Shown here in pieces: positions 1 through 38,603 of a stretch of DNA of 38,603 nucleotides (its first letter is position 1; each line of letters begins with the position of its first letter). The DNA lies in assembly GCA_900016865.1 (NCBI GenBank), contig FIZI01000006.1, positions 620-39,222 of the forward strand, given 5' to 3'. Below the pieces are notes generated by a model, which had not been told where the DNA came from, did not search any database, and was given only the letters and a program-made list of their open reading frames with translations. Position numbers and translations under genes: made by a program. This DNA is from an uncultured Clostridia bacterium (lineage in GTDB: Bacteria; Bacillota; DTU014).

Positions 1-383
1 CTATTGACGAATTGGAGAAGTCCGGGGCGATAGTCAAGTACCATGCTGTGATCAACTGGGAGAAGGTCGACAAGAACCTCGTTCAGGCACTGATCGATGT
101 CAAGGTGTCGCCCCAGAGAGATGTAGGATTTGACCAGATAGCAGAGCGGATCTATCGCTTCCCAGAGGTGAAGAGCGTTTACCTCATGTCCGGAGCGTAC
201 GACCTGTCCGTGGCAGTCGAAGGGCGTAGTTTGAAGGAAGTTGCCGATTTTGTTGCTACCAAGCTGGCCACGATAGACCATGTCCTAAGTACCACGACTC
301 ACTTTATACTCCGCAAGTATAAAGAGGAGGGCGTGATCTTGGATGACAAATCAGAGGTCAAGAGGCTGGTCGTTTCACCATGA
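1..383 (+). CDS. Lrp/AsnC-family transcriptional regulator, C-terminal part (5' end outside window)
   Basis: The reading frame is already open at the left edge, so the N-terminal helix-turn-helix lies outside the window. What is visible is the end of the linker (ELEKSGAIVKYHAVIN, the usual junction of Lrp proteins) and a full RAM/AsnC effector domain, with the alternating strands IYRFPEVKSVYLMSGAYDL and a C-terminal tail. Family members are DNA-binding oligomers whose RAM domain senses amino acids. The stop overlaps the start of the aminotransferase by ATGA at 380-383, so the two are translationally coupled. The same pairing is known in B. subtilis as alaR-alaT (yugG-yugH), where the regulator is needed for alanine aminotransferase expression. 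Equivalence to AlaR is inferred from that pairing. The first in-window start-like codon (TTG at 12) is probably internal. Confidence 0.88.
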   Translation, partial: IDELEKSGAIVKYHAVINWEKVDKNLVQALIDVKVSPQRDVGFDQIAERIYRFPEVKSVYLMSGAYDLSVAVEGRSLKEVADFVATKLATIDHVLSTTTHFILRKYKEEGVILDDKSEVKRLVVSP

Positions 384-1555
384 AGTTTGAAGGAACGAAG
401 TATTTGTCCCAGACCGTGGCGAGCTTGCCTCCGTCAGGTATCAGGAAGTTCTTTGATGTAGCTTCTCAGATGGAGGGTGTCATCTCGTTAGGGGTAGGCG
501 AACCGGATTTTGTGACGCCTTGGCATATCATCGAATCTTCGTATTATTCGGTCTCGAGAGGCCATACCAGCTATACCTCAAACTTGGGCCTTCTCGAGCT
601 GCGTGAGGCGATTTCCGACCGCATTTATCAGAAATGCGGGCTTGAGTACAATCCGGTAGATGAGGTCCTGGTCACAACCGGGGTCAGTGAGGCGTTGGAT
701 CTTGCAGTAAGGGCGCTCGTGTCTCCGGGAGACGAGGTTATCATCATCGAACCGTGCTACGTGTCATACAAGGCATGCGTTCACCTTGCCGGAGGAGTGC
801 CTGTAGTTGTCGACACATACGTAGAGAACGCGTTCAGGCCTGATCCTGCAGATATTGAACGGCGGATTACTGACAAGACAAAAGCCATCGTATTGTCGTA
901 TCCAAATAACCCTACAGGAGCGGTTGTTGACAGAGCGACTCTGGTCAAGATAGCTGAAATCGCAAAAAGTCACGACCTGATCGTGATATCGGATGAGATC
1001 TATGACGAACTGACGTACGATGGAACCCACACCTGCATTGCTTCGCTCCCCGGCATGAGAGAGCGGACTGTGCTGCTCAACGGATTCTCAAAGGCGTATG
1101 CCATGACGGGTTGGCGGATTGGGTATGTTGCAGGCAATAGAGACATAGTCGGAGCTATGATGAGAATACATCAATACACGATGCTTTGTGCTCCTGTAAT
1201 GGGGCAAAAGGCCGCAATAGAGGCCCTGACTCGCGGCGAGGCTGAGATGAAACGGATGGTGTCGGAGTACAACCGCAGGCGACGCTATATTGTGAAACAG
1301 CTCAACAGCATAGGTTTGACCTGTTTTGAACCAAAAGGAGCATTCTACGCGTTTCCGTCGATACGGTCAACCGGACTGTCGTCTGAGGAGTTTTGCAATC
1401 GTCTGCTTATGGAGGAGCAGGTCGCGGTCGTTCCGGGTAGTGCCTTTGGAGCGGCAGGTGAGGGCTATGTGAGATGCTCCTATGCTGCGTCACTCGAAGA
1501 AATCGAAGAGGCCGTCAACCGCATGCAGAGGTTTGTCTCTCGCCATGCAGGCTGA
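380..1555 (+). CDS. Pyridoxal-phosphate aminotransferase, class I (alanine/aspartate type, AlaT-like)
   Basis: A 391-residue fold-type I aminotransferase of normal family length. The PLP lysine is K238 in GFSKAYAMTGWRIGY. The cofactor-binding residues are visible as N177 in YPNNPTG and D205 in ISDEIYDEL, and the substrate-carboxylate arginine lies in YVRCSYA near the C-terminus. The protein moves an amino group between an amino acid and a 2-oxo acid in the cytosol. Sequence alone does not settle whether alanine, aspartate or an aromatic amino acid is preferred. The overlap with an Lrp-family regulator favours an alanine role as in B. subtilis alaRT. The ATG lies inside the regulator's last codons. 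A short GC hairpin lies downstream, before the convergent yugP. Confidence 0.92.
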   Translation: MKFEGTKYLSQTVASLPPSGIRKFFDVASQMEGVISLGVGEPDFVTPWHIIESSYYSVSRGHTSYTSNLGLLELREAISDRIYQKCGLEYNPVDEVLVTTGVSEALDLAVRALVSPGDEVIIIEPCYVSYKACVHLAGGVPVVVDTYVENAFRPDPADIERRITDKTKAIVLSYPNNPTGAVVDRATLVKIAEIAKSHDLIVISDEIYDELTYDGTHTCIASLPGMRERTVLLNGFSKAYAMTGWRIGYVAGNRDIVGAMMRIHQYTMLCAPVMGQKAAIEALTRGEAEMKRMVSEYNRRRRYIVKQLNSIGLTCFEPKGAFYAFPSIRSTGLSSEEFCNRLLMEEQVAVVPGSAFGAAGEGYVRCSYAASLEEIEEAVNRMQRFVSRHAG

Positions 1556-1590
1556 ACGGCCTCGGCGTTTCGCTTGGTGTGCATGACTTC

Positions 1591-1607
1591 GCCCGGCGAT
1601 GCCGGGC
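1591..1607. terminator. Short GC-rich hairpin between convergent genes, possible bidirectional terminator
   Basis: A perfect 7-bp stem, GCCCGGC/GCCGGGC, closes a 3-nt loop and sits between the aminotransferase stop and the convergent yugP stop. Position favours termination for both strands. There is no T-run on either side, so intrinsic termination would be weak. Confidence 0.45.
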
Positions 1608-1619
1608 GACTGACTAACC

Positions 1620-2312
1620 TCAGTCTCTCCTGCTAAAACCACCCAGCAGTGCGAGCATCCTAAGCAGCTGCAGAGCTGCCATGGCAGTCGCTGCTACGTA
1701 GGTAAGGGCAGCTGCGCCAAGGACATCCTTGGCTCCCGCGACCTCTCGCTGGCCAACGATGTACCCTCCATCGACCAGCATGGCGAGAGCGCGGTTGCTT
1801 GCGTTGTACTCCACAGGCAGAGTAACTAGGTGGAACAGCAGCGCAGCTGAGAAGAAAATAATGCCCAACCATGCCAGGTTGGTTGCACCAAACAAGAGAC
1901 CTATGATGAACAGCGGCCAGGCCATCATAGAACCGATATTTGCGACCGGAACTAGGTTGTTGCGTATCTCCAGCGGAGCATAGCCTCTTGCGTGCTGAAT
2001 GACGTGGCCAGACTCGTGGGCAGCGATAGCCAGTGCGGCTATTGAGGAGCTGCTGTATACGTTGCGCGAAAGCCGCATTACCTTGTGCCTGGGGTCGTAA
2101 TGGTCAGTCAACACGCCATGGCCCATTTCGACAGAGACATCGGTGATGCCGTTGCGCCATAGCAGGTCGCGTGCCAGCTGAGCGCCGGTTATGCCGGAGG
2201 AGCTAAAATATCGGCTCCACTTGGCGTAGGCACCGCTCACCCTGCTCTGTGCCCACATTGCCAATATGAGCCCTGGCAATAGGAGCAAGTATGTTGGATC
2301 AAACCAGAACAT
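1620..2312 (-). CDS. yugP: YugP-family membrane zinc metallopeptidase
   Basis: A 230-residue protein of the neutral zinc metallopeptidase family Zn_peptidase_2. It has an N-terminal membrane segment (YLLLLPGLILAMWAQ), the zinc signature HESGH (AAHESGHVIQHA), two central hydrophobic segments (MMAWPLFIIGLLFGATNLAWLG and the following stretch) and a C-terminal one. The active site therefore lies close to the membrane. Its substrates are unknown. I chose the ATG at 2312 because AAGGAGG (2322-2328, minus strand) sits 9 nt upstream. A further-upstream TTG at 2348 and an ATG at 2321 have no suitable ribosome-binding site. Length matches B. subtilis YugP (about 225 aa), whose gene also lies in the neighbourhood of alaRT. 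Confidence 0.9.
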   Translation of the reverse strand: MFWFDPTYLLLLPGLILAMWAQSRVSGAYAKWSRYFSSSGITGAQLARDLLWRNGITDVSVEMGHGVLTDHYDPRHKVMRLSRNVYSSSSIAALAIAAHESGHVIQHARGYAPLEIRNNLVPVANIGSMMAWPLFIIGLLFGATNLAWLGIIFFSAALLFHLVTLPVEYNASNRALAMLVDGGYIVGQREVAGAKDVLGAAALTYVAATAMAALQLLRMLALLGGFSRRD

Positions 2313-2380
2313 AGAAGTCATCCTCCTTAGCCATCCCGTCCTCTTCAATTGTACGTATGGTTTTTGTGATCGTCAAGGTG

Positions 2381-2386
2381 TATACT
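2381..2386 (+). promoter_or_regulatory. Possible -10 box upstream of yloU
   Basis: TATACT lies in the intergenic region between the divergent yugP and yloU genes. The same hexamer is the -10 of better-supported promoters in this window (upstream of fapR and ylxM). No good -35 is present at 16-18 nt spacing, so this is weak. Confidence 0.3.
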
Positions 2387-2512
2387 AAAGAGTCAGCAGC
2401 AAAGCGGCGGTATGGCAAAGAACGCGTTGGAGGAATCGTGTCTGCAGAGGAGAAATATACTGAGGATGAAACCGGAGGCGTGTTTGTCCCCTAGATCTGG
2501 AGGAGGTTCATC

Positions 2513-2896
2513 ATGAGCAAGAAGATGAGCACTGAGTATGGTCAGATATGTATCTCTGACGACGTAATCGCGATAATATCGGGCATCGCTGCCTCTGAGT
2601 GCTATGGCTTGGTTGGTATGGCCTCCAGAAACCTCCAAGACGGCATTTCTGAGCTGGTTGGAATGGACAACCTGCAGAAAGGCGTGGAGGTCCAGCTAGA
2701 CGGAGACGAAGTGCGCATCATCCTCCATATCATCGTGGAATATGGTACTCGAATCACCGAGGTGGCCCACAACGTGATGGGGAAGGTCAAGTACGTCATT
2801 GAGAGCATGACAGGACTTAGGGTCATGGGTGTCGACATCGTAGTCCAGGGAGTCAGAGTCGCTTCACCCCGGGATGAGGCTGGGCGCGGTGCCTGA
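2513..2896 (+). CDS. yloU: Asp23/Gls24 family protein (YloU)
   Basis: A 127-residue protein of the Asp23/Gls24 family (DUF322). It shows the typical order: an N-terminal strand with YGQICISDDVIAIISGIAA, a central GVEVQLDGDEVRIILHIIVEYG and a C-terminal amphipathic helix (ITEVAHNVMGKVKYVIESMTG) leading to VDIVVQGV. Members are small cytoplasmic proteins linked to cell-envelope stress, and their biochemical role is unresolved. A strong ribosome-binding site, GGAGGAGG, precedes the ATG. The gene is immediately upstream of fakA, the same order as yloU-yloV in B. subtilis. The rpmB gene that precedes yloU there is absent here. Confidence 0.9.
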   Translation: MSKKMSTEYGQICISDDVIAIISGIAASECYGLVGMASRNLQDGISELVGMDNLQKGVEVQLDGDEVRIILHIIVEYGTRITEVAHNVMGKVKYVIESMTGLRVMGVDIVVQGVRVASPRDEAGRGA

Positions 2897-3029
2897 CCAA
2901 CTCGTTGACTGCCGATAGTCTGAACCCTGTCGGAGCCTGACGGGTATCGAGTAGTGTTGCGCACGCGGGCTCCTTATTGGGTCAGGCGGAGGGTTCTCGA
3001 GCCGTGGACACGTGTGTTGCTTGTGAGGA

Positions 3030-4730
3030 ATGGGGGTACTGTCGTTGAAGCTACAATACATGGACGGGAATGACTTCAGGAAAGCACTTGTCGCAGGAGC
3101 CCAGACATTGGGCGAAAACAAGGAATTGGTCAACTCCCTCAACGTCTTCCCCGTTCCAGATGGAGATACAGGTACTAACATGTACCTCACCGTGTTGTCA
3201 GCGGTGAAGGAAAGCGAGAAGGTCGGAGAGAGCAGGATCGGCAAGGTTGCCGCAGCAGCCTCGATGGGTTCTCTGATGGGAGCGAGGGGCAACTCCGGAG
3301 TGATCTTCTCACAAATACTAAGAGGGTTTAGCAGGTATGTAGAGCCTTATGATAGAGTTGATGGAGCTCAGTTGGCCAAAGCACTAGAGCGGGCCGCTCA
3401 GACCGCGTATCAGGCGGTCTTGAAGCCGGTCGAGGGAACAATGCTCACAGTAGCCCGAGAGCTAGCCAAGGCAGCGCTCGATGCCGCCAAGCGCGGCGAC
3501 GACATAGTGAGTGTTTTGGATTCTGCAATTGAGCATGCTCAGGAAGTTCTTGACAGGACTCCCGAGATGCTCCCGACTCTGAAAGAAGCCGGAGTTGTGG
3601 ACGCAGGCGGCAAAGGATTGCTGCTGTTTATAATCGGACTCAGAAGAGGGCTTCTCGATGAAGGTATATACGTAGAGGCGGTACAGCCTGCTACCGCAGC
3701 CGCGGTTGGCAGCTCGATTCCTGGTATTGACCAGAGTGTAGTCGGGTTGGGATTGGAGGATGAACACCCTGAGACCCTCGCCGAGCTCGAGTTCGGCTAC
3801 TGCACAGAGTTCATTCTCAAGGGCCAAGGCCTGTCAACCGACCAGATCAGAAAAGACCTGCAAGGCTTTGGCGATTGTCTCTTGGTTGTTGGGACAGATG
3901 AAGTGGTTAAGATACACATTCATACAGCCAACCCGGGCATTATACTGGACTATGGCGTTAAATTAGGCCAACTCAGTGCCATAGACATTAACAATATGGA
4001 TGAACAGAAGGAGGAGTTTCGCCGCGGCGGCCATGCTCAAGACGAGGTTGTCCAGGCTGACGCGGGTCCCACTCGCGAGGTAGGTATTGTGGCTGTGGCT
4101 GTCGGCGAAGGCATAGAGGAAATATTCAAGAGCCTCAATGTTGACGAGGTCGTCAGGGGCGGCCAGACAATGAACCCTAGCGCCGAGGACTTGGCGAGCG
4201 CAGTGCGCAGGACTCGAGCAGCCAAAGTGCTGGTACTCCCCAACAACGGCAACGTGGTTCTAACAGCTCGTCAGGTACAGGAGCTTGTGGATGCCGAGCT
4301 AGAGGTCGTGCCGACAGAGACCATCCCTCAAGGCATAGCTGCTCTTATTGCTTATGATCCTGACGCATCGATCGAAGACAATGCCAAGGCGATGGCCTCG
4401 GCAGCCAAGAGGGTCAAGACAGGCGAGGTGACTTACGCTGTCAGGGACTCGTCGCACAACGGCGTTGAAGTTTCTGAGCGCGATTTCATAGGCATCGCAG
4501 GCGGAGAACTGCGAGTGGCCGGCAAGCAGTGCGCTGAAGTTGTTCGGAGCCTCGTAACTGATATGGTGCAGCCCGATGACGAGCTGATCACCTTGTTCTA
4601 TGGTGAGGACGTTTCTGAGAGCGAGGCCTCCCGCCTGGCTGAGCAGATCGCAGAGGACCATCCTACTTGCGAGGTCGAGCTGCAGTACGGAGGGCAACCC
4701 TTGTACTACTACATTATAATGGTCGAATAG
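3030..4730 (+). CDS. fakA: Fatty acid kinase ATP-binding subunit FakA (YloV, DAK2 domain)
   Basis: A 566-residue YloV/FakA homologue. The N-terminal DhaL/DAK2 domain (about residues 10-210) has the Mg-ATP motif NVFPVPDGDTGTNM, with D44 and D46 as metal ligands, and GARGNSGVIFSQ. A middle domain and a C-terminal YloV-type domain ending QPLYYYIIMVE follow. In Staphylococcus aureus this protein phosphorylates a fatty acid held by FakB, giving an acyl-phosphate that enters phospholipid synthesis through the PlsX/PlsY route. The fakB-like gene directly downstream supports the same role here. The start is uncertain: ATG 3030 is almost touching its GTGAGG, while an in-frame TTG at 3045 has GGGGG at better spacing. 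The conserved part begins at YMDGNDF, so either start is compatible. Confidence 0.9.
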   Translation: MGVLSLKLQYMDGNDFRKALVAGAQTLGENKELVNSLNVFPVPDGDTGTNMYLTVLSAVKESEKVGESRIGKVAAAASMGSLMGARGNSGVIFSQILRGFSRYVEPYDRVDGAQLAKALERAAQTAYQAVLKPVEGTMLTVARELAKAALDAAKRGDDIVSVLDSAIEHAQEVLDRTPEMLPTLKEAGVVDAGGKGLLLFIIGLRRGLLDEGIYVEAVQPATAAAVGSSIPGIDQSVVGLGLEDEHPETLAELEFGYCTEFILKGQGLSTDQIRKDLQGFGDCLLVVGTDEVVKIHIHTANPGIILDYGVKLGQLSAIDINNMDEQKEEFRRGGHAQDEVVQADAGPTREVGIVAVAVGEGIEEIFKSLNVDEVVRGGQTMNPSAEDLASAVRRTRAAKVLVLPNNGNVVLTARQVQELVDAELEVVPTETIPQGIAALIAYDPDASIEDNAKAMASAAKRVKTGEVTYAVRDSSHNGVEVSERDFIGIAGGELRVAGKQCAEVVRSLVTDMVQPDDELITLFYGEDVSESEASRLAEQIAEDHPTCEVELQYGGQPLYYYIIMVE

Positions 4731-4805
4731 ACTGGATCGTGCGTTGCAAGATGTCCCCAGATACGGGTTATTGCTGCCCAAGCTTGGATGTTAGGAGGCA
4801 GAACT

Positions 4806-5678
4806 GTGAGTAGAGTCAGAATCGTGACAGATAGCACCTGTGACCTCCCAGCTGAGGTTCGCAGGGATCTTGCAGTAGAGATGGTTCCTCTGAAAGTTCA
4901 TTTTGGCGAAGAGGTTTATCTCGATCAGGTCACCATTAGCCCTGAGGAGTTCTACCGCAAGCTTGAGGCGTCTTCGGTGATGCCCACAACATCGCAACCT
5001 TCTCCTATGGATTTTGTCAATGTCTACGAGCAGCTGGCAGCGGATCCCGAGACTGAGTCCATAGTGTCTATTCACCTGTCTTCAGACATGAGCGGTACCT
5101 ACCAGTCTGCGGTGATGGCGGGTCAGATGGTAAAGGACAAGGGAATCGACGTTGCTGTTGTTGACTCACGGATGGCTTCGACCATGATTGGAGCACAGGT
5201 CGTCGCAGCTGCAAGAATGGCTCTCGCAGGCTGCTCCAAACAAGAGATCTTGCAAATGCTCGAGCTGGCAAAGACAGAGGTAAGAGTGGTGTTCATCGTC
5301 GACACACTCGAGTACCTGCGGAGAAATGGACGGATAGGCAGGGCTGCGAGTCTCATAGGCGGATTGCTCAAGATCAAGCCTGTCCTTACGGTCGCAGATG
5401 GAGTAGTGACTCCTCTGGAGAAGTTGAGAGGGAGCTCTCGCGTCCTTCCGCGCATGATTGAGCTCGTATCTGAGAACGCCGCGAGTGGCGATCCGCAGGT
5501 CGTGTATATCTTGAATGCCAATTGCCCGGACAGAGCAAAGGAACTCGAGTCCATGCTCACCGAGGCCATTTCTATCGAAAGCTTGATGCACACCTCCATA
5601 GGGGCAGTGATAGGTACACATGCCGGACCGGGCACGCTGGCAGTGGTCTGGCATGGGACTAACCTGTGGCCAAAATGA
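4806..5678 (+). CDS. fakB: DegV family fatty-acid-binding protein (FakB-like)
   Basis: A 290-residue DegV-fold protein. The N-terminus IVTDSTCDLP is the family signature. The lipid-headgroup pocket is shown by PTTSQPSPMDF, HLSSDMSGTYQSA, YLRRNGRIG and the C-terminal IGTHAGPGTLAV. DegV/FakB proteins bury one fatty acid and present its carboxylate to FakA for phosphorylation. The position right after fakA fits that role. Which acyl chain is bound cannot be read from the sequence. I chose the GTG at 4806 because TTAGGAGG (4791-4798) lies 7 nt upstream, and this removes six non-conserved residues that an ATG at 4788 would add. The stop overlaps the recG start (ATGA). Confidence 0.9.
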   Translation: MSRVRIVTDSTCDLPAEVRRDLAVEMVPLKVHFGEEVYLDQVTISPEEFYRKLEASSVMPTTSQPSPMDFVNVYEQLAADPETESIVSIHLSSDMSGTYQSAVMAGQMVKDKGIDVAVVDSRMASTMIGAQVVAAARMALAGCSKQEILQMLELAKTEVRVVFIVDTLEYLRRNGRIGRAASLIGGLLKIKPVLTVADGVVTPLEKLRGSSRVLPRMIELVSENAASGDPQVVYILNANCPDRAKELESMLTEAISIESLMHTSIGAVIGTHAGPGTLAVVWHGTNLWPK

Positions 5679-7795
5679 GACGAAGAGAACTATCAGGTCG
5701 GATGAAACTCTCACCGGAGAGTTCTGTCCAGTACATAAAGGGGGTTGGCCCAGCGCGTGCACGGCTGCTAGCTAAGGTCGGAGTGCACACTGTGGAGGAC
5801 CTCCTTTTCCTATTCCCCAGAAGGTACGAGGACTATTCGGCGACCAAGAACATAGCGGACTTGGACGACGGCGAAAGCGCGACCGTCGTAGCTACGGTCG
5901 TGTCGGTCCAGGTCGTGCATTCTCGCAGCAACAGACTGCTCTCTGTGGTCTTGGTGAGAGCCTCCGATCTCACCGGGATACTTGAGGCCAAGTGGTTCTA
6001 CACCTCACGAGACAAGCAGTGGATTGAAAGATTTGCAAGTAGGTTTGTCGAGGGCTCCAAGTATATGTTTTCCGGCACAATCAAGCGGGAAGGCCAGCGG
6101 GTTTCAATGCTGAGGCCGACTTACGAAGAGGCTGAAGGAGATGCCGACTCCTCTGGAAAGATAATCCCGGTGTATCCTTTGACCGAGGGGCTAACTCAAC
6201 AACACCTGAGGCGTTTCATAGACAACGCCATTGAGGCAGGCTATCTAGACGGTCTACCGGATCCGATAGGTCAAGAGTTGCTTGACAAATACTCGCTTCC
6301 CACTAAAGCAGAGGCTCTTCGTGAGATTCATCAGCCCTCAGATCCCACACGGATAAAGAGAGCGTTTCGGAGGATCGCATTCGAAGAGTTCCTTTTGCTG
6401 CAGGTAGGCATTGCCTTAAAGAGACGAGTGAGAATCGAGGCGCAGGGAATCGCTCATGCGCAGGATGGGCCGTTGGTCAGATCTTTCCTTGAGTCTCTGC
6501 CCTTCAACCTGACTGCAGCGCAGAAGCGGGTCATTGACGAGATTAGGGCGGATATGGAGTCTACGCGGCCCATGAATCGCCTGATACAGGGAGACGTCGG
6601 CTCCGGAAAGACCGTGGTGGCTGCGTATGCTCTGATCAAGGCGATACAGTCCGGATACCAGGGCGCGTTAATGGCTCCAACAGAGGTGTTGGCAAACCAG
6701 CATTTCAACACACTCAAGTCGTTTTTCACTCCGCTCGGACTGGTTGTCAGAGAGCTGCGGGGCGGAACTCCCAAGTCAGAGAGAGAGGAGACCTACGAGG
6801 GGCTTAGAACAGGCGAGGTCTCAGTAGTAGTCGGGACTCATGCACTGATTCAGGAGAGAGTCGAATTCGGCAGGCTTGGCTTGGTCATAACAGATGAACA
6901 ACACAGGTTCGGTGTCGAGCAGCGGGCATTCCTCCAGCAAAAGGGAGAAAGAGCTGATGTCCTGGTGATGACCGCGACCCCGATACCGCGCACTCTCGCA
7001 ATGACTCTGTACGGAGACCTCGATGTATCCGTCATCGACGAGCTTCCACCGGGCCGGAAGCCGGTAATAACTCGGTGGATAAGAGCCTCGAGTAGACGCC
7101 GGGCGTATGAGTTCCTCCGAAAGGAGGTTGCTCGCGGTGGACAGGCCTATGTAATCTGCCCCTTGGTTGAGGACTCAGAACTAATGGATCTCAGATCTGT
7201 TGTATCTGAAGCGGAGCAGCTCGAGAAAACCTATCTGGCCGGGCTGCGTATAGGAACTCTGCACGGCCGCATGCCTTCATCCCGAAAGGAGGAAATCATA
7301 GCAGCATTTGCATCAGGTGACCTAGATGTTCTCGTGTCGACGACAGTGGTAGAGGTGGGCGTCGACGTTCCGAATGCTTCTGTCATGATAATCGAAAACG
7401 CAGAAAGGTTTGGGCTTTCGCAGCTGCATCAGCTGCGGGGCAGGGTAGGCAGAAGCAGCAGGCAGAGCTATTGCATTCTCGTCTCGAACGCGAGCTCGAG
7501 CGAGACCAAAGCGCGGCTCGAAGTTATGACCAGGACCAACGACGGTTTCGAGATCGCTGAGGAAGATTTGCGGCTCAGGGGGCCCGGTGAGATTTTTGGG
7601 ACTCGTCAGCACGGGCTTCCCGATACAAGGATAGGTAATATCCTTAGGTTCATGGGTGTCATGAAGGTGGCTCGGGAGGAGGCGTTTCTCATCGCAGAGA
7701 GGGATCCGCAGTTGATACATGACGACCACAAGGTACTCAGGATGGAGCTGAACAGGCGTTTTGCAGATTGGCTGGATCTCTCGACTGTCGGCTGA
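5675..7795 (+). CDS. recG: ATP-dependent DNA helicase RecG
   Basis: A full-length RecG of 706 residues that unwinds and regresses stalled replication forks and branched recombination intermediates. The N-terminal wedge/OB region (about 10-200) starts with the helix-hairpin-helix-like VQYIKGVGPARARLLAKVGV. The helicase motifs follow: Walker A GDVGSGKT (306-313), DEQH (407-410), motif III VMTATPIPRTLAM, and motifs V-VI with TTVVEVGVDVPNA and HQLRGRVGRS. The C-terminal RecG-specific part has DLRLRGPGEIFGTRQHG. The ATG at 5675 overlaps the fakB stop. A GTG at 5666 and an ATG at 5702 are alternatives, neither with a clear ribosome-binding site, so coupling to fakB is likely. A 9-bp hairpin follows the stop. 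Confidence 0.95.
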   Translation: MRRRELSGRMKLSPESSVQYIKGVGPARARLLAKVGVHTVEDLLFLFPRRYEDYSATKNIADLDDGESATVVATVVSVQVVHSRSNRLLSVVLVRASDLTGILEAKWFYTSRDKQWIERFASRFVEGSKYMFSGTIKREGQRVSMLRPTYEEAEGDADSSGKIIPVYPLTEGLTQQHLRRFIDNAIEAGYLDGLPDPIGQELLDKYSLPTKAEALREIHQPSDPTRIKRAFRRIAFEEFLLLQVGIALKRRVRIEAQGIAHAQDGPLVRSFLESLPFNLTAAQKRVIDEIRADMESTRPMNRLIQGDVGSGKTVVAAYALIKAIQSGYQGALMAPTEVLANQHFNTLKSFFTPLGLVVRELRGGTPKSEREETYEGLRTGEVSVVVGTHALIQERVEFGRLGLVITDEQHRFGVEQRAFLQQKGERADVLVMTATPIPRTLAMTLYGDLDVSVIDELPPGRKPVITRWIRASSRRRAYEFLRKEVARGGQAYVICPLVEDSELMDLRSVVSEAEQLEKTYLAGLRIGTLHGRMPSSRKEEIIAAFASGDLDVLVSTTVVEVGVDVPNASVMIIENAERFGLSQLHQLRGRVGRSSRQSYCILVSNASSSETKARLEVMTRTNDGFEIAEEDLRLRGPGEIFGTRQHGLPDTRIGNILRFMGVMKVAREEAFLIAERDPQLIHDDHKVLRMELNRRFADWLDLSTVG

Positions 7796-7813
7796 TTGTC
7801 CGTAGCAAAAAGG

Positions 7814-7842
7814 GAGATGGCGGTCGGCCTGATCGCCATCTC
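7814..7842 (+). terminator. 9-bp hairpin downstream of recG
   Basis: A perfect stem GAGATGGCG/CGCCATCTC encloses an 11-nt loop 18 nt after the recG stop. No T-tract follows. It could be a weak or Rho-assisted terminator, or an RNA-processing or stability element in the 212-nt gap before rsmD. I see no convincing promoter in the rest of that gap. The frame upstream of rsmD stays open through it but has no family resemblance. Confidence 0.4.
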
Positions 7843-8007
7843 ATGGGAGAGGAGAAACCGGAGGAAGAGCTTGCGGGGGAGTGTTTGCTTGAGTCCCTCA
7901 CAGAACGCTGTCGTACCACAGTCTTATTATATGACCGATCGAGGCATATATACGCAGGCAGCGGCTTGATTGCATCCCATTTCGTGCATAGATCAGCGGT
8001 GGTAATC

Positions 8008-8574
8008 ATGAGAGTGATCGCTGGATCAGCCAAAGGCAGAGTCTTGGCTGTCCCCAAGGGAGGGCCGATTCGCCCAACAGCTCAATATGTGAAGGAAGCG
8101 ATATTCAGCATTCTGGCTGCCAAGGTAGATAAAGCAGTGGTCCTGGATCTATTCGCAGGCTCCGGCAGTCTTGGAATCGAGGCCTTGAGCAGGGGCGCAG
8201 CAGAGTGTGTTCTGGTGGACAATGACCAGAGATGTGTTCGGACCATAAAGAGGAATCTAGAGTTTACACAGTTGTCGGATCGTGCACGGGTATATAGAAT
8301 GAATGTATACAAGGCGGTTGATGCGCTGAACGCAGAGGGACGGCAGTTTGACATAGTCTTTGCCGACCCGCCTTACGAGGGCGGGCATGAGCAGCTGCTT
8401 CTAGCTCGTCTCAGCGAGCTGCGCATTCTGAGGCCTTCGGCTACTGTAGTGCTAGAGCATAGCTGTAGGACAGAGACTCCGGTTCGGCAAGGCTGCCTAG
8501 CGAGAGAGAGCCTTAGGACGTATGGAGATACTCATGTCAGTCTTTATGTGTGTATGGTGGAGGGACAAGAGTGA
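8008..8574 (+). CDS. rsmD: 16S rRNA (guanine(966)-N2)-methyltransferase RsmD
   Basis: A 188-residue SAM-dependent methyltransferase of the RsmD/YlbH family, which modifies G966 of 16S rRNA in the small subunit. The N-terminus MRVIAGSAKGRVLAVP is canonical. The SAM-binding loop is LDLFAGSGSLGIEA (47-59) and the catalytic N6/N2-MTase motif is ADPPYE (DPPY at 120-123). I chose the ATG at 8008 from family alignment. The frame is open further upstream to 7768, but that part overlaps recG and resembles nothing. The ribosome-binding site is weak (GGTGG). The stop overlaps the coaD start as GTGA, as in the conserved ylbH-coaD pair. Confidence 0.93.
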   Translation: MRVIAGSAKGRVLAVPKGGPIRPTAQYVKEAIFSILAAKVDKAVVLDLFAGSGSLGIEALSRGAAECVLVDNDQRCVRTIKRNLEFTQLSDRARVYRMNVYKAVDALNAEGRQFDIVFADPPYEGGHEQLLLARLSELRILRPSATVVLEHSCRTETPVRQGCLARESLRTYGDTHVSLYVCMVEGQE

Positions 8575-9086
8575 GTAAACGAATCGCAGTCTGCCCGGGG
8601 AGCTTTGACCCGGTCACTAACGGTCACTTGGACATCATTGAAAGAGCTTCCGCAGTCTTTGACAAGATCATAGTCGGCGTCCTAAACAACCCTGAAAAAA
8701 AGGCGCTTTTTACGATAGATGAGCGCGTTGAGATGCTCGAGGAATGCGTGTCTCATCTGGACAACGTTTGTGTCGCTGCTTTTAGCGGTTTGCTCGTGGA
8801 GTTCGTGCGCAAGAGCGGCGCCGTTGCAATCATCCGAGGCCTGAGAGCTATCTCCGATTTCGAATTTGAGTTCCGGATGGCTTCGATGAATCGCAAGTTG
8901 GCTCCAGAAATCGAGACTTTCTTTATGATGACCGGCAATGAGTATGCTTACCTGAGTTCAAGTGTTGTAAAACAGGTAGCGAGTTTCGGCGGTTGTGTCA
9001 AAGGATTGGTTCCTGTGGTTGTCGAAAAGAGGCTCAGAGAGAAGTTCTTGTCTCGGAAGGCAGAGGGTTCTGCGATTGAGGAGTGA
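8571..9086 (+). CDS. coaD: Phosphopantetheine adenylyltransferase CoaD
   Basis: A 171-residue CoaD, which transfers AMP from ATP to 4'-phosphopantetheine, the penultimate step of coenzyme A synthesis. The nucleotidyltransferase signature is CPGSFDPVTNGHLDII with TNGH at residues 16-19. AIIRGLRAISDFEFEF and the ISSS-like YLSSSVVKQVASFGG are also present. The GTG at 8571 has GGAGG at a good distance and overlaps the rsmD stop. Length is slightly above the usual 160 residues because of a charged tail. CoA and its phosphopantetheine arm also feed the acyl carrier protein encoded further along. Confidence 0.95.
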   Translation: MSKRIAVCPGSFDPVTNGHLDIIERASAVFDKIIVGVLNNPEKKALFTIDERVEMLEECVSHLDNVCVAAFSGLLVEFVRKSGAVAIIRGLRAISDFEFEFRMASMNRKLAPEIETFFMMTGNEYAYLSSSVVKQVASFGGCVKGLVPVVVEKRLREKFLSRKAEGSAIEE

Positions 9087-9091
9087 GAGTT

Positions 9092-9607
9092 GTGAGCGAG
9101 GGTATAAGTATCTTTGAACTCCTAGACCGGCTCGAAGAGCTAATGGAGTCAGCAGCTAAGATCCCGTTTAGTTCCAAGGTTATACTCGACCAGGACGAAG
9201 TCTTGGATATCCTCGATAGATTGCGCGCAGAGCTGCCGGAGGAATATCAAAAAGCACAGGAGGTGCTCGCCAAGCGTGAGGCTGTGTTGCTGGACGCCAG
9301 ACGGCAGGCAGCTGACATACTGGGCGACGCTCGCAATCAGGTCGCAAGGATGGTAGACGAGAGTGAGATCTCCAGGATCGCCAGACAGGAACGAGAAGCG
9401 ATCCTGTCAGAGGCCGATGAGACTGCGGCCGATATCGTCAATAGCGCCAACAAGTACGCTCAATCTGTGCTAGCCTCGCTTGAGACCTCGCTCCGCAGGG
9501 TACTGGACGCAGTTGTCAAAGGGCAATCAGAGTTGAACGAGAGTATTCGCCAAGCCGCATCTTCTGATGAGGATGACGATGCTGATGAATCTGAGGTAGA
9601 CGACTAG
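9092..9607 (+). CDS. Coiled-coil protein of unknown function downstream of coaD
   Basis: About 171 residues, almost entirely charged and helical. The N-terminal segment ISIFELLDRLEELMESAAKIPF plus LDQDEVLDILDRLRAELPEEY is followed by a long heptad-type coiled coil (about 55-150) rich in A, E, R and Q, and a very acidic tail (SSDEDDDADESEVDD). The coil resembles DivIVA or ATP-synthase b-subunit helices, which is why such proteins are often labelled ATPase-like, but there is no nucleotide motif and no membrane segment. The GTG at 9092 has GAGGAG 8 nt upstream. The GTG at 9083, which overlaps the coaD stop, is an alternative. A scaffold or cell-division role is possible but unproven. Confidence 0.75.
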   Translation: MSEGISIFELLDRLEELMESAAKIPFSSKVILDQDEVLDILDRLRAELPEEYQKAQEVLAKREAVLLDARRQAADILGDARNQVARMVDESEISRIARQEREAILSEADETAADIVNSANKYAQSVLASLETSLRRVLDAVVKGQSELNESIRQAASSDEDDDADESEVDD

Positions 9608-9678
9608 AGGGCTGCTGAGCACTGTTGCCGTTGGTTGTCGCAAATCTCTGATTCCCGCACCGTTACGATGTGCTTTGT

Positions 9679-9706
9679 AGGTTCGGGAGTTGCTTGTCCC
9701 GAACCT
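9679..9706 (+). terminator. Probable terminator after the coaD operon
   Basis: A perfect 9-bp stem AGGTTCGGG/CCCGAACCT has a 10-nt loop and is followed by the moderately T-rich ATTGCTTTGT. It closes the fakA-recG-coaD run before the orphan HemE-like gene. Confidence 0.55.
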
Positions 9707-9707
9707 A

Positions 9708-9736
9708 TTGCTTTGTAAACTCAGTCGCCTTAGAAG
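9708..9736 (+). promoter_or_regulatory. Weak candidate sigma-A promoter for the HemE-like gene
   Basis: TTGCTT and TAGAAG are separated by 17 nt. Matches to consensus are 3/6 and 4/6. The position, right after a terminator and 28 nt before the GTG start, is sensible. Confidence 0.35.
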
Positions 9737-9764
9737 TCATTAGCAGTGTAAGGGAGAGAGCATC

Positions 9765-10832
9765 GTGACAGAGATGACTTCACGCGAGCGGTTCCAGAGG
9801 ATGTTCGAGCATCGAGAAGCCGACAGGATTCCCATAATCGATCAGCCGTGGGGATCCACTATCGAGCGATGGCATCGGGAGGGAATGCCTGAAGGCGTAA
9901 GCTATGTGGACTTCTTCGGGTTGGACCGCGTCGCACACATCGGCGTAGACAACAGCCCGAGGTACGAGGAACGAGTGATCGAAGAAACAGAGGACTACAG
10001 AATAGTCACGACTGCATGGGGTGCGACTTTGCGGCATTGGAAGCACGTCACGTCGACTCCGGAGTTCCTAGACTTCCGGATAAAGGATCGCATCTCATGG
10101 AAGGACGCGAAGGCGCGCATGGTCCCCACCCGGGACCGGATACCTTGGCACCTTCTTGAGACCAACTACAGGCGCTGGCGCGAGGAAGGATACTGGATTC
10201 AGGCAGGCCTGTGGTTTGGGTTCGATGTGACCCATTCATGGGCTGTTGGGACTGAGCGATTGCTCATTGCCCTGATAGAGGACCCTGAATGGTGCCTAGA
10301 CATGTTCAACCATTACCTCGATGTAGATCTCGCTTTACTCGATATGATATGGGACGCAGGGTATCATTTCGATGCCGTGACCTGGCCTGACGATATGGGA
10401 TACAAGGGCAATCAGTTCTTTTCGGTAGATATGTACAGGGAGATCCTGAAGCCGGTCCACAGTCGGGCAATCGAATGGGCTCACAGCAAGGGAGTCAAGG
10501 CGGAGCTGCATTCGTGCGGAGACATCCGGCCTTTCATCGCTGAGTTCGTAGACATGGGACTGGATGCACTCAATCCTCTTGAGGTCAAAGCAGGTGTCGA
10601 TCCAGTGTCAGTGAAGAAGGAATACGGATCTGACCTGGTCCTCCACGGAGGAATCGACGCAGTGCTCTGGAGCGATCTAGACGCGATGGAAGAAGAGATG
10701 CGGCGGGTACTGCCGGTACTCAAGGAGTCTGGAGGGTATATCTTCTCTACTGACCACTCAGTCCCTGACAGTGTCAGTCTTGATGCATTTCGCCGTATAG
10801 TGGAGCTCGCCAAGGAGCTGGGGAGGTACTGA
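9765..10832 (+). CDS. Uroporphyrinogen decarboxylase (HemE) superfamily protein, orphan
   Basis: A 355-residue TIM-barrel protein of the URO-D superfamily, which includes HemE and the zinc-dependent methyltransferases MtaA/MtbA. Visible family features are the N-terminal MTSRERFQRMFEHREADRIPI, WPDDMGYKGNQFFSVDMYREILKP, the HxC motif in ELHSCGDIRPFIAEFVDMGLDALNPLE, HGGIDAV, and the C-terminal GGYIFSTDHSVPDSVSLD. The HSCGD motif recalls zinc ligands of methyltransferase members. The third cysteine expected there is replaced by a TDH region. No heme genes, corrinoid protein or transporter lie nearby, so heme synthesis is unlikely and the substrate is unknown. The GTG start follows a purine-rich AGGGAGAGAG. 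Confidence 0.82.
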   Translation: MTEMTSRERFQRMFEHREADRIPIIDQPWGSTIERWHREGMPEGVSYVDFFGLDRVAHIGVDNSPRYEERVIEETEDYRIVTTAWGATLRHWKHVTSTPEFLDFRIKDRISWKDAKARMVPTRDRIPWHLLETNYRRWREEGYWIQAGLWFGFDVTHSWAVGTERLLIALIEDPEWCLDMFNHYLDVDLALLDMIWDAGYHFDAVTWPDDMGYKGNQFFSVDMYREILKPVHSRAIEWAHSKGVKAELHSCGDIRPFIAEFVDMGLDALNPLEVKAGVDPVSVKKEYGSDLVLHGGIDAVLWSDLDAMEEEMRRVLPVLKESGGYIFSTDHSVPDSVSLDAFRRIVELAKELGRY

Positions 10833-10908
10833 TACTTCTTAGAGGCTATCTCTTGGTGCAATATCGCTAAGCAGCCAAGCTGGCGATTGATAAGACTGGA
10901 TAAGAAGA

Positions 10909-10924
10909 GGGGCGAGTCCGCCCC
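10909..10924. terminator. Bidirectional terminator between convergent genes
   Basis: A 6-bp GC stem GGGGCG/CGCCCC with a 4-nt loop lies between two convergent genes. The plus side continues CTTTGC. On the minus strand the downstream side is TCTTCTTATC, which is T-rich. Confidence 0.55.
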
Positions 10925-10987
10925 CTTTGCACAATAGGTGACAATGGCAATCGATGTAGACAAGGTGTAGAGAATCAGTTACGTGAG

Positions 10988-12112
10988 CTACTGAGAGTCA
11001 ATCACCCGCTGCCACTCTGGCGAGACGTTTAGGTCTTGATCAAGCTGATAGCCCAGAGCAATGAACAGCCACTCGCCGTTGTAGAGCTCAAGCCTGCCCA
11101 ACACCGCTTCTTCGCCATTATCTACGATTGATACCACCACTTCGTGCTCAGACACTTGTTTGGACGAATAGGAAAGCGAGTCCAGGACGAAACGCAATAC
11201 ATCGCTGCTCCGATCTGCAAACAACTCGATCTCGTGCGCAATGACAGCATCTATTGCAGAACTTGGGACCCGCGGGGACCACGCCCTCTTGGCCTTGGTC
11301 GGATCTCTGTCGACCATGACTGCATCTAGGAAGTACGCAGCTGTACTCTCGGGAGTTGCCAGATCGGTAAGCGGTTCCGACCCGGACTGGTCGTCAGCAT
11401 CAGTGGCCTCTTCGTCATCGACTTGCTGTTGATCCAGTTCCTTAAGCGAGATGGAAAGGACCTTGGCGTTCACCAACACTGCATCATCTTCATCAGGCGA
11501 TTCCGTAAATGCCAGCCTGAACCCGAGACGGCCGGTGGGGCCAAAAGCTATGCTCTCGGCGTCGGCAGGGAACACGCAATAGACGCTCCGAGCCGAAGGA
11601 GACGTCGTCAGCATAGACCTCCAGCTTGTCCACTGCACATTGCTCAGCTCATCAGAGCCGGGACTGAAGTGCGACGAAGACGGTATACTGAGCATGCTCT
11701 CAAGTATCAAGAATCCGGTGGAGTCAAACCCGCAATAGGTTGCTTGGCCGTAAACCTCGTAAGCCGCTGTTTTGTCCGGTTCACGAGTGCGGACTAGGTA
11801 CTCCATCACGATGTCTCCGGGGACAAGCGGCCCGTCGTTCAGCCTTACAACAGCATCTGAACTGCTGTAATCCGTAAAGAACCACGTGGACTCAGAATTC
11901 CACCTGAGTCCGAACTGGGATCCAGCGCTAGTCTGTGTGCCGCAACTGTCACATAATTCGCGCCATCCCACTGCCGACTGGGCCAGGCGGTCGGAATCAA
12001 CAACTTCACTCGGCTCAGGACTTGATGATAACTGCATAGGCGGTAATAGAGCAACAGCTGCGAAAGTGGCCAGTATAACAAGAATGCGTGAAAGGGCCTT
12101 AATGGAACGCAT
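10988..12112 (-). CDS. Secreted protein of unknown function
   Basis: A 374-residue protein with a classical signal peptide (positively charged MRSIKALSR, then the hydrophobic ILVILATFAAVALLPP). There is no lipobox cysteine and no later membrane span, so secretion is expected. The mature part has a beta-rich domain with four cysteines (two in CDSC, the others in TYCGF and VYCVF), a Gln/Asp/Glu-rich linker (about 225-250) and a C-terminal domain from LATPESTAAYFLDAVM to the end. That last domain has the helix-then-strand pattern of NTF2-like/DUF4878 lipoprotein domains (inference). I do not recognise the family. The ATG has AAGGGAG (12124-12130, minus) about 11 nt upstream. The gene stands alone, convergent with the HemE-like gene. 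Confidence 0.75.
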   Translation of the reverse strand: MRSIKALSRILVILATFAAVALLPPMQLSSSPEPSEVVDSDRLAQSAVGWRELCDSCGTQTSAGSQFGLRWNSESTWFFTDYSSSDAVVRLNDGPLVPGDIVMEYLVRTREPDKTAAYEVYGQATYCGFDSTGFLILESMLSIPSSSHFSPGSDELSNVQWTSWRSMLTTSPSARSVYCVFPADAESIAFGPTGRLGFRLAFTESPDEDDAVLVNAKVLSISLKELDQQQVDDEEATDADDQSGSEPLTDLATPESTAAYFLDAVMVDRDPTKAKRAWSPRVPSSAIDAVIAHEIELFADRSSDVLRFVLDSLSYSSKQVSEHEVVVSIVDNGEEAVLGRLELYNGEWLFIALGYQLDQDLNVSPEWQRVIDSQ

Positions 12113-12166
12113 TGCAACAGCAGCTCCCTTCCTATGGGTTGAAGGACATCACATAACTTGTACCAG

Positions 12167-12172
12167 AGTATA
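12167..12172 (-). promoter_or_regulatory. Extended -10 promoter for the secreted-protein gene
   Basis: On the minus strand TGG precedes TATACT, giving a TGn extended -10 box about 55 nt upstream of the ATG at 12112. No recognisable -35 is present, as is common for extended -10 promoters. Confidence 0.5.
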
Positions 12173-12306
12173 CCACAGGAAATGGCCTAAGAGGAACAAA
12201 CACACCTAACTGAGCCATTTGCGGTGTCGCTTTCTTCGAGGTCGCTCTTGCCTCGAGCAGGAATCGTGAGAGCAGGGGTTGCTGTGCTCATATAGTCTGC
12301 TCAACT

Positions 12307-12367
12307 CGTATGCGGTTACTAGCATACGATGTGATTTTTTCTCGACATTTGCATTTGACCGCATACG
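12307..12367. repeat. Three-part inverted repeat (A, B, C) in intergenic DNA
   Basis: Segment A, CGTATGCGGT (12307-12316), is perfectly complementary to segment C, ACCGCATACG (12358-12367). Its first seven bases are also complementary to segment B, GCATACG (12322-12328). A and B can form a 7-bp hairpin with an 8-nt loop, followed after 6 nt on the plus strand by TTTTTT (12335-12340). The set could be an RNA switch, a plus-strand terminator, or three half-sites for a DNA-binding dimer. Confidence 0.65.
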
Positions 12368-12470
12368 CACGTCGGACTTTACTATACATGGAGCTACCTC
12401 TCTCAGGGTGAGCGGAGCCAGGACGGCGGAGTGAACGGCAAGCGGAGGAGACCACAGTTCCATCCATGGG

Positions 12471-13715
12471 TCATTTCTTGCTGGAGTAGAAAAACCTCAC
12501 CACCCGAAGAGAGGCGGGCAACGAGACAAGCAGCGCACAGACTGATGTGACAGCCAGGGCTCCAGCCAACAGCTTGGTACTGCCAATCAATGTTCCGATC
12601 GCACTCGGCTGGTACACAAGCCTCGTAGCTGAGGCCTGCAACTCGGCTGCAGGGACGGAGAATGGCTGAAGGCGCAGGAGCAGCGCACAGGCAACTGCCG
12701 ACAATACTGCATGGATCACTCTGGCGGAGAGATAAGCGTGCAGCCGGATGCCAGCTTCGTGGACTAGGCTCGCGACCTGCGCACATACAGACAGCCCGCT
12801 CCACCCAATGATAGCTGAGATCGCGATCAGTTGTGTGGCGATAGAAGCACTGGCCATTGACGCCTCTTGGCAGCCGATGGTGATCTCAAAGAACCCCTTC
12901 ACCAGTGCATCGAGAATCGACGGCTCAACTCCGAACCGCCTGAGCGCCACACCTAAAGGAGTAGCGATCAGGTGAGTCACTCCGGCCAGTGCGAGAATGC
13001 GGGTCACAACAGAAAAGACCATTATGAAGCCGCCAACCAACAGCAAAGTTTTGACTGACTCGTGGACCGCGTCACCCAGAAGGTGTCCGATTGACCTCCC
13101 GTCAGATTCACGAGCTGAGACAAGTTCATTCACAGCGTGTGAGAGCAGGCCTGTCTTCCTGGACGGCCGTGCGCCGGATGTCTCCGTGCCTCTGCGGCCG
13201 TAAAATCTCATGACAAAGCCCAAGAGGATGCTCGCCGAGTAGTGTGCCAGAACTATGACGACTCCCAGCTTCGCGTTGCCAAGCATGCCGACAGCCACTG
13301 CTCCGACCATGAATAGCGGATCTGCGGTATTTGTTATGCTGACAAGCCTCTCTGCTTCGATACGGGAGCACAGTCGCTTAGACCGCAGTTGTGCAGTGAT
13401 CTTTGCTCCCATCGGGTATCCAGATGCCAAACCCATAGCAAGTGCGTACGCTCCGACTCCTGGCACGTTGAACATCGGACGCATCAGGGGCTCCAATAGA
13501 ACACCAAGCATGTGCACTACTCCGAGCCCCATGAGGATTTCTGAAGCAACAAAAAATGGAAGAAGGGCAGGAAACACTATCTCCCACCAGACTGCAAGCC
13601 CATCAAGCGCAGCTCTGAATGAGTCCTCAGGGAATGCGATGATCCCCACTGTGATAGCAGTGGCAATACTTGCGTAAATGTATGTTGAGGTTCGTCTTGC
13701 GTGGCTATTGTGCAT
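12471..13715 (-). CDS. ylbJ: Sporulation integral membrane protein YlbJ
   Basis: A 414-residue polytopic membrane protein of the YlbJ/nucleoside-recognition (Gate) family. Visible segments include IYASIATAITVGIIAF, VWWEIVFPALLPFFVASEIL with the family-typical FPALLPFFV, GLASGYPMGAKITAQLR, ITNTADPLFMVGAVAVGML, the long TM VKTLLLVGGFIMVFSVV, and FFEITIGCQ. In B. subtilis, YlbJ is made under sigma-E control and is needed for normal spores. Its substrate is unknown. The ATG at 13715 has AGGAGGTG (13721-13728, minus strand) just upstream. The frame is open to 13802 but that part is unconserved. Unlike in B. subtilis, the gene runs opposite to coaD and ylbL. Confidence 0.92.
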   Translation of the reverse strand: MHNSHARRTSTYIYASIATAITVGIIAFPEDSFRAALDGLAVWWEIVFPALLPFFVASEILMGLGVVHMLGVLLEPLMRPMFNVPGVGAYALAMGLASGYPMGAKITAQLRSKRLCSRIEAERLVSITNTADPLFMVGAVAVGMLGNAKLGVVIVLAHYSASILLGFVMRFYGRRGTETSGARPSRKTGLLSHAVNELVSARESDGRSIGHLLGDAVHESVKTLLLVGGFIMVFSVVTRILALAGVTHLIATPLGVALRRFGVEPSILDALVKGFFEITIGCQEASMASASIATQLIAISAIIGWSGLSVCAQVASLVHEAGIRLHAYLSARVIHAVLSAVACALLLRLQPFSVPAAELQASATRLVYQPSAIGTLIGSTKLLAGALAVTSVCALLVSLPASLRVVRFFYSSKK

Positions 13716-13787
13716 TGGTCCACCTCCTGTAACAAGTGCGTATACTACGGTTTCCCGGTTGACGGCGTTGCACAATGCTCGCCCTAG

Positions 13788-13793
13788 AGTATA
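13788..13793 (-). promoter_or_regulatory. Possible -10 box for ylbJ
   Basis: TATACT on the minus strand lies about 70 nt before the ylbJ ATG, in a region divergent from the oxidoreductase promoter. No sigma-A -35 is seen. A sigma-E type site, expected for a sporulation gene, was not recognised either. Confidence 0.28.
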
Positions 13794-13842
13794 TTGGGGC
13801 AATGGCGCCTCTATGACCGGGATTCCACAGGCGCACGGACTA

Positions 13843-13851
13843 TGCTAGAAT
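13843..13851 (+). promoter_or_regulatory. Extended -10 promoter of the Gfo/Idh/MocA gene
   Basis: TGC followed by TAGAAT forms a TGn extended -10 box. The -35 region, ATTCCA (13822-13827), is poor. Transcription would start near 13858, leaving a short leader with GGGAGG before the ATG at 13894. Confidence 0.5.
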
Positions 13852-13893
13852 AATATGGACGCTTGTCCGCAACTTAACATGGGAGGTAGAGGA

Positions 13894-15144
13894 ATGGTAC
13901 GATTTGGAGTCGTCGGCGTCAGGAACTTCGCTAACACCCACATCAGAAATCTAGGAATCCTTGAGAAAGAAGGAACGGCTAAACTGACAGCAATTCTTGT
14001 CAACGACCAGCAACGTAACGGCGAAGCCGCCAAGGAACTCGCCAATCGAGGAGTCAAGGTTTTTACAAGCTGGGATGACATGCTTGCGCAAGGAAAGGAC
14101 TATTTCGACGTGCTATCGTTGCCTGTGTCGATCCACACACACGCGCCTATGTCGATCGACGCCATGCGTGCCGGCTACAACGTACTCGTCGAGAAGCCGC
14201 CCGCGCCAACCATCCAGGAGCTCGATGAGATGATTGCCGTCTCTCGTGAGACAGGCAGGTGGTGTGCGGTTGGGTTTCAGTTCATTCACTCAGTCACTAT
14301 TCGCAAACTCAAAGACAAGATCGTCAATGGAGACCTGGGCGAGATAGCGGACATCTCCTGCAAAGCATACTGGCCCAGAACGAAGTCTTACTACACCCGA
14401 AACGGCTGGGCAGGCAAGACTGTCTGGAACGGCAATATCGTTCTTGACGGCCCCGTAAACAACGCTCTCGCCCACTACCTAAACAACATGTTGTTCTTGG
14501 CTTCCGATGTGCCTGATCAGGCAGTGGAGATCGACACGGTCCATGCAGAGCTCTATCGCGGCCACACCTACATACAGGCCGAGGACACGACGTGCATGAG
14601 AGTGACCTGCAAGAGCGGAACTACCATTCACTTCTATGTAACACACTGCTCTGGGCGTGTGCTCAATCCTTACATGGAAATTACGGGAACCCGCGGAAAG
14701 GTCGTCTGGAAGATGGATGAGACTACTGAGATTACATACGAGGACGGGACGCGAGAGACGTTCTCAAATGACGGCGTCGACCCCTGGCTGGAAGTGCTCA
14801 GAACGTGTGCCCGTGTATCTAGGGGTGAGCTTGAGAAACCATACTGCCGGGTGGACAACTGCAGGAGCTTCGTGTTGGCTGTCAACGGAGCTTATGAGTC
14901 ATCGAGGCGAGTCCATCCGATACCCTTGCAGTACGTTACGGAAAGCGAGAACAAAGCCGGCGATCTTGTCACAGTAGTTGAAGGAATAGAGAGCTACATG
15001 GATGAGGCGTTCAGCTCCAGAAAGTTGCTGTCTGAGATCGGAGTGCCTTGGAGCGTAAAGACTGAGCCGTTTTCTATGGACGGCTACACCCGGTTTGAGA
15101 TACCTGCAGAGATGGATACCGATTTGAAGACAAGTGAAGGCTAA
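13894..15144 (+). CDS. Gfo/Idh/MocA-family NAD(P)-dependent oxidoreductase
   Basis: A 416-residue oxidoreductase. The N-terminal Rossmann fold is shown by VRFGVVGVRNFANTHIRNL, and the family signature by NVLVEKPPAPTIQELDEM, whose EKP lysine contacts the cofactor and substrate. The C-terminal alpha/beta substrate domain contains LDGPVNNALAHYLNNMLFLA, with the conserved histidine, and MEITGTRGKVVW. Members oxidise or reduce sugars, inositols and related polyols. The substrate here cannot be told: no sugar transporter, kinase or isomerase is adjacent. I chose the ATG at 13894 because GGGAGG (13881-13886) is 7 nt upstream and the Rossmann strand begins there, although the frame is open from 13855. 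It looks inserted between ylbJ and ylbL. Confidence 0.88.
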   Translation: MVRFGVVGVRNFANTHIRNLGILEKEGTAKLTAILVNDQQRNGEAAKELANRGVKVFTSWDDMLAQGKDYFDVLSLPVSIHTHAPMSIDAMRAGYNVLVEKPPAPTIQELDEMIAVSRETGRWCAVGFQFIHSVTIRKLKDKIVNGDLGEIADISCKAYWPRTKSYYTRNGWAGKTVWNGNIVLDGPVNNALAHYLNNMLFLASDVPDQAVEIDTVHAELYRGHTYIQAEDTTCMRVTCKSGTTIHFYVTHCSGRVLNPYMEITGTRGKVVWKMDETTEITYEDGTRETFSNDGVDPWLEVLRTCARVSRGELEKPYCRVDNCRSFVLAVNGAYESSRRVHPIPLQYVTESENKAGDLVTVVEGIESYMDEAFSSRKLLSEIGVPWSVKTEPFSMDGYTRFEIPAEMDTDLKTSEG

Positions 15145-15196
15145 CGACAGTAGAGTAGCAGGACTGTCAGTGTGGGTGCATCGTGGAGGGCAGACT

Positions 15197-16225
15197 ATGA
15201 ACAATGCAGGCACGACGAGACCAAGACATCATCTTCTTGTTCTCCTCCTAGTCCTTGGGTTGCTGGTGTCCCAGAGGGTGGTCTCGTCAGTCTACTGGGT
15301 CTTGATGCCCGGCGTCGCGATTCCTTTGGATGATGTCGTTGAAGTAGAGGGTAGAGCTTTTGCCAGCGAAGGAGACTTCCATCTCGTCGCCGTATCGACC
15401 TCCAAGGCCTCGTTTGGCGCTTTGATAAGATCGTGGTTTGACCCTGCCGTGGACTTGATTCCCGCATCCAGTCAGATTCCTGCCGGTGTAGAATTCGAGG
15501 AGTATAGACAGATGATGAACAGCCTTATGCGCGAGAGCCAGGTCGTGGCTGCCGCTGTGGCATTGATGCACGCGGGCTATGATGTCGCCTTTCAAAGCGA
15601 GGCGAGAGTCGCCGCCTTCATGAAGAACAGCCCTGCCGAGTCAGTGCTGCGTGTAGGTGATGCCATAGTGGCGGTAGACGGTGTCGAAATCGAGACCGTC
15701 GAGCAGGCCATAAGGTTGATTCAGGATAGAGAGATCGGCGACAGTGTGTCGATCACAGTTAAGCGCGACGGGCAACTCGTGCATACTGAGGTGAACACTG
15801 CAGCGATTACGAACAGCGAGGGACAGAAGAAGGCTGGGATTAGGGCATACTTGAGTTCGAGCGTAGAATACGATCTTCCATTTGAGGTAACAATAGACTC
15901 CGAAGGTATAGGGGGATCCTCTGCTGGTCTCATGTTCGCTCTCGAGGTCAGAGACAGGCTCGACGAGCCGGATCTGACTGGGGGGCTAAAGGTGTACGGA
16001 ACAGGGACTCTAGATATTGACGGCAACGTGGGACCAGTGGGTGGAGTCAAGCAGAAGGTTATCACCGCGCAGTCTGCCGGTGCCGATGTTTTTCTCTGCC
16101 CGCAAGACAACTACGACGAAGCGCAGAGCGTGGCTTCGAGTGTACTGGTCGTGCCAGTCGCCAGTTTCTCGGATGCGTACGCATTTCTCACCTCGGGATT
16201 GGGGAGGAGACAGGCCGCAGAGTGA
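15197..16225 (+). CDS. ylbL: PDZ-domain Lon-type serine protease YlbL
   Basis: A 342-residue membrane-anchored protease with one N-terminal transmembrane segment (HHLLVLLLVLGLLVSQRVV), a PDZ domain in the middle (NSPAESVLRVGDAIVAVDGVEI) and a C-terminal Lon proteolytic domain. The catalytic serine is in GIGGSSAGLMFAL and the catalytic lysine in PVGGVKQKVITAQSAGA. Family members (B. subtilis YlbL, streptococcal SepM) cleave peptides at the outer face of the membrane. Length equals B. subtilis YlbL (about 341 aa). I chose the ATG at 15197, with GTGGAGGG (15183-15190) upstream. An earlier in-frame GTG at 15134 would overlap the oxidoreductase gene. Confidence 0.93.
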   Translation: MNNAGTTRPRHHLLVLLLVLGLLVSQRVVSSVYWVLMPGVAIPLDDVVEVEGRAFASEGDFHLVAVSTSKASFGALIRSWFDPAVDLIPASSQIPAGVEFEEYRQMMNSLMRESQVVAAAVALMHAGYDVAFQSEARVAAFMKNSPAESVLRVGDAIVAVDGVEIETVEQAIRLIQDREIGDSVSITVKRDGQLVHTEVNTAAITNSEGQKKAGIRAYLSSSVEYDLPFEVTIDSEGIGGSSAGLMFALEVRDRLDEPDLTGGLKVYGTGTLDIDGNVGPVGGVKQKVITAQSAGADVFLCPQDNYDEAQSVASSVLVVPVASFSDAYAFLTSGLGRRQAAE

Positions 16226-16326
16226 CGAATACCGAACTAAAACGAGGGTACCTGTGGATTGCTGGTGGACAGGCAGGTTCCACTCAGTAGTGTGAGTTCA
16301 GTTGCGGATGTACGGAGGGCTAAGCA

Positions 16327-17235
16327 GTGAGTCGGATTAGACAGGCCGCGACTTCTACCCTTCCCCGCATGAGTGTACTCAGTTGTGCAGCTTTGGTTGT
16401 CTTGGCATTGGTAATGATGCCAGCTGCGGTCGGCGCCTCGTGGCCGGGCGTCCTCAAGCGCGGCAGCGTTGGCAGTGAAGTCGAACTCGTGCAGGAGATG
16501 CTGTGGACACTCGGTTACCTCATTGGTGAGCCTGACGGAGTATACGGGGCAAATACGGAGCTGTCAGTGCGCAACTTCCAGATCGCCAACGGTTTGCTGG
16601 TCGACGGCAAGGTAGGCCCGGAAACATTCAGTCGGCTCAGCAAGGAGTTCACTGCCAGGATGTCATATGACTACACGGTCAGGCGCGGGGACAGCCTTTG
16701 GTCAATAGCACGGAGATTTGGAACGACCGTAAGTGCCCTGGCTGGGATTAACGGGATAGATCCCGAGGGTACCTTACGTGTTGGCACCAGGCTCAAGATC
16801 CCGTTGACATTGCCTGTGTCAAGAGGCGCTGCCAGGACGGGTGCTTTGGTGCCGTGGACTACTGCAAGGAACATATTCACTGTCGGATCCGTCGCTACAG
16901 TGATAGACGTGGAGACCGGCCTCTCCTTTAAGGCAATGCGGAGAGGCGGCTACTATCATGCGGACGCAGAGCCGCTCACCAAGTACGATACAGAGATCAT
17001 CAAGCGGATGTACGGCGGGTCATTTAGCTGGGACCGCAGGGCTATAGTCGTCCAAATAGGCGGTTATTCGATTGCAGCATCGATGAACGGGATGCCGCAT
17101 GCAGAGCAGAGTATCCTTGACAACGGATTTCCTGGCCACTTCTGTATTCACTTCCTTGGTAGCCGCATACACAAGACAGGGGCGATTGACGATCGCCATC
17201 AGGCCATGGTCAAGCGTGCGGCCGGTACAGAGTGA
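16327..17235 (+). CDS. Cell-wall protein: peptidoglycan-binding domain, LysM and His/Cys-rich C-terminal domain
   Basis: A 302-residue exported protein. Residues 1-37 form a signal peptide (VLSCAALVVLALVMMPAAVGA). Residues 41-105 are a PG_binding_1 repeat (LKRGSVGSEVELVQEMLWTLGY, DGVYGANTELSVRNFQ, DGKVGPETF). Residues 115-158 are a LysM domain (YTVRRGDSLWSIARRFGTT). The C-terminal 125 residues form a separate domain with clustered potential metal or catalytic residues: H211, D213, H258, H271, C273, H275, H282 and H291, including GHFCIHFLGSRIH. Similar tails occur, to my recollection, in other Bacillota wall proteins, but I cannot name a function. A cell-wall hydrolase or transpeptidase is a guess. 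The GTG start has GGAGGG at good spacing. Confidence 0.85.
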   Translation: MSRIRQAATSTLPRMSVLSCAALVVLALVMMPAAVGASWPGVLKRGSVGSEVELVQEMLWTLGYLIGEPDGVYGANTELSVRNFQIANGLLVDGKVGPETFSRLSKEFTARMSYDYTVRRGDSLWSIARRFGTTVSALAGINGIDPEGTLRVGTRLKIPLTLPVSRGAARTGALVPWTTARNIFTVGSVATVIDVETGLSFKAMRRGGYYHADAEPLTKYDTEIIKRMYGGSFSWDRRAIVVQIGGYSIAASMNGMPHAEQSILDNGFPGHFCIHFLGSRIHKTGAIDDRHQAMVKRAAGTE

Positions 17236-17261
17236 CGCAGTCCGTTGAAGTGATCGAGGCG

Positions 17262-17293
17262 CAGCCCCCGTCCTATACACGAGGCGGGGGCTG
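17262..17293 (+). terminator. Strong GC hairpin abutting the ylbN-rpmF promoter
   Basis: A 9-bp stem CAGCCCCCG/CGGGGGCTG encloses a 14-nt loop. There is no T-tract: the next base begins the -35 box TTGACA of the downstream promoter. It probably shields ylbN-rpmF from read-through out of the LysM gene. Confidence 0.6.
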
Positions 17294-17323
17294 TTGACAC
17301 TGTACATGGCCGTTGATTATAAT
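17294..17323 (+). promoter_or_regulatory. Consensus sigma-A promoter of ylbN-rpmF
   Basis: TTGACA (17294-17299) and TATAAT (17318-17323) are both perfect and separated by 18 nt. Transcription would start near 17330, about 20 nt before the GTG of ylbN. Confidence 0.88.
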
Positions 17324-17350
17324 GATCACTAGTTGCGATGGGGTGAGCCA

Positions 17351-17926
17351 GTGAAGATCGACATTTCGAGCATACGAAATCGGCAGGGAGTCAGTATTCC
17401 GGTACAGTTTGTTACCAGGCTTGAGGACCTTGTGGATGAAGGCAATGTAGTCAGGTTCAAAGAGCCAGTCAAGGTCACGGGCTCTGTGGTAAATATCGAC
17501 CAGCACTTCCTGCTTACGGGCAGCGCTATAGGACAAGTAGAGCTCATCTGTGACAGATGCATGGAGTCCTTTGTGATCCCCATTGAAGCAGAACTCCAAT
17601 ATTCGTTCGCTGACGCCTGTGGGTTTCGGGGACATGTTGCTCGAGTGGCCGGGGAAGGCGAACCCGACGCAGACCCGGACATACGAGAGTTCGCAGGCGA
17701 TGAGATTGACATCACAGACGAGGTCCGTGAAGCCGTCTTGCTGGCACTTCCGAGCAAGCGCCTTTGCTCGGTGCAGTGCAAGGGCATTTGTCCTGTCTGT
17801 GGAGTAAATCGCAATAAATCCGAATGCAAGTGCGCTGAAGATTCGGTAGATCCGAGGCTGGCTGATCTCGCGTCCTTGTATAGGCAATTAGGTGGAGGTG
17901 AAACCGTTGGCAAATCCAAAGGGTAA
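17351..17926 (+). CDS. ylbN: DUF177 protein YlbN/YceD
   Basis: A 191-residue member of the YceD/DUF177 family. The first half is a beta-rich domain ending in the cysteine pair ICDRCMESF. The second half carries a further Cys cluster, CSVQCKGICPVCGVNRNKSECKC, so a bound zinc is likely. The gene precedes rpmF in most bacteria, and the family is linked to 23S rRNA or ribosome assembly (in plants and E. coli). GTG 17351 follows GGGGTGA. The more upstream TTG at 17333 would lie almost at the transcription start and is unlikely. The last 20 bases overlap rpmF, whose ribosome-binding site lies inside this gene. Confidence 0.9.
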   Translation: MKIDISSIRNRQGVSIPVQFVTRLEDLVDEGNVVRFKEPVKVTGSVVNIDQHFLLTGSAIGQVELICDRCMESFVIPIEAELQYSFADACGFRGHVARVAGEGEPDADPDIREFAGDEIDITDEVREAVLLALPSKRLCSVQCKGICPVCGVNRNKSECKCAEDSVDPRLADLASLYRQLGGGETVGKSKG

Positions 17927-18089
17927 GCAAGGTAGGTCCAGGACTCGTAAGAGAAGGGCAAATTGGAAGATAGCAGCACCGAACTTGGTTCCATGCCCGC
18001 AGTGTCATCAGCCTAAGCAGTCCCACAGGGTTTGTGAGGAGTGTGGGTACTACGCCAACAGAGTGGCGATTGCCGTAGACGAGGAATAG
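17907..18089 (+). CDS. rpmF: 50S ribosomal protein L32
   Basis: 60 residues, a normal L32. The basic N-terminus (MANPKGKQGRSRTRKRRANWKI, read with a TTG start) is followed by the zinc ribbon CPQC...CEEC before GYYANR. The TTG at 17907 has GGAGGTG 6 nt upstream and gives the family N-terminus. A GTG at 17892 would use no ribosome-binding site and add five foreign residues. It is co-transcribed with ylbN from the consensus promoter at 17294. A T-tract terminator follows. Confidence 0.95.
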   Translation: MANPKGKQGRSRTRKRRANWKIAAPNLVPCPQCHQPKQSHRVCEECGYYANRVAIAVDEE

Positions 18090-18135
18090 CGAGTCATATG
18101 CGTCGCCAACCTCTTAGTCTATATCGCATTTGACC

Positions 18136-18202
18136 AAGAAGACATGACTGACTTCAGTCCTTACCGCAGGATCAGAAGATCAAGTTGATGTCTTCTTTTT
18201 TT
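18136..18202 (+). terminator. rpmF terminator with a long, branched loop
   Basis: AAGAAGACAT (18136-18145) pairs perfectly with ATGTCTTCTT (18188-18197) and runs directly into seven T residues (18196-18202). The 42-nt interior can itself form small stems (for example ACTGA/TCAGT). The alternative short stem AGAAGA/TCTTCT uses the same 3' arm, so two mutually exclusive terminators are possible. Confidence 0.65.
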
Positions 18203-18215
18203 CGTACAGATGGTG

Positions 18216-18241
18216 TATACTGAGTTAGCACCTGGTACTAG
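18216..18241 (+). promoter_or_regulatory. FapR operator overlapping the fapR promoter
   Basis: A 17-bp near-palindrome at 18225-18241, TTAGCACC-T-GGTACTAG, matches the known FapR box (half-sites TTAGTACC and GGTACTAA) at 7 of 8 positions in each arm. It starts 4 nt after a TATACT -10 box (18216-18221) and covers the expected transcription start. Binding would block initiation. The -35 region (TTCTTT, 18193-18198) is poor. In B. subtilis, FapR leaves this site when malonyl-CoA rises. The same control of the whole fapR-to-fabF run is inferred. Confidence 0.88.
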
Positions 18242-18331
18242 GACGAAGTGATAACAACCAGTCCATCTGTCCTGCTTTTCGGGCTGAGACGCAGACTGCT
18301 GGCCGGAGGTTGTATGGAGGGTACCGAGACC

Positions 18332-18895
18332 ATGGCCGGACGAATGCAGAAGCAAGAGCGGCAGCGTAGGTTGAGACAGCTGATTGCCGACAATCCGTTC
18401 ATAACTGACCAAGGCTTGGCCGACCGGCTTGGGGTTAGCGTACAGACCGTCAGGCTGGACCGGTTGGAACTGGGCATCCCGGACATGAGAACGCGCATAA
18501 AAAAAGTGGCGAGGGACGCCTACGACAGAGTGAAATCCATATCTGAGTCAGAGGTAATAGGCGAGTTGATCGACCTTGACCTCGGAGACTCTGCCCTGTC
18601 CGTGATGACGCCAACAGCAGACATGGCGCTCTTGCATTCTGGAGTAGTGCGAGGCCACCACCTGTTTGCTATGGCAAACTCGCTGGCAGTCGCAGTCGTG
18701 GACGCAGAGATCGCCCTAACCGGCTCGGCAAATGTGCGTTTTCTTCGTCCTGTCAGGGTCGGTGATCGCTTGGTTGCCAAGGCACGTGTCCGTGAGATCT
18801 CCGGGAGGCGACACAGGATTGCAGTCACTGTGAGAGTTGACACCGAAGAGGTTTTTGCAGGTGAGTTTGTCGTCTTTGCGGTCGATGAGGATTGA
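18332..18895 (+). CDS. fapR: Transcription factor FapR, malonyl-CoA-responsive repressor of lipid synthesis
   Basis: 187 residues, the size of B. subtilis FapR (188). The N-terminal helix-turn-helix is shown by NPFITDQGLADRLGVSVQTVRLDRLELGIPDMRTRIK (residues 21-57), a segment nearly diagnostic for FapR. A linker leads to a hot-dog thioesterase-like domain (about 75-187) that binds malonyl-CoA, with ADMALLHSGVVRGHHLFAMANSLAVAVVD and FLRPVRVGDRLVAKA. The gene autoregulates through the operator just upstream. Three starts are possible. I took the ATG at 18332 (GGAGGG 10 nt upstream) because it gives the family length. The ATG at 18314 has its GGAGG too close, and GTG 18248 would overlap the promoter region. 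Confidence 0.93.
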   Translation: MAGRMQKQERQRRLRQLIADNPFITDQGLADRLGVSVQTVRLDRLELGIPDMRTRIKKVARDAYDRVKSISESEVIGELIDLDLGDSALSVMTPTADMALLHSGVVRGHHLFAMANSLAVAVVDAEIALTGSANVRFLRPVRVGDRLVAKARVREISGRRHRIAVTVRVDTEEVFAGEFVVFAVDED

Positions 18896-18953
18896 CGGTT
18901 CTGCGCTTGGCTGCCCGGTCGGTCCGACGCTTTGTCTACGGGAGGATTAGAAC

Positions 18954-19964
18954 ATGAGAGTAGCGCTGGATGCAGCGAGTGGGGATCTTGGGCCTGAGGT
19001 GTGCGTAGACGGTGCTCTGCGAGCGTCCGCCGAGACTGGAGAGGAGGTAGCCTTAGTCGGGCCTAAGGCTGTGCTGGAGGGCATACTTTCGGCTAGGTCT
19101 CTGGACGGCGCGAGAATAACTGTCGTCGACGCACCTGACGTCATCGGCATGAACGAGCACCCTGCAAAGGCGGTTAGGCAGAAACCGCGTTCGTCGGTGG
19201 TGGTTGCGTGCGAGATGGTTTCCAGAGGCGAGGCAGATGCAGTCGTCAGTCCTGGCAACACGGGTGCTACTATGGCTGCCTCACTTCTGAAAATTCAGAG
19301 AATCAAAGGGATTGACCGACCTGCGATCGCAATCCCTATGCCTACGGTCAGTGGGGTTTCGCTTCTGCTTGACGGTGGTGCGAACGCCGAGTCAAGGCCT
19401 CAGCACTTGCTCCAATTCGCGCTCATGGGTGCGATTTACTACTCGTCGTTAACCGGGGTCGAGAACCCTACAGTTGGGCTGCTCAGTGTAGGAGAAGAGC
19501 CGGAGAAGGGCAACGACTTGACCATTGAGGCGCATAAGCTCCTGCTGTCATCCGGGCTAAACTTCATTGGCAACGTAGAAGGCAGGGATATTCCGTTTGG
19601 CAAGGCCAATGTCATAGTGTGTGACGGCTTCGTAGGAAACGTGGTCTTGAAGTTCGCCGAGGGAATGGGCCGCGCCCTGTTTGACATGATAAGAGAAGAG
19701 ATTGGCAGGTCGTTGATCCTGAAGCTAGGCGGAGCACTTGCACGGCCAGCATTCGTCAACGTAAAGCGAAGAATGGACGATCGCGAGTATGGAGGCGCGC
19801 CGTTGTTGGGCGTCAACAAGGTGACGATGATCGCACATGGCAGTTCTGATTCGAAGGCCATATACAACGCTGTCAAAGCGGCGATAAGGACGAAGCAGTA
19901 CGGAGTCACAGAACAGATCCAAGCAGCGGTTCAAGACTACGCACAGCGCACATCGGGGGTCTAG
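18954..19964 (+). CDS. plsX: Phosphate acyltransferase PlsX
   Basis: A 336-residue PlsX, which converts acyl-ACP and phosphate to acyl-phosphate for glycerol-3-phosphate acylation by PlsY. Recognisable blocks are VVSPGNTGATMAASL, GVSLLLDGGANAES, GLLSVGEEPEKGNDL, FIGNVEGRDIPFGKANVIVCDGFVGNVVLKFAEG and GVNKVTMIAHGSSDSKAI. The usual N-terminal DAMGGDxAP reads DAASGDLGP here, a modest deviation in a strongly conserved loop. The enzyme is a peripheral membrane protein. Acyl-phosphate is also the product of the FakA/FakB pair encoded at 3030-5678, so both routes meet here. The ATG has GGGAGGA upstream. Confidence 0.95.
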   Translation: MRVALDAASGDLGPEVCVDGALRASAETGEEVALVGPKAVLEGILSARSLDGARITVVDAPDVIGMNEHPAKAVRQKPRSSVVVACEMVSRGEADAVVSPGNTGATMAASLLKIQRIKGIDRPAIAIPMPTVSGVSLLLDGGANAESRPQHLLQFALMGAIYYSSLTGVENPTVGLLSVGEEPEKGNDLTIEAHKLLLSSGLNFIGNVEGRDIPFGKANVIVCDGFVGNVVLKFAEGMGRALFDMIREEIGRSLILKLGGALARPAFVNVKRRMDDREYGGAPLLGVNKVTMIAHGSSDSKAIYNAVKAAIRTKQYGVTEQIQAAVQDYAQRTSGV

Positions 19965-19967
19965 AAT

Positions 19968-20963
19968 GTGTTGAGAGCAATTGCAGGTATACTGGGAATT
20001 GGGATGTTTGTCCCTGAAAAGGTCCTGACCAACGACGATCTGGAAAAGATGGTCGATACGTCGGACGAGTGGATCAGAACGCGCACGGGGATCTCCGAAC
20101 GGCGTCTCGCAGACCCCCATCAAGCGACGTCTGACTTGTCGAGCAAGGCGGCTCTGATGGCGCTGGAGGACGCAGGTATCGCAGCGGATCAGGTGGATGC
20201 AATAATCGTTGCAACGATGACTCCAGATATGCCTTTTCCCGCTACCGCATGCCTGGTGCAGCACAAGATCGGAGCCCACAGGGCGGCTGCGTTCGACCTG
20301 TCAGCGGCTTGTGCAGGGTTTATATATGGCTTGTCCGTAGCGACCGCTTACATCGAATCGGGGATGTACTCGACCGTACTTGTCATCGGTGCTGAGGTCT
20401 TGTCCAGAGTTACGGACTGGACAGATCGCTCTACATGCGTCTTGTTCGGAGACGGAGCCGGCGCGGTTGTCGTGGGCAATATCAACCGGGATTCTGGCGT
20501 TCCGAGGATCATGAGCGTATCGATTGGTGCTGACGGCTCCAGCGCTCATCTGATTCATGTCCCAGCCGGCGGGTCACTCAGGCCTGCCAGCGAGGAGACT
20601 CTGCGCAACAGGCTTCATTACATCAGCATGAGTGGCAACCAAGTGTACAAATTTGCTGTGCGCATCATGGGCGATGCCGTCTTGGAAGCACTCTCGGGGA
20701 TGGGGCTTAACAAGGAGGACATAGACTGCTATATACCCCACCAGGCCAATGCCCGAATAATAGAGTCTGCTGCCAGACGATTGCAGCTGCCCCCGGAGAA
20801 GGTGTTCCTCAACATCAACAAGTATGGCAACACTGGCGCTGCTTCGGTGCCCATCGCGCTCTGCGAGGCGAAGGCCACCGGTTTTGTGAAGTCTGGAGAC
20901 CTAGTTGCCTTAGTCGGTTTTGGTGCCGGCTTGGCTTGGGGAGCGGCTATAGTCTCTTGGTAA
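19968..20963 (+). CDS. fabH: Beta-ketoacyl-ACP synthase III FabH
   Basis: 331 residues with the complete FabH catalytic set: C115 in LSAACAGFIYGL, H258 in YIPHQANARI and N288 in KYGNTGAAS. It condenses an acyl-CoA primer with malonyl-ACP to start fatty acid synthesis. The N-terminus GILGIGMFVPEKVLTNDDLEKMVDTSDEWI is typical. The start is GTG at 19968, four bases after the plsX stop, with GGGGGT upstream; a TTG at 19971 is the alternative. Primer choice (straight versus branched) cannot be decided from the sequence. Confidence 0.95.
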   Translation: MLRAIAGILGIGMFVPEKVLTNDDLEKMVDTSDEWIRTRTGISERRLADPHQATSDLSSKAALMALEDAGIAADQVDAIIVATMTPDMPFPATACLVQHKIGAHRAAAFDLSAACAGFIYGLSVATAYIESGMYSTVLVIGAEVLSRVTDWTDRSTCVLFGDGAGAVVVGNINRDSGVPRIMSVSIGADGSSAHLIHVPAGGSLRPASEETLRNRLHYISMSGNQVYKFAVRIMGDAVLEALSGMGLNKEDIDCYIPHQANARIIESAARRLQLPPEKVFLNINKYGNTGAASVPIALCEAKATGFVKSGDLVALVGFGAGLAWGAAIVSW

Positions 20964-21017
20964 CCCCGAGCAGCCAAGCTGGCCGGCGTCTTGCAGTTTG
21001 ACTGGGAGTGGTGCGCT

Positions 21018-21950
21018 ATTAAGAAGATCGCGTTTCTTTTCCCTGGACAGGGTTCTCAGCAGGTGGGTATGGGCCGTGCGCTTGCAAGCGAGTATCCTGA
21101 AATAGAGGAGACCTTGGACAAGGCTGGAGAGCTGATCGGCATCGACTTGAAACAGTTGTGTTTCTTTGGCCCTGATGCTGAGCTGACAAGGACGTCCAAT
21201 GCACAGCCGGCACTGCTTGCTGTCAGTGTCGCTACTATGAAGATCGTAGCCAAGCATATAACTCCTGCAGTTGTGCTTGGACATAGCCTTGGGGAATACA
21301 GTGCCTTGGTTGCGTGCGGGGCCATGCGTTTTGAGGATGCAGTGTTGCTAGTGCGCAAGAGAGGCGAACTGATGGAGAGTGCAGCCGACGGGTCTGGAGC
21401 CATGTGCGCGGTGATCGGGCTTGACTTGGCACAAGTAGAGCGCGTATGTCGCAGCGTTTCGGAGTATGGCACTGTTGTTCCTGCAAATATCAACTGCCCA
21501 GGGCAGATAGTGATATCCGGCCACCGAGAAGCGGTGCGTTTGGCAGCAGAAGAAGCATCACGCATAGGCGCAAGGCGCACGGTCATGCTCAACGTCAGCG
21601 GTGCCTTTCACAGTCCGCTGATGGAGACTCCGGCACGTCTCTTTGCGCCGCATCTCGATGCAGTGCCAATACGCGATGCACAGGTGCCCATCGTCAGCAA
21701 TGTGACAGGGACTGCTGTTTGGTCGGGATCAGAGATCAAAGAGCTTCTCTTGAGACAGCTTACTTCTCCGGTGCGGTTTGAGGATTGCGTGAGGGCGCTG
21801 GTCCAGTTGGGGGTAGATGGTTGCGTTGAGCTCGGCCCTCAGAAAGTCGTATCCGGCTTGGTCAGGCGCACTGCAAAGGGTATGCCTGTGTTTAACGTCG
21901 AAACAGGCCAGGACGTCCTCGAGCTTCTCCGGTTTGTCAAGGAGGAATAG
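21018..21950 (+). CDS. fabD: Malonyl-CoA:ACP transacylase FabD, probable ATT start
   Basis: 310 residues from the proposed start. It transfers malonyl from CoA to AcpP. The catalytic serine is S90 in VLGHSLGEYSALVACG, the histidine is in SGAFHSPLM, and the N-terminal FLFPGQGSQQVGMG is canonical. The start is odd: alignment places initiation at ATT (21018), giving the usual MKKIAFLFPGQGSQ, and GGGAG (21004-21008) stands 9 nt before it. No ATG or GTG exists in frame nearby. The only other candidate is TTG at 20991, which has no ribosome-binding site and adds nine non-conserved residues (QFDWEWCA-like). It lies within the fapR operon. Confidence 0.93.
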   Translation: MKKIAFLFPGQGSQQVGMGRALASEYPEIEETLDKAGELIGIDLKQLCFFGPDAELTRTSNAQPALLAVSVATMKIVAKHITPAVVLGHSLGEYSALVACGAMRFEDAVLLVRKRGELMESAADGSGAMCAVIGLDLAQVERVCRSVSEYGTVVPANINCPGQIVISGHREAVRLAAEEASRIGARRTVMLNVSGAFHSPLMETPARLFAPHLDAVPIRDAQVPIVSNVTGTAVWSGSEIKELLLRQLTSPVRFEDCVRALVQLGVDGCVELGPQKVVSGLVRRTAKGMPVFNVETGQDVLELLRFVKEE

Positions 21951-21952
21951 CA

Positions 21953-22693
21953 ATGAGGTTGGCAAACAAGGTCGCTGTAGTCACAGGCGGTTCTCGAGGG
22001 ATCGGGTACGCGATTGCCCGGAAGTTCGCGTCTGAAGGCGCCTCAGTTGTGGTAGCAGGCCGCAACTACGAAAGCGTGCGTGCGGCTGCCGGTGAGTTGG
22101 AGAAACTCGGAGCGGCTTCGATGGCAGTGCAATGCGACGTTGCCTTAAGAGACGAGGCTGAACAGCTAGTGTCGCTCACAATCGAGAGATTTGGCAGGAT
22201 AGACATACTTGTGAATAACGCAGGCATCACTCGAGATAGGCTGATATTGCGAATGAGCGAGAGTGACTGGGATTCAGTTATGGCAGTGAATCTCAAGGGA
22301 GTGTTCAACTGCACAAAGGCTGTCGCAAAGGCGATGTTGCGGCAGCGCTATGGACGGATCATTAACATAACGTCAGTGGTAGGCCTATTGGGCAATATTG
22401 GGCAGGCGAACTACGCGGCTTCGAAGGCGGGAGTGATCGGCTTTACAAAGGCGGTTGCCAGAGAGCTGGCCAGCAGAGGTGTTACGGTCAATTCGATTGC
22501 GCCTGGATTTATCGAGACCAAAATGACCGAGGATCTTCCGGAGTCCGCCAAGGAAGCATTTATGAGCCGGATTCCTCTTGGAAGGGCCGGTACTCCTGAA
22601 GATGTAGCAAATGCCGCGTTGTTCCTGGCCTCCGACGAGGCTGCCTATATTACCGGGCAAGTCATTTGCGTCGACGGTGGAATGGCCATGTGA
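21953..22693 (+). CDS. fabG: 3-oxoacyl-ACP reductase FabG
   Basis: A 246-residue short-chain dehydrogenase/reductase that reduces 3-oxoacyl-ACP with NADPH. The Rossmann motif is TGGSRGIGYAIA (11-22), NNAG is at 88-91, and the catalytic residues are S141, Y154 and K158 in YAASKAG. The C-terminus APGFIETKMTEDLP and YITGQVICVDGGMAM are typical. Strong AAGGAGG precedes the ATG, which lies 2 nt after the fabD stop. Confidence 0.96.
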   Translation: MRLANKVAVVTGGSRGIGYAIARKFASEGASVVVAGRNYESVRAAAGELEKLGAASMAVQCDVALRDEAEQLVSLTIERFGRIDILVNNAGITRDRLILRMSESDWDSVMAVNLKGVFNCTKAVAKAMLRQRYGRIINITSVVGLLGNIGQANYAASKAGVIGFTKAVARELASRGVTVNSIAPGFIETKMTEDLPESAKEAFMSRIPLGRAGTPEDVANAALFLASDEAAYITGQVICVDGGMAM

Positions 22694-22708
22694 AAGGAGG
22701 TGAGCATC

Positions 22709-22945
22709 GTGAACGAGAGCGAGGTTTTTGAAAAGATCAGAGAGCTGGTTGTCAGCAAGCTGGATGTGGACGAAGACGAGGTTACGATGGAAGCGTCGTT
22801 TCAGGAGGATCTAGGAGCAGATTCGCTCGATGTCATGGAACTGGTGGATGACTTGGAGAACGAGTTTCAGATCTCCATCGAAGAGGCAGATCTCGACAAG
22901 ATCAAGACTGTCGGCGACGCAGTGAGGTACATCGCTAGCCGGTAG
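22709..22945 (+). CDS. acpP: Acyl carrier protein AcpP
   Basis: 78 residues, highly acidic, four-helix ACP. The phosphopantetheine attachment serine is S39 in DLGADSLDVMELVDDLE. It carries growing acyl chains for FabD, FabH, FabG, FabF and PlsX. I chose GTG 22709 because AAAGGAGG (22693-22700) ends 8 nt upstream. A GTG at 22700 would lie inside the ribosome-binding site. A strong nested hairpin follows, before fabF. Confidence 0.96.
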   Translation: MNESEVFEKIRELVVSKLDVDEDEVTMEASFQEDLGADSLDVMELVDDLENEFQISIEEADLDKIKTVGDAVRYIASR

Positions 22946-22949
22946 CTTG

Positions 22950-23000
22950 GTGTCCATATTCTGCTGGGCCCTGCAAGAGCGCAGGGCCCTCCGAGGACAC
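22950..23000 (+). other. Nested hairpin in the acpP-fabF intercistronic region
   Basis: The inner stem GGGCCCTGC/GCAGGGCCC (22966-22974 with 22981-22989) closes a 6-nt loop. It is embraced by a second, outer stem GTGTCC/GGACAC (22950-22955 with 22995-23000). There is no T-tract, and fabF continues the operon. A role as mRNA stabiliser or processing barrier, giving high acpP relative to fabF, is plausible. A leaky terminator is the alternative. Confidence 0.6.
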
Positions 23001-23022
23001 GGCAAGGAGAGGGTGTATCACG

Positions 23023-24324
23023 GTGTCTAGTAGTGTTACAGTATCTAAGCAGGAGCAGCGTCCGGACGAAACTCGATGCCGAGGCAGCTCGACCAGAGTG
23101 GTAGTGACTGGTTTAGGCGTCATCACTCCGATTGGCATCGGCAAAGAGGCTTTTTGGGACAATCTAGTCAACGGAGTATCCGGAATAGGCCCTATTACCA
23201 GATTTGACGCAAGCGATTACCCTACGCGAATCGCCGGAGAGGTCCACGACTTCGACCCTACGGAATTCATAGACAAGCGTGATGCCCGCAGAATGGATCG
23301 GTACGCGCAGTTTGCAGTGGCTGCAGCGAAGATGGCGATTGAAGACGCCGAACTGGACATCAGCTCAGTCGACCCAGGCCGGGTAGCAGTAGTAGTAGGC
23401 TCGGGCATCGGTGGTATAGAGACGTTTGTCGCCGAGTTTGAGAAGTTGTACGTGCTGGGTCCGACGAGAGTGAGCCCGGTGTTCATCCCAATGATGATTT
23501 CAAATATGGCCGCAGGCCAGATTAGCATCATCTGTGGAGTCAAAGGCCCCAATCTCTCTGTAGCAACAGCCTGCGCGACCTCCAGCCATGCCATTGGCGA
23601 TGCGGCGAGGATTATCAGATCAGGCGAGGCTGACGTTGCCATCGCCGGTGGCAGCGAAGCTGCTGTAGTATCGCTTGGTATCGCCGGGTTTTGCGCCAAT
23701 CGCGCTCTCTCTACTCGCAATGACGCGCCCGAACAAGCTAGCTGCCCGTTTGACAAAAGGCGCGATGGGTTTGTGATGAGCGAAGGAGCAGGCATATTGA
23801 TCCTTGAGTCCCTCGAGCACGCCAAGGCACGAGGAGCGCAGATTTATGCGGAGCTTGCGGGCTTCGGAATGACGGCAGACGCTTACCACATTGTTGCGCC
23901 TGATCCTACAGGCGACGGAGCGGCGTCTGCGATCCACACGGCCTTGTCGATGGCTGGTCTAAACCCCGAAGACGTTGATTATGTCAATGCACACGGCACA
24001 TCGACGCCGCTCGGCGATAAAGCCGAGACCAAGGCTATCAGAGTCGCCTTTGGCGAGCATGCCGACAGGCTGAAGGTAAGCTCAAACAAGTCGATGATTG
24101 GCCACATGCTCGGTGCGGCAGGTGCTGTGGAAGCAGTAGCTACTGTAATGACGGTCAAGGAGCAAATCATACCTCCTACTATCAATTACATGGAGCCTGA
24201 TCCGGAATGCGACTTGGACTATGTGCCCAATCACGCAGTAAAAGCTGAGGTGAGGGCGGCCATCTCGAACTCGTTTGGGTTTGGAGGGCACAATTCGGTA
24301 CTGGCTTTTCGCAGGGTAGAGTGA
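23023..24324 (+). CDS. fabF: Beta-ketoacyl-ACP synthase II FabF
   Basis: A 433-residue elongating ketosynthase. The Cys-His-His triad is C184 (SVATACATSSHAIGDA), H324 (VNAHGTSTPLGD) and H361 (SNKSMIGHMLGAAG), and the C-terminal NSFGFGGHNSVLAF is present. It elongates acyl-ACP with malonyl-ACP. About 24 hydrophilic residues precede the usual start of the fold (RVVVTGLGVITPIG). No other start codon exists between GTG 23023 and that point, and GGAGAGG is 10 nt upstream, so the extension seems real. The stop is 4 nt before rnc. Confidence 0.95.
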   Translation: MSSSVTVSKQEQRPDETRCRGSSTRVVVTGLGVITPIGIGKEAFWDNLVNGVSGIGPITRFDASDYPTRIAGEVHDFDPTEFIDKRDARRMDRYAQFAVAAAKMAIEDAELDISSVDPGRVAVVVGSGIGGIETFVAEFEKLYVLGPTRVSPVFIPMMISNMAAGQISIICGVKGPNLSVATACATSSHAIGDAARIIRSGEADVAIAGGSEAAVVSLGIAGFCANRALSTRNDAPEQASCPFDKRRDGFVMSEGAGILILESLEHAKARGAQIYAELAGFGMTADAYHIVAPDPTGDGAASAIHTALSMAGLNPEDVDYVNAHGTSTPLGDKAETKAIRVAFGEHADRLKVSSNKSMIGHMLGAAGAVEAVATVMTVKEQIIPPTINYMEPDPECDLDYVPNHAVKAEVRAAISNSFGFGGHNSVLAFRRVE

Positions 24325-24327
24325 CTT

Positions 24328-25038
24328 ATGGAACTCGGCTTCAGTGATGCTTCGATTGCAGAGTTGGCAAAATCGCTTGGCTGCCGCTCTCTGAAAACGG
24401 ATTTACTCCGACAGGCTTTGACTCATAGCTCGTACGCGAGAGAGCAAGGCACTGTGTGCGACAATGAGCGCTTGGAGTTTCTCGGCGATGCAGTCCTCAA
24501 GCTGGTTGTCAGCGAGGAACTGATGAGACGGTTCCCAAATGAGGATGAGGGACGCCTATCCAAGATACGTGCATATGTAGTGAGTGATAAGGCTTTGGCA
24601 ACGGTAGCCCGGAAGTTCGGGCTGGAAAAGCTCCTCTTGCTCGGAAAAGGTGCTGAGAAGACAGGAGAGCGAAGCCGTAATTCTGTCCTCGCTGATGCTA
24701 TGGAAGCCATATTTGGCGCAGTCTATGTGGACTGCGGCCTTGAGGCGTCCAAGGAGCTCGTTCTCAGAGCCCTTGGGCCTGCCATTGAACTGGCTTCCAG
24801 ATCAAAGGTTGAGCTGAACTACAAAGAGATGTTGCAAGAGTACCTTCAGCGAGACGGAGCGGAAAGCCCCAAGTATCGTGTGGTCGATACGTGGGGCCCT
24901 GATCACGAACGGGTTTTCGTAATACAGGTGATACACGGAGGAGAGGCCCTGGGCAAGGGCAAAGGCAAGAGCAAGAAGGACGCATCGCAGATGGCGGCGA
25001 AAGCTGCGCTGATCAAGCTTGGCTTGATCGAGGAATAG
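24328..25038 (+). CDS. rnc: Ribonuclease III
   Basis: 236 residues. The catalytic domain has the signature NERLEFLGDAVL (46-57) with E50 and D54, and the second acidic pair D123/E126 in DAMEAIFGAVYVD. The C-terminal double-stranded-RNA-binding domain (about 162-235) has NYKEMLQEYLQRDG and KGKGKSKKDASQMAAKAAL. The enzyme cleaves double-stranded RNA in rRNA precursors and structured mRNAs. It is the last gene of the fab operon and is followed by a good terminator. Confidence 0.95.
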   Translation: MELGFSDASIAELAKSLGCRSLKTDLLRQALTHSSYAREQGTVCDNERLEFLGDAVLKLVVSEELMRRFPNEDEGRLSKIRAYVVSDKALATVARKFGLEKLLLLGKGAEKTGERSRNSVLADAMEAIFGAVYVDCGLEASKELVLRALGPAIELASRSKVELNYKEMLQEYLQRDGAESPKYRVVDTWGPDHERVFVIQVIHGGEALGKGKGKSKKDASQMAAKAALIKLGLIEE

Positions 25039-25068
25039 GCATTGGCGACTCTGTTATGAGTTGTATCA

Positions 25069-25124
25069 ACGGTGGAGTGACCTTAGCGGGATACTAGAGG
25101 TTGCTCCACCGTTTTCTGTTTTTG
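25069..25124 (+). terminator. Rho-independent terminator after rnc
   Basis: A perfect 9-bp stem ACGGTGGAG/CTCCACCGT (25069-25077 with 25104-25112), extended by ACC/GGT inside, is followed by TTTTCTGTTTTT. This is the clearest classical terminator in the window. Confidence 0.85.
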
Positions 25125-25256
25125 TACTGTGCCTGGCGCCTCCGACAGTTGGATTAGTCCCGGTGAGCCTGCTTGCCTATTGATTTCGTCATATTGCTAG
25201 TCAGTACCAAATATACTCTAGTGGACAGGTACAGCATGTTCTCCGGAGGCGAGCAT

Positions 25257-25937
25257 ATGACTGATGCTAATCAGCAACAGGACATGGAGCTTCTTCGGCG
25301 GATCAAGAACAACGATGAGGCGGCCAGAGAAGAACTCGTCGCGAAGTACACACCCATGGTGAAGTGCCTGGTTCGCAACAGCTACGGCAAGCTTCTCGAC
25401 CACGAAGACCTCACTCAAGAAGGGCTTATCGGACTGCTGGGAGCTATTGACGAGTATGACGGCGAAACGCACAACATCAAGTTCAGCTCTTTTGCGTACC
25501 TGTGTATCATCCGGAAGATCTACAACTGCATTAGGCAGTCCAGAAACAGCAAGAACAGGACGTTGAACGAAGCGATTTCGCTCCACACGTATGTCGATCG
25601 CGATGAGACACGCACTATCATGGACTTGATCTCAGCCAAGACAGATGATCCAGAGGAATGGGTCCAAGAAGCTTGGGTCGATGAAACTATTGAGAAGCTT
25701 CTCAGAAATCATCTATCGATCCTGGAATACGAGGTGGTGACAAGGATCATCAACGGCTATGCGGCCTCTGAGATCGAGAAGGAGATAGGGGTGTCTGCGA
25801 AGTCTATTGACAATGCTCGGACACGCGCGAAGTTCAAACTCGGACGTCTCGTCGCCCGCTACGGATCTTTGCTCAGCCCGAAGGTGCCTCAGAAAGTGCG
25901 CAAGAGGAAAGATCTGTATTTGCGTCTGCGAACCTGA
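25257..25937 (+). CDS. SigH-like (Spo0H-type) RNA polymerase sigma factor
   Basis: 226 residues. Region 2 covers about 25-95 (LVAKYTPMVKCLVRNSY, HEDLTQEGLIGLLGAIDEYD, KFSSFAYLCIIRKIYNCIRQSRN). The linker RTLNEAISL...TIMDLISAKTDDPEE resembles that of SigH. Region 4 is a helix-turn-helix, YAASEIEKEIGVSAKSIDNARTRAKFKL (168-195), followed by a basic tail (SPKVPQKVRKRKDLYLRLR). The ATG at 25257 has GGAGG 7 nt upstream. An open frame from 25173 lacks one. In Bacillus, sigH lies elsewhere (near rlmB, secE and nusG) and rnc is next to smc, so this is either a relocated sigH or a paralogue. A TATACT -10 (25212-25217) lies just upstream, without a clear -35. Confidence 0.83.
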   Translation: MTDANQQQDMELLRRIKNNDEAAREELVAKYTPMVKCLVRNSYGKLLDHEDLTQEGLIGLLGAIDEYDGETHNIKFSSFAYLCIIRKIYNCIRQSRNSKNRTLNEAISLHTYVDRDETRTIMDLISAKTDDPEEWVQEAWVDETIEKLLRNHLSILEYEVVTRIINGYAASEIEKEIGVSAKSIDNARTRAKFKLGRLVARYGSLLSPKVPQKVRKRKDLYLRLRT

Positions 25938-25962
25938 TGGCGAGATGCCGCCGAACAGCCAC

Positions 25963-26044
25963 CCTGCCATAGAGAAGGAATCACCAGTCTTGTCGCAGAA
26001 GTGAAGACAGGTTTGATGCTAGCTCTATTTAGGCTATGGGCAGG
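25963..26044 (+). other. Nested RNA structure covering the smc ribosome-binding site
   Basis: The outer helix CCTGCCATAG (25963-25972) pairs with CTATGGGCAGG (26034-26044), ten pairs with one bulged G. The inner hairpin pairs ACC-A-GTCTT (25983-25991) with AAGAC-A-GGT (26004-26012), eight pairs with one A-A mismatch and a 12-nt loop. The outer helix contains part of the AGGAGTGG that precedes the smc start, so folding would lower SMC translation. Confidence 0.5.
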
Positions 26045-26056
26045 AGTGGTCTTGTT

Positions 26057-29000
26057 TTGTACTTGAAGCGCCTTGAGATGACTGGATTTAAGTCTTTCCC
26101 CGACCATATAGCCCTTGAGTTTCTGCGAGGCGTCACAGCCATCGTCGGGCCTAACGGAAGTGGAAAGAGCAATATATCTGACGCTATCAGGTGGGTGCTC
26201 GGTGAGCACAACCCCAGGGTCCTTCGGGGGAGCAAGATGGAAGACGTTATTTTCGGAGGGTCCGACAAGAGGCGCGCTCTCGGGGCTGCTGAAGTAACGC
26301 TGGTGCTCGATAACAAGGAGAGACGGGCACCCCTTGACTGCGAGGAGATCAGAATCAGCAGGCGGATGTACCGCTCCGGCGAGAGCGAGTACCTGTTGAA
26401 CAACTCCATCTGCAGACTAAAAGACATCAGGGATTTGTTTCTAGATACAGGCCTGGGACGGAACTCATATGCAATCGTTGAGCAGGGCAGGGTTGATGCG
26501 ATACTGAACGCTCGCCCCGACGAGCGAAGGGCGTTTTTCGACGAAGCGGCTGGAGTAGCCAAGTGTAAGGCACGCAAGCAGGAGGCTTTGTCAAAACTTG
26601 ACGATGCTGAGCGCAATCTAGTAAGGGTATGGGACTTGATCAATGAGCTCAGTGTCCGGGTAGAGACGATGAGAGGCCAGGCCGAAAAAGCCAAAACATA
26701 CATGGAGCTGTATGGAGAATTAGCAGACCTTGAGACAGGGCTCCTAGGAAACAGGTTTTTAGCGGGAAAAGCCCGGTTGGATGCTCTCGGATCCGAGATG
26801 AATGATTTGAACGCGAGGCATGCGGCTGTGCTTGCGCAAGTTACCAAGGCTGAGGCTGAGCTTGCACAGATGCGTGAAGAGGTCGCAGCAATGGACGCCA
26901 GGTCTGAAGCAGACAACGCCCGTCTCACAGAGGTTGTGGCTGCGATCGAGAGATGTGACGGCAGACAGGCAGTTGCAAGAGAACGAATCAAACTTCTCGA
27001 GCAGGAGCGAGACCGGCTTGCTAGAGAGCGTCAGGACGTCGAGGTTCGGCTGAGCCGGTTGAACTCCCAGTTGGCACAAGAACGCAGAAAACTGGAGGAC
27101 GTCAGGCTTAGAGCTGCTACGCTTGCCCGCCAGTTGAAGTCCGCAGAGAATGAAATGAACGAGTTTACCGGACAAGTTGCTGCGATGGAGCAGTCAATCG
27201 AAGATCTCAAGGGCAAGATAGTAGGTGTCGTCAGCGAAATGGCGGAACACCGAAACGCTCTGAGTGATTTTCGAGCTCGTCTCGAGGCCGGACAGCGCAA
27301 CTCAGAAAGGCTAAACGAGCGACTTGAACAAGTCCGTGATGCCCTAAAGAGTGTGTCTGCCAATGCCGACTCGCTAGAGCAAAGGCTTAAGGAAGTCTCC
27401 GCTGAGCGTAGCCAGTTCGAACGCAGATCTCAGGAGTTGCGCAATACGAGGGATGAGATAGACCGGCAGCTTGCAGAGCTGCTAGAGGCTGCGGACAAGA
27501 AGCGGCGCATGCTCGCGAGGGCAGAGTCCCGCCTCGCGGCTCTCAAGGATCTGGACAGGTCTTACGAAGGCTTTTTCGCGGGCGTCCGCGCAGTGCTGGA
27601 GAGGTATGCGGGAACACCGGGCTTGCTGGGAGTTGTTGCAGATCTGATCAAGGTCGCTCCAAAATACGTTCAAGCGATCGAATCCGCCTTAGGGTCGGCT
27701 CTGCAGAACGTCGTCGTGGAGTCGGATGTCATAGCCAGGCAGTGCGTTCAGTTCCTCAAGGAGCACAACAGAGGGCGGGCAACATTCCTCCCTCTTGACT
27801 TGATCAGGGTTCCGTCTACAGAGCGGTTGGCAGAACGCATCAAGCCTCTGCCTGGAGTCATAGGCGTGGCTTCATCTCTTGTGGAGGTCCCCAGTCAGGC
27901 CAAATCGGCTATAGATCATCTCCTGGGCAGGACTGTCATAGCAGTCGACCTCGATGCTGCTGTGAATGCCGCTCGGGCACTCCGCGGTGCTGCAAGAGTG
28001 GTCACTCTTGATGGAGACATAGTCAGCCAAGGCGGGGCTATTACTGGCGGCAGCCGTACGCAGAACGATCGAGGCATATTGGCACGCAAGAGCGAGATCG
28101 ATCAGTTGACCGAGCAGACAGATCAGATGCAGGAAGATCTGTTGGAACACGAGCGGTTGGTCGCAGAAGCTCGGCAAGCGCGGGCTTCGCTAGAGAGCGA
28201 CATAGATTCGATTGGCGAAGCGCAGAAGAACGCCGACCTGTCGATTGCAGAACTCAACGGCCGACTCGAGTCCACGAAGAAGGACATCGAGCGGCTACTC
28301 GCTGAAGAGCGTTTGATCAGGGATGAACAGGCCGACCTGGAGCAAGGGCTCGAGCGTTATCGCACCAACATAGTGGAAACAGAGGAGCAGCTCGAGAGAC
28401 TTGCACTCACAGAGAAGGCTCTCGAAGGAGATCTGCAGCAGCAGCAAGCCTTGCTAAAGTCCAGGCAGGCCGGCAAAGATGAGATCGTGGAAAAGATCAC
28501 TGGCTTGAGGGTAGAAGTGGGCAAGTGCGAACAGGAGGTCAATGCTCAGCGGGCAACAGTCGAGCGGCTGGACCTCGAGGCTGTTTCGCTCCGCTCTCGA
28601 CTCGACGAGCTTGATGGCCTGAGTTCGCAGAATCAGAGGGCGATCGAAGAAGCAGACGTCGATATAGAGGTGGCATTGCGGGACAGGCAGCGACTTGAGT
28701 CGGAGAAGGCAGGCCTGAACGATCAGTTGAGCAGGTCAAAGGGAGAACGCCTCGAAATCGCATCTCGGATATCTGAACGAGAGATAACTGTCAGAGAGGC
28801 GAGGCGCGAACTCAATGGGCTCGCCAAGGATCTCTCCAAACGTGAAGTCGAGATGGCGAGGGTGTCTGAAAGCCTGTCTGCGATTGCGGCTAGATTGCGG
28901 GAAGACTACATGCTCGATCTAGATTCGCTTGAGATTCGCGACCTCGGGATGGACGAGGCTGGTGCATCCGCACGTATCGAGACTCTCAGGCAGAGCATAC

Positions 29001-29602
29001 GGGACCTTGGCCCGGTTAACACTGCAGCAGTAGAGGAATTCGAAGAAACAAGAGAGCGCTACGAGTTTCTCTGCAGCCAGCGCGACGACCTAGTCAATGC
29101 AAAGAGATCTCTCACCGAAGTGATCTCAGAGATCGACCAAGAGATGGAAAGGCGGTTCAGAGAGACCTTTGATGTCGTCAATGAGCACTTCAAGGAGATG
29201 TTCGCTAAGCTCTTTCAAGGCGGGCGCGCTGAATTGGTGCTTGAGAACCCGGACGACCTTCTTTCGACAGGCGTTGAGATCTACGCCGAGCCTCCCGGGA
29301 AGAAGTTGCAGAGTCTATCGCTTCTTTCAGGCGGTGAACGGGCCTTGACAGCGATTGCCCTGATATTCGCCATGATGAAGGCGAATCCGAGTCCCTTTGC
29401 CGTGCTTGACGAGATCGATGCACCCCTCGACGACGCAAACGTCTCGAGGTTCACTAGGGTCCTGAGAGAGCTTGCACAGTCCACGCAGTTCGTTGTCGTG
29501 ACGCATAGAAAGGGGACTATGGAAGCTGCGGACGCGCTCTATGGTGTTACGATGGAGGAGTCAGGCGTCTCCAAAGTAGTGTCTGTGAAACTGCAGCAGT
29601 AA
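26057..29602 (+). CDS. smc: Chromosome partition protein SMC
   Basis: A full-length condensin ATPase of 1181 residues. The N-terminal head has Walker A GPNGSGKS (31-38). Long coiled coils (about 165-500 and 665-1000) flank a hinge (about 505-660) with YEGFFAGVRAVLERY, GVVADLIKVAPKYVQAIESALG and ITGGSR. The C-terminal head has the signature LLSGGERALTAIALIFA and Walker B AVLDEIDAPLDDANV. SMC dimers compact and segregate chromosomes with ScpA/ScpB, which are not in this window. I placed the start at TTG 26057, which gives the family N-terminus (MYLKRLEMTGFKSF) and has AGGAGTGG 7 nt upstream. The ATG at 26036 would add seven foreign residues and precedes that ribosome-binding site. Confidence 0.96.
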   Translation: MYLKRLEMTGFKSFPDHIALEFLRGVTAIVGPNGSGKSNISDAIRWVLGEHNPRVLRGSKMEDVIFGGSDKRRALGAAEVTLVLDNKERRAPLDCEEIRISRRMYRSGESEYLLNNSICRLKDIRDLFLDTGLGRNSYAIVEQGRVDAILNARPDERRAFFDEAAGVAKCKARKQEALSKLDDAERNLVRVWDLINELSVRVETMRGQAEKAKTYMELYGELADLETGLLGNRFLAGKARLDALGSEMNDLNARHAAVLAQVTKAEAELAQMREEVAAMDARSEADNARLTEVVAAIERCDGRQAVARERIKLLEQERDRLARERQDVEVRLSRLNSQLAQERRKLEDVRLRAATLARQLKSAENEMNEFTGQVAAMEQSIEDLKGKIVGVVSEMAEHRNALSDFRARLEAGQRNSERLNERLEQVRDALKSVSANADSLEQRLKEVSAERSQFERRSQELRNTRDEIDRQLAELLEAADKKRRMLARAESRLAALKDLDRSYEGFFAGVRAVLERYAGTPGLLGVVADLIKVAPKYVQAIESALGSALQNVVVESDVIARQCVQFLKEHNRGRATFLPLDLIRVPSTERLAERIKPLPGVIGVASSLVEVPSQAKSAIDHLLGRTVIAVDLDAAVNAARALRGAARVVTLDGDIVSQGGAITGGSRTQNDRGILARKSEIDQLTEQTDQMQEDLLEHERLVAEARQARASLESDIDSIGEAQKNADLSIAELNGRLESTKKDIERLLAEERLIRDEQADLEQGLERYRTNIVETEEQLERLALTEKALEGDLQQQQALLKSRQAGKDEIVEKITGLRVEVGKCEQEVNAQRATVERLDLEAVSLRSRLDELDGLSSQNQRAIEEADVDIEVALRDRQRLESEKAGLNDQLSRSKGERLEIASRISEREITVREARRELNGLAKDLSKREVEMARVSESLSAIAARLREDYMLDLDSLEIRDLGMDEAGASARIETLRQSIRDLGPVNTAAVEEFEETRERYEFLCSQRDDLVNAKRSLTEVISEIDQEMERRFRETFDVVNEHFKEMFAKLFQGGRAELVLENPDDLLSTGVEIYAEPPGKKLQSLSLLSGGERALTAIALIFAMMKANPSPFAVLDEIDAPLDDANVSRFTRVLRELAQSTQFVVVTHRKGTMEAADALYGVTMEESGVSKVVSVKLQQ

Positions 29603-29653
29603 GCTGAGAGATGATACTTGGCTACACGGTAACTTCAGGAGGACGCGATACAC

Positions 29654-30580
29654 ATGGACAGGAAAATCTCATTTCTAGACAGGCTAAAGCAAGGATTGCG
29701 AAAGACCCGAGAGGGGTTCGTAGGCCGTCTTGAAACCCTTCTCAAGGGCAAAAAGACGATTGACAGTGACCTTCTCGACGAACTCGAAGAGCTGTTGATA
29801 GAAGCCGACCTGGGAGTCGGAGTTGTGATAGAGCTGATCGACAACCTGAAAGAGCGGGTCTCCCAAGAAGGCATGACAGAGCCCGAAGACGTGAAGGAAG
29901 TGCTGAAACAAGAGCTGCTTTCCTTGGTTGGAGATGAGACTGTACCCTTGAGAGCCAATAGAGATGCTTTGACAGTCATCATGGTAGTCGGGGTCAACGG
30001 GACGGGCAAGACAACTACTGTTGGCAAGCTGGCGGCGATGCTGCAATCGAGCGGCAGCAAGGTCCTGATTGCAGCAGCAGATACTTTTAGGGCCGCCGCG
30101 ATCGAGCAGCTCGAGATCTGGGGCAGAAGGTCTGGAGCCGAGGTGATCAGGCAGCAGCAAGGTTCGGACCCGGCGGCTGTTGTTTACGATGCAGCCGCGG
30201 CCGCCAAGTCTCGAGGAGTAGACTACCTGCTGATCGACACCGCCGGCAGGCTGCACACTAAGGTAAACCTCATGGAGGAACTCAAGAAGATAAGGCGGGT
30301 AGTGGGAAGAGAGGTCGAGGGAGCTCCCCATGAAGTGCTGCTGGTGATCGATGCGACCACTGGTCAGAACGGCATTACTCAAGCAAGGCTGTTTAAGGAG
30401 GCAGTGGACGTAACAGGGATCGTGCTCACAAAACTGGACGGCACTGCCAAAGGAGGCATTGCCGTGTCCATTGGCAAAGAGCTGGCGATACCTGTGAAAC
30501 TCATTGGAGTGGGTGAAGCGGTTGAGGACCTAAGAGAGTTTGACCCGCGCCTCTATGTTGAGGCACTGTTCTCGTCTTGA
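29654..30580 (+). CDS. ftsY: Signal recognition particle receptor FtsY
   Basis: A 308-residue SRP-type GTPase consisting of an N domain (1-95) and a G domain, without the long acidic A domain of E. coli. Motifs are G1 GVNGTGKTTT (from residue 113), AADTFRAAAIEQLE, G3 DTAGRLHTK, and G4 TKLDGTAKGG. It binds Ffh-ribosome complexes at the membrane and hands them to SecYEG. AGGAGG lies 9 nt before the ATG. The stop codon overlaps a sigma-A -35 box for the next operon. Confidence 0.96.
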   Translation: MDRKISFLDRLKQGLRKTREGFVGRLETLLKGKKTIDSDLLDELEELLIEADLGVGVVIELIDNLKERVSQEGMTEPEDVKEVLKQELLSLVGDETVPLRANRDALTVIMVVGVNGTGKTTTVGKLAAMLQSSGSKVLIAAADTFRAAAIEQLEIWGRRSGAEVIRQQQGSDPAAVVYDAAAAAKSRGVDYLLIDTAGRLHTKVNLMEELKKIRRVVGREVEGAPHEVLLVIDATTGQNGITQARLFKEAVDVTGIVLTKLDGTAKGGIAVSIGKELAIPVKLIGVGEAVEDLREFDPRLYVEALFSS

Positions 30581-30605
30581 CAGCGAACCTGCCTGTAGCT
30601 ATACT
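30577..30605 (+). promoter_or_regulatory. Sigma-A promoter of the ylxM-ffh-rpsP operon
   Basis: TTGACA (30577-30582, straddling the ftsY stop) and TATACT (30600-30605) are exactly 17 nt apart. A second TTGACA occurs about 50 nt downstream but has no good -10. The leader of about 60 nt has a 7-bp complementarity CCTGCCT/AGGCAGG close to the ylxM ribosome-binding site. Confidence 0.8.
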
Positions 30606-30669
30606 TGTTCTGTAAAGTGCTTTTGCTTGACAGCCTATTGTCTTTGCCTGTAGGCAGGGAGGCCCGACA

Positions 30670-31086
30670 GTGTCCGAGCGAGCGCTAGACAGAATGCTGA
30701 GAGCCACCGCGCTTTTTGATCTCTATGGGGGGCTTCTCACAGAGCGACAGAGAGAGTTTTACGACCTGCACTATATGCGCGATCTCTCGCTTGCGGAGAT
30801 CTCTGAGCACTATGGTGTTTCCAGACAGGCTGTGCACGACACTCTCACTCGAGGAGAGTGCTATTTGGAGCGAGTAGAGGCTTCGCTGCGTTTGCTAGAG
30901 AGGATCCAGGCTGTCCTAGAAGTCGTAAGCCAAGCCGGCGACACCTGCAGAAAACTGCAGGACCGCTTGCAGGATCAGCTCGGCGATTCGGCAGATGAGA
31001 CTCACGCCTTGATCGAGCAGCTTGTGCAGGATCTCAACTACATCGACAGCCTGCTGAGATATGGGTCGGCTGTCAGTAGTGATTAG
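30670..31086 (+). CDS. ylxM: YlxM family putative SRP-associated DNA-binding protein
   Basis: 138 residues of the YlxM/p13 family. The core is a sigma-region-4-like helix-turn-helix: LLTERQREFYDLHYMRDLSLAEISEHYGVSRQAVHDTLTRGE, the part conserved in the family. It is followed by a helical tail that is longer than usual (family about 110 residues). The gene always neighbours ffh in Bacillota, and in streptococci its product influences SRP function. GTG 30670 has GGGAGG upstream. Confidence 0.92.
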   Translation: MSERALDRMLRATALFDLYGGLLTERQREFYDLHYMRDLSLAEISEHYGVSRQAVHDTLTRGECYLERVEASLRLLERIQAVLEVVSQAGDTCRKLQDRLQDQLGDSADETHALIEQLVQDLNYIDSLLRYGSAVSSD

Positions 31087-31101
31087 GAGGAGTTTGCTGA
31101 C

Positions 31102-32448
31102 ATGATATTTGAAGGCCTGTCAGAAAAACTTCAGCAAACACTGCGCAAGCTCAGAAGCAAGGGCAGGCTGACTGAAAAAGACGTAGACGAGGTTCTTCGC
31201 GAGGTGCGGATCGCACTCCTTGAGGCTGACGTGAACTTCAAAGTTGTTCGCCAGTTCGTACAGTCAGTGAAGGAAAAAGCGATCGGCCAAGACGTGCTTG
31301 GCAGCCTCACGCCGGGCCAGCAAGTTGTCAAGATAGTCCATTCGGAGCTGACCAGCTTGATGGGAGGTACCCAGGCGAAGATCGCAATGGCTCCGAAGCC
31401 GCCTACTGTTGTCATGCTCGTCGGCCTCCAGGGAGCAGGCAAGACTACGGCTTGCGCAAAACTGGCTCGCAGTTTGAAAGCCCAGGGGCACTCCCCACTC
31501 ATGGTTGCTGCAGATGTTTATCGGGCTGCAGCAATCGACCAGTTGAAGGTACTGGGCGACGCAGTAGAAGTTCCGGTCTTTTCAATGGGTGCGGACCAGA
31601 ACCCGGTAGACATCGCAAAGGCTGCAGTGGCGCATGCGGTATCCAGAGGCCGAGACATAGTCCTTGTTGATACCGCCGGGCGCTTGCACATAGACGATGA
31701 TCTCATGACTGAGCTCGAAGAGATCAAGTCAGCAGTCAATCCCAACGAGATCCTTTTGGCCGCAGACGCCATGACAGGCCAGGATGCGGTCAATGTCGCC
31801 AAGGCTTTTGCAGACCGCTTGGGGGTCACAGGAGTCATCTTGACGAAGCTCGACGGAGACGCCAGAGGAGGCGCAGCGCTGTCTATTCGTTCGGTGACAG
31901 GCTGTCCCATCAAGTTTGCGAGCGTCGGCGAGAAACTCGATGCTCTTGAGCCCTTCCATCCTGAGCGAATGGCATCGAGAATACTCGGCATGGGCGATGT
32001 GCTGACTCTCATTGAGAAGGCCGAGGCTGTCATAGATCGGGAGAAGGCCCGCAAGATGGAAGAAAAACTGCGGCGGGCTGAATTCACGCTGGATGATTTC
32101 ATGGATCAGTTGGCTCAGATGAGGCAGATGGGGCCGATTGACCAGATCCTGTCTATGATGCCCGGCTTGGGCAACGTCAAGGCCTTGAAAGGCCTGAGTG
32201 TCGACGAGAAGCAGCTGAGCAGGATTGAGGCAATAGTCAATTCGATGACCAAGGAAGAGCGCCTACGTCCGGAGGTTATCAATGGAAGCCGACGACGCCG
32301 CATAGCTGCGGGCAGTGGCACGTCTGTGCAAGAGGTCAACTCACTGTTGAAGCAATTTGCGCAAACTCGCAAGCTCCTCAAGCAGTTTAAGGATACAGGA
32401 AAGGGACGCGTTAAGCGAGGACGCGGGATCAGATTGCCGTTTATGTAG
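31102..32448 (+). CDS. ffh: Signal recognition particle GTPase Ffh
   Basis: 448 residues: N domain (1-90), G domain with GLQGAGKTT (108-116), VAADVYRAAAIDQLKVL, DTAGRLHIDDDLM and TKLDGDARGGA, then a methionine-rich M domain (about 300-440) with MRQMGPIDQILSMMPG and the RNA-binding SRRRRIAAGSGTSVQEVN. It binds signal peptides and the 4.5S/6S scRNA, which is not in this window. GGAGGAG precedes the ATG. Confidence 0.97.
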   Translation: MIFEGLSEKLQQTLRKLRSKGRLTEKDVDEVLREVRIALLEADVNFKVVRQFVQSVKEKAIGQDVLGSLTPGQQVVKIVHSELTSLMGGTQAKIAMAPKPPTVVMLVGLQGAGKTTACAKLARSLKAQGHSPLMVAADVYRAAAIDQLKVLGDAVEVPVFSMGADQNPVDIAKAAVAHAVSRGRDIVLVDTAGRLHIDDDLMTELEEIKSAVNPNEILLAADAMTGQDAVNVAKAFADRLGVTGVILTKLDGDARGGAALSIRSVTGCPIKFASVGEKLDALEPFHPERMASRILGMGDVLTLIEKAEAVIDREKARKMEEKLRRAEFTLDDFMDQLAQMRQMGPIDQILSMMPGLGNVKALKGLSVDEKQLSRIEAIVNSMTKEERLRPEVINGSRRRRIAAGSGTSVQEVNSLLKQFAQTRKLLKQFKDTGKGRVKRGRGIRLPFM

Positions 32449-32474
32449 GCTGAGTTAGTGTGGAGGTGTTTACA

Positions 32475-32762
32475 ATGGCTGTACGAATCAGACTCACTCG
32501 AACCGGAGCAAAAAAACGGCCCTTTTACAGACTGGTGGTTGCGGATTCCAGATCTCCCCGTGATGGGAGGTTTATCGAGATACTGGGCCACTACAACCCA
32601 ATCACCGAACCTTCGGTCGTAAAGGTTGACGAAGAGCGCGCTGTATACTGGCTCCTCAACGGCGCGAAGCCTTCAGACACCGCGAGGGCACTTCTCAAGA
32701 AGGCAGGCGTCATGGAGAAGTATGAGGAGGCTAGAAGGACCAGGACCCAGCAGGCCGACTAG
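32475..32762 (+). CDS. rpsP: 30S ribosomal protein S16
   Basis: 95 residues. The canonical S16 start [35 protein letters not shown] and LGHYNP are present. The ATG at 32475 has GGAGGTG upstream. An open frame begins at 32460, inside that ribosome-binding site. It is the first gene of the conserved ffh-linked ribosome maturation block. Confidence 0.97.
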
Positions 32763-32792
32763 GCTTTTTCATTGAATTGGGGGTGCCGGGCT

Positions 32793-33023
32793 GTGAAAGA
32801 GCTTGTTGAGTTCATCGCTAAGTCGTTGGTTGAGCACCCAGACGAAGTGAGGGTGACGGAGATAGACCATGGCGGTGGCGTAGTCACTTATGAGCTGCGC
32901 GTCGCGGAGTCGGATATGGGCAAGGTCATCGGACGGCAGGGTCGAGTTGCTCGCGCTATCAGGTCCGTAGTCAAGGCCGCTGCAACTAGGCAGCACAAAA
33001 AGGTCACCGTAGAGATCCGTTAG
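32793..33023 (+). CDS. khpA: KH-domain RNA-binding protein KhpA (YlqC)
   Basis: 76 residues, a single KH domain with the loop VIGRQGRVARAIR (GxxG is GRQG). KhpA pairs with KhpB/Jag to bind RNA and affects cell elongation in Gram-positive cocci. GTG 32793 has GGGGGTG 7 nt upstream and gives the family N-terminus KELVEFIAKSLVEHP. Confidence 0.95.
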   Translation: MKELVEFIAKSLVEHPDEVRVTEIDHGGGVVTYELRVAESDMGKVIGRQGRVARAIRSVVKAAATRQHKKVTVEIR

Positions 33024-33082
33024 CTGACTATACGTGCATCAGCTCTTTACGGGAGTACGTGACTCGAGGAGAGCTGTCACAG

Positions 33083-33490
33083 ATGAAGTCGATCAATGTC
33101 AAGAGGACTGTCGTCGTCAAGGCGATTGTAACTGAAAAACTCAAGGAAGACACCCTTGATAGGATCAGGTCTTCGCTCAACCGTGTCGAGCTGGAGCTTC
33201 AGCAGATGGAGTTTCAGAGCAAGCGGACGATTTCCAGTTTGGACAAGCAGAACGTAAAGCAGGCGGTTGCTATCCGTCAGCAGCTGGAGGCCGAAAAACA
33301 GAAGAGACTTGAAGCCAAGAAACGACTCCGGAGCCAACTGCAGGAGGTCACGCAGTGGCAAATCGGTGACGAGGTCATTCAAGGGACACTTGAGGGCAGT
33401 GTAGACCTGAAGATCGGAGACAACATCGCGTCCATCTTGACCTCGGAGATAGTGGTTAAGGACGGGACAGTTGTAGATATCAGGGAGTAG
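33083..33490 (+). CDS. ylqD: YlqD family protein
   Basis: 135 residues, mostly a charged coiled coil (about 10-95: VVKAIVTEKLKEDTLDRIRSSL, QQLEAEKQKRLEAKKRLRSQL) followed by a small beta-barrel-like end (IQGTLEGSVDLKIGDNIASIL). It matches the YlqD family found between ylqC and rimM in Bacillota. Function is unknown. The ATG at 33083 has GAGGAGAG 9 nt upstream; GTG 33059 is less likely. Confidence 0.88.
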   Translation: MKSINVKRTVVVKAIVTEKLKEDTLDRIRSSLNRVELELQQMEFQSKRTISSLDKQNVKQAVAIRQQLEAEKQKRLEAKKRLRSQLQEVTQWQIGDEVIQGTLEGSVDLKIGDNIASILTSEIVVKDGTVVDIRE

Positions 33491-33501
33491 GTGACGGGCA
33501 G

Positions 33502-34005
33502 GTGGGTGAGGATCTACTGACCATCGGCCGCATCCTTAAGCCTCATGGTGTGCGGGGCGATGTGAGGGTGTTGCCTCTCACTGACTGGCCCGAACGTTTT
33601 CTAGAGCTTGAGCGCGTGTTCGTTGGGAGCCACGAGGCCAACGAGCAATATGCTGTGAGAGGAGTGTCGCTTCACGGAAAGGTGGTGCTCCTTGGGCTGA
33701 CCGGGATCGACAGCAGAGATCGAGCCGAGGATCTCCGGGGGCACTCAGTGATGATCCCAGAGAGCGAACGCGTAGAGCTGCCTCCTGATCATTACTACAT
33801 CTACGAACTCATAGGAGTCGACTGCTACACGACAGACGGCACGTTGGTCGGCAAGGTGACTGACGTTCTCAGTACGGGGGCCAATGACGTCTATGTCGTC
33901 GAGGGCCCTTCCGGAGTTCATTACGTTCCTGCAGTGAAGGCCGTAGTAAGGGAGATCGACCTTGAGGCAAACAGGATGGTGGTCGAGTGGCTCGACGGGA
34001 TGTAG
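33502..34005 (+). CDS. rimM: 16S rRNA processing protein RimM
   Basis: 167 residues. The N-terminal RimM domain starts LTIGRILKPHGVRGDVRVLPLTDWPERF and contains LLGLTGIDSRDRAEDLRG. The C-terminal PRC-barrel contains YYIYELIGVDCYT, GKVTDVLSTGANDVYVVEG and VHYVPAVKAVVREID. It helps mature the 30S head and binds S19. The start is GTG 33502, 12 nt after the ylqD stop. Confidence 0.95.
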   Translation: MGEDLLTIGRILKPHGVRGDVRVLPLTDWPERFLELERVFVGSHEANEQYAVRGVSLHGKVVLLGLTGIDSRDRAEDLRGHSVMIPESERVELPPDHYYIYELIGVDCYTTDGTLVGKVTDVLSTGANDVYVVEGPSGVHYVPAVKAVVREIDLEANRMVVEWLDGM

Positions 34006-34050
34006 CCCAGGGAACCTGCGCGTCTTGGCTGTTCCCGCAGAGGTGAGCCC

Positions 34051-34896
34051 ATGCGAATAGACATTCTGACTCTTTTCCCGGCTATGTTTCAGGGCCCGCT
34101 GTCTGAGAGCATAATCGGGCGGGCAGTCGATCAAGGGATCCTCGACATAAGGATCCACGATATACGTGCATTCGCCACAGACAAGCACAGGACAGTCGAT
34201 GACTACCCGTTCGGTGGCGGAGCCGGTATGGTCATGAAGCCCGAACCGCTGTTTGCAGCGATTGAGGCCTGTGCGGGCGACGAAGAGGTCACCGAGGCCG
34301 AGGTTTCTAAGGCTGGAGATTGCTCAGAGGATGAGTGCGAGATCACTGTCCATGTGACCAGGTCTGGCAGGCGGTTTAGGTGCCCGATAATATTGATGAC
34401 TCCTCAGGGTACTCCTCTAGAGCAACAGCTAGCTCGCAGACTGGCTAGGTACCACCGAATGGTCATAGTGTGTGGCCACTATGAAGGAGTAGACGAGCGG
34501 GTCCGGTACGATTTGATAACCCACGAGATCTCGATTGGCGACTATGTGTTAACAGGCGGCGAGCTGCCTGCTATGGTCCTGGTAGATGTAGTGTCGAGGA
34601 TGATTCCAGGTGTCATCAAGGAACGTGAATCTTATGAGAACGACTCGTTTTATACCGGACTGCTCGAGCACCCGCACTATACGAGACCTAGGGAATTCCG
34701 AGGAATGGTTGTGCCGGATGTCCTAGTCAGCGGCAATCACGCGATGATAGACCAATGGCGCCGGAAGGAATCCCTCCGGAGGACACTTCAATGCCGCCCT
34801 GACCTTCTTGAGACTGCGGAGCTGACAGATCAGGACCGCAAGTGGTTGAAGGAGATAGCCGAGGAGCTTCCTCAACAGCCCCGTCGGAGACCATAG
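34051..34896 (+). CDS. trmD: tRNA (guanine(37)-N1)-methyltransferase TrmD
   Basis: 281 residues, a SPOUT-class methyltransferase. [25 protein letters not shown] and [17 protein letters not shown] start the domain. The trefoil-knot SAM site is [29 protein letters not shown]. It methylates G37 of tRNAs reading CNN codons and prevents frameshifting. The protein is about 30-40 residues longer than usual because of an acidic then basic insertion at residues 74-111 ([19 protein letters not shown]... [10 protein letters not shown]). The ATG has AGAGGTGAG upstream. Confidence 0.96.
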
Positions 34897-34905
34897 ACGG
34901 GCGGC

Positions 34906-34946
34906 TTGCGTTGTCTTGAAAGGCAACGGTCAGAGTGACAACGCAA
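34906..34946 (+). terminator. Hairpin between trmD and rplS
   Basis: A perfect 10-bp stem TTGCGTTGTC/GACAACGCAA encloses a 21-nt loop. No T-tract follows, and a consensus promoter begins 21 nt later. It probably attenuates read-through from trmD into rplS. Confidence 0.5.
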
Positions 34947-34967
34947 ACGGCTCATAGCAGACTTGCA

Positions 34968-34996
34968 TTGTCAGTCATTAACGGCTATAGTATAAT
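34968..34996 (+). promoter_or_regulatory. Sigma-A promoter of rplS-lepB-rbgA-rnhB
   Basis: TTGTCA (34968-34973) and a perfect TATAAT (34991-34996) are 17 nt apart. The leader is about 80 nt and contains the hairpin AATGCG/CGCATT (35025-35030 with 35037-35042). Confidence 0.82.
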
Positions 34997-35002
34997 GGTG
35001 TT

Positions 35003-35082
35003 TGCTGAGGATACGAAAAGACTTAATGCGCGGATACGCATTGTGGTTGTGCCCAATGTATTGGAGGAGGTAGGGGAGACCC
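35003..35082 (+). promoter_or_regulatory. rplS 5' leader with a small hairpin, possible L19 autoregulatory element
   Basis: The leader between the promoter and the rplS ATG has a 6-bp stem AATGCG/CGCATT with a 6-nt loop and ends in a strong GGAGGAGG. Bacillota rplS genes are known to have L19-binding leaders. I see a hairpin but cannot confirm the conserved L19 leader fold. Confidence 0.3.
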
Positions 35083-35430
35083 ATGAATGTCATAGATCAG
35101 CTTGAAAAGGAGCAGTTGCGGACTGATCTGCCGGATTTTGGGCCTGGTGACGGAGTGAGGGTCCACCTCAAGGTCATAGAGGGCGAAAGAGAGAGAATAC
35201 AGGTCTTCGAAGGCACCGTTATTCGCAGAAGCGGTGGTGGCGTCAGGGAGACCTTTACTGTTCGTAAGGTCTCTCAGGGAATAGGCGTTGAGCGTACACT
35301 TCCGCTCCATTCACCCCGTATTGCCAAGATCGAGGTAACGCGCAGAGGCCGCGTCCGTCGCGCGAAGCTCTACTACCTCAGAGATCGAGTGGGCAAGGCT
35401 GCCAGGGTAGCAGAGAGGCACCAGAGGTAA
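35083..35430 (+). CDS. rplS: 50S ribosomal protein L19
   Basis: 115 residues. The canonical block [56 protein letters not shown] is present in pieces throughout, ending [24 protein letters not shown]19 lies at the 30S-50S interface. It is preceded by its own promoter and by GGAGGAGG. Confidence 0.97.
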
Positions 35431-35507
35431 GAATCGATGCAATAGAGTTGTCTCGTGAGAAATGGGGCTCCAAGTGGGCCTCTTTTTCTGATTCGGAGGT
35501 TGATACG

Positions 35508-36062
35508 GTGTCGTGGAAATCTGAGGTCTGGGAGTTTGTACAGGCAGTTGCGATAGCAGCGGTCCTGTCCATTTTCATCATAACATTCGTTATGCAGTCT
35601 TTTTTGGTTGAAGGCAGTTCTATGTACCCGACACTAAGCGACAGAGACAGGCTTTTTGTCAACAAGCTTGTCTACAGGTTTAGGGAGCCCCAAAGAGGAG
35701 AGATCATTGTGTTCAGGTATCCCGCTGATCCTCGCAGGAACTTCATAAAGAGGGTCATAGGGATACCGGGAGACCGTGTAGCCGTCTCCGGCGGGATCGT
35801 CTATGTGAATGGTGTCCCGCTTGAGGAGCCCTATATCAACGAACCGACCTATGGCAGATACCCTGAGACGGTTGTACCGGAGAATACTGTGTTCGTCTTG
35901 GGAGACAACCGTAACCACTCTCAGGACAGCAGAGAACCCTCTGTCGGGTTTGTGCCTTACAAGAACATCGTTGGAGAGGCATTTGTTCGCTATTGGCCCT
36001 TGACGAAGGTCTCGATAGTGGACAGCGTGGGTTTTGTAGATCCCTTTGCAGACGATCAGTAG
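35508..36062 (+). CDS. lepB: Signal peptidase I
   Basis: 184 residues, the Gram-positive single-membrane-span type. It has one N-terminal membrane anchor (VQAVAIAAVLSIFIITFVM), the catalytic S38 in EGSSMYPTL, K81 in NFIKRVIGIPGD, and the C-terminal box VFVLGDNRNHSQDSR. It removes signal peptides from exported proteins such as the secreted and LysM proteins in this window. I chose GTG 35508, which has GGAGG about 9 nt upstream and gives the usual 184-residue length. The open frame from TTG 35448 has no ribosome-binding site. Confidence 0.94.
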   Translation: MSWKSEVWEFVQAVAIAAVLSIFIITFVMQSFLVEGSSMYPTLSDRDRLFVNKLVYRFREPQRGEIIVFRYPADPRRNFIKRVIGIPGDRVAVSGGIVYVNGVPLEEPYINEPTYGRYPETVVPENTVFVLGDNRNHSQDSREPSVGFVPYKNIVGEAFVRYWPLTKVSIVDSVGFVDPFADDQ

Positions 36063-36071
36063 GGTGAGAAG

Positions 36072-36923
36072 ATGATACAGTGGTATCCGGGACACATGGC
36101 GAAGGCCAAGAGAGAGATCCGCGAGAAGCTTCGGATCATCGACATTGTGGTCGAGCTGCGAGACTCGAGAATACCTGTTTCCAGCAGCAATCCGGATCTC
36201 CCCGGGCTGCTTGGAAACAAGACGAGGATCATCGTGCTCAACAAGTCCGACCTCAGCGACCCGAGCGTCACAGATGCGTGGATCAATACACTTTCTAGTT
36301 CGGGGGATGAGGTTGTTCCTGTGGAAGCTGTGACAGGCAAGGGACTGGCGGAGGTCAGGCGCATAGCTTCTTCTGTAGCTGCAGAGCTGTCTCGCAGAAT
36401 GGCTGCTCGCGGCAGGCGCCCTCGGCCCGCACGGATGCTGGTCGTAGGGGTGCCCAACGTAGGCAAGTCGACGTTCATCAACAGACTCGCCGGCAGGAGT
36501 GCAGCGCGGACGGGTGACAGACCCGGGGTGACTAGAGGCCAGCAGTGGGTGTCTGTTGGGAGGTCACTCCAACTCTTGGATACGCCGGGCCTGCTGTGGC
36601 CCAAGTTTGATGATCAGCAAGTCGGAATCAAGCTTGCTGTCACGTCAGCTGTGGATGACAGGTTGACGGACGCAGAGATGTTGAGCAGATGGCTGATTAA
36701 GTTTCTCGTCGATCGCTATCCTGAGGTGCTCTCAAGATACGTCGGGGACGAGCATCTGCCACCTGATTGTGATGAGATCGTCCTTCTGATCGGACGCAGG
36801 CGCGGGTGCCTTCTGTCCGGCGGCAGGGTCGATACGCAGCGCACAGCTGAGATGATCCTCAAGGACTTCCGCGCCGGAAGGATTGGCAGAGTGTCTCTGG
36901 AACGACCGGAGGATGGACTATGA
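36072..36923 (+). CDS. rbgA: Ribosome biogenesis GTPase RbgA (YlqF)
   Basis: 283 residues, a circularly permuted GTPase: G4 (LNKSDL, 56-61) precedes G1 (GVPNVGKST, 126-134) and G3 (DTPG, 170-173). The N-terminus IQWYPGHMAKAKREI has the histidine typical of RbgA. A C-terminal ANTAR-like helical domain follows. The protein is needed for late 50S assembly in Bacillus. GGTGAG precedes the ATG, and the end overlaps rnhB by ATGA. Confidence 0.96.
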   Translation: MIQWYPGHMAKAKREIREKLRIIDIVVELRDSRIPVSSSNPDLPGLLGNKTRIIVLNKSDLSDPSVTDAWINTLSSSGDEVVPVEAVTGKGLAEVRRIASSVAAELSRRMAARGRRPRPARMLVVGVPNVGKSTFINRLAGRSAARTGDRPGVTRGQQWVSVGRSLQLLDTPGLLWPKFDDQQVGIKLAVTSAVDDRLTDAEMLSRWLIKFLVDRYPEVLSRYVGDEHLPPDCDEIVLLIGRRRGCLLSGGRVDTQRTAEMILKDFRAGRIGRVSLERPEDGL

Positions 36924-37690
36924 ACGACTTACTTGGATCTGCGGACGCTATGCCCCGCCATGAGCGGGACATCGAGCGGTTGACTCTGGCGGAGATCGTG
37001 TCGATAGTCGCCTCCTTTAAGCCTCGGCGTCACCGAGCGCTACGCAACTCCGATGAGGCACGCAGCCGTATAGAGACGATGGCGAGAGCTGGTCTTGATG
37101 CAGCAGCAGGCATCGAAAGCCGAACTGCAGGAGTTGATGAGGCGGGCCGGGGCCCGCTGGCCGGACCGGTGGTCGCCGCGGCGGTAGTGCTGCCTACAGG
37201 CAGTGATAGCCACCTAGTTGATTCCCTGTTGGGCATAAACGACTCCAAACGTCTGTCGCCTTTGAGGAGATGCTTGCTTTTCTTGGAGATCATGAGAGTT
37301 GCCGAAGAGGTGTCCCTTGGGATTGCCACATCTGCAGAGATTGATCACGTCAATATTCGCGAAGCTACTCACATGGCGATGCGCCGAGCTGTTGGTGGGT
37401 TGAAGCAAACACCGGATCTCGCGCTTGTAGACGGCAACAGCGATCCCGGACTTCCTTGTCCGACCCAGTGCATTGTCAAGGGAGATGCCCGAGTGCTTTC
37501 GATCTCTGCAGCGTCCATCGTTGCCAAGGTCGCTAGGGACGTGATTATGGATTCTTTGCACTCGATGTATCCGCAGTACGGCTTTGACAGCAACAAAGGG
37601 TACCCTACTAAGGCTCATTATCAAGCCCTCGAGAAATACGGCCCATGTCCGGTCCACAGAAAGACATTTCGGCTCTCAAGTAGCGCTTGA
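36920..37690 (+). CDS. rnhB: Ribonuclease HII
   Basis: 256 residues, with about 65 residues of N-terminal extension (LTLAEIVSIVASF...) as in Bacillus RnhB, then the RNase HII core: AGVDEAGRGPLAGPVV with D73 and E74, INDSKRLSP, LVDGNSDPGLP and ISAASIVAKVARD. It cuts RNA of RNA-DNA hybrids and single ribonucleotides in DNA. The ATG overlaps the rbgA stop. The gene faces the convergent comM gene with a 32-nt gap. Confidence 0.96.
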   Translation: MNDLLGSADAMPRHERDIERLTLAEIVSIVASFKPRRHRALRNSDEARSRIETMARAGLDAAAGIESRTAGVDEAGRGPLAGPVVAAAVVLPTGSDSHLVDSLLGINDSKRLSPLRRCLLFLEIMRVAEEVSLGIATSAEIDHVNIREATHMAMRRAVGGLKQTPDLALVDGNSDPGLPCPTQCIVKGDARVLSISAASIVAKVARDVIMDSLHSMYPQYGFDSNKGYPTKAHYQALEKYGPCPVHRKTFRLSSSA

Positions 37691-37722
37691 TCCGGTGCGA
37701 AGCAACCGTGAAGCACTCTTGA

Positions 37723-38603
37723 TCATATCTGCCGAAATTGAAGGGCTTCGGCAATATGCCGCACTTCAATCTTGGACTTGCCGTCCATGTCAGCTATTGT
37801 ACGGGCGACCTTGAGACAGCGCGTCATTCCTCTGCCGGTCAGTTGAAGCCTCCTGCCGCCCTCGATCAGCAAACGTTCGGCCTCAGGCGTCATGATGCAG
37901 TAGCGGTGGATTTCTGCAGGGTTCATTTGTGAGTTGACGACGGTCGTGCTGCCACTCTTTTTGAACCGCTCGAGCTGGATGTCTCGCGCACGGCACACTC
38001 GCGACCTCACAGTCGCAGAATCCTCGGCAGCCCCTTCGACAGCTACGCGAGCGAGGCGTTCTGACGGCTCGGGAAGCACGTTGATCGTCATATCCATGCG
38101 ATCCAGAAAAGGGCCGGATAGGACTGACCTGTATGAGCGGATCTCTCGTTCAGTGCAGCGGCACTCCCTGTCCGCTGAACCAAAGAAGCCACACGCGCAT
38201 GGGTTCATCGACGCGATTAGGAATACCCGACAGGGGTATACAACGGTCTGGAGGTGCCTGTTGAGCACCACTCTGCCCGAGTCAAGAGGCTCTCTGAGGG
38301 CATCTGTGACCTTCTTGTTGAACTCGCCCAGCTCGTCCAGGTAGAGGACACCATTGTGGGCCAGACTGAGCTCGCCAGGACGCAGCGGCCTCCCGCCTCC
38401 GATTAGACCTGCGAGAGTTGTACTGTGGTGCGGAGCGCGAAAGGGTCTGTGTTCCAACAGAGGCCGCGAACGTTCGAGAATCCCGGCTATGCTGTGAATT
38501 TTGGTAGTCTCGATGGCTTCTCTTAGCGTGAGGGGAGGCAGGATCCCTGGAACGCAGGATGCTAGCATGCTCTTGCCAGAACCGGGCGGCCCGATCATGA
38601 GAA
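37723..38603 (-). CDS. comM: ComM/YifB-family Mg-chelatase-like AAA+ ATPase, C-terminal part (5' end outside window)
   Basis: The frame is open to the right edge, so the N-terminal Lon-like domain is missing from view. The visible part starts at LMIGPPGSGKSMLA (Walker A) and continues with FRAPHHSTTLAGLIGGG, Walker B GVLYLDELGEF, the sensor-like IASMNPCACGFFG with a zinc-type Cys cluster (CRC), and a C-terminal lid with TGRGMTRCLKVARTIADMDG. In Haemophilus and Vibrio, ComM is a helicase for branch migration during natural transformation. The role in Bacillota is not established. Its position after rnhB is common in Bacillota. Confidence 0.94.
   Translation of the reverse strand, partial: LMIGPPGSGKSMLASCVPGILPPLTLREAIETTKIHSIAGILERSRPLLEHRPFRAPHHSTTLAGLIGGGRPLRPGELSLAHNGVLYLDELGEFNKKVTDALREPLDSGRVVLNRHLQTVVYPCRVFLIASMNPCACGFFGSADRECRCTEREIRSYRSVLSGPFLDRMDMTINVLPEPSERLARVAVEGAAEDSATVRSRVCRARDIQLERFKKSGSTTVVNSQMNPAEIHRYCIMTPEAERLLIEGGRRLQLTGRGMTRCLKVARTIADMDGKSKIEVRHIAEALQFRQI

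Follow-up and report, generated by a model that had tools for sequence, protein, structure and literature searches.

We find support for ATT at position 21018 as the only well-placed start codon of fabD in the sequence as given, and we put at about 55% the probability that the gene begins there by low-efficiency AUU initiation, perhaps in an IF3-sensitive manner. The window, by which we mean the whole 38,603-nt stretch that was analysed, comes from an uncultured Clostridia bacterium represented by a single draft genome sequence of one strain. That the ATT is truly in the organism's DNA, that it is used as a start and that it is under any IF3 control, we infer from this sequence.

The gene is intact and present in one copy in the genome. 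Its product matches TIGR00128 at 331.8 bits in a profile search (cut-off 260.9) over positions 2–288 of 290, and contains both FPGQGSQ and GHSLGEY, which we take to be the motifs of FabD. The frame is open from 20964, immediately after the fabH stop codon (TAA, 20961–20963), to TAG at 21948–21950. The end of fabH lies 54 nt from the ATT, and the fabG ATG is found 2 nt 3′ of the fabD stop. Codons for K-K-I-A-F-L-F-P-G-Q-G-S-Q follow the ATT, and direct reading confirmed the GGGAG reported in an earlier note on this DNA, with a spacer of 9 nt (21009–21017). The note's further statement, that neither ATG nor GTG occurs in frame, holds upstream of the ATT, where a CTG (20979) is in frame as well as the TTG of Table 1, but not downstream, where GTG 21063 and ATG 21069 share the fabD frame, though 3′ of the FPGQGSQ motif. 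The RNA fold around the start (66 nt) was no better than those of shuffled sequences (z 0.46), which gives no ground for proposing a hairpin switch there.

Table 1. Features of the fabD region and of the end of the window.
Feature	Position	Strand	Remarks
fabH, upstream gene	19968..20963	+	NCBIfam NF006829/TIGR00747, near full length
TTG, rival start	20991..20993	+	Sole canonical in-frame codon upstream of ATT; −3.1 kcal/mol
GGGAG, predicted fabD ribosome-binding site	21004..21008	+	Pairing −8.4 kcal/mol with assumed anti-SD; block common to relative
Mini-frame GTG GTG CGC TAT TAA	21008..21022	+	Out of fabD frame; read directly
ATT, proposed fabD start	21018..21020	+	8 codons before P of FPGQG; 9 nt after GGGAG
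fabD coding sequence	21018..21950	+	310 codons plus stop; malonyl-CoA:ACP transacylase; TIGR00128 match
fabG, downstream gene	21953..22693	+	TIGR01830, full length
ComM-like gene (named by eye)	37723..38598	−	Cut by N

After exclusion of own copies and two duplicates, 107 relative fabD loci were considered, and five without a motif match were dropped; the remaining 102 are not independent, many being from Bacillaceae. In 91 of the 102, the best-scoring canonical start precedes the P of FPGQG by exactly 8 codons, the distance of the window's ATT, and the placement of the start by family position thus stands. Some canonical start is found 7–10 codons before this residue in 100 of the loci and 5–16 codons before it in all 102. 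The comparison with related genomes that the note had proposed therefore matches the position of the ATT, while the ATT codon itself is not conserved.

Comparison within the family is with one other genome (G001), whose fabD, the nearest relative, is 67% identical to that of the window. Alignment of the two leaders reveals a common block, TGAC.GGGAGTG.TGCG, that includes the GGGAG; a TTG stands 8 nt after GGGAG in G001 in place of the ATT, and between block and coding region, near the start, the leaders differ in length by 5 nt. An in-frame TGA lies directly upstream of the block in G001, which makes a long FabD extension impossible there. These leaders bear on translation from the TTG at 20991, which would lengthen FabD by nine residues, M-Q-F-D-W-E-W-C-A, ahead of I-K-K-I-A-F. 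Initiation at TTG is permitted, and of 778 sample genes 128 have TTG as their best-scoring canonical start; being the sole ATG, GTG or TTG in frame upstream, the one at 20991 would probably be chosen by automatic annotation. We nevertheless share the earlier note's view that it is an improbable start; our reasons are that the extra residues would be read from the conserved ribosome-binding block, that the codon lacks a ribosome-binding site of its own, and that G001 has an in-frame stop in this part of its leader. It also lies 17 codons before the P, outside the 7–10 range of nearly all the relatives.

Ribosomes might instead load at either out-of-frame GTG (21008 or 21011), stop at TAA 21020–21022 and re-initiate on the ATT, which that stop codon overlaps by one base. 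The mini-frame and its overlap are there in the sequence, and GTG 21011 aligns with an ATG in the G001 leader. That ATG, however, is in frame with fabD, so the mini-frame is not conserved, and GGGAG is only 2 nt from GTG 21011, too close for a binding site. We regard this route as very improbable, and its final step would be AUU initiation anyway.

The GGGAG is an ordinary site. All pairing energies given here use an assumed anti-SD, since no 16S was found in the assembly and its 3′ end had to be assumed. With an altered initiator tRNA or 16S considered as a cause, a search of the draft yielded no 16S rRNA match, and an initiator-tRNA anticodon-arm pattern allowing up to two mismatches had matches in G001, G005 and G049 and none in the window's genome or G013; both RNAs are probably missing from the draft, in which there were 41 tRNA matches. 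ARAGORN reported only one tRNA-Met among the sources scanned. On this scale fabD scores −8.4 kcal/mol, near the weak quartile of the 226 genes on the contig (median −9.8, quartiles −11.0 and −8.3), and is thus moderate. The AUH starts of infC, rny, an S55-like gene and relA score −14.1, −13.7, −11.4 and −6.9 kcal/mol, and the conserved AUH sites, ranging from −11.0 to −16.2, are all stronger than fabD. At fabD an AUH codon occupies the start position that homology supports, no canonical codon is better placed, and a site lies at working distance; the strong or extended SD of the AUH examples that have been studied is not seen in its leader. The moderate site is the main evidence against efficient use of AUU at fabD.

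The lineage does appear, from these start assignments, to use AUH codons outside fabD, and not at infC alone. The infC gene of the window's genome reads AGGAGGTGTCTGGCC ATC, with the same layout in G001, and all 15 genomes examined, L138 among them, have AUH as the best infC start. A gene that we named rny (RNase Y) by eye from its sequence begins, in both family members, with an ATC that follows a strong site (in the window's genome at L177:18196–19728, contig C13); AUH is its only well-placed start in six of eight genomes examined (relatives L269–L275), the other two having GTG and TTG. The rny start thus looks like a conserved, infC-like case, and may deserve more attention than that of fabD. 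The S55/SpoIVB-like peptidase gene, also named by eye, has ATC in the window's genome (L122:6902–8893) and an ATA in the corresponding position in G001 (L139), following AAGGGGTGA and with no well-placed canonical start. The view in the earlier note that such codons are known mainly from infC is therefore too narrow for this genome, where rny and the S55-like gene carry them behind far stronger sites than that of fabD.

Another gene, named relA by eye, reads GAGGGTGATTCAC ATA (L120, about 16394, contig C6), while G001 (L144) has GAGGGTGATGGCC ATG. The ATA and the G001 ATG occupy equivalent positions behind GAGGGTGAT. Both genomes also carry a GTG a few codons further upstream, but no site lies at a usable distance from it, which makes ATA the probable, though not sure, start. 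It is a second non-conserved AUH start on the same contig as fabD. As far as sequence comparison goes, we would accordingly distinguish two classes: starts that are conserved and have strong sites, and the two at fabD and relA, which are not conserved and have ordinary ones. Ordinary sites are what one would expect where a canonical codon has been lost recently, be it in reality or through error.

Genome-wide screens were also made. Genes without a well-supported canonical start but with AUH or CTG and a site numbered 9 of 778 in the window's genome, 1 of 133 in G001 and 0 of 326 in G051, counts that we do not use for enrichment since the gene calls were mechanical, several of the nine look doubtful by eye and the composition of G051 differs. 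One of the nine is cut by an N, and an ordinary start may exist for others; the screen passed over fabD, probably because it gave a score to an in-frame codon further downstream. Counting all 61 codons on the contig gave no clear AUH excess over other codons, which indicates that chance SD-like matches are common. Among 111 orthologue pairs with a well-supported canonical start in G001, 90 keep a canonical codon in the window's genome and four have AUH or CTG at the aligned place. Only relA was accepted from these four, two others having a canonical codon right beside and one having no site. In the reverse comparison 90 of 110 were canonical, with two CTG and no AUH.

Some genes came up along the way. 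A germination-permease-like gene (L158:14097–15200, contig C11; CTG or ATC) and a glycosyltransferase-like gene (L176:5885–6664, contig C13; CTG), both named by eye, have no clear canonical start. The mechanical open reading frame of lepB (by eye) in the window, 35448–36062, begins with TTG 35448; the likely start is GTG 35510 after GGAGGT, and lepB was dropped as an AUH case. dprA and one further gene likewise resolved to ordinary starts.

The main rival reading is that the ATT was introduced by an error in sequencing or assembly, or represents a strain variant in the minority, and that the real fabD has a conventional start codon here or immediately beside it. A single-base difference would suffice, G001 has TTG at the corresponding place, and the strength of the fabD site is that of an ordinary canonical start, unlike the conserved AUH starts. 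The difference in leader length from G001 makes a small indel error conceivable too, and the contig carries a lone ambiguous base (N) just past the window end, so some base positions are uncertain. In our judgement a real AUU and an error start from similar odds, since natural switches to AUU are rare as well: passages of PMC5622118 on ancestral reconstructions give one switch to AUU per 61,358 AUG and one per 5,080 GUG starts.

What moves us from even odds is the rest of the genome. At most one split gene was found in 170 orthologue pairs with G001 (52,657 aligned residues), which implies that base errors are not frequent, although the bound is loose and still compatible with one error at one codon. 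Even that single stop falls within a variable linker and could be a natural feature. In the window, all nine proteins tested against their families matched over the full length or nearly so. By rough estimate, two start-codon errors, at fabD and relA, in 226 genes would need a rate hard to square with the split-gene count. With relA as a second case and a background tolerant of AUH, we lean to a real AUU start and find the error explanation doubtful.

Some details of the assembly were recorded in passing. The split gene (contig C1, about 99495–102819, minus strand) corresponds to an endonuclease/helicase fusion (by eye) in the relative, divided here by one stop. An initial split-gene screen had returned 33 rows, mostly antisense shadows, and was repeated. 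The lone N is the first base of L112 and cuts the ComM-like gene; 22 further N occur near the contig end.

If the AUU start is real, the GGGAG would position the 30S subunit on AUU 21018, and initiator tRNA would read the codon with a third-position mismatch and insert formyl-methionine, giving a product that begins M-K-K-I-A-F like other FabD proteins. IF3 acts against such codons, according to PMC13009471 and PMC10158994, the former also describing autocontrol of infC by IF3. Discrimination by IF3 against the AUU would then let FabD be made at a reduced and possibly IF3-responsive rate. An essential fatty-acid gene would thus depend on a start codon that ranks among the least efficient, membrane synthesis would be linked to initiation-factor levels, and gene callers limited to ATG, GTG and TTG would assign fabD a false N-terminus. 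The earlier note thought an ATT on an essential lipid gene unusual; it is less exotic than proposed, given the AUH starts elsewhere in this genome and in Bacillota, and the occurrence of such starts in a Bacillota lineage beyond infC, rny above all, is the wider point. An IF3 start-codon regulon made up of a few growth-control genes, namely infC, rny, relA, fabD and the S55-like peptidase gene, and extending to lipid synthesis, is speculative and in our opinion unlikely; were it true, translation, mRNA decay, the stringent response and fatty-acid synthesis would all be set together by how much IF3 the cell contains.

A literature search, with most subscription journals outside its scope, turned up no report of fabD starting at AUU or of rny starting at AUH. 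PMC3890641, considered as a report of a fabD ATT start, has unrelated content in the part available. infC resembles fabD in having an AUH start, ATC in the window's genome, with the site 9 nt upstream; it differs in that AUH is conserved in every genome examined and follows a strong AGGAGGTG-type site, whereas at fabD the codon is not conserved and the site is moderate. In Escherichia coli, pcnB starts with AUU. Like fabD it is a non-infC gene with this codon, but it is a different gene in another phylum.

AUH starts outside infC are already known in Bacillota, and fabD adds to them. In Staphylococcus aureus, ribosome profiling with retapamulin detected AUH starts at cvfC1 (AUU) and ccpN (AUA), and extended SDs are described at AUH starts (PMC13009471, in part). 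These are, like fabD, non-infC cases in Bacillota; they differ in being conserved among relatives and in having extended SD motifs, neither of which applies to fabD. For Listeria, the sections available of PMC13068326 describe six conserved genes, infC and rnhC among them, in which a non-canonical start is fixed, and reporters of rsbW in which expression fell in the order ATG, ATA, ATT, the ATT reporter producing no fluorescence and a faint band on western blot. The rsbW mutants from ATG to ATT or ATA arose under selection and in a regulator gene, unlike fabD, and ATT was the lowest in expression; they share with fabD a non-conserved AUH start, and from it some protein was still made.
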